Under the pieces are notes generated by a model. That model worked only from the letters and a program-made list of their open reading frames with translations, was not told the DNA's origin and searched no databases. The position numbers were made by a program, and so were the translations under genes. 64,000 bases of DNA from Acidimicrobiaceae bacterium (GTDB taxonomy: Bacteria; Actinomycetota; Acidimicrobiia; Acidimicrobiales; RAAP-2), in NCBI GenBank assembly GCA_003132165.1, contig PKWW01000060.1, positions 46,807 to 110,806 on the forward strand, read 5' to 3'. How positions within the stretch are numbered: the stretch's first letter is position 1; each line of letters opens with the position of its first letter. Shown one piece after another: positions 1 to 64,000 of the stretch.

Positions 1-828
1 GACTACATCGTCGACGAACTCGGCGAGCAGATTGAGGTCGAAGAAGCCGCCGAGGCGGACGATGATGGTGCCCTTCGTGTGGCGATCGTCGGACGACCCA
101 ACGTTGGAAAATCGACCCTCTTCAACCAGCTCATTGGCGAAGAACGTTCGGTCGTACACGACATGCCCGGGACGACGCGTGACGCCATTGACACCGTCGT
201 GATGACCGAAGTCGGCCTTATTCGTTTCATCGACACCGCCGGTATGCGGCGTCGGGCCAAGACCGAGGCCGGACTCGAGACCTACGCCGTGCTGCGTAGC
301 CTCGACGCGCTCGACCGCGCGGATATCGCGATACTCGTGATCGATGCGACCATCGGGGCAACCGGCCAGGATCAGCGCCTTGCGGAGCGGATCTCCGCGG
401 CGGGTTGTCCGTCGCTGGTGGTACTCAATAAGTGGGAACTCGTACCGACCGAAGAACGTGACTCCGTGCTCGCAACCGTGGGGGAGAAGCTCGCATTCCT
501 CGGTGACGCACCGGTGATGAAGACGACGGCGACTTCGGGCAAGGGCGTGCACCGCATCCTTCCCGCTTTGTCGATCGCGGCGGCCGACTACGTCAAGCGT
601 GTCCCCACTGGTGCGCTCAACCGCGCCATTCGCGACCTGCAGATCAAGCAACCCGCGCCGACCGGTAAAATCCGATACGCGGTCCAGGGCGCCACCGAGC
701 CTCCGACGTTCACGTTGTTCGTCGCCGGTCGTCTTCCCCAGACGTACCTGCGCTACGTCGAACGGTCACTCCGGGAGCGGTTTCAACTCGGCTCTTCACC
801 GTTGCGAGTGCGCGTCCGAGTCGAATAG
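1..828 (+). CDS. der: GTPase Der (EngA), 5'-truncated by window edge; second G domain and KH-like C-terminus
   Basis: Frame open from base 1; GRPNVGKSTLFNQLIGEERSVVHDMPGTTRD G-domain motifs and VLNKWE (NKxx-type motif). Confidence 0.96.
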   Translation, partial: DYIVDELGEQIEVEEAAEADDDGALRVAIVGRPNVGKSTLFNQLIGEERSVVHDMPGTTRDAIDTVVMTEVGLIRFIDTAGMRRRAKTEAGLETYAVLRSLDALDRADIAILVIDATIGATGQDQRLAERISAAGCPSLVVLNKWELVPTEERDSVLATVGEKLAFLGDAPVMKTTATSGKGVHRILPALSIAAADYVKRVPTGALNRAIRDLQIKQPAPTGKIRYAVQGATEPPTFTLFVAGRLPQTYLRYVERSLRERFQLGSSPLRVRVRVE

Positions 829-1010
829 TGGCGAAGTGGTGCGAGACGTGCGACCGCCCCGTCGAGGGCGATGTCTGTGAGGTCTGTGGCAACCCCGTCA
901 CGGAACCCACCAGGGAGCCGATGCCGTGGATGTGGCGGTTCTTCTTGGTCACCTCGGCCATCTATCTGATTTGGCGCATTTATCAGTTAATTTCGTGGTT
1001 GTCCCACTAG
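828..1010 (+). CDS. Small zinc-ribbon-like protein with one C-terminal TM segment
   Basis: GTG start overlaps der stop by 1 nt; CxxC...CxxC pattern (WCETC, CEVCG), then hydrophobic helix. Confidence 0.65.
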   Translation: MAKWCETCDRPVEGDVCEVCGNPVTEPTREPMPWMWRFFLVTSAIYLIWRIYQLISWLSH

Positions 1011-1020
1011 GAGGTTTGTC

Positions 1021-1536
1021 ATGGCTATCTACGCACTCGGTGACCGGGTCCCAACGATTCACCCTGATGCCTTCGTGCACCCCGACGCGGTCGTCATTGG
1101 CGACGTGCGAATCGGTGCAGACTCCTCAATCTGGCCCGGCGCGGTCCTGCGTGGCGATTACGGCACGATCATCATCGGCGCGCGCACCTCGATTCAAGAC
1201 GGCACAGTCGTGCACGCGGTGGCGGAGTTTCCGACTGTCGTGGGTGATGACTGCGTGGTTGGCCATATTGCACACCTCGAAGGTTGTGTCATCCACGATC
1301 GATCGCTCGTCGGCAGCGGTTCAGTCGTGCTGCACCAGGCGAACGTGCACAGTGGCGCTACTGTCGGTGCGGGCGCTGTCGTTCGTAATCGGATGGAGGT
1401 GCCCGTGAACGCCTTGGCCGTGGGCGTTCCGGCCCAGATCAAGCTCGACGCCAGCTCGGAGCCCATGATCGTCGCCGCAGCGCAACTCTACGTTGCCAAC
1501 GCGCGCCGCTACAAGAGCGAGCTCCGCCAGCTCTAG
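1021..1536 (+). CDS. Gamma-carbonic anhydrase-like hexapeptide-repeat protein (YrdA/PaaY family)
   Basis: Left-handed beta-helix hexapeptide pattern (VVIGDVRIGADSSIWPGAVLRGDYG, VVGHIAHLEGCVI). Confidence 0.88.
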   Translation: MAIYALGDRVPTIHPDAFVHPDAVVIGDVRIGADSSIWPGAVLRGDYGTIIIGARTSIQDGTVVHAVAEFPTVVGDDCVVGHIAHLEGCVIHDRSLVGSGSVVLHQANVHSGATVGAGAVVRNRMEVPVNALAVGVPAQIKLDASSEPMIVAAAQLYVANARRYKSELRQL

Positions 1537-2552
1537 CTGTTGGAAATCGCAACGAGCCGCTCGAGCGCCACGCCGGCGTGCCCGCCGAGGACACTGTCGC
1601 TGGCGAGTTGAAAACCCTCGCTCAACGTCTCGGCTTTTCCTGCGACCATGAGCGCCAGCGCGGCGTTGGCACAGACCACGTCGAAGACCGGGCCCTGCTG
1701 TCCCTCGAGGAACGCGTAGACCACGGCAAGATTGTGCTCGGTGTCGCCGCCTCGAATCGCTGACACGTCATGGTGACGGCCGAGCTCTCCGGCGGCGTCA
1801 AGACGTTGGACGTCGACGCCCTCGGGCGTGATGAGGTGCAGGGTGGAATCGGCGCCCAGGGAGAGTTCGTCGAGTCCGTCGTCGGCGTTTACCAGGATTG
1901 CGTACCTGATGCCCCGAGCGTGCAGCACGTGTGCCATGTGATCGAGCAGGTGTCGCTGGGCGACACCGATGAGTGACCTCTCCACCAGAGCCGGGTTGGC
2001 GAGGGGGCCGAGCACGTTGAAGATCGTGCGAAATGCCAGTGCCCGTCGAATCGGCGTTAGATAGCCCAGAGCGTGGTGAAAGGTAGGTGCGAAAAGAAAA
2101 CCGATGCCGGCGCCTTCGATGCAAGCCCGCACGATCTCCTCATTGGCGTCCAGACGGACACCGAGCGCCTCGAGGACGTCGGCCGAACCGACCAGTGACG
2201 AAGCGGCCCGGTTGCCGTGCTTGGCGACGGGCACACCGCATCCGGCGACTGCGAGCGACGCCATCGTGGAGATATTTACGGTGTGCAACTGGTCGCCGCC
2301 GGTGCCGACGATGTCGATCGCGTCGGGGCCCACCGAGAAGGTGTTCGCCGACGCGAGCATCGCGTCGATGAAGCCGGTCATCTCATCTGCGGTCTCACCC
2401 TTTGCGGTAAGCGCCGTGAGAAAGCTGGCGATCATGACGCCTTCGACCTGACCCGTGAGAATCTCCAAGAGCGCGTCACGGGCTTCAAGTCGTTCCAGAT
2501 TCGTTCCCCGTACGAGCGGATTGAGGACATCCTTGGCGAATGTGGTACTCAT
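1533..2552 (-). CDS. trpD: Anthranilate phosphoribosyltransferase
   Basis: DIVGTGGDQLHTVNISTMAS, KHGNRAASS, GPLANPA motifs; start chosen at MSTTFAKDVLNPL rather than the longer ORF start. Confidence 0.95.
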   Translation of the reverse strand: MSTTFAKDVLNPLVRGTNLERLEARDALLEILTGQVEGVMIASFLTALTAKGETADEMTGFIDAMLASANTFSVGPDAIDIVGTGGDQLHTVNISTMASLAVAGCGVPVAKHGNRAASSLVGSADVLEALGVRLDANEEIVRACIEGAGIGFLFAPTFHHALGYLTPIRRALAFRTIFNVLGPLANPALVERSLIGVAQRHLLDHMAHVLHARGIRYAILVNADDGLDELSLGADSTLHLITPEGVDVQRLDAAGELGRHHDVSAIRGGDTEHNLAVVYAFLEGQQGPVFDVVCANAALALMVAGKAETLSEGFQLASDSVLGGHAGVALERLVAISNS

Positions 2553-2634
2553 GAAGTGCACTCGGAAGGACGATTCGGCATAGAGACAAGTTAGTCGTGA
2601 GTGGGGGACTCTTCGGCACAACTACGATTTGTCG

Positions 2635-3426
2635 ATGGCGTCAACGTATCTGGACAACATCGTGGCGTGGCACCGCGAACGCGCCAGCGCCGACCATCGA
2701 GTGTGGCAGGACCGCCTGGAACGCGTGTACTACTCGGGTCCTTCAATGTCCCAGACACTGCGTGCGGGCACACGAGTGAAGGTGATCGCCGAGGTCAAGC
2801 GACGTTCGCCGTCGAAGGGGTGGATCGACGAGCATCTCGACCCGGCCACTTTGGCGCGTGACTACCAACGGGGGGGAGCTGCGGCGTTGTCGGTGCTCAC
2901 CGATGAGCCTCATTTCGCCGGATCGCGCCACGACCTCGAGGTGGTCCGTGCGGCCGTCGAGATCCCCATCCTTCGCAAGGATTTCACCGTCAGCGCCAAC
3001 GACGTGCTCGATGCCGCGGAGATGGGCGCCAGCACGGTACTGCTGATCGTGGCCGTCCTCGAGCGCGCGGAGTTGGCCAACTACATCACCCTCGCATCCG
3101 AGTGCGGTATCGACGCACTGGTTGAGGTGCACGACGCCGATGAGGCGAGCATCGCGCTCGACCTCGGTGCAGTCCTGATAGGGGTGAACCAGCGTGATCT
3201 CCGTAGTTTTGAGGTCAATTCGACCCACGCCGCCGACGTGATCGCCGGGCTCGATGCAGGGGTGCTTACGGTTGCCGAGTCGGGGATGACGTCGCGCGCC
3301 GATGTGGAACGAGCCGCGGCCGCTGGCTTTGACGCGGTCCTCGTAGGCGAGGCCTTCGTGCGCGCCACCGACCCGGTCGCCCTCGTTCACTCGTTCACCA
3401 CGGTCGAGAAGGTCGACCGTGCCTGA
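2635..3426 (+). CDS. trpC: Indole-3-glycerol phosphate synthase
   Basis: VIAEVKRRSPSKGWI, ILRKDFTVSANDVLDA, GVNQRDLRSFEV motifs; trp operon context. Confidence 0.95.
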   Translation: MASTYLDNIVAWHRERASADHRVWQDRLERVYYSGPSMSQTLRAGTRVKVIAEVKRRSPSKGWIDEHLDPATLARDYQRGGAAALSVLTDEPHFAGSRHDLEVVRAAVEIPILRKDFTVSANDVLDAAEMGASTVLLIVAVLERAELANYITLASECGIDALVEVHDADEASIALDLGAVLIGVNQRDLRSFEVNSTHAADVIAGLDAGVLTVAESGMTSRADVERAAAAGFDAVLVGEAFVRATDPVALVHSFTTVEKVDRA

Positions 3427-4063
3427 ATTCGCGACAAAGGGCCACTTTGTCAAAATCTGCGGCATCACGAATATTGACGATGCAGAAGCAGCAATCCGTG
3501 ACGGTGCAGACGCAATCGGGTTGATTCTTGCTGAGTCCAAACGCCAGATCACCATCGAGGCCGCGACCGACCTCGCGAAGGCGACGGCGGGCCGCGTGCT
3601 TCGGGTGGGCGTGTTTCGTGGCAATTCGGACTCGTTCATCCTCGACGCTCTGGACCAGGCTGACTTCGACGTCGTCCAGGTACACGGCAACTTGAGTTCG
3701 CAACTCCTCGTCGACCTTCGATCGAGAGGAACGTTGGTGGTGAAGGCGCTCTCGATCACCGATGACGAATTTCTGCACTTCGACGAATCACTTGTCGACG
3801 CGGTTCTCGTCGACGGACCGAGTCCGGGCAGCGGCGAAAGTCACTCGTGGGCCGAAGTCACCGCACGAGGTTTTCGAGTTCCTCTCATCGCCGCCGGCGG
3901 ACTCTCGCCCGACAATGTCGACGACGTGATCGCTACCGTACGACCGTGGGGTGTCGACGTCTCGACGGGCGTTGAAGCAGCCCCCGGGGTGAAGGACCAT
4001 GTGCTGGTAAGTAGTTTCATAGAGCGCGCCCGTCGCGCGTTTTCCAAAGGAGAGTTGAAGTGA
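3419..4063 (+). CDS. trpF: Phosphoribosylanthranilate isomerase
   Basis: VKICGITNIDDAEAAIRDGADAIGLI; C-terminal GVDVSTGVEAAPGVKD; overlaps trpC end. Confidence 0.95.
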   Translation: MPEFATKGHFVKICGITNIDDAEAAIRDGADAIGLILAESKRQITIEAATDLAKATAGRVLRVGVFRGNSDSFILDALDQADFDVVQVHGNLSSQLLVDLRSRGTLVVKALSITDDEFLHFDESLVDAVLVDGPSPGSGESHSWAEVTARGFRVPLIAAGGLSPDNVDDVIATVRPWGVDVSTGVEAAPGVKDHVLVSSFIERARRAFSKGELK

Positions 4064-5244
4064 CCGATTCCAAGGTGTTCATGACGCCCCCGGACGAGCG
4101 GGGACACTTCGGGACGTTTGGCGGACGCTTCGTTCCTGAGGCCCTGATGCCGGCGTGTCTGGAGCTCGAGACGGCGTTCGTCGAGGCCTGGAGCGATTCT
4201 CACTTCACTGACGAGTACCGCAAGGTGCTGCACGAATTCGGAGGTCGCCCGACACCGGTGACGCCACTGCATCGGCTGTCAGAACAACTGGGGCTTCGTA
4301 TCTTTGCGAAGCGCGAGGACCTCGCGCACACGGGCTCACACAAGATCAACAACGTGATCGGCCAGACCTTGCTGACGAAGCGAATGGGCAAGACGAGGGT
4401 CATCGCCGAGACCGGCGCGGGACAGCACGGCGTCGCCACGGCGACCGCGGCCGCGCGAATGGGCCTCGAGTGCACCGTGTACATGGGCGAGATCGACACC
4501 GAACGCCAGGCGCTCAATGTCTTTCGAATGGAGCTTCTCGGAGCGACGGTGGTACCCGTGACGTCGGGCAGCAGGACCCTGAAGGATGCGGTGAATGAGG
4601 CGATGCGCGAGTGGGTGACGTGCGTGCAGGACACGCACTACTGCCTGGGCTCGGTGATGGGACCACATCCGTTCCCTTGGATGGTGCGCGAGATGCAGAG
4701 CATCATCGGCACCGAGGCCTCACAGCAACTGCAACAACTCGGTGTCGAGGAGCCCGACCTCGTGGTCGCCTGCGTGGGCGGCGGCTCGAACGCGGCGGGC
4801 GTCTTCGCCGGTTTCGCCAACTCGTCCACCCGACTGATTGGTATCGAAGCCGCCGGCGGCAGCGCCGTTGGTAAGGGATCACCGGGCGTACTGCACGGAA
4901 TGAGATCACTCCTCCTGCAAGACGAGTTCGGTCAGATCGAAGAAGCCTTCTCGATCTCCGCGGGTCTCGACTATCCGGGAATTGGCCCCGAGCACGCGTA
5001 TCTTGCCGCGAGCGGGCGGGCGGAATACTTCGCAATCGGCGACGAAGACGTCATCAACGCACTGCAGGTCCTGAGCCTCACCGAGGGCATCATCCCCGCA
5101 CTGGAGACCGCACACGCCGTGGCCTGGATTCTCCAGGAGGCGGGCAAGCAGATCCCACTCGGCTCGACGGTGCTCTTGAACCTTTCGGGTCGTGGCGACA
5201 AGGACGTGGCCCAGGTTCGCGAGATTCTGCGGGCCCAGTCATGA
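4060..5244 (+). CDS. trpB: Tryptophan synthase beta chain
   Basis: GRPTPVTPLHRLSEQL, HTGSHKINN (PLP Lys), GAGQHGVATATAAA, GGGSNAAG. Confidence 0.97.
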   Translation: MTDSKVFMTPPDERGHFGTFGGRFVPEALMPACLELETAFVEAWSDSHFTDEYRKVLHEFGGRPTPVTPLHRLSEQLGLRIFAKREDLAHTGSHKINNVIGQTLLTKRMGKTRVIAETGAGQHGVATATAAARMGLECTVYMGEIDTERQALNVFRMELLGATVVPVTSGSRTLKDAVNEAMREWVTCVQDTHYCLGSVMGPHPFPWMVREMQSIIGTEASQQLQQLGVEEPDLVVACVGGGSNAAGVFAGFANSSTRLIGIEAAGGSAVGKGSPGVLHGMRSLLLQDEFGQIEEAFSISAGLDYPGIGPEHAYLAASGRAEYFAIGDEDVINALQVLSLTEGIIPALETAHAVAWILQEAGKQIPLGSTVLLNLSGRGDKDVAQVREILRAQS

Positions 5245-6011
5245 AGTCGCTCGAGACCTACCTGCGGGCGCTTCGCGCGTCAGGGCGCAAGGCCCTGGTT
5301 CCGTACTTTGTTGCCGGTGTGACACCGCACTGGGTCCAGCACGTCGAAGCGGCGGTGCACGCGGGCGCTGACGCCATTGAAATCGGCATCCCATTCTCTG
5401 ATCCGATGATGGATGGCGTCGTCATTCAAGAGGCGGCGCTGCGGGCGCTGCAGGCGGGCACAACGTTCGACTCGCTGTGCACTGACCTCGCGAAGCTCTC
5501 GACGTCAGTGCCACTGGTCGCCATGACCTACTTCAACATCTTCCACCACTACGGCTTGGAACGCTCGGCGGGCAAGTTGCAGTCGAGCGGCATGTCGGGC
5601 GCCATCGTGCCCGATCTTCCCCTCGAAGAAGCCGACCAATGGCGCAGCGCCTGCGCGGCCCACGACGTCGCCAACATCTTTCTCGTGGCTCCGTCATCGC
5701 CCGCGGACCGCATCAGCAGCATTGCCAAAGCGACCGAAGGTTTCTGTTACGCGTCGGCGCGCATGGCCGTAACGGGCAAGTCGAACAACACCGGCGAAGG
5801 TGCACGCGTCGTAAGCGAGATTCGAGCGGTCTCTGATGTTCCGACCTATATCGGGATCGGAATCAGCACCCCCGAGCAAGCGCGTGCGGCTTCTTCGGTC
5901 AGTGACGGAGTGATCGTGGGATCGGCTCTAGTGCAGATAATTTTGAACGGCGGCGGCGCCGACGATGTTGAAAGTTTCGTCGGCGGATTCCGGCGCGCGA
6001 TCGACGAATAG
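5241..6011 (+). CDS. trpA: Tryptophan synthase alpha chain
   Basis: PYFVAGVTP, IEIGIPFSDPMMDGVVIQEA, TYFNIFHHYG; 4-nt overlap with trpB. Confidence 0.96.
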   Translation: MKSLETYLRALRASGRKALVPYFVAGVTPHWVQHVEAAVHAGADAIEIGIPFSDPMMDGVVIQEAALRALQAGTTFDSLCTDLAKLSTSVPLVAMTYFNIFHHYGLERSAGKLQSSGMSGAIVPDLPLEEADQWRSACAAHDVANIFLVAPSSPADRISSIAKATEGFCYASARMAVTGKSNNTGEGARVVSEIRAVSDVPTYIGIGISTPEQARAASSVSDGVIVGSALVQIILNGGGADDVESFVGGFRRAIDE

Positions 6012-6013
6012 CG

Positions 6014-6044
6014 CTCGCGTGCGTGGACGCGAGGATTATTTTTT
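6014..6044 (+). terminator. Rho-independent terminator after trpA
   Basis: Perfect 7-bp stem CTCGCGT/ACGCGAG (6014-6020 / 6027-6033) followed by GATTATTTTTTCT. Confidence 0.75.
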
Positions 6045-6106
6045 CTGAGAATCTTCTCAAATTCTTATGAATCCTGACGAAACGTCAGTTTTCTACTGCG
6101 GAACTT

Positions 6107-6122
6107 TGTGATTCGTTTCACA
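6107..6122. promoter_or_regulatory. CRP/GlxR-type site TGTGA-N6-TCACA
   Basis: TGTGATTCGTTTCACA, perfect 5+5 dyad, upstream of the acetate-transporter-family gene. Confidence 0.6.
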
Positions 6123-6228
6123 TAACTACTGACGGACAATCCCAACTCGCATCGTTTCCTAGGTGTTAAATCATTACTGAGGCGTCAAACCCGGCATCTC
6201 GATGTATTCCAATATTGGGGGTTTTTAA

Positions 6229-6792
6229 ATGTCTGATCAGAAAGTTGCGGATCCAGGTCCTCTAGGACTCGCTGGATTCGCCATGACGACGTTCTGCCTA
6301 AGTACTGCGAACGCCAACCTATGGAAGGGTGCAGGGGTGGCCGCGGCCCTCTCGTTGGCACTCATCTACGGAGGCGCCGCTCAGTTTGCCGCAGGTATGT
6401 GGGAGTTTGTGCGCAAGAACACCTTTGGTGCCTTGGCGTTCACCTCGTATGGGGCGTTCTGGATTGGCTTTTACATCCTGCTGAACGACAAGTCATTGAC
6501 GCTCGGCACGGACACCGTAGGTATCTACCTGCTGGCCTGGACGATCTTCACTCTCTACATGACGGTGGCGGCACTCAGGACGAGCATGGCGTTGATATTG
6601 GTATTCGTTGTCTTGGATGCGACGTTCATCTTCCTGACAATCGGTGCTTGGGGCGCTGGTCACACGACCGCTACCCACATCGGAGGGTGGCTGGGCCTTT
6701 TGACGGCTGCTTTGGCCTGGTACGCGTCTGCAGCGGGTGTCATCAACGAAACCCACGGCAAGGTGGTGCTGCCAGTCGGCCCGCGCGGCTAA
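6229..6792 (+). CDS. GPR1/FUN34/YaaH family acetate transporter (SatP-like)
   Basis: N-terminal DPGPLGLAGFAMTTFCLSTANA family signature; multiple TM segments; YGGAAQFAAGMWEF. Confidence 0.9.
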   Translation: MSDQKVADPGPLGLAGFAMTTFCLSTANANLWKGAGVAAALSLALIYGGAAQFAAGMWEFVRKNTFGALAFTSYGAFWIGFYILLNDKSLTLGTDTVGIYLLAWTIFTLYMTVAALRTSMALILVFVVLDATFIFLTIGAWGAGHTTATHIGGWLGLLTAALAWYASAAGVINETHGKVVLPVGPRG

Positions 6793-6829
6793 CGTACGTG
6801 TCACTGGTGTCTTGACACCGGACCCAACC

Positions 6830-6869
6830 GCCAACACCGCCCCTGCCTAACGGCACGGGCGGTGTTGGC
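6830..6869 (+). terminator. Strong hairpin, probable terminator after the acetate transporter
   Basis: 13-bp perfect stem GCCAACACCGCCC ... GGGCGGTGTTGGC; short T-containing tail. Confidence 0.7.
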
Positions 6870-6944
6870 ATTTCTGAGCCAAAACGCGAGTTCACCCTAT
6901 GTTTTTGAAGTAGAAGTAGAAGTGGTATTAGTTGTGATGTTCGT

Positions 6945-6966
6945 CCTCGGGACAGATGTCCAGAGG
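6945..6966. promoter_or_regulatory. Dyad-symmetric element in acs leader
   Basis: CCTCGGGACA-GA-TGTCCAGAGG (10-bp arms, one mismatch) 18 nt upstream of the acs start. Confidence 0.4.
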
Positions 6967-6984
6967 ACTTGAGTAGGGGGTTTT

Positions 6985-8955
6985 ATGACCGAAGCAAAAC
7001 TTGAAGCCTGGCTGGACGAGACGCGGGTTTTCGCGCCGAGTCCCGAGTTCGCGAAGCAAGCGAACGCGCAGCCGTCGATATACACCGACGCCGCAGCCGA
7101 TCCCGTATCGTGGTGGCGCAAGCAGGCCGACCGTTTGGTATGGCACAAGCAGCCCACCAACACTCTCGAGTGGGAGATCCCCTTCGCCAAATGGTTCAGT
7201 GATGGCACACTGAACGCGAGCGTGAATTGCGTCGACCGTCACGTCGCCGCCGGCAAGGGCGACAAGGTCGCGTACTACTGGGTGGGCGACGCGGAATCCG
7301 ACTCGCGCACCATCACCTATCAGGAACTCCAGGACATGGTGTGCCAGGCCGCCAACGCTCTTACTGAGTTAGGTGTGAAGAAGGGCGACCGCGTGGCGGT
7401 CTACATGCCCATGATTCCCGAGGCGGTCGTGGCGATGCTCGCCATCGTTCGACTGGGCGCGATTCACTCGGTCGTGTTCGCCGGCTTCTCCGCGGACGCA
7501 TTGTCGAGTCGAATCCTCGACTCTGACTGCACGTTCGTCGTCACCGCCGACGGCGCGTTCCGTCGCGGCGCCGCATCGGCGCTCAAGCCCGCGGTTGACG
7601 AGGCGCTGGAATCGTGTCCGAACGTGAAGGCCGTGCTCGTCGTCAAACGCACGGCCGGCGACGTGCACTGGACTGATGGGCGTGACCACTGGTGGCACGA
7701 GACAGTGGATCGTCAGTCGACGAGCCACGTGCCGGAATTCTTCCCTTCCGAGCACACGATGTTCATCATGTACACGTCCGGTACCACCGCCAAGCCCAAG
7801 GGGATTTACCACACGACGGGCGGTTACTTGACTCAGGTGGCCACAACGCAGGACTACATCTTTGACCTCAAGCCCGACACGGACATCTTGTGGACGGCGG
7901 CGGACATCGGTTGGATCACCGGGCACAGTTACATCGTCTACGGTTCGCTGATCAATGGGATCACGCAAGTGATGTACGAGGGTCTACCCGACTCTGGTGG
8001 CAAGGATCGGTGGTGGAAGATCATCGAGCAATATAAGGTTTCCATCCTCTACACCGCGCCCACGACCATCCGCACGCTGATGAAGTGGGGCAAGGAATTC
8101 CCCGCCGGTCACGATCTTTCCAGCCTGCGTCTGCTCGGCACGGTCGGTGAGCCCATCAACCCCGAGGCGTGGATGTGGTACCGCGAGAACATTGGTGGTA
8201 GTCGCTGTCCGATCGTGGACACCTGGTGGCAGACCGAGACCGGCGCGATCATGATTACGCCGCTACCCGGGATCACGGCAACCAAACCCGGAGCGGCGAT
8301 GCGCCCGTTCCCCGGCATTGGCGTGGACGTGGTGGACAACAACGGCGACTCGGTGGGCAACGGTGAAGGCGGGTATCTCGTCATCACGCACCCATGGCCA
8401 TCGATGACCCGGGGAATCTACGGTGACCCCGAGCGGTACAGGGAGACCTACTGGTCGCGCTTCCCGGGTAAGTACTTCGCGGGCGACGGCGCCAAGCGTG
8501 ACGAGGACGGCGATCTGTGGTTGCTCGGTCGAATTGACGACGTCATGAACATCTCGGGCCACCGTCTCTCGACGACGGAAGTCGAGCACGCGCTCGTGGG
8601 ACACCCGGCGGTAGCTGAGGCGGCGGTCGTCGGCGCTAGTGACGACACCACCGGTCAGGCGATTGTCGCCTTCGTCACCCTGAGGATGAGCGCGGGTGAC
8701 GAGGAGAAGGACCAGGCCGCGATGATCGAAGAACTGCGCCAGCACGTTGCCAAGGTGATCAGTCCGATCGCCAAGCCGCGCCAGATCATCCTGACCCCGG
8801 ATCTGCCCAAGACCCGTTCGGGAAAGATCATGCGACGACTGCTACGCGACGTGGCAGAGAATCGGCAGTTGGGCGACGTCACCACATTGACCGACCCCAC
8901 GGTCGTCAACATGATTGCGGACCTCATGGACACGCACTCGAGCGGCGACGAGTAG
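6985..8955 (+). CDS. acsA: Acetyl-CoA synthetase
   Basis: MYTSGTTAKPKGI AMP-binding motif, DTWWQTETGAIMITPLPG, C-terminal LPKTRSGKIMRRLLR. Confidence 0.95.
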   Translation: MTEAKLEAWLDETRVFAPSPEFAKQANAQPSIYTDAAADPVSWWRKQADRLVWHKQPTNTLEWEIPFAKWFSDGTLNASVNCVDRHVAAGKGDKVAYYWVGDAESDSRTITYQELQDMVCQAANALTELGVKKGDRVAVYMPMIPEAVVAMLAIVRLGAIHSVVFAGFSADALSSRILDSDCTFVVTADGAFRRGAASALKPAVDEALESCPNVKAVLVVKRTAGDVHWTDGRDHWWHETVDRQSTSHVPEFFPSEHTMFIMYTSGTTAKPKGIYHTTGGYLTQVATTQDYIFDLKPDTDILWTAADIGWITGHSYIVYGSLINGITQVMYEGLPDSGGKDRWWKIIEQYKVSILYTAPTTIRTLMKWGKEFPAGHDLSSLRLLGTVGEPINPEAWMWYRENIGGSRCPIVDTWWQTETGAIMITPLPGITATKPGAAMRPFPGIGVDVVDNNGDSVGNGEGGYLVITHPWPSMTRGIYGDPERYRETYWSRFPGKYFAGDGAKRDEDGDLWLLGRIDDVMNISGHRLSTTEVEHALVGHPAVAEAAVVGASDDTTGQAIVAFVTLRMSAGDEEKDQAAMIEELRQHVAKVISPIAKPRQIILTPDLPKTRSGKIMRRLLRDVAENRQLGDVTTLTDPTVVNMIADLMDTHSSGDE

Positions 8956-8964
8956 GCGCTGATG

Positions 8965-8996
8965 ACAACACCCCCGGTTTCAGCCGGGGGTGTTGT
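8965..8996. terminator. Bidirectional terminator between convergent acs and FAD oxidoreductase genes
   Basis: ACAACACCCCCGGtttcAGCCGGGGGTGTTGT-type long GC stem in the convergent gap. Confidence 0.75.
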
Positions 8997-9000
8997 GCAT

Positions 9001-10413
9001 TTAGGAGTCGAAACCGAGACCGAAGAGGTCCATCGACTTCAGCCAGAGATTCCGTTTGCCCTCGTGGGTATCGGCACGCTTCAGTGCCGCCTGGGTCAGT
9101 CGGATGAAGATCCAACGGAGAGGCTCGGGAGGGAACGGGAGTGGCTTCTTTTGCACCATTGTCAACTCGGTGCGCTCGGTCTCGAGCCCGTCCAACAAAT
9201 CGAGCATGGTGGCGGCCCCGAATCGTGTTGAGGCGACTCCCAGTCCGGTGAAGCCGAGGACGTAGGCCACCTTGCCGCGGTGTGAGGTCCCCCAGAACGG
9301 CGAGAAGCGCGTGCACGTGTCGATGGCGCCACCCCAAGCGTGGGTGAATTTGATGCCCGCCAGCTGGGGAAAGGTCCTCAGGAAGTGAGCGGCGAGCGTG
9401 GCATAGGTCTCGGCGTTGAACTCGTACTCGCGCTGAACCTTGCCGCGAAAATTGTAGATCGCATCGTAACCACCCCAGAGGATGCAGTGGTCCTGAGTGA
9501 GACGGTAGTAATGGAACTGATTACCGGCGTCAGCCACGCCCTCTCTGCCCGCCCAGCCAATGCTCTCCAATTGGCCCGGGGTGAGTGGTTCGGTAACGAT
9601 CTGGTAGTCGAAGACCGGCACCACGTACTTGCGGGCCTTGCGAATGAGCGACGTGAACACATTGGTGGCGAGTGCGACGCGCGCCGCGGTCACCGCACCG
9701 TAAGGGGTGTGGACGCGCACCGCGTCCTCGACGTCCTCGAGCCACTCGACCTTCGAGTTCTCGAAAATCTTCACGCCGAGAGAGATGCACGCCTTTTCGA
9801 GGCCCCAGACCAGGCGTGCGGGATCAACCAATGCCGTGCCGTCGTTGTCGAAGAGTGCCCCCTCGTACAGTGGCGAGTGAATGCGCTCGCGAACCTCTTC
9901 GCGGCTCAGGACGATAACGTTGTCGCCCATTTGATTGCGCAGTCGAGCCTCTTCGGCCATGTCCTGCACCTGCCACGGAGCGACGGCGACACGTAGTTCG
10001 CCGGTACGCTCCCAATCGCACTCGATGTTGTAGCGCGCGATGGTCGCCTCGATCTCGTTGAGGTTTTCGCGACCGAGTCGTTCGATGACGGGCATTTCGT
10101 CAGGGAAGCGGTGCATGCCGTTACCGAAGCCGTGCGTGAGTGATGCCGAGCAGAAGCCACCATTGCGCCCTGACGCGCCCGCACCCGTCTCGTACTGCTC
10201 AACGACCACGACCTCGCGGTCGGGGTCGCGTTCTTTCGCGAGGAGCGCGGTCCACAGGCCCGTGTACCCGGCGCCGACGACACACAGGTCGGCGCCGATG
10301 TCACCAACGAGTGCCGAGTGCGACGCCGGCTCCAAGGGGTCCGAATCCAGCCACCACAGCTCGGGCTGCAGGTCGGCGAGATGGCGTAAGACGAAGGGAT
10401 CCTTCTTGTCCAT
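9001..10413 (-). CDS. FAD-dependent oxidoreductase, DAO family (PuuB/OrdL-like)
   Basis: DLCVVGAGYTGLWTALLAKERDPDREVVVVEQ Rossmann motif, SGRNGGFCSASLTHG; start placed at MDKKDPF since the upstream ATG lies in a palindrome. Confidence 0.85.
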   Translation of the reverse strand: MDKKDPFVLRHLADLQPELWWLDSDPLEPASHSALVGDIGADLCVVGAGYTGLWTALLAKERDPDREVVVVEQYETGAGASGRNGGFCSASLTHGFGNGMHRFPDEMPVIERLGRENLNEIEATIARYNIECDWERTGELRVAVAPWQVQDMAEEARLRNQMGDNVIVLSREEVRERIHSPLYEGALFDNDGTALVDPARLVWGLEKACISLGVKIFENSKVEWLEDVEDAVRVHTPYGAVTAARVALATNVFTSLIRKARKYVVPVFDYQIVTEPLTPGQLESIGWAGREGVADAGNQFHYYRLTQDHCILWGGYDAIYNFRGKVQREYEFNAETYATLAAHFLRTFPQLAGIKFTHAWGGAIDTCTRFSPFWGTSHRGKVAYVLGFTGLGVASTRFGAATMLDLLDGLETERTELTMVQKKPLPFPPEPLRWIFIRLTQAALKRADTHEGKRNLWLKSMDLFGLGFDS

Positions 10414-10419
10414 GCTGTG

Positions 10420-10436
10420 TCCAACCAATGGTTGGA
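10420..10436. promoter_or_regulatory. 17-bp perfect palindrome upstream of FAD oxidoreductase
   Basis: TCCAACCA-A-TGGTTGGA, 8-bp arms, 6 nt before the proposed start. Confidence 0.5.
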
Positions 10437-10508
10437 ATCACCCTCTCTCGGCAATTCTCTTTTCGCGTCACGTATTTCTCGCGAACGTCGGCTTTCACCC
10501 CGACCTTC

Positions 10509-10531
10509 TTCGTTGGATTCTACCCAACGAA
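10509..10531. promoter_or_regulatory. Second dyad sharing the GTTGG/CCAAC core
   Basis: TTCGTTGG-ATTCTAC-CCAACGAA, perfect 8-bp arms, between the OYE and FAD oxidoreductase genes. Confidence 0.4.
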
Positions 10532-10547
10532 CCGTCCGATCAGGTGC

Positions 10548-11618
10548 TCAAGCCTTCAATGTTCTGGCACGCTCGAACTGACGGGGCCACGCAATGACGT
10601 CCCCCAGCCGTTCAGCGGCGCCCAGCGCCCATCGCGGATTTCGCAGCATCGCTCGAGCGAGCAGCACTGCGTCAGCCTCTCCCGACGAGACGATCTCCTC
10701 GGCCTGTTCGGGCTCGGTGATCAGACCGACGGCTGCAGTCGCAATAGCCGCCTCTCGACGTATCGCGTCGGCGAACGGTACCTGATACCCGGGTCCGAGG
10801 GGGATGCGCACGCCCGCGACGTTGCCCCCCGACGAGACGTCGATGAGATCGACACCTTTCGTCTTGAGCACTTTGGCCAGTTCGATCGACTGCTCGAGGT
10901 CCCAACCGCCCTCGACGTAATCAGTCGCGGAGATCCGTACGAAGAGAGGTGTGCCGGGGTCCACGCTGGAGCGCACGGCGTCGACGATCTCGACGAGAAC
11001 GCGGGCCCGGTTCTCAAAGCAACCGCCGTACGCATCAACGCGAGTGTTCGAGATCGGCGAGAGGAACTCGTGGATCAGATATCCGTGAGCGGCGTGGATT
11101 TCGAGCACGTCAAAACCAGCACGCACCGCGCGCCGTGCGGCGCCCGCAAACGACCGGACGATGTCGGCAATCTCCTCGACGCTGAGCTCATGGGGCACCG
11201 GATACCCCTCGAAAGCCAGTGGGCTCGGTGCCACCGCCATCCAGCCGCCTTCGTCGGCACTCGCCATCAAGTGGTCGTCCCACGGAGCCATCGTCGACGC
11301 CTTTCGTCCGGCGTGGGCCAATTGAATGCCCATCCTCGTCCCTTGGGAGTGCGCGAAATCGGTGATCGGTCGCCACGCGTCCACGTGAGCTTCGCTCCAC
11401 AGACCCGGACACGCAATGGAGATCCTGCCTTCGGGCGTCACGGCTGACGCCTCGGCGAAAACGAGCCCCGCGCCGCCGGTTGCGAACGATCCGAGGTGCA
11501 CTCGATGCCAGACACCGACGACGCCGTTCGTGGCTGAGTACTGGCACATGGGACTCACCCAGACCCGGTTGGAGAACTCAACACTTCGAAGAGTCAGGGG
11601 AGTGAAGATCGTTGACAC
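10548..11618 (-). CDS. NADH:flavin oxidoreductase / Old Yellow Enzyme (YqjM/NamA-like)
   Basis: VSPMCQYSA, GIQLAHAGRKAS, FDVLEIHAAHGYLIHEFLSP, VLLARAMLRNPRWAL. Confidence 0.92.
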   Translation of the reverse strand: MSTIFTPLTLRSVEFSNRVWVSPMCQYSATNGVVGVWHRVHLGSFATGGAGLVFAEASAVTPEGRISIACPGLWSEAHVDAWRPITDFAHSQGTRMGIQLAHAGRKASTMAPWDDHLMASADEGGWMAVAPSPLAFEGYPVPHELSVEEIADIVRSFAGAARRAVRAGFDVLEIHAAHGYLIHEFLSPISNTRVDAYGGCFENRARVLVEIVDAVRSSVDPGTPLFVRISATDYVEGGWDLEQSIELAKVLKTKGVDLIDVSSGGNVAGVRIPLGPGYQVPFADAIRREAAIATAAVGLITEPEQAEEIVSSGEADAVLLARAMLRNPRWALGAAERLGDVIAWPRQFERARTLKA

Positions 11619-11772
11619 CGGCGTACCTGATTTCTCGTAGAGCGATACTTCAAGTTAGCGGCCGGTCCTCGATACCACGACCTGGTTCATGAACCGCGAA
11701 GGGAGCGGTGAATCGCACGTCCTAGAATTGTCCGACGGCCTCACGGCCGCACGACGAACAAAAGGAAGCGGA

Positions 11773-12633
11773 ATGCGACTGGCGAATCTGAACGGTAGAG
11801 CGGTGCTCGTGACCGACGAGGGCGTGGTCGATGTCGCAACCGCGTCCAACGGCGCATTCTCGAGTGATGTGGACAAGCTGCTCGGGCACCTCGATCAACT
11901 CGTCAAATGGCTCTCGTCGGCGAGGATCAAGGTAAGCGAAGCCATCAGTCCCGACGAGTTCGCCCGCAACCCCCTGCTCGGCCCGGTCATCAAGCAGCCC
12001 GGTCAGGTGTTCGCGATTGGTCTCAATTACCGTACGCACGCCGCCGAGATGGGTCTGGCTCTTCCAGGAAAGCCCATGGTCTTCACCAAGTTTCCCTCCT
12101 CTGTCACGGGAGCGAACGCGAGTTTCTCCCTTCCTTCCGAGCGCACCGACTGGGAGGCGGAGTTGGTCGTGGTGTTTGGTAAGCGTGGTCGTGACGTGTC
12201 CGTAGAGGACGCCAGTTCGTACATCGCCGGCTACTGCGTGGGCCAGGACCTCAGCGACCGCGAACTTCAGCTCCAAGGCTCACCCGCTCAGTTCTCGCTC
12301 GCAAAGTCGTACGAGAACTTCGCGCCCATCGGCCCGTGGATCACGACCATCGACGATATTCCCCACCCCAACAACCTTTCCATCACGTGCGATATCAACG
12401 GCGTTCGCCGCCAGGATTCGCACACGAGCGACATGGCGTTCACGGTGCCCGAACTCGTCTCGTATATCTCGTCGGTCTGCGAGATCCGTCCCGGCGACAT
12501 CATGTTCACCGGTAGCCCACACGGTGTTGGTCAGGGCCAGATCCCTCCGTTGTTCTTGAAGCCCGGCGACGTCGTCGAGACGTCCATCGAGGGTCTCGGG
12601 TCGCTGCGCAATGTCGCGCGTGCGAGGGGTTGA
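11773..12633 (+). CDS. Fumarylacetoacetate hydrolase family protein
   Basis: GLNYRTHAAEMG, DWEAELVVVFGKRGRDVS, GDIMFTGSPHGVGQGQ; start MRLANLNG preferred. Confidence 0.9.
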   Translation: MRLANLNGRAVLVTDEGVVDVATASNGAFSSDVDKLLGHLDQLVKWLSSARIKVSEAISPDEFARNPLLGPVIKQPGQVFAIGLNYRTHAAEMGLALPGKPMVFTKFPSSVTGANASFSLPSERTDWEAELVVVFGKRGRDVSVEDASSYIAGYCVGQDLSDRELQLQGSPAQFSLAKSYENFAPIGPWITTIDDIPHPNNLSITCDINGVRRQDSHTSDMAFTVPELVSYISSVCEIRPGDIMFTGSPHGVGQGQIPPLFLKPGDVVETSIEGLGSLRNVARARG

Positions 12634-12773
12634 GCCGAGCCCTTCAAAGGATCACTTGCGGTGATACGGACAGTGTTAGTGCAGGTTCGTATGACCTTAT
12701 GCCCTAGTAGCACTGGCGAGTGATGGGCCATACTTCAGTTTGGTTGGGTGTTGTGTGATCGAATGGAGCCCCG

Positions 12774-15071
12774 ATGGAATTCGTACGTTGGTTTGACAAA
12801 ATTCGCCTCACGGATGCCGGGCTCGTCGGAGGAAAGGGGGCCAACCTCGGTGAGTTGACGATCGCCGGACTTCCGGTGCCTCCGGGCTTCGTAGTGACCT
12901 CGGACGCGTACTGCTACGCCTTCGACAGCGCCGGTATCAACGCCAAGCTCGCCGCGCTCTTCACGGGCGGTGGTGCGACCACGACTGCGGAACTGACCAA
13001 AGTGTCCGAACAGGCCCAGTCGCTGATCCATTCGATTCGGATGCCTGACGACCTTGCGTCGGCCATTCTTGACGCCTATCACCAACTCGGCCAAGAGACA
13101 AGGGTCGCGGTGCGCTCGTCAGGCACCGGTGAAGACGCGGGTGACACCTCCTTCGCGGGCATGAACGCGACCTTCACGAATACCTGTGGCGACGAGGAGT
13201 TGCTGAGCAACGTCATCCGGTGCTGGGAATCGCTGTACGGCGCGCGCGTCATTTCGTACCGGTTTACGCGGGCTATCGGGGACGTTCCGGCAATGGGCGT
13301 CATCGTCCAAGAGATGATCCCTTCGGAGCGATCGGGCGTCATGTTCACCGCTGACCCGTCAACGGGGGACACGAATCACATAGTGATCGACGCCGCATTC
13401 GGGCAGGGAGAGGTCGTCGTGAGCGGTGAAGTCGAGCCCGACACGTACATCCTTTCGAAGGACGGCCCGACACTGATGCAGGTTCGTGTCGGCGTGAAGA
13501 ATTTCAAACTTGTTCGCGGACACGACGGGAAAGACCTGCACGTGGATCTCACTCCGGACGAGGGTTCGATGCGCGTGCTGAGCGACGACGATGCGATCGT
13601 CCTCGCGCGACTGGGTCTCGCGACCGAAGCCCACTACGGAACGCCTCAGGATACCGAATGGGCGATGGCCAACGGCAAGGTCTACATGGTCCAGTCGCGA
13701 CCCATTACAACACTGCAGACGACGCAGACGTCCACTGACGGTCTTGGCGCACCCCGTCCGCTGATCCAGGGGCTCGCCGCGTCTGCGGGCCGTGTCACCG
13801 GTGTTGTGCGCATTCTCGATTCCCCCGACCAGGGCGACCAGTTGCTCCAAGGCGAGATTCTTGTCGCGAAGATGACGAGTCCTGACTGGGTACCGACCAT
13901 GCGCCGCGCTGGCGCACTCGTCACCGACGGCGGCGGGACGACCTGCCACGCAGCGATTGTCTCGCGTGAACTTGGTGTGCCGTGCGTAGTCGGAGCGCGC
14001 AACGCCACGACCGTGTTACGAAACGGGGAAGTGGTGACCGTGGATGGGAGTCAGGGAGCGGTCTACGAGGGTGCGGTGGCGCAACGACAACCGGCCGTCC
14101 AGCCCCAAGATGGCGCAGTACGGGTCGCCGCGCACGACGCAGAGCGCCCCTCGATGCCGTTGGCGACCAAGCTCTACGTCAACCTGGCTTTCGCCGAGCA
14201 CGCTGAGGAAGTGGCGGACCTTGAGGTTGACGGGGTCGGACTACTTCGCGCCGAGTTCATGGTCACCGACGCGCTCGGTGGAGTGCACCCCAAGTTGTTG
14301 ATCGAGCGAGGTGACCAAAAGGTCTTCATCGATAAGATGGCCGAGTCGCTCCTCAAGATCACGCGGGCCTTCGGCAACCGACCTGTCGTCTACCGGAGCA
14401 TCGACTTTCGCAGTAACGAGTTCTCTAATCTCGAAGGCGGATCACGGTTCGAACCCGTAGAGGACAACCCGATGATCGGCTACCGCGGGTGCTTTCGATA
14501 CGTGCGCGACCCCGAGGTCTTCCGTCTTGAACTCGAGGTACTCGCCAAGGTCATGGAACAAACTGCGAACATCACGTTGATGATTCCCTTCGTGCGAACC
14601 AAGTGGGAATTGCAAGCGTGTCTGGATCTGGTTGCCCACAGCCCGGTGGGCGGGGAGATTCCGTTGTGGGTCATGGCTGAAGTGCCCTCCGTGGCGTACC
14701 GGATTCCCGAGTATGCGAAAATGGGCATCAGCGGTGTTTCGATTGGCAGCAACGATCTCACTCAGTTGATGCTCGGGGTGGACCGTGACTCTGAGGTCTG
14801 CTCGGACCTCTTTGACGAGTCCGACACCGCCGTGCTTGATGCGATCGAGCGCATAATCACCGGGAGTCACCAGGCGGGTATCACCTCTTCGCTGTGCGGA
14901 CAAGCTCCGTCGAACCACCCGGAGTTCGCCGAGCACCTCGTCCGTTACGGCATCACGTCAGTGTCGGTGAACCCCGACGCCGTCGACGCTGCTCGCGCCT
15001 CAATATCGCGAGCGGAATGGCGACTGCTGCTCGAGTCGGCCGATCCCGCGCACCGCCAAACCACCAACTAG
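12774..15071 (+). CDS. ppsA: Phosphoenolpyruvate synthase
   Basis: N-terminal [10 protein letters not shown], swivel [23 protein letters not shown]-terminal [17 protein letters not shown] and SLCGQAPS. Confidence 0.93.
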
Positions 15072-15225
15072 AGGGGCAGAAATACAAACGTTCCTTGGTT
15101 GGTGTCTGAAGTGTGGCTTTCTATACTGAGGGCGTTCGCGGTGGTAACGCACAGCGCGTTGACTGGTTGTGGTTACGAGTTGTACGAGGCGCTGTCGTGA
15201 TTCGAGAGGGAAGAGGGTCGAACTC

Positions 15226-16485
15226 ATGAAGATCGTCAGCGAAGAAACCATCGCTCAAGCCCTACGGTCGCTGCCGGGCATTGAACCCCGCGTGGTGGTG
15301 TCGGGCAATTATGCGACACCGTGGGAATTGGTTCGCATCCTCGAAAAGACATTGGCGCGCTGTCGAGCTTTCGTACTCAATCCTCAAGATGGCTGGCCAA
15401 TCCGCGAAGGCTTCGTCACGGAGACCCCCTTCGTGGGGCCCGGTGCCCGCAAGGACCCGCTCCTCGACTACCTTCCCATGCGGCTCTCCCTGGTCCCGAG
15501 GCTCTTCGCGCTCAACCGTCCGCCCGACGCGGTGCTGATTCAGACGTCGACACCCAAGAGTGGCAAGGTCTCCTTGGGCATCGAGGTCAACATCATGCCG
15601 GCCGCCATAGAGGAGGTGCGGCGTCGGGGAGGAATTGTGATCGCGCAGATGAACGCGCAGATGCCCCACACGCGAGGTGACGGCGAGTTGAGTGTCGATC
15701 TGATCGACCTCGCGATTGAAGTGGACGCAACCCTCCCTTCGCCAGCACCTCGAGAGCCCGATGACGACGCCATCGCCATTGGTGAACGGGTGGCGGCGCT
15801 CGCCGCGGATGGCGGGACGCTGCAGATGGGGATCGGACAACTACCCGATGCCGCGCTCGATCGAATGAACAAACTGCGCAACATGGGGATTTGGTCCGAA
15901 TTGGTGAGTGACGGCGTGATGCACCTGGAACGCGCGGGGGTACTCGATCGTTCTCGGTTGATCACCTCGACCTTTCTCTTTGGAACCGCCGAACTCTACG
16001 AGTGGGCGAACGAAAACCCCCGACTCGTGATGCGTCGTACCGAGACGGTAAACGATCCCGCCAACATCGCCGCACACCCGTCCATGCTCTCGATCAACAC
16101 CGCCATCCAGGTCGACCTCTACGCCCAGGCGAATGCCAGCTACGTTCGTGGCGCCATCTACTCGGGCTACGGGGGGCAACCGGACTTTGTCAGCGGGGCC
16201 TTGCACTCGGCGAAGGGTCAATCAGTCCTCGCGATGCGATCGTGGCACGAAAAGGGTGATTCATCCAATATCGTTCCCATCCTCCACGATCCCGTGTGCT
16301 CGTTCCAGCACTCGGTGGTGGTGACCGAGCAGGGCACGGCACTGCTCTTCGGTCGCAGCCAACACGCTCAGGCGAGACTTCTCATCGAGAAGACCGCACA
16401 TCCACGAGCGCGCCAAGAGTTATACGAAGGGGCTGAGAAGTTAGGACTTCTGCACCCTGGTGACGAGCGTCTGCCCACTAACTGA
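15226..16485 (+). CDS. Acetyl-CoA hydrolase/transferase family protein (4-hydroxybutyrate CoA-transferase-like)
   Basis: LQMGIGQLPDAAL, GIWSELVSDGVMHL, YSGYGGQPDFVSGALHSAKGQS, VVVTEQGTALLFGRS. Confidence 0.88.
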   Translation: MKIVSEETIAQALRSLPGIEPRVVVSGNYATPWELVRILEKTLARCRAFVLNPQDGWPIREGFVTETPFVGPGARKDPLLDYLPMRLSLVPRLFALNRPPDAVLIQTSTPKSGKVSLGIEVNIMPAAIEEVRRRGGIVIAQMNAQMPHTRGDGELSVDLIDLAIEVDATLPSPAPREPDDDAIAIGERVAALAADGGTLQMGIGQLPDAALDRMNKLRNMGIWSELVSDGVMHLERAGVLDRSRLITSTFLFGTAELYEWANENPRLVMRRTETVNDPANIAAHPSMLSINTAIQVDLYAQANASYVRGAIYSGYGGQPDFVSGALHSAKGQSVLAMRSWHEKGDSSNIVPILHDPVCSFQHSVVVTEQGTALLFGRSQHAQARLLIEKTAHPRARQELYEGAEKLGLLHPGDERLPTN

Positions 16486-16555
16486 AAATCCGCAGGACGA
16501 TATCGCAGGTCAAAGGCCAGAAACAGAGAAACAGAGTCGCAGCAACATTGAATAC

Positions 16556-16584
16556 TTGACTTTCCCACTCGTATTTCCTACTAT
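16556..16584 (+). promoter_or_regulatory. Sigma70-type promoter for the sulfate transporter operon
   Basis: TTGACT (16556-16561), 17-nt spacer, TACTAT (16579-16584), about 50 nt upstream of the sbp start. Confidence 0.6.
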
Positions 16585-16611
16585 TGTCTACTATTACTAG
16601 TGACTTACTAG
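16578..16611 (+). repeat. Short direct repeats over the sbp promoter -10/start region
   Basis: CTACTATT at 16578 and 16588; TTACTAG at 16594 and 16605. Confidence 0.55.
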
Positions 16612-16635
16612 GATATAAGCGAGGAGAGTAGTTCA

Positions 16636-17754
16636 ATGAAGTTGAATTCCCGTAAATGGCCCCAGATTTTTGCACTTGGCGTCAGCGTGACGACGGCCTG
16701 CCTGTCGTTCGTGGTGCCAGCAAGCGCGGCCACTACCAATGTCAACGTTGTTGGCTATTCGGTCGTGGGACCAGCCTACAAGGCCCTCGAAGCGGCCTTT
16801 GAGGCTACACCCGCCGGCTCCAATGTCACTTTCACCAACACCTTTGGGGCGTCGGACACGGTGACCAACAACGTCGCAAACGGCCAGGCCGCCGACCTGG
16901 TGAACCTGTCCTATCAATCCAACGTGCAAACGCTGGTCAACGACCAACTCGTGCCGTCGAACTGGACGTCACAGGAGTTGAACCAAGGGGGAGTGAATCC
17001 CACTCTCACCGGTAAGAGGCAGCAGACCACCTACAACGCCCCGGGCATCGTGACCGACTCGACCGTCGTGTTCATCACGCGCGCGGGCAATCCACTCGGC
17101 ATCAAGACCTGGAGCGACCTGACGAAGTCCGGAGTGCAGATTGTCACACCCAACCCCGCGACGTCGGGCAGCGCCAAGTGGAACCTGCTCGCCGGCTACG
17201 CCGGTTGGTTGGCCCTTAAGCACACACCTGCTCAGTCGCAGAACTACTTGAAGTCGCTCATCAAGAACACGATCGCCCAGCCGACCAGTGGTTCGGCGGC
17301 GCTGTCAACGTTCCTCGCCGGCACCGGCAACGTGCTGCTCGACTACGAGGATGACGCGCTCGCCGCGTTCAATGCCAACGACCCGATCTCGATCGTGGTC
17401 CCGCCGACCACGATTCTCATTCAAAACCCGATCGCCCTTACCAACACGGGCATTACCAATTCGGGCGCGACGGCGTTCTACAAGTACCTCTTCTCGGCAG
17501 CCGGTCAGGGGATCTTCGCGAGCCTCGGGTACCGATCAGTGCTGAAGAACGTCTGGAATCAGACCAGCGCCAACTTCGCACCCTTCAAGAAGGCGACTGA
17601 CATCGTGACGGTGAACGAACTGAACAAGAAGGGCTGGGCTGGACTCGACCCCGAATTCTTCGGTTCAACCATCACCTTCCCGAAGAAGGACAAAGTCCAT
17701 CCGAACGCGGGCATCGTGACCTACCTGGAGCAATTTGCCGGTCAAACTGCTTAA
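16636..17754 (+). CDS. sbp: Sulfate ABC transporter substrate-binding protein
   Basis: Signal peptide, NVVGYSVVGPAYKALEAAF, TFGASDTVTNNVANGQAADLVNLSYQSN; followed by cysTWA. Confidence 0.9.
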   Translation: MKLNSRKWPQIFALGVSVTTACLSFVVPASAATTNVNVVGYSVVGPAYKALEAAFEATPAGSNVTFTNTFGASDTVTNNVANGQAADLVNLSYQSNVQTLVNDQLVPSNWTSQELNQGGVNPTLTGKRQQTTYNAPGIVTDSTVVFITRAGNPLGIKTWSDLTKSGVQIVTPNPATSGSAKWNLLAGYAGWLALKHTPAQSQNYLKSLIKNTIAQPTSGSAALSTFLAGTGNVLLDYEDDALAAFNANDPISIVVPPTTILIQNPIALTNTGITNSGATAFYKYLFSAAGQGIFASLGYRSVLKNVWNQTSANFAPFKKATDIVTVNELNKKGWAGLDPEFFGSTITFPKKDKVHPNAGIVTYLEQFAGQTA

Positions 17755-18589
17755 CGAATCAGCGGAACAAGCCGCCAAGCGGCCGCCACTAAAGTGGCGG
17801 CCGCTTCGGCCTGTCCGTGCCTCCGTCGCCAAGGGCGTCGCGGTGGGCTACATCAGCTTGCTGGTGATGATCCCCCTGGCGGCGTTGCTGACGAATGCCT
17901 TCAAGGGAGGACTGGGTGCGTTCTGGAGGGCGGCGATAAGTACCGAATCCGTCGATGCGCTGAAGCTCACCCTCGTGTGTTCATTCCTCGCCGCCGCCTT
18001 CAACGCCGTCGCCGGCACGGCCACTGCCTTCGTGCTGGTTCGCGACAAGTTTCCGGGGCAGGGGATCCTCAATACGATCATCGACCTTCCCTTCGCGTTA
18101 CCCACCGTGGTCGCCGGCATCACCTTTTACGCCCTCTATGGTCCCCATTCCCCGTTCCACGTGAACATCACTGGCAGTTGGATCGGTATCACCGTGGCAA
18201 TCATGTTCGTGACCTTGCCGTTCAGTGTCCGCTCGGTGCAGCCGGTGCTCGAATCCCTGTCCCTCGACGCCGAGGCTGCCGCCGCGACACTCGGTGCCTC
18301 GTCCTTTCGCATCTTTCGAACTGTCACCCTGCCGGCAATCCTGCCGGCGCTGCTCACCGGCACCGGGCTCGCCTTCGCACGCGCACTGGGTGAATACGGC
18401 TCGGTAGTCTTTATCTCCAACAACTTGCCCTACCACTCGGAAGTAGCGAGCTCGTACGTCTATTCCCTCGTCTCCTCGGGTCAGGTGGCGAGCGCCGCGT
18501 CGGTTGCGGTGGTCCTGCTCTGCTTGGCTCTTCTCGTGCTGATCGCGAGCAATGTCATTGGTCGCCGACTTTCGAGGCGGCACGGATGA
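17735..18589 (+). CDS. cysT: Sulfate ABC transporter permease CysT
   Basis: DLPFALPTVVAGITFYALYG, LGEYGSVVFISNN; the listed TTG start overlaps sbp and an internal GTG is possible. Confidence 0.9.
   Translation: MPVKLLNESAEQAAKRPPLKWRPLRPVRASVAKGVAVGYISLLVMIPLAALLTNAFKGGLGAFWRAAISTESVDALKLTLVCSFLAAAFNAVAGTATAFVLVRDKFPGQGILNTIIDLPFALPTVVAGITFYALYGPHSPFHVNITGSWIGITVAIMFVTLPFSVRSVQPVLESLSLDAEAAAATLGASSFRIFRTVTLPAILPALLTGTGLAFARALGEYGSVVFISNNLPYHSEVASSYVYSLVSSGQVASAASVAVVLLCLALLVLIASNVIGRRLSRRHG
17777..17806 (+). promoter_or_regulatory. Very stable hairpin at the sbp/cysT junction
   Basis: AAGCGGCCGCCACT-AA-AGTGGCGGCCGCTT, 14-bp perfect arms, 22 nt after the sbp stop. Confidence 0.75.
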
Positions 18590-19401
18590 AGCGCTCGTCG
18601 ATTGTTCTTCGCTGCCTGGTACTCGTCTACGTGATGGCGTTACTCGGACTCCCGCTCTTTTTCGTCTTCCAGCAGGCTTTCAGCCACGGTTGGGCGGCCC
18701 TCTGGGCGGCCTTGCACGATCACGCCATGGGCCTCGCCATCGTGCTCACCATGAAGGTGGCGTTACTCGCAGTCCCCCTCAACGTGGTCTTTGGTATAGG
18801 GGTTTCGTTGTGGATCGTGCGGCGCCCTTCGTGGCTCAGCCACGTCGTCGACGTCATCATCGACGTACCGCTCGCCATCTCGCCGATCATCGTCGGCCTG
18901 ATCCTCGAGCTGGCGTACGCCCAGAGCGGGTGGTTCGGCTCGACGTTCGCGCGACTCGGTTGGAAGGTGATGTTCTCATTGCCGGGTATCGTGCTGGCCT
19001 CCATCTTCGTGTCGCTCCCACTCGTTTCACGTCAGGTGATTCCGCTGCTGCGCGAGGTGGGCGACCATCAGGAACAGACCGCCGCGACGCTCGGTGCCAA
19101 GCCGACACGGATCTTCTTCACGATCACGTTGCGCTCGATTGCGTGGACGGCCGCCTACGGCGTCACCCTGACGCTCGCACGCGTCATTGGCGAATACGGT
19201 GCGGTGCTCATCGTTTCGGGCAACATCGCACTCGTCACACAGACGTTGACGCTCAACATAGGTGCCAACTTCGAGAATTTCAATGCCTATCAGGGATTCG
19301 TCGGAGCACTCTTGCTCGCGATGGTATCGGTCATGGTGCTCGTCTTCATTGGCGTCGCCCGGCACCGAATGGAAAGGAAACGTCATGACAGTTTCGCTTA
19401 A
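18586..19401 (+). CDS. cysW: Sulfate ABC transporter permease CysW
   Basis: DVPLAISPIIVGLILELAYA, ARVIGEYGAVLIVSGNI; coupled to cysT. Confidence 0.9.
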   Translation: MKRSSIVLRCLVLVYVMALLGLPLFFVFQQAFSHGWAALWAALHDHAMGLAIVLTMKVALLAVPLNVVFGIGVSLWIVRRPSWLSHVVDVIIDVPLAISPIIVGLILELAYAQSGWFGSTFARLGWKVMFSLPGIVLASIFVSLPLVSRQVIPLLREVGDHQEQTAATLGAKPTRIFFTITLRSIAWTAAYGVTLTLARVIGEYGAVLIVSGNIALVTQTLTLNIGANFENFNAYQGFVGALLLAMVSVMVLVFIGVARHRMERKRHDSFA

Positions 19402-20353
19402 TGGAGTCACCAAGACCTTCGGGCACCGGCTGGTGCTCGACAACATCACCGAGAGCTTCGCTGACGGACAGTTGACCGCCTTGCTCGGCCCTTCCGGATC
19501 GGGCAAGTCAACTCTCTTGAAGATCGTCGCGGGTTTGACGCCACTGGACAGCGGCCAGGTGGTCATAGGGGACCGGGATGTCACGCACGCCCCCGCGCGT
19601 GATCGTCACATCGGGTTCTGCTTCCAGGATTACGCGCCGTTTCGCCACCTGAGCGTCTTTGACAACGTCGCCTACGGTTTGAAGGTCCAGAGAGTGCCGC
19701 GCGACGAGAGGCGCCGTCAGGTCGAGGAATTGCTGGGCCTCGTGCGACTTGAGGACTTCGCGAATCAGTACCCGCATCATCTCTCCGGCGGTCAGCGTCA
19801 ACGCATGGCCCTGGCCCGCGCCCTCGCCGTGAAGCCCGACGTCCTGCTACTGGATGAGCCGTTCGCCGCTCTGGACGCCCAGGTGCGCAGCGAGCTTCGC
19901 AGCTGGGTCAGGTCTCTGCAGAGAGATCTCGGCATCACGACAATCCTCGTGACCCACGATCAGAGTGAAGCAATGGAGATCGCCGACCGGCTGGTGATCT
20001 TGAATGACGGAAAGATCGAACAGGCGGGCAAGCCGTCGTTCGTCTACGACCATCCCGCGACCGACTTCGTCGCGGGTTTTCTCGGACCGCTCACGTACCT
20101 CGATGGCATTGCGTACCGCCCGCACGAACTTGAGGTCGGTGCCTTCGGCGAAGCAGGTGAGAATGTGCGCGTCACCGACGTCACCCGCCTAGGTTTCGAA
20201 GTTCGCGTGACCTTGGAGAACGCACGAGGCGAGACGACCTGGGTGCAACTCACCCACGATGAAGCGCGCGCGCTGAATCCCGTCGTCAATCAAACTTTGG
20301 TCGTGCGCGCACGCGCCGAACACAGCGTCCTCACCAGAACCTCTCAACACTGA
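19385..20353 (+). CDS. cysA: Sulfate ABC transporter ATPase
   Basis: GPSGSGKSTLLK, LSGGQRQRMALARAL, LLLDEPFAALD; start MTVSLNGVTK. Confidence 0.93.
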   Translation: MTVSLNGVTKTFGHRLVLDNITESFADGQLTALLGPSGSGKSTLLKIVAGLTPLDSGQVVIGDRDVTHAPARDRHIGFCFQDYAPFRHLSVFDNVAYGLKVQRVPRDERRRQVEELLGLVRLEDFANQYPHHLSGGQRQRMALARALAVKPDVLLLDEPFAALDAQVRSELRSWVRSLQRDLGITTILVTHDQSEAMEIADRLVILNDGKIEQAGKPSFVYDHPATDFVAGFLGPLTYLDGIAYRPHELEVGAFGEAGENVRVTDVTRLGFEVRVTLENARGETTWVQLTHDEARALNPVVNQTLVVRARAEHSVLTRTSQH

Positions 20354-20369
20354 CCACCACTACCTACGA

Positions 20370-22262
20370 CTACTCCGAGCGCAGCACCAGGCGCAAAGCT
20401 TCGAGAGTTGCCGGGTTGTCAATGGTGGAGGGGACCGGGATATCGACGCCATCGGCGATCGATCGCATGTTCTTGCGAAGCACCTTGCCCGAGCGTGTCT
20501 TCGGCAAGGCGTTGATAACGTCGACCTGGCGCAGGCTCACGACTGCTCCGAGTTGATCACGCACGCGCTGGACGAGCTCGGCGGCGATCACCTCGTGGTC
20601 ACGGTCGACGCCCGCTTTCAAGACAACGAGACCACGAGGAATCTGACCCTTGAGTTGGTCGGCGACACCGATGACCGCGCATTCGGCAACGTCGGGGTGC
20701 GACGCGAGAATCTCTTCAATCTCGCCGGTGGACATACGGTGTCCGGCGACGTTGATGACGTCATCGACCCGGCCCATGACGAACAGGTAACCGTCCTCGT
20801 CGAAGTGTCCACCGTCGCCGGTCAAGTAGTAGCCATCCGTATGGCTCAGGTAGGCGTCAAAGAACTTGTTGTCATCGCCCCAGACCCTCGCCATTACCCC
20901 CGGCGGTAGGGGAGTGCGGATCATTATGAGGCCTTCGTTCCCGGCCTCGACTTCCTGGCCGGCCTCGTCGAAGATGCGGACATCGAAACCCGGTACCGGC
21001 ACGGTGGGTGAACCGGCCTTGGTCGGCATGGGATCGAGGCCCAAGTGGTTCGACGCAATCGGCCAACCGGTCTCGGTCTGCCACCAGTGATCAACGACGG
21101 GCACGCCCAGCAGATCGCTCGCCCACGTGTAAGTCTCGGGATCGAGACGTTCGCCCGCGAGGAAGAGGTAGCGGAAGTTGGACATGTCGTAGTCCGCGAG
21201 TAGCGCGCCCTCGGGATCCTCACGTTTGATTGCGCGAAATCCGGTCGGTGCGGTGAAGAGGGTCTTGACGCCGTGTTCTGCAATGACGCGCCAGTAGGCG
21301 CCCGCATCGGGCGTGCCCACCGGTTTTCCTTCGTAGAGTACCGTCGTGCAGCCCGCGAGCAGGGGCGCGTAGACGATGTAGGAGTGTCCGACGACCCAGC
21401 CAACGTCCGAGGCCGCCCAGAAAACCTCGCCGGGGTGGGTGTCGTAGATGTTCGTCATGCTCCAGTACAAGGCCACTGCGTGTCCGCCGTTATCGCGAAC
21501 CACGCCCTTGGGACGACCGGTCGTACCCGAGGTGTAGAGGATGTAGAGAGGATCGGTGGCTTTCACTGGTACGCACTCGGCCGGTGTCGAGCGGTCCATG
21601 GCCTCCTGCCAATCAACGTCGCGCCCTTCGACCATCGTGGCGATGCATTCTGGCCGCTGGAAGATCACGCAGTTGGTGGGCTTGTGCTTCGACTCCTCAA
21701 GGGCCGCATCGATCAACGGCTTGTACTCAATGACCCGATTGACTTCGATTCCGCACGACGCCGAGACCACGACCTTGGGTTGAGCATCCTCAATGCGTAG
21801 AGCCAGTTCGTGAGCGGCGAAACCACCAAAGACGACCGAATGCACAGCACCCAGGCGCGCGCAGGCGAGCATCGCGATGGCGGCTTGGGGGATCATTGGC
21901 ATGTAGATGACCACGCGGTCGCCCTTCGCCACACCGAGGCCCTTCAAGACTCCCGCGAAGTGAGCAACCTCATCCAGGAGCTCGCGGTAGGTGTAGGTGG
22001 CCTTTACGCCGGTCACAGGACTGTCGTAGATCAGTGCGAGGTTCTCGCCGAGGCCATTCGCCACGTGTCGGTCGAGCGCGTTGTAACACGTGTTGAGCAC
22101 ACCGTCAGCGAACCAGTGATAGATCGGAGCGTTGGAACGATCGAGAATGATCGTAGGTTCGTGGTACCAGTCAATGCCCTTGGCGGCCTCACCCCAAAAA
22201 CCCTCGGGATCCTGGATGCTTCGCTTCCACGCGTCCTGATATGCGCCCATGACATCCCCCAT
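20370..22262 (-). CDS. prpE: Propionyl-CoA synthetase / acyl-CoA synthetase PrpE
   Basis: ILYTSGTTGRPKGVVRDNGGHAVALYWSM, HWWQTETGWPIASN, LPKTRSGKVLRKNMR; start MGDVMGAY preferred over the 22403 start. Confidence 0.88.
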   Translation of the reverse strand: MGDVMGAYQDAWKRSIQDPEGFWGEAAKGIDWYHEPTIILDRSNAPIYHWFADGVLNTCYNALDRHVANGLGENLALIYDSPVTGVKATYTYRELLDEVAHFAGVLKGLGVAKGDRVVIYMPMIPQAAIAMLACARLGAVHSVVFGGFAAHELALRIEDAQPKVVVSASCGIEVNRVIEYKPLIDAALEESKHKPTNCVIFQRPECIATMVEGRDVDWQEAMDRSTPAECVPVKATDPLYILYTSGTTGRPKGVVRDNGGHAVALYWSMTNIYDTHPGEVFWAASDVGWVVGHSYIVYAPLLAGCTTVLYEGKPVGTPDAGAYWRVIAEHGVKTLFTAPTGFRAIKREDPEGALLADYDMSNFRYLFLAGERLDPETYTWASDLLGVPVVDHWWQTETGWPIASNHLGLDPMPTKAGSPTVPVPGFDVRIFDEAGQEVEAGNEGLIMIRTPLPPGVMARVWGDDNKFFDAYLSHTDGYYLTGDGGHFDEDGYLFVMGRVDDVINVAGHRMSTGEIEEILASHPDVAECAVIGVADQLKGQIPRGLVVLKAGVDRDHEVIAAELVQRVRDQLGAVVSLRQVDVINALPKTRSGKVLRKNMRSIADGVDIPVPSTIDNPATLEALRLVLRSE

Positions 22263-22665
22263 GTGATCGTTCTCGATGGTGACAGTACTGTTCGAAGTAT
22301 GCACCTCGGGAACGCCGCCGCGAAGGGGCGCATGTGGGTATTTAGTCCCGAATTCCCCTTTATCGCCGGTGAACATCCAAACGGGCTTCAGAATTGGCGT
22401 CAAAATATCTCACTGCAGGCGAGATCGCGCCTTGGTGGCGTGTTCGCAGTTGCATCCAACCAGGAGCTTCAAGCCATGGATTGAGAAGACTCCAAACGAT
22501 AACTGTGGGTAACTCCACAAGTCGACACTGCCATTCTGAGTCAGGTTGCGCCGAGCGCGAGTTGACGTCAGGCCAACGACTTGACAGTCGTAGGAGCATC
22601 AGGGAACACATTCCAAAGAGGGGGTATCCGTTTGGATGCAGTAGATCCCACTGAGACCCTTGGGA

Positions 22666-22866
22666 CTACTGGCCTAAGAACCTCTGACTCGCAGTCGGGC
22701 GACCTAGCCCAAGAAGTAAGCGCATAGTGGTCGTTTTGCCTGCCCCGTTTGGTCCGAGGTATCCGACTACCTCGCCTTGGGCGACTTCAAGGTCCAGGTG
22801 ATCGCGAGCGACGACATCGCCGAAGTGCTCCGTCAAACTTTCTGTGCGTAGGGCCGTGTCCGACAT
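22666..22866 (-). pseudogene. 5' remnant of an ABC transporter ATPase gene
   Basis: [57 protein letters not shown], then stop; Walker A kept, signature and Walker B absent. Confidence 0.75.
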
Positions 22867-23072
22867 GTGCAAGCGACCTCCAGAACTGTACAAAAAAGCA
22901 ACTGACTATCTATTTGTTTAACCCCTCTTTGCGCCGGCACGACCAGGGCCAGAAGTCCTGTGCACCGGTGAGTGGGTTTGATGGATCCGAATGATTTGCA
23001 CGCAGGCTACAGTGCCAGAGGGAGGGCATTTTGCAGGGTGACGATGTTGCTCTGCGAGAGGCAAAAGCACCA

Positions 23073-23579
23073 ATGACTGAATTGATAATGCTGACATTTG
23101 ATAGTCCTTACGGCGCACAGCAGGCCCTGTCGGACGTGCGCGCGCTTGACCAGTTGCACTACGCATGGTTGGACGATGTTGCGACGGTCGAGAAGCACGA
23201 GGGCGGTTTCGTAGCGCTTCACACGCCGCACGGTTCAGCTTTGCGAGGCGCATTCTACGGCAGTCTGATCGGCCTCCTGCTGTTCTGGTGGTTTCCGCCG
23301 GCGTGGTTCTTCGGTGGGTGGCTGGGCGGCATGGGTGGTGGTGCCCTGATTGGCGAAGCGATGAAACGATCGGGTATCGACGAGACATTCGTAGACCAGG
23401 TCAAGTCCGTACTGACCCCGGGCACCTCGGCCCTGTTCCTCATCGGGGCTAGGAGCGACACTGACGAGATGGCGAGGGAACTCGAAGAACATCATCCCTC
23501 GCGCGTGATTCGTCACACTCTTCTCGAGCCGACGCTGGAGAGTCTCAAGAAGGAAATGGGTACTCAAGAGGACGGTTGA
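23073..23579 (+). CDS. DUF1269-like glycine-rich membrane protein
   Basis: DSPYGAQQAL, GALRGAFYGSLIGLLLF, LTPGTSALFLIG pattern. Confidence 0.8.
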   Translation: MTELIMLTFDSPYGAQQALSDVRALDQLHYAWLDDVATVEKHEGGFVALHTPHGSALRGAFYGSLIGLLLFWWFPPAWFFGGWLGGMGGGALIGEAMKRSGIDETFVDQVKSVLTPGTSALFLIGARSDTDEMARELEEHHPSRVIRHTLLEPTLESLKKEMGTQEDG

Positions 23580-23646
23580 CGTTCTTGCACGCTGTGCCCG
23601 ACAGGCTACGCGCGTCCTTAACTCGTGTTCAGAGAAACTCGACAAT

Positions 23647-24255
23647 TCAGTTTGACGGAGGTGGTGGCTGGTCCAAGCCCGACTCGGTCGAAGGGTCGCT
23701 CGTCGCGTCGGTTTCGGGGCCGAACAATTCACGTTTCGGCTGGACCATCCGGAAGTCGCGGAGCCGCTTCGACCACGGTCTCTCGTTCGTCTCTCGATGG
23801 AGCACCGGCAAGGTGTTCATGACGATGCGGTGGTACAGCCAGAAGAAGAAGACGCCAAGCGGCAGTTCGCCGCAAAAACCCGTAAGCAGGGTCAGCCACT
23901 CGTCTCGATGGCCGATCGAGGTGACCATGTCGAACCAGGCGTCGCAGAAGAGCAGTGTCCCGGCCACGATGGAAATCGCCGCGAGTATCTGACGTCGATA
24001 CTTCGCCGCCCACGCCGCGAGCAGAAGCACGCCAATCAATGCGACGTCGAAGCCGGTCCAAAGAAACCCCCAGTGCCCCGCGTTGTACCTCGGGGGAAGC
24101 GTTAAACCCAGGAATACTGTCCAGGGAATGAGAAGCAAGGCTCCGGCGAGGAAGAAGAGGGAGATAAGTTGGACGCGTCGTGAGAGTGGTAGGTGATAAT
24201 GCGCTCCGCGACGCCGCCGCCGCTTGTCCTCAATCTCCCCGCCGCGGTCGGTCAT
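23647..24255 (-). CDS. Conserved integral membrane protein of unknown function
   Basis: About four TM segments; start MTDRGGEIED preferred. Confidence 0.65.
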   Translation of the reverse strand: MTDRGGEIEDKRRRRRGAHYHLPLSRRVQLISLFFLAGALLLIPWTVFLGLTLPPRYNAGHWGFLWTGFDVALIGVLLLAAWAAKYRRQILAAISIVAGTLLFCDAWFDMVTSIGHRDEWLTLLTGFCGELPLGVFFFWLYHRIVMNTLPVLHRETNERPWSKRLRDFRMVQPKRELFGPETDATSDPSTESGLDQPPPPSN

Positions 24256-24658
24256 TGGGTCATTGTCGCACATCGCCCGAAGTGAGGCCATCAGGTCAAA
24301 TGGGGCGGCGGACCCCGATTTGCCGACGTTCTAATCTGGCCTCGAAGCGAAGTCCCACCGTACGCGTAAGAAGCGACGCTCGCGGGTTCACCGCTACGAT
24401 GACCTGCCACCGTTCGCTGGTACGAGTTCGCCGGGCTAGCAACGAACGAATCCTGACGTGAACGACGCCGCCCCATTCGGGCGGGGTCAGCGTGTTCAAA
24501 TTGAACCAGTATGACGTTGATCACCCTCGCGTCTGCGCATGCTGCTCTCCGCAGTACCAATTATCCGTCTGGCAGATAGCAAACCGGCGCTGTAACGCGG
24601 CGGGCCATCAAACCGAAGGGAACCGCGAACACTTTTCCGCCTACGTGCGAACACGCCT

Positions 24659-24737
24659 TGGTCGGGCTGGGGAGATTTGAACTCCCGATCTCTCGGCCCC
24701 CAGCCGAGCGCTCTAGACCAAACTAAGCCACAGCCCG
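24659..24737 (-). tRNA. tRNA-Pro (anticodon GGG), CCA encoded
   Basis: Acceptor CGGGCTG/CAGCCCG, anticodon arm CTCGG-CTGGGGG-CCGAG, T-arm GGGAG-TTCAAAT-CTCCC, 3' ACCA. Confidence 0.93.
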
Positions 24738-24765
24738 CGAAGAAACAATGTTAGTCGCTGGCAAA

Positions 24766-24921
24766 TCAGTTGGCCTGTCGGTGCGCTCCGTGGTGCTGAT
24801 CGGGATTCGTCAGCCACGCCCGTGCCTCGCAAAGAAAGGCGATTGTCTCGCCGGTCGCCTTAGCGCGTAGCGCCTCGAGGATTCGTTCATCCAGCGCTTC
24901 TACGAGTTCATTTACCGACAT
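24766..24921 (-). CDS. 51-aa small protein downstream of thiS
   Basis: Not in the ORF track; MSVNELVEALDERILEALRAKATGETIAFLCEARAWLTNPDQHHGAHRQAN, 16 nt after the thiS stop. Confidence 0.5.
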   Translation of the reverse strand: MSVNELVEALDERILEALRAKATGETIAFLCEARAWLTNPDQHHGAHRQAN

Positions 24922-24937
24922 GGTTCAACCTTCTCCT

Positions 24938-25132
24938 TCAGCCGCCGGCGGCGGCCGTCACGATCTCAATTTGGTCGCCACTTCGCACCAGGGTAGACGA
25001 CCATTCGAAGCGACGAACAATCTCACCATTGCGAGCAACGGCGATGCCCCGTCGTTCGATGCCTACGGCGTCGATGAGTTGGTCAATGGAAACCTCGTCG
25101 AAATCGTGATCGGCGCCGTTGACGCTGATCAC
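24938..25132 (-). CDS. thiS: Sulfur carrier protein ThiS
   Basis: About 64 aa, MISVNG start, C-terminal GG, coupled to thiO. Confidence 0.88.
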   Translation of the reverse strand: MISVNGADHDFDEVSIDQLIDAVGIERRGIAVARNGEIVRRFEWSSTLVRSGDQIEIVTAAAGG

Positions 25133-26199
25133 TTCTCAACACCAACGAACTCGACCGCGTGGCTTGCCGCGATTGGAGCAAGCATGACACCATGGCGGTA
25201 GTGACCGGAACTCCACGCCCAACCCGGTGTAGGCAACACTTCGAAAAACGGCTCCAAGTCGGCCGTGGCCGGACGAAGCCCGATCCGTGTCTCGAGTACC
25301 GGCGCGGTTTCCAACTCCGGCACGACGTCGAGTGCGTCGCGAAGTAGTCGTTGCAGTTCGCCAACTTCGATGATGGGTTCTGCCTTTTCTTCAGCAGTTG
25401 CGCCGAGCACGCAGTAGCCCCCTGGGCGACTCACCAAATAGAAGGCACGGCCCCGCACGAACGCCCGCACGGCGGGCTGGCGACTGCGGTCGAGTCCTTG
25501 CACGCGAACGGTGACCCCGCGCACTGGACGAACCTGATGCACGAGCGAGGTTGCTCCGTCGGGCAGTCCACTCGCCCCGGTGGCGACTATTCCCTTGTCT
25601 GCGTGAAAGTCACCGTTCGCCGTTCGAACCTGAACACCGTCGGGCCCACCGCTCACCGAGAGGACTTCTTCGGCGATGACCCGGCCTCCCAACTTCTCGA
25701 GCGACGCGAGAATGAGCCGCACGATCTGATCGGGGTTGATCCAGGCGTCACCCTCGACCAGCAGGCCTTCGTTGATGCGTGGTGTGATCCCCTCGAACAT
25801 GGCTTCGTTGTCGTGGCGCATGACGACGCGCAGCACGGCCCCGAAGTCGTTGGCGACGAGTGCGTACCTGTCGACGAGTCGTTGGTCACTCGCGTCCCAT
25901 CCGACGAACAAAGTGCCGGTCGCCTCGATCGTGAGGCCCTCGCCGATCAACGACTCGATCATCGATGAGACCTCCCGCCACGCCTGGAGCGCCCCTAATT
26001 CGAGCTGATAGTTCGCCTGCTCACCGGGCGCGATCTCCGCGCCGGGCGCCACCATTCCGGCCGCTGCCCAGGTCGCCCCCTTGGCCGGATCGGGGTCAAA
26101 TAAGGTGACCTCGTGTCCGCACTGAGCCAGACGAAATGCGCTGACGAGACCGATGATGCCGCCACCCACGACAAGGACTGATTGCTTAGTTGAACTCAC
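25129..26199 (-). CDS. thiO: Glycine oxidase ThiO
   Basis: VLVVGGGIIGLVSAFRLAQCGHEVTLFDPD, GATWAAAGMVAPGAE, GHYRHGVMLAPI. Confidence 0.92.
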   Translation of the reverse strand: MSSTKQSVLVVGGGIIGLVSAFRLAQCGHEVTLFDPDPAKGATWAAAGMVAPGAEIAPGEQANYQLELGALQAWREVSSMIESLIGEGLTIEATGTLFVGWDASDQRLVDRYALVANDFGAVLRVVMRHDNEAMFEGITPRINEGLLVEGDAWINPDQIVRLILASLEKLGGRVIAEEVLSVSGGPDGVQVRTANGDFHADKGIVATGASGLPDGATSLVHQVRPVRGVTVRVQGLDRSRQPAVRAFVRGRAFYLVSRPGGYCVLGATAEEKAEPIIEVGELQRLLRDALDVVPELETAPVLETRIGLRPATADLEPFFEVLPTPGWAWSSGHYRHGVMLAPIAASHAVEFVGVEK

Positions 26200-26279
26200 C
26201 CCAACAGCGTAGGTCTCGATACAGGTTGGATTTTTCGTTATAGTTGGAGAGGGTCAGCGTTGCCCCACCAGGTAACGCT

Positions 26280-29200
26280 ATGACAGACACTCTTTCTCTT
26301 TACGACCCCTCTTTCGAACACGACGCATGCGGCGTGGGGATGGTGGCGGATCTCACCGGCAACCCGAGCCACGCCACCGTGGACGACGCGCTCACTATCC
26401 TCGAGAACCTCGAGCACCGTGGCGCGACCGGCGCAGATGTCGACTCCGGTGACGGCGCGGGCCTACTCATCCAGATGCCCGACTCGTTCATGCGTCACGT
26501 CTTTGGCGACATCGTGCCTCCAGCGGGCGAATACGGCGTCGCATTCTGGATGATTCCTCGCGACAGCGACACCGACGTGGTCCGCGGGTCCATTGCGGCT
26601 ACCTTGTCCCGCGTCGGGCTTCGTGAACTCGGCTGGCGCGAAGTCCCCGTCGATTCCTCGATCCTCGGGCCCACGTCGGCCGCCAGCGAGCCTCGTTTCG
26701 TTCAGCAGTTGATTGGGAAGAGTGCACCGAACGTACGTCTCGAGAGCGCCCTGTTCAGCGCTCGAAAGGTGTTGGAACACGAGCTGGACATCTACGCCTC
26801 ATCGTGCTCGCCCAACGTGCTGATCTACAAGGGGATGCTGTCGTCACCCCAATTGCGGTTGTACTTCACCGATTTGCGCGATGAGCGACTCAGCTCGGCC
26901 ATCGCCGTTGTGCACAGCCGGTTCTCGACCAACGTCATGCCCCGCTGGGACCTCGCTCAGCCCTTTCGCTACATAGCCCACAATGGCGAGATCAATACCG
27001 TTCGAGGCAACCGAAACTGGATGACAGCTCGCGAAACTACCCTCGAGAGTGACCATCTGGCACTGCCGATGAAGGAGCTCACGCCGATCATCACTGACGA
27101 CATGAGCGACTCGGCGAGTTTCGACGAAGTGGTCGAATTGCTGGTGCAGTCGGGGCGCTCGCTACCGCACGCCGTTCTGATGATGATTCCCGAAGCCTGG
27201 GAACGTTCGACCGCGATGAGCGCGGACCGACGCGACTTCTACCGCTACCACGCGGCCTTGATGGAGCCGTGGGACGGACCGGCGTCGGTGACGTTCTGCG
27301 ACGGCAAGGTCGTTGGCGCGGTGCTCGACCGCAACGGGCTTCGTCCGGCGCGCTACTGGGTCACGAAGGACCAGCGGGTGATTTTCGCGAGTGAAGTGGG
27401 CGTACTGCCAATCGAACCCTCGAACATTGAGCGCAAGGGACGCCTCCAGCCCGGTCGCGTTTTTCTCGTCGACATCGAACAGGGTCGGATCATCGACGAC
27501 GAGGAATTGAAGTCCTCGCTCGCCAGCAACGCCCCCTACGGCGAGTGGCTGCGCGAACAGCAGGTCTCGCTTGACGAGCTCGAGGCGCGACCAATGCTGA
27601 CGCCGAGTCACGCGTCGATCGTCCGTCACCAGAAGAACTTTGGTTACACCGAAGAGGACCTGCGTCTCATCATCCGCCATATGGCCCAGGTGAGTGAAGA
27701 GCCGATCGGCTCAATGGGTTCTGACGCCACGCTTCCCGTACTTTCCAGACAGCACCGTCCGCTCTTTGATTACTTCACCCAACTCTTTGCCCAGGTCACC
27801 AATCCTCCGCTCGACGCCATCCGTGAGGAGTTAGTGACCTCGACTCGAGTCGCCATCGGCGGCGAGGAGAATCTCCTCGTCGAGACCGCCGAGCACTGCC
27901 ACCAGATTGTCCTCCCGTCGCCCGTGTTGAGCACCGACGAGCTCGCCAAGATCCGCTACATCGAAGAGAGCGACCAGTTCCAGGGCTTCAAGACCGTCGT
28001 CGTGGACGGATGTTTCCAGGCGGCCGGGGACGAAAGCCCCGGCGAGCGACTGGCGATGGCCGTCGACTCTGTCGCCAATGAGGTCGTCGCCCAGGTCCGC
28101 CACGGCGCCAACGTCGTGATTCTCTCGGACCGCAACATTTCGCACGACAACGCCGCGATTCCGAGTCTGCTGCTGGCGTCAGCCGTACACCACCGTCTGG
28201 TCGACGAGCACCTTCGCACGAGTGCCGCTCTCATCATCGAGGCGGGTGACGTCAGAGAAATCCATCACGTGGCGCTGCTCCTGGGATTCGGTGCGTCGGC
28301 GGTATGCCCGTACTTGGCGTACGAATCAATCGACGCACTCGTCGAAGAGGGCGAACTCACCGAACTCACGGCGTTCGAAGCTCGCTACCAGTACGGCAAG
28401 GGACTCAACAAGGGCATCGTCAAGACCATGTCCAAGATGGGCGTCAGCACCGTCGCGAGTTACGTCGGTTCACAACTCTTCGAGGCGGTCGGGATCTCCG
28501 AAGGAGTACTTCGCCGCTACTTCCCAGGATTCCGCTCGCGCATCGGTGGCATCACGCTCGAACACATCGCCCGGAGCGTGCTCGCGTTGCACGCGAGCGC
28601 CTACGAGCCCCTAGCGGGCGAGCGTATCCAGATCAGCAATCGCGGTGAATACCAGTGGCGCCGTGACGGTGAGATTCATCTCTTCAATCCCCGAACCGTC
28701 CAAAAACTTCAGCACGCCACCCGTGAGAAGCGCTTCGATATCTTCAAGGAATACACGAAGCTGGTCGACGAGCAGGCGAGCGGGAAGGTGACGTTGCGCA
28801 GCCACTTCAACCTGATCCCCAGCCTCACGCCGCTGCCACTCGAGGAGGTGGAGAGCGCGTCGTCCATCATCAAGCGCTTCTCGACCGGGGCCATGTCCTA
28901 CGGCTCGATCTCCGCGGAGGCCCACGAGACCCTCGCCATCGCCATGAACCGTATCGGCGGTAAATCCAATACGGGTGAGGGCGGCGAGGACGCCGAGCGC
29001 TTTGACACGTCCGATCCGATGAACAACCGACGATCGGCGATCAAGCAGGTCGCGTCGGGTCGATTCGGGGTAACGAGCCGCTACCTCGTCAATGCCGATG
29101 ACATCCAGATAAAGATGGCTCAGGGGGCCAAGCCCGGCGAGGGCGGACAACTCCCGGGTTCGAAGGTCTATCCGTGGGTCGCCAAGACCCGCCACTCGAC

Positions 29201-30728
29201 ACCAGGTGTCGGCCTCATCTCACCGCCGCCCCACCACGACATCTATTCGATCGAAGATCTCGCCCAATTGATCTACGACCTCAAGAACGCCAACGATCAG
29301 GCACGAATCCACGTGAAGTTAGTGAGCGAGCAGGGCGTGGGGACGATCGCGGCCGGGGTGGCGAAGGCGCACGCCGACGTCATCCTGATCTCGGGACACG
29401 ACGGCGGCACCGGTGCCGCACCCCTGACGTCGCTCAAGCACGCGGGCACCCCCTGGGAGCTCGGCCTCGCCGAAGCGCACCAGACGCTCGCCGCGAACGG
29501 TCTACGAAGTCGAGTCGTCGTACAGGTGGACGGTCAGTTGAAGACGGGACGTGACGTGATCATCGCCGCGCTGCTCGGAGCCGAGGAATACGGCTTCGCA
29601 ACCGCACCACTGGTGGTGTCGGGCTGCGTAATGATGAGGGTGTGTCACCTCGACACGTGCCCGGTAGGTATCGCTACCCAGAACCCAAAACTCCGCGAGC
29701 GATTCACGGGCAAGCCCGAGTTCGTCGAGAATTTCTTCGAGTTCATCGCCGAAGAGGTTCGCGAACACCTGGCGATGCTCGGCGTACGGACCCTCGACGA
29801 ACTGATCGGCGACGTGTCCAAGATCTCGGTCGAGCCGTCACTCGACCCCACGAACGACCTAAACCTCGAGTCGCTTCTGAAGCCGGTCGCGGTTGACCAG
29901 CGACGCCAGAGCGTCAAGCAGGAGCACGGTCTGGACGCCGCGCTCGACTGGAAGTTCATGGACGCCGTTGTGAACGCCGCGACCAAGGGTACGGCCCTGC
30001 AACTGTCGAGCCCGATCCGCAACGTCAACCGTGCGGTGGGCACTCTTTGTGGAAGCGCAATCACCCGAGCTCTCGGTGAACGGGTACTGCCCGACGACCA
30101 CATCCAGATCGACCTGGAAGGTTCGTCAGGCCAGAGTCTCGGTGCCTTCTTGCCCGGTGGGATGACGCTGCGATTGACGGGCGACGCCAATGACTACGCC
30201 GGCAAGGGGCTCTCGGGTGGTCGGATCATCATCAAGCCGTCGCTGGACTCGACGTTCGCGAGCGACGAGAACATCATCGCGGGCAACGTGATTGGTTACG
30301 GGGCCACGAGCGGCGAGATCTTCATCAGCGGGGTGGTGGGCGAGCGATGCGCCGTGCGCAACTCCGGAGCGACCATTGTCGTAGAGGGCGTGGGCGACCA
30401 CGCCTGTGAGTACATGACCGGCGGCGTCGTGGTCGTTCTGGGTAACGTCGGGCGCAATCTCGCTGCGGGTATGTCCGGCGGCACGCTCTACCTCTACGAC
30501 CCCGAGGGCCGGGTGCACGACCACTTGAGCGCCGGTGTCTACGAGATCGATCCGCTCGAGTACGAGGACGACGAGAAGTTATTGACGCTGCTCGAGCGCT
30601 ACCGCGACGAGACAGCGTCGAAGAAGGCCGCCGATATCGTGGAGGATTGGCGGACCGAGAGGATGCGTTTCGTGCGCATTGAGACCTCCGAGTACCAGCG
30701 GGTACGAGACGAGTTGCGAAATGGGTAA
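26280..30728 (+). CDS. gltB: Glutamate synthase large subunit
   Basis: DACGVGMVADL, HSRFSTNVMPRWDLAQPFR, GEGGQLPGSKV, CHLDTCPVGIATQ, C-terminal GXGXG domain. Confidence 0.97.
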   Translation: MTDTLSLYDPSFEHDACGVGMVADLTGNPSHATVDDALTILENLEHRGATGADVDSGDGAGLLIQMPDSFMRHVFGDIVPPAGEYGVAFWMIPRDSDTDVVRGSIAATLSRVGLRELGWREVPVDSSILGPTSAASEPRFVQQLIGKSAPNVRLESALFSARKVLEHELDIYASSCSPNVLIYKGMLSSPQLRLYFTDLRDERLSSAIAVVHSRFSTNVMPRWDLAQPFRYIAHNGEINTVRGNRNWMTARETTLESDHLALPMKELTPIITDDMSDSASFDEVVELLVQSGRSLPHAVLMMIPEAWERSTAMSADRRDFYRYHAALMEPWDGPASVTFCDGKVVGAVLDRNGLRPARYWVTKDQRVIFASEVGVLPIEPSNIERKGRLQPGRVFLVDIEQGRIIDDEELKSSLASNAPYGEWLREQQVSLDELEARPMLTPSHASIVRHQKNFGYTEEDLRLIIRHMAQVSEEPIGSMGSDATLPVLSRQHRPLFDYFTQLFAQVTNPPLDAIREELVTSTRVAIGGEENLLVETAEHCHQIVLPSPVLSTDELAKIRYIEESDQFQGFKTVVVDGCFQAAGDESPGERLAMAVDSVANEVVAQVRHGANVVILSDRNISHDNAAIPSLLLASAVHHRLVDEHLRTSAALIIEAGDVREIHHVALLLGFGASAVCPYLAYESIDALVEEGELTELTAFEARYQYGKGLNKGIVKTMSKMGVSTVASYVGSQLFEAVGISEGVLRRYFPGFRSRIGGITLEHIARSVLALHASAYEPLAGERIQISNRGEYQWRRDGEIHLFNPRTVQKLQHATREKRFDIFKEYTKLVDEQASGKVTLRSHFNLIPSLTPLPLEEVESASSIIKRFSTGAMSYGSISAEAHETLAIAMNRIGGKSNTGEGGEDAERFDTSDPMNNRRSAIKQVASGRFGVTSRYLVNADDIQIKMAQGAKPGEGGQLPGSKVYPWVAKTRHSTPGVGLISPPPHHDIYSIEDLAQLIYDLKNANDQARIHVKLVSEQGVGTIAAGVAKAHADVILISGHDGGTGAAPLTSLKHAGTPWELGLAEAHQTLAANGLRSRVVVQVDGQLKTGRDVIIAALLGAEEYGFATAPLVVSGCVMMRVCHLDTCPVGIATQNPKLRERFTGKPEFVENFFEFIAEEVREHLAMLGVRTLDELIGDVSKISVEPSLDPTNDLNLESLLKPVAVDQRRQSVKQEHGLDAALDWKFMDAVVNAATKGTALQLSSPIRNVNRAVGTLCGSAITRALGERVLPDDHIQIDLEGSSGQSLGAFLPGGMTLRLTGDANDYAGKGLSGGRIIIKPSLDSTFASDENIIAGNVIGYGATSGEIFISGVVGERCAVRNSGATIVVEGVGDHACEYMTGGVVVVLGNVGRNLAAGMSGGTLYLYDPEGRVHDHLSAGVYEIDPLEYEDDEKLLTLLERYRDETASKKAADIVEDWRTERMRFVRIETSEYQRVRDELRNG

Positions 30729-32151
30729 GATCACCGGCTTCATGGAATTCGAGCGCAAGGGTCCCGCGTACCGTCCGGTGCCGGTGCGTCTGCGCGACTG
30801 GCGAGAGGTGTACGAACCCCAAGACGACGCCTCGATCGCCGAGCAAGGCGCTCGCTGCATGGACTGCGGTATCCCGTTCTGCATGCAGGGCTGCCCGCTC
30901 GGAAACCGTATTCCGGCGTTCAATGACAACGTCTACCGGTCCCGGTGGGCCCAGGCCGCCGAACAACTCTTCAGCACCAATAACTTTCCCGAGTTCACGG
31001 GACGCTTATGCCCGGCGCCGTGTGAATCAGCGTGCGTGCTCGGCATCGCGAGCGACCCGGTGACGATCGAGCGCATCGAGTACGAGGTCGCCGAGCACGC
31101 CTTTACGCACGGTTTTGATGTCGCGAGCAGCGCCGCGCGTGAAACGGGCAAAAACGTCGCGGTCGTCGGCTCCGGCCCCGCGGGCCTGGCCGCGGCCGCC
31201 CAGTTGCGTAGCGTCGGGCATTCGGTGACGGTCTACGAGCGCAGCGACGCGCTCGGTGGGCTGCTCCGTTACGGGATTCCCGAATTCAAACTCGAGAAGT
31301 CCGTGCTCGACCGGCGCCTGAAGGTGATGCGCGCCTCGGGCATCAAGTTCCACACGAACGTGACGGTTGGCTCGGGCGGTTCGCCGCTCGCGGACCTGCA
31401 GCGCAACCACGACGCCGTGCTCCTCGCCATCGGATCCACGATTCCCCGGCTCATTCCCGTGCCCGGGGCGGACCTCGAGGGCGTGATGCCCGCCATGACG
31501 TACCTCGAAGCCGCGAACCGTGCCGTACTCGACGGCGAGCCCTCACCGCTGAGCGCCGAGGGCCTTCACGTGGTCATTCTGGGCGGCGGCGACACTGGCG
31601 CCGACTGTCTTGGCACCGCACACCGCCAGGGTGCCGCGTCGGTCGTGCAGATTGAGATCATGGACCGTCCGCCCGACGATCGACCGAACGATCAGCCGTG
31701 GCCGACCATGGCACGACTCTTCAAGACCACCTCAGCGCACCAGGAGGGTGGGGAGCGTCGGTTCTCCACCGAGACCCTTGAGTTCATTGGTGACGGCAAG
31801 GTACAAGAGCTGGTACTGGCCGATCACGCGACCAGCGAGACCATCCGTGCGGCCGCCGACCTGGTCCTCATCGCCGCCGGATTTGTGGGCCCCGAACTGG
31901 AACGCCTTGGGCTCAATGTCGATCCGTTCACCACGACTCGCGCCACTTTGTCAGTGGGCAGCGACTGGCGTATCGCCGCGGTGCCCGGTGCGAGCCCGGT
32001 TTTCGCCTGTGGCGACGCCGTGCGCGGCCAGAGCCTCATCGTGTGGGCCATCGCCGAAGGTCGTAGCGCTGCGAACGCGATTGACACTTTCTTGGGCGGC
32101 GAAGCCTCCGTGCTGCCAGCGCCGGTCGAGCCCTATGGTCTTTCCTGGTGA
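30721..32151 (+). CDS. gltD: Glutamate synthase small subunit
   Basis: ARCMDCGIPFCMQGCPLGNRIPAFND, VAVVGSGPAGLAAAAQL, GGGDTGADCLGTA; overlaps gltB. Confidence 0.96.
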   Translation: MGKITGFMEFERKGPAYRPVPVRLRDWREVYEPQDDASIAEQGARCMDCGIPFCMQGCPLGNRIPAFNDNVYRSRWAQAAEQLFSTNNFPEFTGRLCPAPCESACVLGIASDPVTIERIEYEVAEHAFTHGFDVASSAARETGKNVAVVGSGPAGLAAAAQLRSVGHSVTVYERSDALGGLLRYGIPEFKLEKSVLDRRLKVMRASGIKFHTNVTVGSGGSPLADLQRNHDAVLLAIGSTIPRLIPVPGADLEGVMPAMTYLEAANRAVLDGEPSPLSAEGLHVVILGGGDTGADCLGTAHRQGAASVVQIEIMDRPPDDRPNDQPWPTMARLFKTTSAHQEGGERRFSTETLEFIGDGKVQELVLADHATSETIRAAADLVLIAAGFVGPELERLGLNVDPFTTTRATLSVGSDWRIAAVPGASPVFACGDAVRGQSLIVWAIAEGRSAANAIDTFLGGEASVLPAPVEPYGLSW

Positions 32152-32212
32152 CGATACGGTGATCCCTCGCGCTTTTGTATCATCGTCAGAGATTGATCTT
32201 CAAGGGGGAACA

Positions 32213-33829
32213 ATGCAAAGCACCATGCAAGACGCGCCGCTGCTCATCAGCGACATCATTCACCACGGCGAGTGGGTCTACGGGGACAAGAAGATCCTCA
32301 CTGTCACACCCGAGGGTGTGAACGTCGCGACCTTCTACGAGGTGGCAAAGCGTGCCGAGCGGCTCGCCGCCGCACTCACCGAACTCGGTATCAAGCCGGG
32401 CGACCGCGTCGCCACGTTCATGTGGAACAACCAGACTCACATGGAGGCGTACTTCGCGATCCCCTGCATGGGAGCGGTGCTGCACACGCTCAACATCCGG
32501 CTCTTCCCCGAGCAGCTCGCCTACATCATCCAGCACGCCGAAGACGAGGTGATCATCGTCGACAACTCACTCGTGCCCCTACTCGCCAAGGTCCGTGACC
32601 AGATGCCGACCGTCAAACACATCATCGTGAACGGCCCCGAGACCACCGGGTTGCTCGGCGAGACGATCGACTACGAGACGTTCATCGGCGCCCAATCTCC
32701 CGGCTTCGAGTGGCCAGTCGTTGACGAACGCTCGGCCGCCATCATGTGTTACACCTCGGGCACGACCGGCAATCCGAAGGGCGTCATCTACTCACACCGC
32801 TCCACCTGGCTGCACTCGATGGCGTCGACCACCGCCAATTCCATCGGCCTTTGCGAACGTGACCGATGCCTGCTGATCGTGCCGATGTTCCACGTCAACG
32901 CCTGGGGAGCGGCCTACACGTCATTCTTCGCCGGCACCGAACTCATCATGCCCCAGATGTTCCTGCAGGGCGAGCCAATTGTGAAGATGATCAGGGAGTT
33001 GCGTCCGACGATCTCACTCGGCGTGCCGACTATCTGGAACGACGTGCTGCGCGCCGCCGAGGTCGACCCCGACGTGGACTTCTCGAGCCTGCGTGGTCTC
33101 CTCGGGGGCGGATCGGCCGTGCCACGCGTCATGATCGAGACCTTCCGTGACAAGTACAACATCAACATGATCCAGGGCTGGGGCATGACCGAGACGAGCC
33201 CACTCGCGGCGGTGTCGATACCGCCAGCCGGAACTCCAGCGGAGTTGGAGATCGACTACCGCGTGAAGGCCGGGCGCGTCGTCGCGGGTGTGCAGATGCG
33301 CATCACCGACGATCACGGCAAGGTGCTCGAGCGTGACGGTAAGACCGTCGGTGAGTTCGAGGTTCGCGGACCGTGGATCACCGCGTCGTACTTCGGTGTC
33401 GACGACCCTGACAAGTTCCACGACGGCTGGTTGAAGACTGGCGACATCGGCACCCTTGACGCCGAGGGATTCATGGTGATCAGTGACCGGACCAAGGACG
33501 TCATCAAGTCTGGGGGCGAATGGATCAGTTCGGTCGAACTCGAAGTGACGATGATGGCCCACCCCCTCGTCCTCGAAGCCGCCGTGGTGGCGGTGCCCGA
33601 CGAGAAGTGGCAGGAGCGTCCGCTCTGTTGCGTCGTGCTGCGACCCGGCGCGACAGCGACACCCGAGGAACTGCGCGACTTCCTCGCCGAACGCGTGGCG
33701 AAATGGTGGCTGCCAGAACGTTGGACGTTCGTCGAGGCAATACCGAAGACCAGCGTCGGCAAGTTCGACAAGAAGGTCCTTCGCGCCCAGTATCACGACG
33801 GCGAACTCAACGTCATCGTCCTTGACTGA
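32213..33829 (+). CDS. Long/medium-chain acyl-CoA ligase (AMP-binding)
   Basis: CYTSGTTGNPKGVIYSHRS, QGWGMTETSPLA, IKSGGEWISSVELE; start MQSTMQDAP after AAGGGGG; the ORF track start is far too long. Confidence 0.92.
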   Translation: MQSTMQDAPLLISDIIHHGEWVYGDKKILTVTPEGVNVATFYEVAKRAERLAAALTELGIKPGDRVATFMWNNQTHMEAYFAIPCMGAVLHTLNIRLFPEQLAYIIQHAEDEVIIVDNSLVPLLAKVRDQMPTVKHIIVNGPETTGLLGETIDYETFIGAQSPGFEWPVVDERSAAIMCYTSGTTGNPKGVIYSHRSTWLHSMASTTANSIGLCERDRCLLIVPMFHVNAWGAAYTSFFAGTELIMPQMFLQGEPIVKMIRELRPTISLGVPTIWNDVLRAAEVDPDVDFSSLRGLLGGGSAVPRVMIETFRDKYNINMIQGWGMTETSPLAAVSIPPAGTPAELEIDYRVKAGRVVAGVQMRITDDHGKVLERDGKTVGEFEVRGPWITASYFGVDDPDKFHDGWLKTGDIGTLDAEGFMVISDRTKDVIKSGGEWISSVELEVTMMAHPLVLEAAVVAVPDEKWQERPLCCVVLRPGATATPEELRDFLAERVAKWWLPERWTFVEAIPKTSVGKFDKKVLRAQYHDGELNVIVLD

Positions 33830-34023
33830 TGGAATCGTTCGAATCGTTGGCGGACGAGATCGCCTCCTTGGAGCAAAGGGTCGCCGACGTCATCTTTGAC
33901 GCGGTGCGGTCGCAACTACGCGGTGATGATGATCGTGCCAAAGAGTTGGAGCGGCGGCTTTCGAAGGTGCGCCGCAGCCTGCAGAAGGCCGAGATACTGC
34001 TGCGCCGAGAGGACGCCGATTAA
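33829..34023 (+). CDS. Small coiled-coil protein (64 aa)
   Basis: ATG overlaps the ligase stop (TGATGG); heptad-like charged helix. Confidence 0.55.
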   Translation: MESFESLADEIASLEQRVADVIFDAVRSQLRGDDDRAKELERRLSKVRRSLQKAEILLRREDAD

Positions 34024-34997
34024 CCGGACCAGGAATTCACGACGTCGATCAACTGACGCAGCATGACGTAGTTGCGACCATCGAAACTGAACGACACATG
34101 GTTCTCGCCCTCGACACGAAAACCCTCACCCGCAGTGAACGTGGGGAAGCGTGCGATCAATTCCTGTAACTGGGTCGGCGAAGGCACGCGTAGGACTTGC
34201 ATCACCGCGCGGCCGCCCTGAATCGAAAGCTTTCGGTAGTTACGATAAAAGTGCTCGATCTCGGCGATCGCGTCCTCGACGGAGTTACACACGGCAAAAA
34301 GGCATTTATCCTGCGGGTCGAGGTACCCGGCGTCGATGACCGCTTCGTCCATGAACGCCATCCACCTGGACCAGAATGTTCCGCCGGGTTCGTCCACGAG
34401 CACGATCGGCGCGGGATCGGTCTTTCCCGTGTGCACGAGCGTCAGGATCTCGAAGAGCTCGTCCATGGTGCCCACGCCGCCAGGAAAGGCGACGAACCCG
34501 TGGGACGCGCGGGTCATGGCGACCTTGCGGGTGAAGAAGAAGGTCATCGCCACGTGCATCTGGTCGACATCGATGAAGCGGTTGGCGCCCTGTTCGAAGG
34601 GCAACTCAATATTGACGCCCAAGGTGTTGTCCTTACCCGCACCCTTCGAAGAAGCCTCCATGATGCCCGGTCCGGCTCCCGAAACGGTCATCCAGCCGTG
34701 CTCGGCCATGGTTGCACTGAATTCCCTCGCCATCTCGTAGAGAGGGCTGTCGGGGCTCGTGCGCGCTGAGCCGAAGACCGTCAACTTCCTACGGTCCCTC
34801 CAGGCGGCGAAGAGTTCCGAGGCTTCCAGCAGTTCATTCAGCGCCGTGGAAGCGAGTCGCAGATCGGCCGTGTCCGAGTCCAACTCGGCCAACTCGACGA
34901 CGCGCATCACGAGCCCACGAAGAATCTCAAGCCGCTCGGGCGACTGCGCGGATTCGTCGTTCAACGCGGCGAGGAACTGTTCGACTAACTCGGTCAT
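34020..34997 (-). CDS. LOG family / TIGR00730-like Rossmann-fold protein
   Basis: VFGSARTSPDSPLYEMAREF, VSGAGPGIMEA, GFVAFPGGVGTMDELFEILT. Confidence 0.9.
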   Translation of the reverse strand: MTELVEQFLAALNDESAQSPERLEILRGLVMRVVELAELDSDTADLRLASTALNELLEASELFAAWRDRRKLTVFGSARTSPDSPLYEMAREFSATMAEHGWMTVSGAGPGIMEASSKGAGKDNTLGVNIELPFEQGANRFIDVDQMHVAMTFFFTRKVAMTRASHGFVAFPGGVGTMDELFEILTLVHTGKTDPAPIVLVDEPGGTFWSRWMAFMDEAVIDAGYLDPQDKCLFAVCNSVEDAIAEIEHFYRNYRKLSIQGGRAVMQVLRVPSPTQLQELIARFPTFTAGEGFRVEGENHVSFSFDGRNYVMLRQLIDVVNSWSG

Positions 34998-34999
34998 GG

Positions 35000-37261
35000 T
35001 TACAACGTCTGGTAAAGGGTGCTTCGCTGGTGCAACGGCCGATCGAGCGGAGCGACCAGCATCCTCAGCGTCTCGCGGTCCATTTCCTGACCGTGGGTCG
35101 CACCGGCGGCGCGTGAGATGTTTTCATCCATCAGCGTCCCGCCAAGGTCGTTGGCGCCGGCCTGAAGGATCCTCCTCGCCCCCTCGACGCCCATCTTCAC
35201 CCAGCTCACCTGGATGTTGTCGATCAGCGTCGCATAGTGCAGTCTGGGCACAGCGTGCATCAGCATCGCTTCGCGGAAGGTCGGGCCTCGGCGAGAACGG
35301 CCCTTCAAGAAGATCGGCGTCGCCATATGCACGAAGGGAAGAGGAACGAATTCGGTGAAACCGCCGGTCTCCTTCTGCAGCTCGCGAGTGCGCAGCAAGT
35401 GGGTCGCCCAGTGGTCGAGTCCCTCAACTGCGCCGAACATGATGGTGATGTTCGAGTGGAGCCCGACGCTGTGCGCTGCGCGGTGTACGTCGAGCCACTG
35501 CTGGGTGTTGATCTTGTCGGGACAGAGGATTGCGCGCACGTCATCGTCAAGGATCTCGGCGGCGGTACCCGGCAATGTCTTGAGTCCCGCGTCGCGCAGT
35601 CGAGTCAGGTACGTCGTGAGATCTTGCTCGGAACGACGAGCTCCTTCGAAGACCTCCAGGGCGCTAAAGGCGTGGATGTGAATTGACGGTGACCCGGCGC
35701 GAACCGCGGCGACGACGTCGATGTAGTAATCGCCATCGAACTTGGGGTGGATGCCTCCCTGCAAGCAGACCTCGGTGGCGCCCTTCAGCTCCGCTTCGCG
35801 GACGCGCTCGCTGATCTCGTCGAGCGTGAGTAGGTAAGGATCACCGCGTAGGTTGAGCGAAAGCGGCCCCTTGGAGAAGGCGCAGAACCGGCACTTGAAC
35901 GTGCAGACGTTGGTGTAATTGATGTTGCGGTTGATGACGAAGCTCACGGCGTCACCAACCAAGTCCTTGCGGACCTCGTCGGCGTATTCCACGACCGCAT
36001 TGAAATCCGATCCCCGTGCCGCGAACAACGTGACCAGCTCTTCGCGATCGAACTCGTAACCCGGGATGTAGCGATTGAGAAGATCCATCACCGCGCTCGA
36101 ACGACGCTTGGCCACTGGTGCCGGGGGAGGGGTCTCGTCCGAGCCCGAGAACCAGTGATCCTCGCGCGCGAGGAAGGTCGAATCAGAGTGCGACAACACG
36201 TAGGGCCGCACACTCTCGTCAATGAAGTCCGAGGTGAGACCAATGAACTCCGGATAGACCGTCAGACGCGCGGCGAGGAAGAAGTCCCTGTCCTCGCATT
36301 CACTCGCGAGTGAATCGACGGCGGGCCACGCCCTTTCGGGGTTCACGTGATCACGGGTGACCGGTGAAATGCCGCCGAAGTCGTCGATGCCAAAGGCGAG
36401 CAGTCTCGTCGGGTCATCGCTCAGGTTCGGCGGTGCTTGAAGGTGAATCGAATCGGGAAGAATAAGTCGCGCTGCAGCGATGGTCCAGTGAAACTCGGCG
36501 TCGCTCGCGGGCGGCTCCTTCGCCATCCGAGTGCGGGGCTTGGGCAAGAAGTTCTGGATGATGACTTCCTGCACGTGGCCGAACTCCTCGTGTGACGCGC
36601 GAATCGCCTCGAGTGTCTCGATCCGCTCGAGTCTGGTCTCACCGATACCGACCAGGAGACCGGTCGTGAATGGAATCTTCAATTCGCCCGCGAAACGCAA
36701 CGTGTCAAGACGCCGCTGGGGATCCTTGTCGGGCGCGAGGCGGTGAGCGTCGAGTTCGGCCAACGACTCGATCATCATTCCCTGTGACGCGCTGACGCCG
36801 CGTAGCTGGCGCAACTCGTGGGCGTAGAGAGCACCAGCGTTCGCGTGCGGGAGCAGACCGGTCCCTTCCAGCACCATTTGGGCCGCGCTGGCCACGTAAT
36901 CGACCGTCGACTGATAACCGCGAGCCGCGAGCCAACGCGCGGCTTCGTCGTAGCGCAGTTCCGGTCGCTCACCGAGTGTGAACAGGGCTTCGGTGCAGCC
37001 GGCGTCCTTGCCCGCTTGGGCGATCTCCATGACCTCGTCGAGACCCAGGTAGGGCGACGTGACGTGGGCGGGTGCTTGAGCGAACGTGCAGTATCCACAG
37101 CGGTCACGACACAACTTGGTGAGCGGAATGAAGACCTTGGGTGAATACGTCACCACGTAGCCGTGTGCGGCGCGGGCCTTGGCGAACGCCGCAGCGGCGA
37201 GTAGGTCAAGTGGCGTATGCAGCAGATCGTGCGTCGATATCGACTTCTCGTACGTCGTCAT
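35000..37261 (-). CDS. fbiC: FO synthase, CofG-CofH fusion (F420 biosynthesis)
   Basis: Two radical-SAM Cys clusters: CRDRCGYCTF and CTFKCRFCAF; about 753 aa. Confidence 0.95.
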   Translation of the reverse strand: MTTYEKSISTHDLLHTPLDLLAAAAFAKARAAHGYVVTYSPKVFIPLTKLCRDRCGYCTFAQAPAHVTSPYLGLDEVMEIAQAGKDAGCTEALFTLGERPELRYDEAARWLAARGYQSTVDYVASAAQMVLEGTGLLPHANAGALYAHELRQLRGVSASQGMMIESLAELDAHRLAPDKDPQRRLDTLRFAGELKIPFTTGLLVGIGETRLERIETLEAIRASHEEFGHVQEVIIQNFLPKPRTRMAKEPPASDAEFHWTIAAARLILPDSIHLQAPPNLSDDPTRLLAFGIDDFGGISPVTRDHVNPERAWPAVDSLASECEDRDFFLAARLTVYPEFIGLTSDFIDESVRPYVLSHSDSTFLAREDHWFSGSDETPPPAPVAKRRSSAVMDLLNRYIPGYEFDREELVTLFAARGSDFNAVVEYADEVRKDLVGDAVSFVINRNINYTNVCTFKCRFCAFSKGPLSLNLRGDPYLLTLDEISERVREAELKGATEVCLQGGIHPKFDGDYYIDVVAAVRAGSPSIHIHAFSALEVFEGARRSEQDLTTYLTRLRDAGLKTLPGTAAEILDDDVRAILCPDKINTQQWLDVHRAAHSVGLHSNITIMFGAVEGLDHWATHLLRTRELQKETGGFTEFVPLPFVHMATPIFLKGRSRRGPTFREAMLMHAVPRLHYATLIDNIQVSWVKMGVEGARRILQAGANDLGGTLMDENISRAAGATHGQEMDRETLRMLVAPLDRPLHQRSTLYQTL

Positions 37262-37276
37262 AGTGGCATCCTAGGC

Positions 37277-38590
37277 CTAGAGGTCGAGAATCCCTGCGGC
37301 TTCGTCGATGTTGTCGACGATGAATTGAAACACCGGTCGCTTCGCGTTCTGCATTGCGCGGTAGTCGCTCGTGGCTTGCGCCATGTGAAGGTCGTGGAAT
37401 GAGTACTTGCGACCCGAGATGCGGATCGGCTCACTACGCGGACGCTGTACAAGTTGCACCCCCACCACGCTCGCTGGTCCGCCCTTGTGCAGTTGACCGG
37501 TCGAGTGCAGGTAACGCGGACCTAGATTCGCCGTTGTGACGCCGTATCGCACTTCGGTTCGCGTACGAAGGGCGCTCAACTGATCCGAGGTGTCCAGGGG
37601 GGCGTAGACCTGCAAGACGTTGTACGTCGAGTTTGCGAGCAAATTGCGCATCGCGTCGATATCCTCGTCTCTCGACGTCCACGCGACCGCTCCTTTCAAC
37701 AGCGAGAACACGTCCTTCTTGGCACTTTCCACATTGGGCTGATTGAAGGGGTCCACGCCCAGGTGCCACGCCAGGAGCGCAGCGACGAGGTGGTGGCGCT
37801 GCATGTCAGCGGGTCGGTAGGAACCGCCACGCTCCTCGAGCACCGGAATCATGCCTCGTCCCGACTTGCCCGTGGTCTCCGCAACCAGTTGTTCCAGCCA
37901 CAACGCGCCGCCCGACGTGATCGGGTCGGCCACGAGGGGGAAGAAGCCGTGACCATCCACGACCGTCGTCGCGAGTTGCGCGGCTTCGTCGAGACTGCGG
38001 ATGACCAGATTCTCGTCGAGAAAACACGGTGCCAACTCGGTACGCAGGTCGTCCACGCTCCATCCGGCGTAGAGCGCGGGCACGAGGCCGAAGGGCGACA
38101 GGCTCGAGAACCTTCCGCCGGTGTTGGGGTCGCCTTCAATCACGAGGGCGTTGAGCGACGAGCCCAGTTCGACCATTGGCGAACCCGGGTCGGTGATGAT
38201 TACGAGATCCGCCGGATCCAGACCGTTCGCGAGCGCGTGCGCCAACAACGTCTGGGTCTCAATGGTGCCGCCGGACTTCGAGCTGGCGATCACGGTCGAC
38301 CCGGAGAAGTCGAGTGCGGCGATGGTGTCCGGATTGGACGTGTCGAGCACGGTCAGTTCGTTGTCGGGCCGCCAGTCCGAGTAGAGGCGGGCCGGCGACG
38401 AGGAACCACCCATCCCGAGCAGGAAGGTCCGCGAGTAGCGCGTGGGTAGTACGGCCCCGATCTCGTCGAGCCAGGAGCCCAGGTAGCGCTCGGGATGGCG
38501 CAACCACCCGAGCGAGTGTGTTGCCGTCGCACCTTCGAAGAGGGTCGGATCAGCGGCGAGTAGTCGCTGGACCGTGGTGGAGTCGGCCAT
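37277..38590 (-). CDS. pgi: Glucose-6-phosphate isomerase-like protein (short form)
   Basis: LLGMGGSSSPARLY, VIASSKSGGTIETQTL, FGLVPALYAGW; 437 aa, next to tal. Confidence 0.8.
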   Translation of the reverse strand: MADSTTVQRLLAADPTLFEGATATHSLGWLRHPERYLGSWLDEIGAVLPTRYSRTFLLGMGGSSSPARLYSDWRPDNELTVLDTSNPDTIAALDFSGSTVIASSKSGGTIETQTLLAHALANGLDPADLVIITDPGSPMVELGSSLNALVIEGDPNTGGRFSSLSPFGLVPALYAGWSVDDLRTELAPCFLDENLVIRSLDEAAQLATTVVDGHGFFPLVADPITSGGALWLEQLVAETTGKSGRGMIPVLEERGGSYRPADMQRHHLVAALLAWHLGVDPFNQPNVESAKKDVFSLLKGAVAWTSRDEDIDAMRNLLANSTYNVLQVYAPLDTSDQLSALRTRTEVRYGVTTANLGPRYLHSTGQLHKGGPASVVGVQLVQRPRSEPIRISGRKYSFHDLHMAQATSDYRAMQNAKRPVFQFIVDNIDEAAGILDL

Positions 38591-38592
38591 CC

Positions 38593-39705
38593 TCAGTGGT
38601 TACTTTCGATCTTGGCAGTGACCGTGGCGAGCAGCTCCTCGTAGGAGCTCACAAACGAGTTCACGCCATCGATCTCCAACTTGGCAGTCACCTCATCCAA
38701 TGAGACACCGTCGGGTAATTGAGTCAGTCGCGATGCTTCGCGACTGATCGTTTCATCGTCGAGCAGGAGAGACGACGCGAACGACCCGTGATCGAGAACG
38801 CCCTCGAGCGTGGCGTCGGGCATCGTGTTCACGGTCTCATCCCCGATGATCGGGTCCACGTACAAGAGATCGTAGTAACTGGGGTTCTTCGTCGAGGTGG
38901 AAGCCCACAGCGGACGTTGAACCTGCGCGGTGGACGCGAGCAGAGCGGCCGCCCTGGGACTCGCGATGCGCGCACGGTACAACTGGTAGGCGCCACAGAC
39001 CTGCGCGTTGGCAGTCGTGCCCCTTCGGGCGTCACCTTCGGGGAGCAGCGGATCGACCGCGGCGTCAACGCGCGAAACGAAGAACGAGGCGACGCTACCG
39101 ATTTCTCCCAGGTCGTGACCATTGGCGAGGGCGAGTTCGAGTCCCTCCATCCACGCCGAGATCACTTCGTCGTAGCGGGCGAGCGAGAAGATCAGTGTCA
39201 CGTTGACGTTGATGCCGGCGCCGAGGACAGCGGTAACCGCCGGAAGTCCTTCAACCGTCGCGGGAATCTTGATCATCAGATTGCTGCGACCGACCTGTGC
39301 CGCTAACCGTTTCGCGGCGTCGATCGTACCCTGCGTGTCGCGGGCCAGTCGCGGCGAGACCTCGAGCGAAACGAAGCCGTCCAGGTAGCGACGCTGGCCC
39401 GCCTGAAACGAACCCCGGGACTCCTCATGCAACGCCGCGAGCACGTCGCAGGCGTCCTGCACGTCCTTGACGGCAAGCTCTTCAAAAAGATCTTCGGCGT
39501 CGGCGGCCTTCGCGCCCACGAGGAACTTGTCGTACGCGCTCGAGGAGGCAAAGGCCTTGGCGAAGATCGAAGGGTTCGAAGTGACCCCGCGCACGCCCTT
39601 GTCGACAAGTCCCTGCAGCGTGCCGTCGTTCAGCCAGTCGCGTCGGATGTTGTCAATCCAGGGACTCTGTCCGTAATCGTCAAAAAGGCTCTCGAGCGTG
39701 GTCAC
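38593..39705 (-). CDS. tal: Transaldolase
   Basis: GVRGVTSNPSIFAKAF, LMIKIPATVEGLPAV, NVNVTLIFSLARY. Confidence 0.95.
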   Translation of the reverse strand: MTTLESLFDDYGQSPWIDNIRRDWLNDGTLQGLVDKGVRGVTSNPSIFAKAFASSSAYDKFLVGAKAADAEDLFEELAVKDVQDACDVLAALHEESRGSFQAGQRRYLDGFVSLEVSPRLARDTQGTIDAAKRLAAQVGRSNLMIKIPATVEGLPAVTAVLGAGINVNVTLIFSLARYDEVISAWMEGLELALANGHDLGEIGSVASFFVSRVDAAVDPLLPEGDARRGTTANAQVCGAYQLYRARIASPRAAALLASTAQVQRPLWASTSTKNPSYYDLLYVDPIIGDETVNTMPDATLEGVLDHGSFASSLLLDDETISREASRLTQLPDGVSLDEVTAKLEIDGVNSFVSSYEELLATVTAKIESNH

Positions 39706-41699
39706 TTGGTGTCTCCTAATACGTTGTGCACGTGCTCGACGAGCGTGCTGGGCGTGATGTTGAAGTAGTCAAACACGTAACTGCCCGGTGCGGAGATCCC
39801 AAAGGTGTCGATGCCGATGGCCTGGTCGACGTACTTGGTCCAACCCAGAGTCGCACCGGCCTCCAGCGATACCGACGGCAGCGATCGGCGAAGCACCGTG
39901 TTGCGGTACTCGAGCGGCTGTTCGTCAAAACAAGACCAGCACGGCAACGCGACCACTCGGGTCGATATGCCCTCGCCCGCGAGCAGTTCCTGCGCCCTCA
40001 GACAATGCGAGAGCTCCGAGCCGGTCCCGACCAAGGTGAAGACCGCGTCCTCGCGCTCGCGAACCACGTAACCACCGCGCCGCGCTCCGTCGCGCGAGGC
40101 CTGCGCGTCAGAACCCTCAAGCACCGGGATGTCCTGGCGCGACAAGATCAGCGCCGTCGTCTCGGGCTCTTTGGATGTGAGAAATCTCTCGACGAGATCG
40201 ATTGTTTCGTTGGCGTCCGACGGACGCACGACGTGCAGACGTGGCATCGCGCGCAGAGCAATGAGTTGTTCAACGGGTTGGTGCGTCGGGCCGTCCTCGC
40301 CAACACCAACCGAATCGTGCGTGAAGACGAACAATACGCCGGCGTGACTCAATGCCGCCAGGCGAATCGCGGGGCGCATGTAGTCACTGAAGACAAAGAA
40401 TGTCGAACCGGCCGGGCGGAATCCTCCGTGCAGAGCTTGGCCCACCATGATCGCGCCCATCGCGAATTCGCGGATGCCGTAATAGATCTGTCGCCCTCCG
40501 GGATTCGCCGCGCTCTGGGCCGACGAGTGGGCCAGCACTACACCCGTGTTGTCCGTAAGGTCGGCTGAACCAGCGGTGAGACCCTTGGTGACGGGAGCGA
40601 ATCCGTCCATGGCGCGCTGCAAGGCCTTACGCGTGGCGACCATCGAACCACCCGGGAACGGTTCAGGTCGAGCCGCCACGACCGCAGCACCGTCAAATTC
40701 GAGTTGCTCGAGCAGCGCAACTCCCTTCCGACCCGATGCCGCGATCCGAGACTCCCACGAGGCTCGTTCGGCCCTGCGATCTCCAAGCGCCTCGATCAAT
40801 TGATGGGGAAGCTCGGGGTCGAACAGGAATGATTCGTTCGCGACGCCAAGAATCTTCTTCGCTTCTTCGATGGCGGGCGCACTGAAGGGTGAACCGTGCG
40901 CTTCACGACGGTCCATCATTTCGGGCGACGGGAATCCTATGTGGGAGCGTACGATAATCAGCGTCGGGCGCGCCGTTTCGGCGATTGCCTCGCGGGTCGC
41001 CGCTTCGAGTGCATCTAGTTCGTTGGCCTTCTCGCCGAGATTGATCACGTGCCAGCCATAAGCGGCGAAGCGGGCACCAGCGTCGTCGCGCAGAGCCAGT
41101 TCAGTGGGGCCGTCGATCGTGATGTGATTGTCGTCGTAGAAGACCGTCAACCGGTCGAGCCCGAGGGAACCGGCGAGCGACGCTGCCTCGTGGCTGATGC
41201 CCTCTTCGAGGCAGCCGTCACCGGCGATGACCCAAGTCCGGTGGTTGACGAGGTCCTCGCCGTAGTCGCTTCTGAGTATTCGCTCCGCGATCGTCATACC
41301 CACACCGTTGGCGATGCCCTGACCGAGTGGTCCCGTCGTCACCTCGACGGTCGGTGTGACTCCATTCTCGGGGTGTCCAGGAGTCCGCGAATGTGGCTGG
41401 CGAAAGGCGCGCAGGTCCTCGGGCTGCACGTCGTACCCGAAACTGTGGGCGAGGCCGTACTGCAAGATCGAGGCGTGGCCGCAACTCAAGATGAAGCGGT
41501 CACGATCGCTCCAGAGCGCGTCGGTGGGGTCGTGTCGCAGAATTCGAGAGAAAAGCATGACGCCAAGGGGCGCCAACGCCATTGCCGTACCGCTATGACC
41601 GGACTTGGCGGCCGCCGGAGCGTCCATCGCCAGTGCCGATATTTCGCGAATCGCACGGCCTTCCAATTCAGTCGCACCGTGGAATAAATCATCAGCCAT
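39702..41699 (-). CDS. tkt: Transketolase
   Basis: KSGHSGTAMALAPLG, VIAGDGCLEEGISHEAASLAG, THDSVGVGEDGPTHQPVEQL; start MADDLFHG. Confidence 0.96.
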   Translation of the reverse strand: MADDLFHGATELEGRAIREISALAMDAPAAAKSGHSGTAMALAPLGVMLFSRILRHDPTDALWSDRDRFILSCGHASILQYGLAHSFGYDVQPEDLRAFRQPHSRTPGHPENGVTPTVEVTTGPLGQGIANGVGMTIAERILRSDYGEDLVNHRTWVIAGDGCLEEGISHEAASLAGSLGLDRLTVFYDDNHITIDGPTELALRDDAGARFAAYGWHVINLGEKANELDALEAATREAIAETARPTLIIVRSHIGFPSPEMMDRREAHGSPFSAPAIEEAKKILGVANESFLFDPELPHQLIEALGDRRAERASWESRIAASGRKGVALLEQLEFDGAAVVAARPEPFPGGSMVATRKALQRAMDGFAPVTKGLTAGSADLTDNTGVVLAHSSAQSAANPGGRQIYYGIREFAMGAIMVGQALHGGFRPAGSTFFVFSDYMRPAIRLAALSHAGVLFVFTHDSVGVGEDGPTHQPVEQLIALRAMPRLHVVRPSDANETIDLVERFLTSKEPETTALILSRQDIPVLEGSDAQASRDGARRGGYVVREREDAVFTLVGTGSELSHCLRAQELLAGEGISTRVVALPCWSCFDEQPLEYRNTVLRRSLPSVSLEAGATLGWTKYVDQAIGIDTFGISAPGSYVFDYFNITPSTLVEHVHNVLGDTK

Positions 41700-41762
41700 G
41701 GCTACGAGAGTAGTGAATTCCGCCCGACCGGTCGGGGAGTACTTCGACGGTAGCCTTGCCCC

Positions 41763-42161
41763 ATGGCCATACAAATACCGCCGAATTGCGACCTAACGCT
41801 CGGTCTGGTCTGCGTCGAGAAGTCGACCCCAGGCACCACCGTGTGGACTATGACCGTTGATGACCGCTTCTTGAACCCCGCCGGGATCGTTCAAGGGGGA
41901 TTTCTTGCCGCGATGCTCGACTCCTCGATGGGCGCCTCCGCGGTGACCGGTGCCGGCGATCGCAAGGTCTACGTGGCCAATACCGAGATGAAGGTCTCCT
42001 TCCTTCGTCCCGCTCACCTCGGCGATGTGCTGACCTGCACGGCGACCGTGCTGAAGCCCGGCAGCGTCATCTCCTTTCTCCAAGGACGGATAGTCAACGA
42101 CCGCGCTGAACTCGTCGCGACCGCCAGTTCCTCGTACCTGATTCGAGAACGCCAGGAGTAG
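41763..42161 (+). CDS. PaaI-family (hotdog) thioesterase
   Basis: NPAGIVQGGFLAAMLDSSMGASAV, EMKVSFLRPAHLGDVLTC. Confidence 0.85.
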   Translation: MAIQIPPNCDLTLGLVCVEKSTPGTTVWTMTVDDRFLNPAGIVQGGFLAAMLDSSMGASAVTGAGDRKVYVANTEMKVSFLRPAHLGDVLTCTATVLKPGSVISFLQGRIVNDRAELVATASSSYLIRERQE

Positions 42162-42170
42162 GCTCTAAAC

Positions 42171-42524
42171 GTGAAGAAACCTAAGTGGCGCAACTTTGCC
42201 CGCGGCGCGACGATTCAGCGCGACGTCGACGAGATTCGTGACCTCTTCATCAAGTACGTCAAGGAAGAGACGGTTCAGCCCCTGAAGGAGATGGGTCGGT
42301 TCGTCCTCTTCGGCGCCCTCGGCAGCGTCTTCGTCGGCTTTGGAGCCGCCATGCTGCTGCTTGGTGCCCTGCGCTTCCTCCAGGAGCAGTTTCCGGTACT
42401 GGACGGCTCATTGTCGTGGCTTCCGTATCTGATCATCGCCGTTGTGGCGGCTGCAGTCATGGGTCTTACTCTCTGGCGCATCGCGAGCGGTGCGGCCAAG
42501 CGGCGCCTGAAGGCGTCCAAGTGA
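42171..42524 (+). CDS. Small two-TM membrane protein, actinobacterial holin-X/DUF1469-like
   Basis: EETVQPLKEMGRFVLFGALGSVFVGFGAAMLLLGALRFLQE, two TM helices. Confidence 0.6.
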   Translation: MKKPKWRNFARGATIQRDVDEIRDLFIKYVKEETVQPLKEMGRFVLFGALGSVFVGFGAAMLLLGALRFLQEQFPVLDGSLSWLPYLIIAVVAAAVMGLTLWRIASGAAKRRLKASK

Positions 42525-42715
42525 GAGAGGAATCGGCGACCCGCAAGGAGCTCGAGCGCTCGATTCGGGCTTTACTGCCCGATCATCTCTCGCTCGGCAA
42601 GTCGGCTTCCTCCCAGTCTTCGACCAGTGCAGTCCTGGGTGTCGGCGGGTTGCTTACGGGCTACGCCTGGGGATGGATCCGAGGTCGCCGAGCTCGTCCG
42701 AGGCGTAACCGTTGA
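42521..42715 (+). CDS. Small protein with one TM-like segment (64 aa)
   Basis: GTGA overlap with previous stop; VREESATRKELERSIRALLPDHLSL...GVGGLLTGYAWGWIRGRRARPRRNR. Confidence 0.5.
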   Translation: MREESATRKELERSIRALLPDHLSLGKSASSQSSTSAVLGVGGLLTGYAWGWIRGRRARPRRNR

Positions 42716-42882
42716 TCCTGAGACGCCTCCTTCGTCTCGGCGTCACTTCGTCGTTCGCACGGGCCTGGGTCCAGAGGAGTCCACGCTGGGTCTCGGTCGC
42801 ATTGGGCCTGATCCTGTTTCGCTTTATCGATAATCGCGCTGCCAATGCTGGTCGACGTGCCAAAGGAAAGAAGAGCGCGTGA
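42712..42882 (+). CDS. Small basic membrane protein (56 aa, TTG start)
   Basis: TTGA overlap with preceding stop; hydrophobic WVSVALGLILFRFI, basic tail; stop overlaps trmI GTG. Absent from ORF track. Confidence 0.45.
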   Translation: MILRRLLRLGVTSSFARAWVQRSPRWVSVALGLILFRFIDNRAANAGRRAKGKKSA

Positions 42883-43664
42883 GCAACGCAGAACTGAAGG
42901 TGGGAGAGCGTGTCATGCTCATCGACGCGAAGGATCGCCACTACCTGATCAATCTTCGCGAAGGTGCGGCCTTTCACACCCACGCCGGCATTATCCAGCA
43001 CGACGATGTCATCGGTGCCCTCGAGGGCTCGCTCGTGAAGGGCAACACCGAGCGGAGTTTTCTCGTACTGCGCCCGACCATGTCCGACGTGGTCTTGAAG
43101 ATGCCCCGCGGCGCACAGGTGATCTATCCCAAGGACCTTGGCACGATACTCATGCAAGCCGACATCGGGCCCGGCATGCGCGTGCTCGAGGCGGGCGTAG
43201 GATCAGGCGCGCTATCGATGACATTGTTACGAGCCGGAGCGCTCATCACCGGTTACGAGATCCGCGAGGATTTTGCCCAGCAAGCCACGAAGAACGTGCA
43301 CGACATGCTCGGTCCCGACGTCGCCTACGACATCCAGATCCGCGACGTCACCCTAGGTATCGACGAACAGGACCTGGATCGCATCATCCTCGACATGCCT
43401 GAGCCGTGGGACGTGGTCAAACACGCCGAGCAGGCGCTGCGCCCCGGAGGCATTCTCCTCGCGTACCTTCCGACCATCAATCAGACGCAGTTGCTTCGAG
43501 AGACCCTGCGCCAGCATTCGTTCGGGATGGAAGAGACGGTCGAAATCCTGCGGCGCACGTGGCATATTGACGGCCGCTCAGTGCGACCGGACCATCGGAT
43601 GGTTGCCCACACGGGATTCCTGACCTCCGCGCGGCGCCTCGTGCGCCGGGTGGAGAAGGACTAG
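42879..43664 (+). CDS. trmI: tRNA (adenine-58-N1)-methyltransferase
   Basis: GPGMRVLEAGVGSGALSMTLLRAG, QVIYPKDLGTILM, ILDMPEPWDVV. Confidence 0.92.
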   Translation: MSNAELKVGERVMLIDAKDRHYLINLREGAAFHTHAGIIQHDDVIGALEGSLVKGNTERSFLVLRPTMSDVVLKMPRGAQVIYPKDLGTILMQADIGPGMRVLEAGVGSGALSMTLLRAGALITGYEIREDFAQQATKNVHDMLGPDVAYDIQIRDVTLGIDEQDLDRIILDMPEPWDVVKHAEQALRPGGILLAYLPTINQTQLLRETLRQHSFGMEETVEILRRTWHIDGRSVRPDHRMVAHTGFLTSARRLVRRVEKD

Positions 43665-43897
43665 CCCTTTTCGATGAAGATGCACTCGCCGGGGCACTCT
43701 TCGGAGGCTTCGGTGACCGCGTCCTCGAACTCAGTTGGCACGTCGGCGAGGCCTTCGGCGCCGCCGGGTGAACTCTTGATCTCGTCGCCCTGTTTCACGT
43801 AGGCCAAGCCATCGTCGAGAAGCGTAAACACTGAAGGGCAAATCTCCTCACAGAGTCCGTCACCAGTGCACAAGTCCTGGTCGATCCAAACCTTCAT
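43661..43897 (-). CDS. Ferredoxin, single-cluster type with Asp at the second ligand position
   Basis: CTGDGLCEEICPSVFTL ... EECPGECIFI. Confidence 0.9.
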   Translation of the reverse strand: MKVWIDQDLCTGDGLCEEICPSVFTLLDDGLAYVKQGDEIKSSPGGAEGLADVPTEFEDAVTEASEECPGECIFIEKG

Positions 43898-43997
43898 CGT
43901 TTTTGCCCTCCGTGGGTAACTGGTTCATTTACATTAGCGGGAGAACTCAGTTATCAAATTGATGAACAGGCGTCAAACTCTCACCTATGGTGACCAT

Positions 43998-45743
43998 ATG
44001 GACCGTTCAGGGCGTTTCGACCAGCCAGGGGATCAGGAAGACGATGACCAGATCTTGATCAACAGCCCGCGGGACTTCACGCTCAGCGACGTCGATCAGG
44101 CCAACCGGCGTATAGAGATGCTCGAAGAGAAGCTCCTCGAGGCACGAGGTCAACTGGCCCAGACCCGCTCCAGCAATGAGAAGCTGACCATCACCATTCA
44201 ACAGACGCGCGACCAGATCGCCGCATTACGCGACGAGGTGGAGAAGTTGACTCAGCCGCCCGCGGTCTACGGAACTTTCATCGACTTCAACGACGACGGC
44301 TCGGTCGACATCTTCGCCTCGGGGCGAAAGATGCGAGTAGCGCTGCACCCTGGTCTGGACCCCGGACAGATTGAGCGGGGCAACGAAGTCGTGCTGAACG
44401 AGTCGTTCTCGGTCATCGGCGTTCGCGACGCGGACGGGCAGGGTGAGGTCGTGACGGTCAAGGAAGTGATCGACGCCAGGCGCGTCCTCGTGTACGCGCG
44501 TGCCGACGAGGAGCGTGTCGTCGAGTTGGCGGATTCACTGCGCGACATCAAGTTGCGAAGTGGTGACGCACTTCTGCTGGACCTGCGCTCAAACCTGCTC
44601 ACCGAGAAACTCGTTCGACAAGAAGCTGAAGAGTTGGTGCTCGAAGAGGTTCCCGACATCACGTACGCCGATGTGGGAGGTCTCGACGAGCAGATTGAGT
44701 CCATCATGGACGCCGTGGAGTTACCGTACCTGCACCGGGCACTCTTCCAGGATTACGAACTACCCGCGCCCAAGGGGATCCTTCTTTACGGTCCTCCGGG
44801 ATGCGGCAAGACACTTATCGCCAAGGCGGTCGCGAACTCGCTGTCCCAGAAGGTCGCAGAATTGACAGGTAACCGTAACGTACGCTCCTACTTCTTGAAC
44901 ATCAAGGGCCCCGAATTACTGAACAAGTACGTCGGCGAGACCGAACGCCAGATTCGACTCGTCTTCCAGCGCGCCCGGGAGAAGGCCGAGGAGGGCGTGC
45001 CGGTGATCATCTTCTTCGACGAGATGGACTCGCTGTTTCGCACCCGCGGAACCGGCATCAGTTCGGACATGGAATCGACCATCGTCCCTCAGCTGCTCGC
45101 TGAAATTGACGGAGTGGAGTCGCTGCGCGACGTCATAGTCATCGGTGCGACAAACCGTGAGGACCTCATCGACCCGGCGATTCTCCGACCAGGGCGTCTG
45201 GACGTCAAGATCAAGATCGAGCGACCCAACGCCGATGCGGCCGCACAGATCTTCGAGCGCTACCTGCACACCGACCTGCCCATCGACGAGAGCCTCGTGC
45301 TCGAGCTGGGTGGTGGCGACCGCGAGAAGGCCATTCGCGCCATGATCGAAGACACCGTCAGCCAGATGTATCGCATTGACGATTCCAATCGCTTCCTCGA
45401 GGTCACCTACCAGGGCGGCGACAAGGAAATCCTGTACTTCAAGGACTTCGCTTCGGGCGCCATGATCGAGAACATCGTTCGACGTGCGAAGAAGCTCGCC
45501 GTCAAGCGCGAAATCGCCGGCAAGGGTCGAGGACTTCGCGCCCTCGACCTCATCGAGTCGATCCGCCAGGAGTTCCGTGAGAACGAGGACCTGCCGAATA
45601 CGACGAATCCCGACGACTGGGCGCGCATTTCTGGAAAGAAGGGCGAGCGGATCATCTTCATCCGCACCCTCATCAACCGGGAGGAGACCGACGTCAAGGG
45701 CGGCCGCTCGATTCAACACGTTGGCACTGGTCAGTACCTCTAA
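43998..45743 (+). CDS. mpa: Proteasomal ATPase Mpa/ARC
   Basis: N-terminal coiled coil, [31 protein letters not shown]-terminal GQYL. Confidence 0.97.
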
Positions 45744-45746
45744 GCC

Positions 45747-47234
45747 ATGGCCGTCGAGAAGGTAGTCGGTATCGAGACTGAGTATGGCATCGCTGGAGGC
45801 CCGGACCTGGACCCCATCACATCATCGAGCATCATCGTCAACGCTTACGCCCGACAAGGCCGTACACGGATCAACTGGGACTTCCACGGTGAGACACCCG
45901 ATCTCGACGCACGGGGTCTACCAGGTCTGACTTCGTTCGCACCAGTCGTCGAGACCCATCTCGCCAACACGGTCCTGACCAATGGGGCAAGATTGTACGT
46001 GGACCACGCCCACCCCGAATATTCTTCGCCCGAGTGCCGGACACCGCGCGAAGCAACCTTGTACGACGTCGCTGGCGAAGAAGTGATGCGCAGAGCACTC
46101 ACGGTCGCTAACGAGTCGCTCGAGCCCCATCAGGCGATCACCCTCTACAAGAATAATTCCGACGGCAAGGGCAACTCGTACGGGACTCACGAGAACTACC
46201 TCCTCAGCCGATCGACCGACTTCGCCCACGTCATCCGCGCGATGGTGCCACACTTCGTCTCGCGTCAAGTGGTACTTGGTGCCGGCAAAGTGGGCGCCGA
46301 AACTGAACACGGTATGGAGTCACGTCCGTTCTTCCAACTGAGCCAGCGAGCGGAGTTCTTCGAGGAGATCGTGGGGCTCGAGACGACACTCAAGCGGCCG
46401 ATCATCAACACTCGCGACGAACCCCATAGCGACGCCGAGCGGTTTCGGCGCCTGCACGTAATCATTGGTGACGCCAATATGAGCCAATATGCGACATTCG
46501 TCAAGCTGGGCTCCACCGCACTGCTCCTCGCGCTCCTCGAAGAGCGTGGGCCTGACGTGTTCCCGAGCCCTCCGCGTCACCCCGTTCGCGCGGTGCGCGC
46601 CTACGCCCTCGACACCTCACTCGAAGTGACCGAACTCTGCGACGACGACAAGCAGCGCACCGCCTGGGATCTCCAGGACGAACTGTGGACGCTCGCGCTG
46701 GGGTTCGTCGATTCAAATGGGGGAGCGGCGGTCGGCGACCCCGCCGAGGTGTCCATGATCCTCGATCAATGGCGCGAGATGCTCGACGGCGTACGCTACG
46801 ACCCTGACAGTGTCGCCGACCGCGTTGACTGGGTGGCGAAACTGCGCATCGTGAGGGGATACCGGGACCGTCACGAGCTGAACGACGACGACGTCAAGTT
46901 GCAGGCGATCGATCTCCAGTACCACGACATTCGACCGCAACGATCCTTGGCGCAACGAGTTGGACTTCGCGCGCTCGTCGACGATGATCAGGTTCGTGAA
47001 GCAGTTCACAATCCCCCGAGGGACACGAGGGCCTTCTTTCGTGGCCAATGTGTGGCTCGCTACCCCGATCAAATTGCCGCAGCGAACTGGGATTCGGTCG
47101 TGTTCGACCTCGGCGACGGGCCCCTCCAGCGGGTTCCTATGATGGACCCGTTGCGGGGTACCGCAGCCTTGACCGAAGATTTGCTAAAAGTTTGCCCAAC
47201 GGCTGATGACCTTCTTGAGGCTCTGGACAGGTAG
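45747..47234 (+). CDS. dop: Pup deamidase/depupylase Dop
   Basis: VVGIETEYGIAGG, DHAHPEYSSPECRTP, YKNNSDGKGNSYGTHENYL. Confidence 0.95.
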   Translation: MAVEKVVGIETEYGIAGGPDLDPITSSSIIVNAYARQGRTRINWDFHGETPDLDARGLPGLTSFAPVVETHLANTVLTNGARLYVDHAHPEYSSPECRTPREATLYDVAGEEVMRRALTVANESLEPHQAITLYKNNSDGKGNSYGTHENYLLSRSTDFAHVIRAMVPHFVSRQVVLGAGKVGAETEHGMESRPFFQLSQRAEFFEEIVGLETTLKRPIINTRDEPHSDAERFRRLHVIIGDANMSQYATFVKLGSTALLLALLEERGPDVFPSPPRHPVRAVRAYALDTSLEVTELCDDDKQRTAWDLQDELWTLALGFVDSNGGAAVGDPAEVSMILDQWREMLDGVRYDPDSVADRVDWVAKLRIVRGYRDRHELNDDDVKLQAIDLQYHDIRPQRSLAQRVGLRALVDDDQVREAVHNPPRDTRAFFRGQCVARYPDQIAAANWDSVVFDLGDGPLQRVPMMDPLRGTAALTEDLLKVCPTADDLLEALDR

Positions 47235-47243
47235 AACAGATGT

Positions 47244-47438
47244 ATGACTGAACGAGAACGAATCCAAAAACAGCGGACCGAGCGCGCGAAAGAAACGACG
47301 CAGGACGTGTCGGTCGACGCCACCAAAGGGGACCAGTTGAAGGCCGAACTTGACGACCTCCTCGACGAGATTGATGAAGTGCTCGAGGAGAACGCCGAAG
47401 AGTTCGTGCGCAACTACGTGCAAAAGGGCGGCGAATAG
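47244..47438 (+). CDS. pup: Prokaryotic ubiquitin-like protein Pup (ends GGE)
   Basis: 64 aa, helical acidic core, C-terminal VRNYVQKGGE; between dop and prcB. Confidence 0.96.
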   Translation: MTERERIQKQRTERAKETTQDVSVDATKGDQLKAELDDLLDEIDEVLEENAEEFVRNYVQKGGE

Positions 47439-47440
47439 CA

Positions 47441-48235
47441 GTGGGTCTGCCTCTATTCGACGCGCACAACGATCCTGGCCCATCGTTCTTTCACTTCGCC
47501 GAGGCCACCGGCATCACCACGCCCACAATGGCGGGAACCGCCGAGTCGCCGCACGCGACGACAGTGATCGCAGTGCGTTTCAATGCCGGCGTCGTGATGG
47601 TCGGCGATCGTCAGGCGACGGGCCACTACATCGCGAGCCGTGATGTCCGAAAGATCGAGCCCGCTGACCGTTTCACGGCCATCGCCATCTCGGGCACGGC
47701 GGCGCGCGGCATCGAGTTCGTCAAGATGGCCCAGCTGTCGTTTGAGCACTACGAGAAAATGACCGACTCGGCGCTCAGCCTTGAAGGTAAGGCCAACTAT
47801 CTGTCACCAATCATCCAGCGCAACAACCTGAGCTCACCGCTCATCGTGATGCCGCTCCTTGCGGGTTGGGACTCGAGTCACCTGGTGGGGCGCATCTTTG
47901 AGTACGACGGCGCAGGCGGATGTTACGAGCGTTTCGACTTCGCCACCATTGGATCGGGTTCGCCCTTCGCTGAAAGCGCGTTGCGCCTCGGATTTCGCAC
48001 CGACCTCGATCGCGAAGCGGCCTTGGAACTCGGCGCATTGGCGCTCTACGAGGCCGGCGACAACGACCCGAGCACCGGGGGACCGGACTTCGTGCGCAAT
48101 CTCTTTCCCATGATGGTTACCATCACGGACGAAGGCTTCCAGGAGCTGAGCACCGACGAGGTGGGTGCGAGATTCCGAGCCATCAACGACCGCCGCACCC
48201 AGTCGGGTGGCGTGGCCGGAGGGACCTTGCGATGA
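47441..48235 (+). CDS. prcB: Proteasome beta subunit
   Basis: Propeptide then ATTVIAVRFNAGVVMVGDRQATGHYIASRDVRKI. Confidence 0.95.
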   Translation: MGLPLFDAHNDPGPSFFHFAEATGITTPTMAGTAESPHATTVIAVRFNAGVVMVGDRQATGHYIASRDVRKIEPADRFTAIAISGTAARGIEFVKMAQLSFEHYEKMTDSALSLEGKANYLSPIIQRNNLSSPLIVMPLLAGWDSSHLVGRIFEYDGAGGCYERFDFATIGSGSPFAESALRLGFRTDLDREAALELGALALYEAGDNDPSTGGPDFVRNLFPMMVTITDEGFQELSTDEVGARFRAINDRRTQSGGVAGGTLR

Positions 48236-48909
48236 GCAACTACTTCTACGTCGCTCCCGAACAGCTCATTCGTGACCGGGCGGAGTTCGCCCAGAAGGGC
48301 ATCGCTCGAGGCAGATCTCTGGTCGGTGCGATCTATGACACCGGTGTGCTGTTGGTCGCGGAGAACCCCTCGGCGTCGCTGAACAAGATCTCCGAGGTCT
48401 ATGACCGCATCGCCTTTGCCGGAGTCGGCAAGTACAACGAGTTCGACCGACTTCGCGAAGCGGGTATCCGTTGGGCTGACGGCACGGGCTTCACTTACTC
48501 AAGAGAGGACGTGGACGCGCGAGCGCTCGCGAACTACTACGCACAGCACTTGGGTGACATGTTCACTGAGGGGCAAAAACCCCTCGAAGTGGAGATCCTC
48601 GTCGCCCAACTCGGCGGCAAGATTCGCCCGACCAAGTTGTACCGGATCGCCTACGAGGGCACCATCACCGACGAGACCCGCTACGCGGTGCTCGGTGGCG
48701 ACGCCGAGACGATCAAGGGCCGCTTCGCGACCTCAGAAGAACAGATTCACCCGCTCGGACAGACCCTGAAGAATGCCGTTGAGGCTCTGGCCGGTCCCGA
48801 TCGAAAGATCGACGTCACCGACTTGGAGGTCGGCATTCTCGAGGACCGTGGTAATCGTCGGACTTTCGTGCGCCTCACCGATGCCGAAGTGAGCGAACTC
48901 CTGAGCTGA
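48232..48909 (+). CDS. prcA: Proteasome alpha subunit
   Basis: FYVAPEQLIRDRAEFAQKGIARGRSLV; coupled to prcB. Confidence 0.95.
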   Translation: MSNYFYVAPEQLIRDRAEFAQKGIARGRSLVGAIYDTGVLLVAENPSASLNKISEVYDRIAFAGVGKYNEFDRLREAGIRWADGTGFTYSREDVDARALANYYAQHLGDMFTEGQKPLEVEILVAQLGGKIRPTKLYRIAYEGTITDETRYAVLGGDAETIKGRFATSEEQIHPLGQTLKNAVEALAGPDRKIDVTDLEVGILEDRGNRRTFVRLTDAEVSELLS

Positions 48910-48930
48910 GAAATCGGCGACGGCGAGATC

Positions 48931-50301
48931 ATGCTCCGCAGAATCTACGGTATAGAGACTGAATACGGAATCACTTTCTCGTTGCGGGGACAGCGTCGGC
49001 TCAGCCCGGACGAAGTCTCACGATTCCTCTTTCGCAAGGTCGTCGCCTGGGGACGCTCGAGCAATGTCTTTCTCGAGAACGGTAGCCGCCTCTACTTGGA
49101 TGTCGGCAGCCATCCCGAATACGCCACCGCCGAGTGCGACTCGCTGCACGATGTCGTCGCCCAGGACAAGGCGGGCGAGGCGATCCTTCGAGAACTCGTT
49201 GATTACGCCCAGGGTCAGCTCGCCGACGAGGGTATCCGCGGTGACATCTATCTGTTCAAGAACAACACCGACTCGACCGGTAACTCTTACGGTTGTCACG
49301 AGAACTACTGCATTGAACGCATCGAGGACCTCACCAGACTCGAGCAGGTCTTCATCCCGTACCTCATCAGTCGCCAGATCTTCACCGGAGCCGGCAAGGT
49401 CGTCACCAACGTGAAGGGCACCGCGTACTCGATGAGCCAGCGCGCCGAACACATCTGGGAGGCGATCTCCTCGGCCACCACCCGCAGCCGGCCGATTATC
49501 AACACCCGCGACGAACCCCACGCTGATCCCGAGAAGTACCGGCGATTGCACGTCATCGTCGGGGACTCCAACATGAGCGAGTTCGCAACGTACTTGAAGA
49601 TTGGCACCGCCTCAGTCGTGCTCGCGATGATCGAGGACAAGACCACAATCCTTCGTGACTACAACATGGTGTCACCCATCAACGCCCTGCGCGACATCTC
49701 CTACGACCTCTGGAGCAAGGAACCGGTGAAGCTGCAGAGCGGTCGCGACATGACCGCCCTCGAGATCCAAGAGGACCTGTGTGAGCGCGCAGAACAATTC
49801 ATTCAGAGTCGCGACCTCCCGGCCGACCAGGTTCACGCCGTGGCCCTATGGCGCGAGGTGATCGAGCAGTACCGCAGTGACCCGATGGGACTCGCCGACC
49901 GCGTGGACTGGATCTCGAAACTGCAGATCATCGAGCGCGAGCGCGAGCGAAACGGTCTCGAGTTGAACGATCCGAAGATCGCTCTGATCGACCTGCTGTA
50001 TCACGACACCGACTTCCAGCGCGGTCTTTACTACCGCCGCCAGGCGAGAGGACACTTCGAGCGCATGGTCAACGACGAGGACATCGCACACGCCTCGCAT
50101 ACGCCGCCCACGACGACGCGTGCACACATGCGCGGCACCTTCATCAAGGCCGCCAAGGAATGGCGTCGTGACTACACCGTTGACTGGGTGCACTTGAAGC
50201 TGAACGATGAGATGCAGCGAACGGTGCTCTTGAAGGACCCTTTCAAGAGCAATGACGAACGGTTCCAGAAGCTGCTGGTCTCTCTCGAGAGGCACGGATA
50301 A
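48931..50301 (+). CDS. pafA: Pup ligase PafA
   Basis: RIYGIETEYGITFS, NGSRLYLDVGSHPEYATAEC, YLFKNNTDSTGNSYGCHENY. Confidence 0.96.
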   Translation: MLRRIYGIETEYGITFSLRGQRRLSPDEVSRFLFRKVVAWGRSSNVFLENGSRLYLDVGSHPEYATAECDSLHDVVAQDKAGEAILRELVDYAQGQLADEGIRGDIYLFKNNTDSTGNSYGCHENYCIERIEDLTRLEQVFIPYLISRQIFTGAGKVVTNVKGTAYSMSQRAEHIWEAISSATTRSRPIINTRDEPHADPEKYRRLHVIVGDSNMSEFATYLKIGTASVVLAMIEDKTTILRDYNMVSPINALRDISYDLWSKEPVKLQSGRDMTALEIQEDLCERAEQFIQSRDLPADQVHAVALWREVIEQYRSDPMGLADRVDWISKLQIIERERERNGLELNDPKIALIDLLYHDTDFQRGLYYRRQARGHFERMVNDEDIAHASHTPPTTTRAHMRGTFIKAAKEWRRDYTVDWVHLKLNDEMQRTVLLKDPFKSNDERFQKLLVSLERHG

Positions 50302-50319
50302 GCCGACTAGCCTTGCTCT

Positions 50320-50943
50320 GTGCCAGATGACACCACCACGGAATCACCACCAGCCGAGGAGCCGCGCGATTTGACCGAATCGTCGGATGAGCGCGGTCGT
50401 GCACGCAAGAAGCGCAACCGCTCTTTGCTCGAATGGGGGGCCATTGTCGTCGCGGCACTCGTGGTTTCACTCGTCATGCGAGCCTACGTGGTCCAGACTT
50501 TCTACATCCCTTCGGGATCGATGGAGCCCACCCTGCTGGTAGGCGACCGTGTAGTCGTCTCCAAACTGAGCGCCACCCTCGGCACGATGCACCGCGGTGA
50601 CATCGTCGTGTTCTACTCGTCCAAGAAAGCACAAGCGACCTGCGCACCGCCGGCCGAGCCGATCTACATCAAGCGTGTTATCGGGCTTCCTGGTGACGTC
50701 GTCACGTCCAAGGGCAACACCATCTACGTGAACCACCATGTCCTCGTCCAGAACTACACCCACGACCCGATCCTCGGCACGCCAATTGGCACGGTGAGGG
50801 TCAAGGCCAACCACTATTTCCTCATGGGCGACAACCGCGAACAGTCCTGTGACAGCCGTTACTGGGGCACCGTGCCCAAGTCGGCGATCATCGGGAAGGC
50901 CTTTATCCGTATTTGGCCGCTTTCCCGGTTCCGTTTCCTGTAG
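50320..50943 (+). CDS. lepB: Signal peptidase I
   Basis: IPSGSMEPTLLVGDRVVVSKL, KRVIGLPGDVV, MGDNREQSCDSRYWG. Confidence 0.94.
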   Translation: MPDDTTTESPPAEEPRDLTESSDERGRARKKRNRSLLEWGAIVVAALVVSLVMRAYVVQTFYIPSGSMEPTLLVGDRVVVSKLSATLGTMHRGDIVVFYSSKKAQATCAPPAEPIYIKRVIGLPGDVVTSKGNTIYVNHHVLVQNYTHDPILGTPIGTVRVKANHYFLMGDNREQSCDSRYWGTVPKSAIIGKAFIRIWPLSRFRFL

Positions 50944-50973
50944 GCGGACCGGCCCCGCCCCTACAATGGGCCT

Positions 50974-51357
50974 GTGTTCAGTTTGAGTCCAATAAAGATC
51001 ATGTTCATCGTGGTCGTGGTGCTGTTATTGCTTGGGCCCGACAAACTCCCCGAGGTCGCCCACAAGTTGGGATCGAGTTGGCGCGCGCTGAAGAGGATTC
51101 AAGAACGCGTCGAAAGTGAAGTGCGCGAAGTCATCCCCGATTTGCCGAGTACGGGCGATCTGGCGCGCATGGCACGCAGCCCCGTGAACATGCTGAACCA
51201 GTTGGCCAGTCGCGTCGACGCCAAGGATGAGGCCGCGAAGGCTCCCGAAACCCCGACTCTTGCACCGATGGAGCCACCAATCGTGCCTCCGGAAACTCCT
51301 CCGCCATCGCCACGGACTGACAATCTGACACTGCCACCCGACCCCTCACTCAACTAG
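50974..51357 (+). CDS. tatA: Sec-independent translocase TatA/TatB-type protein
   Basis: MFSLSPIKIMFIVVVVLLLLGPDKLPEVAHKLGSSWR; Pro-rich C-terminus; next to tatC. Confidence 0.85.
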   Translation: MFSLSPIKIMFIVVVVLLLLGPDKLPEVAHKLGSSWRALKRIQERVESEVREVIPDLPSTGDLARMARSPVNMLNQLASRVDAKDEAAKAPETPTLAPMEPPIVPPETPPPSPRTDNLTLPPDPSLN

Positions 51358-51364
51358 AGCGTCG

Positions 51365-52093
51365 ATGTCAAAATTCCGCAAAGCCGCTACCGGCATGACC
51401 TTGGCCGAGCATCTCGCGGAGGCGCGCCATCGGTTCATGCTGTCGGCGCTCGCTGTCATCGTGTTCGCCACGATCGCCTTTCTCTTCTATCCCGAGATTC
51501 TGAAGGTTCTCCAGCAGCCGTACTGCCGAGCGACGCCCAAGCACTGCACGTTCCTCGTGACCAATCCCCTGGACGGTTTGACGCTGCGTATCAAGATCGG
51601 CTTCTTCGGGGGCTTCTTGCTGGCGTCGCCCATTCTCTTCTGGCACGCCTGGCGATTCGTGACTCCGGGGCTCAAGGCCAAGGAACGTCGCTACGCGTTG
51701 CCGTTCGTCGGGTCGTCGATCCTCTTCTTCTGCGGCGGCGTCGCGGTCGCCTATTTCATCTTCGGTCGGGCCATCAAGTTCCTCGAGGCGATTGGCGGCC
51801 ACTCGCTGATCACCGACTACAACCCCAACCAGTATCTGGGACTCTTCGTGCTGATGATGTTCATCTTCGGGGTGACGTTCGAGTTCCCGGTCGTGCTCGT
51901 CGCCCTCGAACTCGCCGGAATCGTCACACCCCGCCAGTTGTTGCGGACCTGGCGGTACGCGTTGATCGCCATCACCGTGGTGTCGGCCGTCATCACGCCG
52001 AGTAGCGATCCGTTCTCGATGCTGGCGCTCGCCATCCCACTCACGGTCTTCTACTTCCTCGCCATTGGCATCGGTAAGTTGCTGAAGAAGTGA
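51365..52093 (+). CDS. tatC: Sec-independent translocase TatC
   Basis: MTLAEHLAEARHRFMLSALAV; six TM pattern; SDPFSMLALAIPL. Confidence 0.95.
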   Translation: MSKFRKAATGMTLAEHLAEARHRFMLSALAVIVFATIAFLFYPEILKVLQQPYCRATPKHCTFLVTNPLDGLTLRIKIGFFGGFLLASPILFWHAWRFVTPGLKAKERRYALPFVGSSILFFCGGVAVAYFIFGRAIKFLEAIGGHSLITDYNPNQYLGLFVLMMFIFGVTFEFPVVLVALELAGIVTPRQLLRTWRYALIAITVVSAVITPSSDPFSMLALAIPLTVFYFLAIGIGKLLKK

Positions 52094-54219
52094 CCTCCGA
52101 GGAGTATCGACGACATTTCATTGACGGACTCGGTTTCGGGCCCGATCCGTTCCAACTCGACGCGCTCGATGCGATTGACGAGCACGTCAACGTCCTGGTC
52201 AGCGCGCCGACTGGCTCGGGTAAGACCCTCATCGCCAACTACGCCATCGGACGAATTCTCGAACGCCGCGAGCGGGCGTTCTACACGACGCCGCTGAAGG
52301 CGCTCTCGAACCAGAAGTACAAGGAGCTGAGCGACCTTTTTGGCTCCCAGCGAGTCGGACTCTTGACCGGTGACACGTCGATCAACCGCAGTGCGGAAGT
52401 CATCGTCATGACGACCGAGGTGCTGCGCAACATGCTGCTCACCGATTCCGAGCAGATCAGGACTCTCGGGCTCGTCGTGCTCGATGAGGTCCACTATCTC
52501 CAGGACCCGTTTCGCGGAGGAGTCTGGGAGGAAGTTCTCATCCTGACACCCCCGTCGGTTCGGTTCGTGGCCTTGTCGGCGACGGTCGGCAACGCCAGCT
52601 TCGTGGGCGACTGGTTCAGCTCGGTTCGTGGCCCGACCAGCGTCATCGTCGAGAAGACCCGACCGATCCAGCTCCACAACCACCTCGCGATAGTCAAACG
52701 CGGCCAGCCGAATGCCGAGATCCTTGATCTGCTCGACGGGGAGCGACTGGCCGACGAAGCGCGCCGTATCGACAACATGATGAAGGCGACCCGGCGCTTT
52801 CGGCCGGGACCGAAGTGGAAAGGCCCCAAATCGAGCGCGCCACCTCCGCCGTTTCGTGCGCCCCGACGCAGCGAGTTGCTTCAAGCGCTCGAACGCGAGG
52901 ACTTGCTGCCGGTCATCGTTTTCATCTTCTCGCGGGCGGCGTGTGACGACGCCGTGCACCAGTGCAGACGCGACGGGCTTCTTTTCACGACCCCCGACGA
53001 GCGGCGCGAGATCGAGATGATCGCCACGTCGCGTCTCGTTGGCTTCACTGATGACGACCTGCACGCCCTGGAATACGCGGACTTCCTTGACAGTCTGCGC
53101 CGCGGACTAGCAATGCACCACGCGGGAATGGTTCCTGCGTTTCGCGAGATCGTTGAAGCTTGCTTCGAACGCAACCTGCTCGCCGTCGTCTTCGCGACCG
53201 AGACATTGGCTCTCGGGGTCAACATGCCCGCGCGTTCGGTGGCCCTGGAGAAATTCTCAAAATTTTCCGACGCTGGGCGCAAATTTCTCACCAGTGGCGA
53301 GTTCTCGCAAATGACCGGGCGGGCTGGTCGACGCGGTCTCGACGACGAGGGCCACGCCATTGTCTGCTTCGCCCAAGAGGTGGCTCTCCAGGACGTCGGC
53401 CGCGTCGCTCTGGCCCCGCCGTCGGACTTGCACTCCTCGTTTCGCCCGACCTACAACTTCACCGCGAACCTGATCAACCACTTCGACTTCGAGACGGCGA
53501 TAGAGGTGGTCCAGCGCTCGTACGCGCAGTTCGAGACCGACCACCGTCCGACCGGTAACAAGCGGCCCTTGGCTGATCAAATGGTCGCGCGCCACCACGT
53601 GCTCGAAGAGCTCGGCTACGCCGAGGGCTGGAAGCTCAACCAGCAGGGTCAGTTGCTGCGATCGATCTATCACGAGTGCGATTTGCTCATCGCCGAGTCA
53701 ATCACGAGCGGCGTGTTCGAGGACCTCGAGCCAGCCCAACTCGCCGGACTCTTATCGTGTTTCGTCTTCGAGTCGAAGCGGGCCTCGCGGGTGCCCAACG
53801 CCGCGAAGCAGGTCACCACCAAGAAGAAGAAGTCCCTTAACGACCGACTCGGAAAGGAACGGCGCGGCAGCATCGCCGAGCGGCTTAACGAGATCCGCGT
53901 GACCGCCGCGACGATTCGAGAGGTCGAGGATCGGTTCGGCGTGCCTCATGCCAAAGAGCCCGACGGCAAGTTCGCCACCACCATCGCCGCATGGGCGAGG
54001 GGGGCGTCACTCGGCACTGTGCTCGATGTCGCCGACGTGGAGATCGGTCAGACCTCACCGGGTGACTTTGTGCGAAACGCCAAGCAGGTGGCAGACCTCT
54101 GCGAGCAGGTGGCTCGCATGAGCCATCTCACAAAGGTCGCTGAGGTCGCTTCACAAGCCCGTGACGCCGTTCTTCGCAGCGTGGTGGCGGGTGCGTCCAG
54201 CGTCCACCCGCAGGGCTGA
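52090..54219 (+). CDS. helY: Ski2/Mtr4-like DEAD/DEAH-box helicase (HelY family)
   Basis: SAPTGSGKTLIANYAI, VVLDEVHYLQD, MTGRAGRRGLDDEG; adjacent to tatC. Confidence 0.92.
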   Translation: MTSEEYRRHFIDGLGFGPDPFQLDALDAIDEHVNVLVSAPTGSGKTLIANYAIGRILERRERAFYTTPLKALSNQKYKELSDLFGSQRVGLLTGDTSINRSAEVIVMTTEVLRNMLLTDSEQIRTLGLVVLDEVHYLQDPFRGGVWEEVLILTPPSVRFVALSATVGNASFVGDWFSSVRGPTSVIVEKTRPIQLHNHLAIVKRGQPNAEILDLLDGERLADEARRIDNMMKATRRFRPGPKWKGPKSSAPPPPFRAPRRSELLQALEREDLLPVIVFIFSRAACDDAVHQCRRDGLLFTTPDERREIEMIATSRLVGFTDDDLHALEYADFLDSLRRGLAMHHAGMVPAFREIVEACFERNLLAVVFATETLALGVNMPARSVALEKFSKFSDAGRKFLTSGEFSQMTGRAGRRGLDDEGHAIVCFAQEVALQDVGRVALAPPSDLHSSFRPTYNFTANLINHFDFETAIEVVQRSYAQFETDHRPTGNKRPLADQMVARHHVLEELGYAEGWKLNQQGQLLRSIYHECDLLIAESITSGVFEDLEPAQLAGLLSCFVFESKRASRVPNAAKQVTTKKKKSLNDRLGKERRGSIAERLNEIRVTAATIREVEDRFGVPHAKEPDGKFATTIAAWARGASLGTVLDVADVEIGQTSPGDFVRNAKQVADLCEQVARMSHLTKVAEVASQARDAVLRSVVAGASSVHPQG

Positions 54220-54243
54220 TTTCGCCTCTAATCTCGTTACTCC

Positions 54244-55851
54244 ATGCATCCTTATGTCGTTGAAGAGTTCTCAGACGCCGAGATAGCGATTCTTCGACGC
54301 TATTTCACGAACCTCGAGGGTCCGGTTTTCGCCCTGGTGAATTTACCCGAGGTGGTGAAGGGTGCACTGTTCGCCCGCTATTCAAGGTCATCGAAGAGTC
54401 TGCGCCGACTGTTTCTCGATGAGTTCGTGGGCGACCTCGACCTCACCGGCGATGCCTCGATCGACGCGACGGTCGGGCTGGGCCGAGCTGACGACCTCTA
54501 CCGGACGATCTTCTACGAATACGGCGACGACTCCGTGGCCCAACTAGGTGGAGTACACCTCGCCTGCGAGCAGGCGAGCAACATCCTGACCAAGGTGCTC
54601 GAGTGGGGCCGCCTCATGAGCTACCTCGAGCAGTCGACGAGGTACCTCGGCTACGACAAGCGGCTCGGTAACGGCCAATACCGCTTTTACCGCGACCACG
54701 ACGTGCTCGAGTCGCGGCTCGGTGCGCGGTACGTCGGTGACATGGACCGCATGTTCGACACCTACGCTGAGATGCTGCCGGTATTGACCGACTGGATTGC
54801 GAAGAAGTATCCCAAGACCCCCGAGGACACCGATTTCGTCTACCGCCAGGCGATTCGGGCGAAGGCGCTCGACGCCGTGCGCGGGCTACTGCCAGCGAGC
54901 GCGCTTTCGAACCTTGGCATCTACGCCTCGGGTCAAGCGTACGAGGCGCTTCTGTTACGCATGCGTGCCCATCCTCTGCCCGAGGTTCGCGAGTACTCCC
55001 AGATGATGCTCGAAGAACTCATGAAGGTCATCCCTTCATTCCTCAAGCGCGTTGACGTCGCCGAGCGCGGCGTCGCGTGGACCAACTACCTCGCCGAGAC
55101 CAAGGGTGCCACGCGTGAGTTGCTGCACTCGATGTGGGACAACGTCGCCACCATCGACCAGGGTGAGCAGGTCCGGCTCGTCGGGTTCGATCCCGAGGGC
55201 GAGACTCGGATTCTCGAAGCGATCGTCTTCGCCAATACCGCGGTCTCGACCGAGGAGGCCGTGTCGCGTGTGAAGTCGATGAACCCGGGGGAGCGCGCAA
55301 AGCTCATCGCAACCTACGTGGGCAATCGCATGAACCGCCGGCACCGCCCGGGACGGGCCTTCGAGAGTACCGACTACCGGTTCGAACTCGTCACCGACTA
55401 CGGTGCGTTCCGTGATCTGCAGCGCCACCGACTGCTGACGCTCGAGTGGCAACCTCTTAACGTCGACCTCGGTTACGACGTGCCCGAGGTAATACGCGAG
55501 GCGGGACTCGCCGATCGCTACGAGGAGTCCCTGGAGCGCTCTGCCTCGCTCTTTTACGACATGCGCGAGGAGTTTCCCGAGCAGAGCCAGTACGCGGTCG
55601 CTTTGGCGTTTCGCATCCGTTACGTCATGCAGATGAACGCCCGCGAGGCCATGCACCTCATCGAACTCCGCTCGGGTCCACAGGGTCATCCCAGTTACCG
55701 ACGAGTCGCTCACGAGATGGCGAGGCTGATCCGTGATCAGGCAGGACACGAGGCTGTCGCCGACGCAATGCGCTATGTGGATTTTTCCGACACCGACCTC
55801 GAAAGGCTCGAAGCGGAGCGTTCCGCCGAGCGAAATCGCTTAAATCGCTAG
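54244..55851 (+). CDS. Double-domain ThyX-like (FAD-dependent thymidylate synthase superfamily) protein
   Basis: First half EWGRLMSYLEQSTRY; second half LQRHRLLTLEWQPL; 535 aa, about twice ThyX length. Confidence 0.75.
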   Translation: MHPYVVEEFSDAEIAILRRYFTNLEGPVFALVNLPEVVKGALFARYSRSSKSLRRLFLDEFVGDLDLTGDASIDATVGLGRADDLYRTIFYEYGDDSVAQLGGVHLACEQASNILTKVLEWGRLMSYLEQSTRYLGYDKRLGNGQYRFYRDHDVLESRLGARYVGDMDRMFDTYAEMLPVLTDWIAKKYPKTPEDTDFVYRQAIRAKALDAVRGLLPASALSNLGIYASGQAYEALLLRMRAHPLPEVREYSQMMLEELMKVIPSFLKRVDVAERGVAWTNYLAETKGATRELLHSMWDNVATIDQGEQVRLVGFDPEGETRILEAIVFANTAVSTEEAVSRVKSMNPGERAKLIATYVGNRMNRRHRPGRAFESTDYRFELVTDYGAFRDLQRHRLLTLEWQPLNVDLGYDVPEVIREAGLADRYEESLERSASLFYDMREEFPEQSQYAVALAFRIRYVMQMNAREAMHLIELRSGPQGHPSYRRVAHEMARLIRDQAGHEAVADAMRYVDFSDTDLERLEAERSAERNRLNR

Positions 55852-55943
55852 CGTTTCGCAATCATTACGCATTGTTTATACTGAATGGCTCCACACGAAG
55901 GCGAAAAGGCTCTACACTGCCAGCGCTACAGAGAAGGAAGTTT

Positions 55944-56366
55944 ATGGCTAGTGATGGCGACACAGAAGAAGTATTTGATGAAGAAGAACTCGCTGAGGGC
56001 TTCGATGAGGAGGTTGTCAGTGGGGAAGAAGAGATTGAGGACGTCGACGTCGACGTAGAGGGCGATGACGTCGTGGACGTCGACGAAGAGGTTCTCGTAG
56101 AGGTTGCCGTGCCCGAAGACGACGACGTCGTGGACGACGCTGACGTCGAACTCGCTCTGGACGAAGTGCTCGCTGAGACCATCCGTCGCACCAGCACTCC
56201 CGAAGACGATGACGAGATCGTCGGCGAAGTGGACTCATCGGTCGATCCGGCCGAGACCATCCTGCCCAAGCAGGACGATGAATTCCGATGCAATTCGTGT
56301 CGGCTCTTGAAGAAGACGAGCCAGCTCGCTGACCGTCCCAAGGGTCTTTGCCGCGACTGCGTCTGA
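55944..56366 (+). CDS. DUF4193-like acidic protein with C-terminal zinc ribbon
   Basis: Very acidic N-terminus; FRCNSCRLLKKTSQLADRPKGLCRDCV end. Confidence 0.75.
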   Translation: MASDGDTEEVFDEEELAEGFDEEVVSGEEEIEDVDVDVEGDDVVDVDEEVLVEVAVPEDDDVVDDADVELALDEVLAETIRRTSTPEDDDEIVGEVDSSVDPAETILPKQDDEFRCNSCRLLKKTSQLADRPKGLCRDCV

Positions 56367-56408
56367 TCAGCCACGGCGACGCCGCTCGGCGAGAAGGATG
56401 GGCTTGAC

Positions 56409-56819
56409 GTGAGTATCCGTGTCGCCAGTGCCGCAACGCCTGACATCGTTGAACTATTGGAGAGCGCGACGCGCGCCGCGTCGACTCACCGCGGTGGTGA
56501 GCAACTACTCGCGGCGATCTACGCCGGCAGCGAACCAAACAGCGTCCTCGCAGACGCTGTGGCCCACGGAAGCCTCTGGATTGCAATTGACGGTGACAAT
56601 ACTGTGGGGTTCGCCCTGCGCCGAAATGGTGTCCTAGAGGCCGTCTACGTCAAAAAGAGGCACCGGCGCCAAGGACTCGGTCGAAAGCTCGTCCACGCCG
56701 TAGTCGACGCGTCGGACGACATCCTTGACGCGTACGCGTTACCGGGCGACCGCGCGACGAAGTCGCTCTACGAATCCTTTGGCTGGAAGGCGCGACTTCT
56801 TACGATGCGCGGCGAGTAG
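56409..56819 (+). CDS. GNAT family N-acetyltransferase
   Basis: LEAVYVKKRHRRQGLGRKLVHAVV acetyl-CoA-binding motif. Confidence 0.85.
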   Translation: MSIRVASAATPDIVELLESATRAASTHRGGEQLLAAIYAGSEPNSVLADAVAHGSLWIAIDGDNTVGFALRRNGVLEAVYVKKRHRRQGLGRKLVHAVVDASDDILDAYALPGDRATKSLYESFGWKARLLTMRGE

Positions 56820-58218
56820 CCGGCCGGCGCGGTGCGCGCGTGGGCGGTGGCGGCGGTGGCACCCTCATACCGAGCAGCTTCGCTAACTCGGGGATGGCAC
56901 CGGCGTTCTTCACTGCGAGCGCCTTGGATACGTCGTCGGTGGGAATGCCCTGAGGCTTCACGTTGCGTCGAATCGAGGTGTCGACCGTCAGGGTCACGAT
57001 TTCCTGCCACTTGGCAGGATCCAGATCGACCGTGAGAGCTTCAGAGACGATTGCGACGACCTTTACCGCCATCTCGGCGCTGACGCGCGTCGACATGTCC
57101 GGAGGGCGAGCGACCAGGCGAAGCGCCTCGGGAACATTCTTCGAATTAACGGCCGCTTCGAGCTTCTCGTTCCACTGGGTACGCAGAATCTCGAGGCGGG
57201 CGGTGAGGCTCACCTGCAGTTCCTTCAATTGATTGCGCGCCTCGTCGTCAAGTGAAACCGTCTTGGCGGCGGTGACGACAGCGCGTAGGTCACGAAGGCG
57301 AACTTCGCGTCCGGCGCCGATAGCACCCGCGGCCTTGTCCTTCCACAGCGCGAGGTTGGTCTTCGCGAGAAGATCCTCAGCAATGCGCTCGATGGTGCCG
57401 GCGTCAATCGTGGGACGACCCTGGGCGGTGGCGTTCTTGTTCTGCTCGGCGACCGCGCTGCGGACAGCGGGCATTCCGCCACGAAGCAACTGCTCGGCAA
57501 CGGGGAGCTGCTCGGGCGAAAGTGTCGCGAGCAAGGCGTTACGGAACGTGGTTGTCATCGGGGGAGCGATGGGCCCGCTAGGACGCTCGGGGCGGCCGGT
57601 GCGCGGTCCGCGAGTCGGTCGGTCGTTACGTGCGCCGCCCTCGGTACGCGGTGCGCGCTCGGGACGTGCGCCGCCCTCGGTACGCGGTGCGCGCTCGGGA
57701 CGTGCGCCGCCCTCGGTACGCGGTGCGCGCTCGGGACGTGCGCCGCCTTCAGACCGTGGTCCTCTATCGGGTCGAGCGCCGCCTTCAGACCGTGGTCCTC
57801 TATCGGGTCGAGCCGACGGGCCACCGGTGCCCTTGGCCCTGGGAGGACCGGAAGGACGCTTGGAGCCCTCGCGGTGCTCACCGTCACGGCCTTCACGACC
57901 GCCTTCACGTCGAGCACCACCGCGGCCCTTGGGCGCGTAGGTGACGACGACGTCGGGACCCTGCTTCGCACTCGGGATCAACTCGACACGCTCTTTACGC
58001 GGGTCGAGTGGCGAGGCGGTCTTGGCCGGCAGTACCGACAAGACCTCCATTCCCTCCATGTATTGCTCAATGTCGGCACGGTAGACCGTGCCGACCACTG
58101 GGCCGCCCGGCACGAGGGACGCGTTGAGTACGCCCTTGGGAAGCTTCGCTCCCGCGGCACGCCACGTGGCAACGTCCCCGTTTAGGCTGGTGATTTCGAT
58201 CTCAATATGGCGAGACAT
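56800..58218 (-). CDS. Low-complexity basic protein with tandem 12-aa repeats between N- and C-terminal ordered regions
   Basis: Start MSRHIEIEITSLNG; RPDRGPRSEGGA x2 and RPERAPRTEGGA x3 in an R/G/P linker; helical C-terminal region. Confidence 0.75.
   Translation of the reverse strand: MSRHIEIEITSLNGDVATWRAAGAKLPKGVLNASLVPGGPVVGTVYRADIEQYMEGMEVLSVLPAKTASPLDPRKERVELIPSAKQGPDVVVTYAPKGRGGARREGGREGRDGEHREGSKRPSGPPRAKGTGGPSARPDRGPRSEGGARPDRGPRSEGGARPERAPRTEGGARPERAPRTEGGARPERAPRTEGGARNDRPTRGPRTGRPERPSGPIAPPMTTTFRNALLATLSPEQLPVAEQLLRGGMPAVRSAVAEQNKNATAQGRPTIDAGTIERIAEDLLAKTNLALWKDKAAGAIGAGREVRLRDLRAVVTAAKTVSLDDEARNQLKELQVSLTARLEILRTQWNEKLEAAVNSKNVPEALRLVARPPDMSTRVSAEMAVKVVAIVSEALTVDLDPAKWQEIVTLTVDTSIRRNVKPQGIPTDDVSKALAVKNAGAIPELAKLLGMRVPPPPPPTRAPRRPATRRAS
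57630..57813 (-). repeat. 36-bp in-frame tandem repeat, two sequence subfamilies
   Basis: Three identical-looking GTGCGCCGCCCTCGGTACGCGGTGCGCGCTCGGGAC units (57630, 57666, 57702) then two GCCGCCTTCAGACCGTGGTCCTCTATCGGGTCGAGC units (57742, 57778). Confidence 0.95.
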
Positions 58219-58304
58219 AGGTTTCCAATCTACTCGCTTTGAATAGAGCAAACATTTCACCCACATTTAGACGATTTTTAGAATGTGTTGCCTAGCATGG
58301 CGTC

Positions 58305-59651
58305 GTGAGCAAAGACCCCACTGACAACTTCGACGAGACACCGAGCACGCACGATCCGTTACGGTCGCAAGCGCACGACGCCGCTGAGCCCTTCGCGTCA
58401 CCGCACATCGCGAACGCGCCCGATGACGACACCTACGACGATTGGCACGCCAACGAGCCCAAAGGCCCTGACCACGGGGTCCATGGCACCGGCGACAAGG
58501 CGCCGATCGTTGACGAGATGCCACTCTCATCACAGGGCCGGTCCTCGCGCACGCCATGGTCGTCACGGATCTCGCTGCTGCTCATCGCCGCCCTCGTCGG
58601 CGGACTCGCCGGACATTTCAGTTCTTCATCGTCTACAAGCAATGACGGCATCACCATCAACGCAGTGAGCTCGGCACCGGGAGCGGCGAAACTATCGAGC
58701 GGACTCAGCATCCCGAGCCTCGTCGCCAAAGTGGAGCCCTCAATTGTCTCCATCGACGTGAAGGGGGGTGGGGAAGAGGATCAGGGTACCGGCATGATCG
58801 TCACCGCCAACGGTCTGGTCGTCACGAACAATCACGTCATCGCCGCCGCCGTCAATGGGGGATCGATCACCGTCACCCGCACCGGTACGACCAAGAGCCT
58901 GAAGGCCGTGCTCGTGGGGACCAATCCGATCGACGACGTCGCGCTCATCAGAATTGAGAAGGCGACAAATCTTCCCTTCGTGACCTTCGGCAACTCCAAC
59001 GCCCTCGTCGCGGGTGATGCGGTCGTTGCCATTGGCAACGCGCTCGGACTCGCCGCCAGCACGCCCACCGTCACCTCGGGTATCGTCTCGGCCCTCGGTC
59101 GCACGGTCACCGCGGGCACGGGTTCATCGTCCGAGACCCTCTCCAACATGATTCAGACCGACGCTGCGATCAACCCGGGCAACTCGGGTGGTCCGCTGCT
59201 CGACGCCGAGGGCGACGTCGTGGGCATGAATACAGCGGTCGCGGGGACCCTGTCCGACGGCACGAGCGCGCAGAACATCGGGTTCGCGATCCCTGTCGCC
59301 ACCATTGAATCACTACTGAAGACCCTGAAGGCCGGCGAAAGTGTCGTCAACCACGGAGCGTTCATTGGTGTGGAGATCTCATCGATGACTCCGACGCTGC
59401 AGGCTGAATACAACTTCTCGGTCTCGAGCGGCGCCGTCGTCATGAGCGTCATCGCCGGTACGGGAGCCGCCAACGCCGGGGTCAAGCAGGGCGACGTGAT
59501 CGTGGGCATCAACAAGACGACAATCAGCGGGGCTCAGGATGTCTCGAGCGTCATCTCGTCATTGCGACCAGGTGACGTCGTCGTGCTCAAGATCGTTCGC
59601 GGCACCAAACACATCACTCTGCACGTGACACTCGGCACGGAACCTAAATAA
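58305..59651 (+). CDS. HtrA-like trypsin-type serine protease with PDZ domain
   Basis: Single TM anchor, TNNHVI, DVALIRIE, QTDAAINPGNSGGPLLDAEG, PDZ-like C-terminus. Confidence 0.94.
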   Translation: MSKDPTDNFDETPSTHDPLRSQAHDAAEPFASPHIANAPDDDTYDDWHANEPKGPDHGVHGTGDKAPIVDEMPLSSQGRSSRTPWSSRISLLLIAALVGGLAGHFSSSSSTSNDGITINAVSSAPGAAKLSSGLSIPSLVAKVEPSIVSIDVKGGGEEDQGTGMIVTANGLVVTNNHVIAAAVNGGSITVTRTGTTKSLKAVLVGTNPIDDVALIRIEKATNLPFVTFGNSNALVAGDAVVAIGNALGLAASTPTVTSGIVSALGRTVTAGTGSSSETLSNMIQTDAAINPGNSGGPLLDAEGDVVGMNTAVAGTLSDGTSAQNIGFAIPVATIESLLKTLKAGESVVNHGAFIGVEISSMTPTLQAEYNFSVSSGAVVMSVIAGTGAANAGVKQGDVIVGINKTTISGAQDVSSVISSLRPGDVVVLKIVRGTKHITLHVTLGTEPK

Positions 59652-59653
59652 AC

Positions 59654-60421
59654 TCAGCCAACGGTGGCGATGCCGCCGTCCACTGGAAGGATCACCCCGG
59701 TGATGTAACTCGCGGCGGGTGAGGCGAGAAAGATAGCGGCGCCCGCCATATCCGACGGCTTACCTATTCGCTTCATCGGCGCGCTCTGGGCGATGCTGTC
59801 GCCGAACGCCTCGAGCGTCGCCTTCATCATCTTGGACTCGAAGGGGCCGGGCGCGATTGCGTTGACGGTCACGTTGGGCGCCATGGCCTTTGCGAGGTGA
59901 CGGGTCAATTGGTGCACCGCGGCCTTGGACGCTGAATAGGCGTAGGTCTCGAGTGTCGGTACATGGATGCCGTCGATCGAGCCGATGTTGATCACTCGAG
60001 CCGGACTCTCTGGCGTACCAGAGGCCTCGAGTAGAGGGCGCAGGAACCTGGTCAGGTGGAACACGCCCTTCACGTTGAGTGCCAACACGCGTTCGAACGC
60101 CATCTCGTCGTACTCGGCCATGGGCGCGCCCCACGTGGCGCCGGCGTTGTTCACCAGTACGTCCAAGTGGTGCTCACGACTCGAAATCTCGTTCGCGAGG
60201 CGCTGACACTCAGCCTCGGTCGACAAGTCGGCCGGCAGCGAAATGCACTCACCGTGCTCGCTCAGTTCTTTGGCCAGCGCGTCGCACACGTCAGCCTTGC
60301 GTGAGGAGATGTAGACCTTGGCACCCGCCTCGACGAATCCGCGAGCGATCATCTCGCCAATACCGCGACTACCGCCGGTTACGAGTACGACCTTGCCACT
60401 GACATCAAAAAGAGCGTTCAT
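59654..60421 (-). CDS. SDR family oxidoreductase
   Basis: VVLVTGGSRGIGEMIARGFVEAG, NNAGATWG, YSASKAAVHQLTRHLAK. Confidence 0.92.
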   Translation of the reverse strand: MNALFDVSGKVVLVTGGSRGIGEMIARGFVEAGAKVYISSRKADVCDALAKELSEHGECISLPADLSTEAECQRLANEISSREHHLDVLVNNAGATWGAPMAEYDEMAFERVLALNVKGVFHLTRFLRPLLEASGTPESPARVINIGSIDGIHVPTLETYAYSASKAAVHQLTRHLAKAMAPNVTVNAIAPGPFESKMMKATLEAFGDSIAQSAPMKRIGKPSDMAGAAIFLASPAASYITGVILPVDGGIATVG

Positions 60422-60628
60422 GTGGCGAAGTGTAGGCGAGCAGACGGTAATACAGTAATAAGGTCAATTCACGAGGTACGCCGTACGGGGGCGCGGAAGT
60501 TCGGGACGGCGCTCGTGAGCGATTACCAAAGCTTCGTCGACGTCATAGGCGCTAACGATTTCTTGTTCGAGACCCTTGAAGACATCGCCCCAGAGGACTC
60601 TGAAGCAGGACGGCTGCGAACCGCTCAA

Positions 60629-61027
60629 TTAGTTACCGACACGCAGGCTGGCCGATGCGAAGGCAGTGACGTCGGTCTTGTTGTTCACGGCGAACTGGCC
60701 GCGAATCGTCCACACACCGCTTGAGGGGAAGTTGAAGGCGCATTCGACTTGACCTTGCACCACTGCTTGGTAGGAGCACGTCAGATTCGGCGAATCAGAG
60801 ACGCCAGGAGCCACCGCGACAATCTTGACGGCGCCCTGGGTATGTTCGGGCAGTACATCCACAATGATGTTGAACGAACCGTTCGAGGCCGACGCCGGCG
60901 AACTGTTGTCGCTGTAATCGAAGGAAAGTGCCAACTTGTTGGGCGGCGACGTGTCAGCTCCTGCCGGAATCGCCAAGAACCCCATACTGGAAGCCACCAA
61001 AAGAGCAGCACAAATCAGCCGACGCAT
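60629..61027 (-). CDS. Small secreted protein of unknown function
   Basis: Signal peptide MRRLICAALLVASSMGFLAIPAGA; two Cys in TCSYQAVVQGQVECAF. Confidence 0.7.
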   Translation of the reverse strand: MRRLICAALLVASSMGFLAIPAGADTSPPNKLALSFDYSDNSSPASASNGSFNIIVDVLPEHTQGAVKIVAVAPGVSDSPNLTCSYQAVVQGQVECAFNFPSSGVWTIRGQFAVNNKTDVTAFASASLRVGN

Positions 61028-61098
61028 AAAACACACTATATCAATTCTACCAGCGAGTATCGCCGATAATGTACCTTATGTAAAGTTAGAGAATTCGG

Positions 61099-62376
61099 TC
61101 AAGGAGTGCGCGGCTCGAACGGGTACCCCGCGATGGTGGGTCCGCTCTCGTCCTTCACGGCCACGAGATTCGCTACGACGTACGAGATGTTGTGTTCCTC
61201 GTGGAACTGCGTAGGAAAGAAGGTGTAGAGCCGCGAACTCTGAAACTTACACTTGATCTCCGGCACGAAATTGGCGTAGTCCTTCGAGGTGAAGTACCAG
61301 AAGGAATTCTCGTTGTAGTACGCAACATGGGTCGGGTCTTGAAATGCGCCACGGCCGTCGGTGCTCGGAGTGAGCGTCAGCAGTATCCCCCCGTGAGCGA
61401 GAAGCCTATAGAACTCATTGAAGAGGGCCACCTTGTCGGGGATGTGCTCGATGAAGTCGCTGGCCCGGATCACGCCCACTGACCCGTCGGGAAGGTCAAT
61501 GCCCTTCGTCACGTCACCCACGATCTCTACATCGGGGTGTGCGTACAGGTCAACGCCTATAAAGCCTTCGGGCTTGTTGTGGGCCGCGCCGAGGTCGAGG
61601 GCGAGCAGCCCCCGGCGCTTGGACCACGCGAGCGCGTTCGCCTGAATGTTCTCGTCATATATACGTGTTGTCTCACGCTGGATGTGCTGGTTCGTCTCAG
61701 GTTCAGATTGGGTGTTCAACGGATGCATCCTCTGGAGATACAGACATTTGTCAAGGTGAAAGAAGTCGGTCTGCTGGTACATCCGACACATGATGTCCTG
61801 GTCGTCCAGCACGCCCAAGTCAGCGTTGTACCCACCCACCGCCTCGTAGAGGTCCTTGCGGAAGGCGCGGACGTGGTTGGGAGCGAACCAGATGTAACTC
61901 ACGTTGCTCGGCAGAGGTTTCATAGCGCGGCACTCGAGTACAAGGCGCCCATCGACCTCCGTGTCGCGGTTACGCCAGCCCATGTCGGTGTTGAACATCA
62001 CGCCGTTGCGGGTGCCATCCTCATTGATCTGGGCAGTATTGCTGTACACGAAGCCAACGTAGGGATTATCCTCGAACGCCGCAACTACATCCGCGAGCGC
62101 TGTCGAAGTCAGAATATCGTCATGGTCGAGTTCGACGAGATACTCCCCCTTCGCCAAGACGCAGGCAGCGCGCTTCGCTGCGCCAACGCCCATCTTCTCG
62201 GACGTGGCAGAGATCAGCACCCTCTCGTCTTGGACCTTAGGCGTCCAGGAAGCTCCACCATTTAAGAGAACAATCCACTCCCAGTCGTCGAATGTCTGTG
62301 CGAGCAGCGACGCCAGACACTCGTCGAGAAAGATTGTCCGATGACTTGGGGTAAAGACCGAGACTGTGGGCATCAA
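61099..62376 (-). CDS. GT2 glycosyltransferase fused to SAM-dependent methyltransferase
   Basis: N-term VSVFTPSHRTIFLDECLASLLAQTFDDWEWIVLLNG, VELDHDDIL; C-term LALDLGAAHNKPEGFIGVDLYAHPDVEIVGDV...IRASDFIEHIPD. Confidence 0.88.
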   Translation of the reverse strand: MMPTVSVFTPSHRTIFLDECLASLLAQTFDDWEWIVLLNGGASWTPKVQDERVLISATSEKMGVGAAKRAACVLAKGEYLVELDHDDILTSTALADVVAAFEDNPYVGFVYSNTAQINEDGTRNGVMFNTDMGWRNRDTEVDGRLVLECRAMKPLPSNVSYIWFAPNHVRAFRKDLYEAVGGYNADLGVLDDQDIMCRMYQQTDFFHLDKCLYLQRMHPLNTQSEPETNQHIQRETTRIYDENIQANALAWSKRRGLLALDLGAAHNKPEGFIGVDLYAHPDVEIVGDVTKGIDLPDGSVGVIRASDFIEHIPDKVALFNEFYRLLAHGGILLTLTPSTDGRGAFQDPTHVAYYNENSFWYFTSKDYANFVPEIKCKFQSSRLYTFFPTQFHEEHNISYVVANLVAVKDESGPTIAGYPFEPRTP

Positions 62377-62377
62377 G

Positions 62378-62998
62378 TTACTTCAGCGACGGGAAGTTCG
62401 TCGGCACTCGGGTGGCCAGCGACGGGTTGAACTTGATGGCGAGCTTCACTTCCTTCTTCGCCAATGCAACATTGCCCAGCTGGTTGTTCAAGAGACCAGC
62501 ATTAAAGAGCGTGTTGGGATCGTTGGGCTTGATGGCGAGGATCTTGTCGTAGTCCGTCAGGGCCAACGTGGGGTCGGATGTCGTCTCAACGACCGCCAGG
62601 TTGAACAATGCGGGTAGGTACTTGGCGTCGAGCTGGATGGCATTGGTGTAATCGCCAATGGCGACTGCAGTATTGCCCTCGGAGGTGTTGATCACGCCAA
62701 GGTTGTAGTAGGCGTACGTCGCGAATTCGCCGGTGTTTGCCGTGTCTTGGGCGATCACCTGGTTGTAGTAACTGGCGGCCTGGGTGTTGTCGCCATTCTC
62801 CTGGGCCAACAGACCCTTTTGCATGAGTGCCTTGGGTGAATTGTTGGTGGAATGGATGTGTACGGCGACGAGCACCACTGCTCCCCCACCAAGCACGACA
62901 ACCACGGCAAGACCAATCAGCCACCACTTGAGACGCGACGGCTTCTTCACCTTCGCGGGCTCGCTCGTAACATCGGTAACTTTCTCATGATTTGCCAT
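62378..62998 (-). CDS. Membrane-anchored TPR-repeat protein
   Basis: TM WWLIGLAVVVVLGGGAVVLVAV; TPR pattern (YAYYNLGVINTSEGNTAVAIGDYTNAIQLD...); start MANHEK. Confidence 0.8.
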   Translation of the reverse strand: MANHEKVTDVTSEPAKVKKPSRLKWWLIGLAVVVVLGGGAVVLVAVHIHSTNNSPKALMQKGLLAQENGDNTQAASYYNQVIAQDTANTGEFATYAYYNLGVINTSEGNTAVAIGDYTNAIQLDAKYLPALFNLAVVETTSDPTLALTDYDKILAIKPNDPNTLFNAGLLNNQLGNVALAKKEVKLAIKFNPSLATRVPTNFPSLK

Positions 62999-63048
62999 TT
63001 CGGACCTTTCGAAGACTCCTAGTGAAACTTTACAGACACCAAGTTCTA

Positions 63049-63068
63049 ACTCGGTGCACTGACCGAGT
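63049..63068 (-). terminator. Hairpin just downstream of the collagen-like gene
   Basis: Perfect ACTCGGT-N6-ACCGAGT 3 nt after the stop; no clear T-tract, so possibly attenuator or mRNA stabiliser. Confidence 0.4.
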
Positions 63069-63071
63069 GAA

Positions 63072-64000
63072 CTACGCCTGCGCTCCAATTACGAACCAGT
63101 CGATAGTGTCGCCCGTCGGAGCCTGGATGTACGAGATTGTAAAGGTCGTAGACGAACTCCCTTGCACTCCAACCGAGGAATTACTCGTTATCGCACCGGT
63201 ACCACTGAACGATACCTCGACTACATCCGATGAGACTGTGCCGACACCGGTAGGTGTGATCGTCACCGTGTGCAACGTGCTTGAGGTTGCCGTCAGACCG
63301 CCTTGCGATCCAGCAGCGTACGTCATAGTGCCGGGATTACCTTGGGAGCCCTGTGGACCCTGCGCACCGGTCGTGCCTTGCGTGCCCGCTGAACCTTGGC
63401 TTCCGACGGCACCCTGGGCGCCGGTCGAACCCTGGAAGCCCTGAGCACCCTGGAAGCCCTGAGCACCCTGGAAGCCCTGCGAACCCTGGAAGCCCTGAGC
63501 ACCCTGGAAGCCCTGAGCACCCTGACTTCCGACGGCACCCTGACTTCCGACGGCACCCTGGGCGCCGGTCGTGCCTTGTGTACCCGTCGTGCCTTGAGCA
63601 CCGGTCGAACCCTGGGTGCCCGTTATTCCCTGTGATCCAGCTGGACCTTGGCTTCCGACGGCGCCCTGGGCACCCTGGGCGCCTTGGGCACCCTGGCTGC
63701 CAACGTTGCCGGCAATCGAACCAGACCATGAAGCGAACGTTCCTGAACCACCAACTGTGTCGACGTTCACCGTAATCGACGTATTCGCTGTAATCGATGT
63801 AATCAAACCCTCCATGTAATCGGAGGGCGTTGTCGGGTAAACGACTCGAACTCTGTCGCCAACGATGTAGGCACCCGTATTAGCGATTCCTGTGAATACC
63901 TTCGAGCCAGTTCCGATTGTGAATGATGCGGTCGAGACGAACGTTGAGTAACCGAGACCGTTCGAACCCTGCGTACCCGTTGTGCCCGTCGTGCCTTGCG
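63072..64000 (-). CDS. Collagen-like (G-X-Y repeat) protein, 5' end beyond window
   Basis: Frame stays open to base 64000 (QGTTGTTGTQGSNGLGYSTF... upstream of the listed Met); long GxQ/GxT triplet tract; non-collagen C-terminal domain. Confidence 0.88.
   Translation of the reverse strand, partial: QGTTGTTGTQGSNGLGYSTFVSTASFTIGTGSKVFTGIANTGAYIVGDRVRVVYPTTPSDYMEGLITSITANTSITVNVDTVGGSGTFASWSGSIAGNVGSQGAQGAQGAQGAVGSQGPAGSQGITGTQGSTGAQGTTGTQGTTGAQGAVGSQGAVGSQGAQGFQGAQGFQGSQGFQGAQGFQGAQGFQGSTGAQGAVGSQGSAGTQGTTGAQGPQGSQGNPGTMTYAAGSQGGLTATSSTLHTVTITPTGVGTVSSDVVEVSFSGTGAITSNSSVGVQGSSSTTFTISYIQAPTGDTIDWFVIGAQA

Follow-up and report, generated by a model that had tools for sequence, protein, structure and literature searches.

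Glycosylated collagen-like proteins are known mainly from the spores of Bacillus and Clostridioides and from giant viruses. Three described systems supply pieces of the mechanism considered here, and none of them has the same arrangement as our locus. The C. difficile GT2 CDR20291_0242, involved in type B flagellin glycosylation, carries PF00535 and PF08241 in one protein and adds two rhamnoses to a protein-bound glycan; it is also held responsible for methylating these rhamnoses, and rml genes are reported at its locus (PMC5207246). SgtA, a GT2-TPR protein of the same species encoded next to bclA3, transfers GlcNAc onto threonine residues of the collagen region in vitro (PMC7157674). Bacillus BclA is a collagen-like surface (exosporium) protein with a rhamnose-rich glycan (PMC6222408). 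In the openly available literature on bacterial collagen and its glycosylation we found no account of the three-gene module described below.

The window, i.e. the whole stretch of 64,000 nucleotides from an Acidimicrobiaceae genome, ends with three genes, which follow each other on the minus strand in the originally predicted order, as confirmed by open reading frames, sequence and Pfam. These are the 3′ part (308 codons) of a gene for a collagen-like protein (63072..63998, Pfam Collagen 2.7e-20), a gene for a TPR protein of 207 aa (62378..63001, with the ATG at 63001, the stop ending at 62378 and TPR matches at 1e-12) and a gene for a fusion of a GT2 glycosyltransferase with a class I SAM methyltransferase (GT-MTase, 425 aa, 61099..62376, supported by the ORF, Pfam and the AlphaFold model). 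The last position of the window is also the last of contig C16 (110806), which is why the collagen-like ORF lacks a start codon in this stretch; the gene is cut by the assembly and for the same reason cannot be extended in GCA_003132165.1. The same genome (G000) contains more collagen-like repeats or genes near the ends of contigs C32 (L088) and C9 (L089), and the repeats seem to break the assembly at collagen genes. The 1-nt gap noticed earlier between the TPR and GT-MTase genes holds for the TTG start at 62376 (425 aa), while the alternative ATG at 62373 gives 424 aa and a gap of 4 nt after the TPR stop. Further along the minus strand lies an ORF for a small secreted protein with a signal-like N terminus (60629..61036, likely start at an internal ATG). 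A counterpart with 64% identity adjoins the GT-MTase in one congener (G035), and the protein is a possible associate of the trio. The promoter-like site directly upstream of this ORF is at chance level. We consider it quite probable that the trio forms a collagen-like surface glycoprotein module, in which the GT2 would add a sugar, the fused domain would often O-methylate it and the TPR protein would assist outside.

Pfam recognised Glycos_transf_2 (2.9e-13) and Methyltransf_11 (4e-6) in the GT-MTase, which is the domain pair PF00535 and PF08241 of the C. difficile flagellin GT2. This likeness is one of domain content; the acceptor of the C. difficile enzyme is flagellin, not collagen, and no TPR partner is described in the passages considered. 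The AlphaFold model, based on an alignment of 26 sequences (pLDDT 87, pTM 0.87), predicts an N-terminal GT-A domain (about residues 1-225, 61702..62376, minus strand), a long linker helix and a C-terminal Rossmann domain (methyltransferase, about residues 258-410, 61147..61605, minus strand), with residues 340-356 poorly modelled. The top PDB fold matches are GT-A enzymes, e.g. chondroitin polymerase and SpsA, and most of them span the GT half only. The catalytic motifs D84-H-D-D87, D191-D-Q-D194 and LDLGAAHNK are all intact in the window protein. The first of these, the metal/nucleotide-sugar motif (62116..62127, minus strand), is invariant in alignments A1 and A2, and both DHDD and DDQD/E are conserved among homologues. 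The Glycos_transf_2 match, the GT-A fold and the DxD-type motif identify the N-terminal half as a GT2, and the Rossmann domain together with SAM motif I identifies the C-terminal half as a class I SAM-dependent methyltransferase. The fusion is full length and free of stops in most homologues, so the fusion noticed earlier is real.

The methyltransferase half is less uniform among relatives. In the subclade of G045, G115, G733 and G750, the SAM motif I region (LALDLGAAHNK in the window protein, 61573..61605, minus strand) is lost and the rest of the domain is retained, so that the class I assignment does not extend to these proteins. The signature PSTDGRGAFQDPTHVAYYNENSFWY (61294..61368, minus strand) is nearly invariant in the alignments even where motif I is lost, and the GT-MTases without motif I at L090, L087, L100 and L101 still carry the PSTDGRGAFQDP signature. 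To judge from the alignments, these four are possible pseudo-methyltransferases, whose domain may serve another purpose. Methyl capping is not supported as a fixed step. At L100 (G733), close to the contig end, the GT-MTase frame is continuous with a transposase-like stretch at its N terminus, and there is no collagen nearby.

In SgtA/BclA3, too, a GT2 gene adjoins a collagen-like gene and a GT2 is combined with TPRs. However, in SgtA the TPR is fused to the C terminus of the glycosyltransferase and there is no methyltransferase, whereas the GT in the window bears a methyltransferase instead and the TPR part is a separate anchored protein. According to simple hydropathy, from which all TPR topologies were derived, the window TPR protein has a basic N-tail, one TM segment near the N terminus and the TPR part predicted outside, in agreement with the single-TM protein originally proposed. 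The TPR proteins of relatives have a basic N terminus and either a TM segment or a lipobox. In the GT-MTase we found neither a signal peptide nor a TM segment or lipobox. Since the TPR protein is predicted to be extracytoplasmic and the GT-MTase lacks any signal or TM segment, a role of the former as a partner at the surface is more plausible than one as a cytosolic adaptor for the acceptor.

The window copy of the collagen-like gene lacks its 5′ end; in relatives, the encoded proteins begin with signal-like sequences. As the collagen and TPR proteins carry export features and the GT-MTase none, transfer before export is the simplest path. The collagen-like protein would be secreted after the cytosolic GT2 domain has transferred a sugar to it, or to a first sugar already on the collagen. 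The fused methyltransferase domain would O-methylate the transferred sugar in most lineages, and the membrane-anchored, outward-facing TPR protein would probably hold, fold or anchor the emerging collagen chain. In a different route, the GT-MTase would assemble its product, either a methylated sugar or a short glycan, at the membrane on a polyprenyl carrier. This product would then be exported by a multi-TM GT-C-like protein or by an ABC transporter and attached outside the cell, where the TPR protein would present the collagen. This lipid-linked route is a serious alternative, since three Acidimicrobiia-side loci have multi-TM neighbours, namely a YfhO family protein (L032), a 9-TM protein ending in TPRs (L034) and an 8-TM protein with ABC-2/Wzt-like exporter genes (L091). 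It would also fit the predicted outside position of the TPR proteins and the secretion of the collagen, which may thus be out of cytosolic reach. We nevertheless regard it as unlikely, as BLAST shows no likeness among the compared membrane proteins, the GT-MTase lacks TM segments, and the examined Streptomyces loci have no recognised membrane protein of this kind and carry a soluble GT2-TPR protein instead. A common GT-C partner in Acidimicrobiia was rejected, the compared membrane proteins not being homologous by BLAST.

The refuting test set by the original prediction was whether the neighbours co-occur in relatives, and they do, both in loci fetched by homology and in evenly drawn genome samples. 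The genome scan for the GT-MTase recovered 43 loci, most at 59-66% identity, and the fetched actinobacterial loci include Streptomyces, Frankia, Saccharothrix and Acidimicrobiia. Of the approximately 40 genome loci passing the length filter, only L037 (at a contig end), L059 and L070 have no collagen run, defined as at least 8 Gly-X-Y triplets, within 5 kb of the GT-MTase. The functional link, originally a guess, gains strong support from this. An upper bound on the chance of such linkage per genome, calculated from the density of collagen matches per Mb, amounts to about 1-5% for most of the genomes checked, and to 9% and 35% for two. Collagen genes are found upstream on the same strand, downstream on the same strand or convergent; these at least three arrangements switch at least 6 times among the cellular rows of a quick tree with some long branches, on which the arrangement labels were assigned by hand. 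The TPR gene is located directly upstream of the GT-MTase in about half of the loci, mostly with a 4-nt overlap. At L091:7382-12528, the TPR and GT-MTase genes are followed by genes for the 8-TM protein, a Clp protease and the exporter, and at L032:9412-14541 a large open-ended ORF with fibronectin type III domains is situated near the collagen, TPR and GT-MTase genes.

The loci fetched by homology share ancestry and are not independent samples, and therefore we also used evenly drawn genomes. The GT-MTase occurs in 5 genomes of the phylum sample and in 6 of the order sample, each sample comprising 397 genomes. All five phylum-sample carriers have collagen genes somewhere, compared to 106 of the 397 genomes overall (hypergeometric P = 0.0013). 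When both samples are taken together and the window genome is set aside, five of the seven carriers have collagen within 3 kb (G464, G115, G124, G045 and G750); the GT-MTases of the remaining two, G267 and G733, are both near contig ends. The module is real and recurrent and, as far as sequence data can tell, its most likely role is collagen glycosylation, often with methylation. A dedicated modification and display module, as originally proposed, is the best reading and rests on the co-occurrence of the neighbours in relatives.

The identity of the sugar is suggested by the Streptomyces side. In 11 loci (L045, L055, L056, L062-L064, L066, L067, L069 and L071 from the scan, plus L093, the region from G124), the dTDP-rhamnose genes and the collagen gene share a strand in the order rmlA-rmlC-collagen-rmlB-rmlD, and the GT-MTase gene lies next to them on the opposite strand. 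All four rml enzyme types were confirmed by Pfam in L045 and L064. Other Streptomyces loci have collagen and no rml genes within the fetched stretch. In the window genome rml genes are absent from the locus itself and lie on another contig (C4), and we infer that rhamnose may be the sugar in this organism as well. The sugar would be L-rhamnose, supplied by dTDP-rhamnose; this is most likely for the Streptomyces loci and possible for the window organism too. Many Streptomyces loci also encode a second, soluble GT2 with a TPR-like part, which matches SgtA in domain plan only.

As rml genes serve polysaccharides too, the GT-MTase might instead make an extracellular polysaccharide or cell-wall glycan, with the collagen gene merely co-resident in a neighbourhood of surface genes. 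The best NCBIfam matches of the GT domain, such as TuaG, are indeed polysaccharide enzymes, although far below the cut-off. We consider this improbable, since the collagen gene stays with the enzyme despite several rearrangements and is even found inside the rml operon, and no wzx/wzy-type genes were recognised in the examined Streptomyces gene lists. The unrelated polysaccharide locus, which the original prediction named as an alternative setting of the enzyme, was not seen in these lists either. Because the gene set recurs across distant actinobacteria, often with rhamnose genes, it probably serves specifically to attach sugar to bacterial collagen, similar to BclA and SgtA in its logic. In ordinary soil Streptomyces, this recurrent module would provide a genetically tractable non-endospore system whose putative acceptor, donor pathway, transferase and methyltransferase are encoded next to each other, and it could help to understand and engineer bacterial collagen.

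As regards the acceptor, the available part of the window protein has 43 Gly-X-Y triplets in long uninterrupted repeats typical of collagen-like proteins, a non-collagen insert upstream and a C-terminal globular end. Like BclA it is a collagen-like, presumably surface protein, but BclA belongs to the spore exosporium, and Pfam gave no BclA_C match in the available part of the window protein, C terminus included. A plasmid search for the GT-MTase resulted only in partial GT2 matches, in Bacillaceae; in one Peribacillus plasmid, collagen-like and BclB-related genes lie near the gene for a GT2 that shows 30% identity and has no recognised methyltransferase domain. Ser or Thr occurs in 44% of the triplets of the window protein, and Thr triplets may serve as acceptors there, as was suggested earlier. 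This cannot be the general rule, as collagens of the convergent group, mainly Streptomyces, are poor in Ser/Thr, with a median of 8% of triplets versus 48% where collagen is upstream on the same strand (Mann-Whitney P = 0.002, rows not independent) and only 0-1% in several convergent loci. The near absence of Ser/Thr triplets in several Streptomyces collagens, the loss of motif I in one subclade, the location of the rml genes on another contig in the window genome and the lack of the enzyme in most congeners speak against collagen glycosylation.

Phage contigs that carry terminase, tape-measure and tail genes also encode homologues of the GT-MTase, and so does cyanophage S-CRM01. The nearest relative of the window protein is a phage-contig protein (L025, 80%), and most congeners are without the enzyme, so it might be a phage-derived passenger in the window genome, unlinked to the collagen gene. 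This is very improbable given that distant actinobacteria have the same gene order and TPR partner, that the catalytic motifs are intact and that the larger phage records with the enzyme encode collagen too: all four records above 36 kb do, and the three without a collagen-like protein are all below 20 kb. A prophage origin of the window locus was rejected, as the flanking genes, of which the nearest were scanned, resemble ordinary chromosomal ones. Phage collagen-like tail fibres are similar to the window module in that the collagen-like proteins and the GT-MTase are encoded in the same phage genomes, and they differ in being virion parts. We tentatively suggest, as a conceivable rather than a favoured scenario, that actinobacteria and phages share one exchangeable toolkit for collagen glycosylation, with the same GT2-methyltransferase family acting on host surface and tail-fibre collagens outside endospores, and with TPR, rhamnose-synthesis and hydroxylase genes added by lineage. 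Sharing with phages suggests that tail fibres may undergo the same chemistry. On one phage contig (L030:758-8504), a collagen-like tail fibre, a 2OG-Fe(II) oxygenase, a GT2 and a methyltransferase are encoded in a row, the latter two as separate genes, and judging by this gene content the tail fibre is possibly both hydroxylated and glycosylated.
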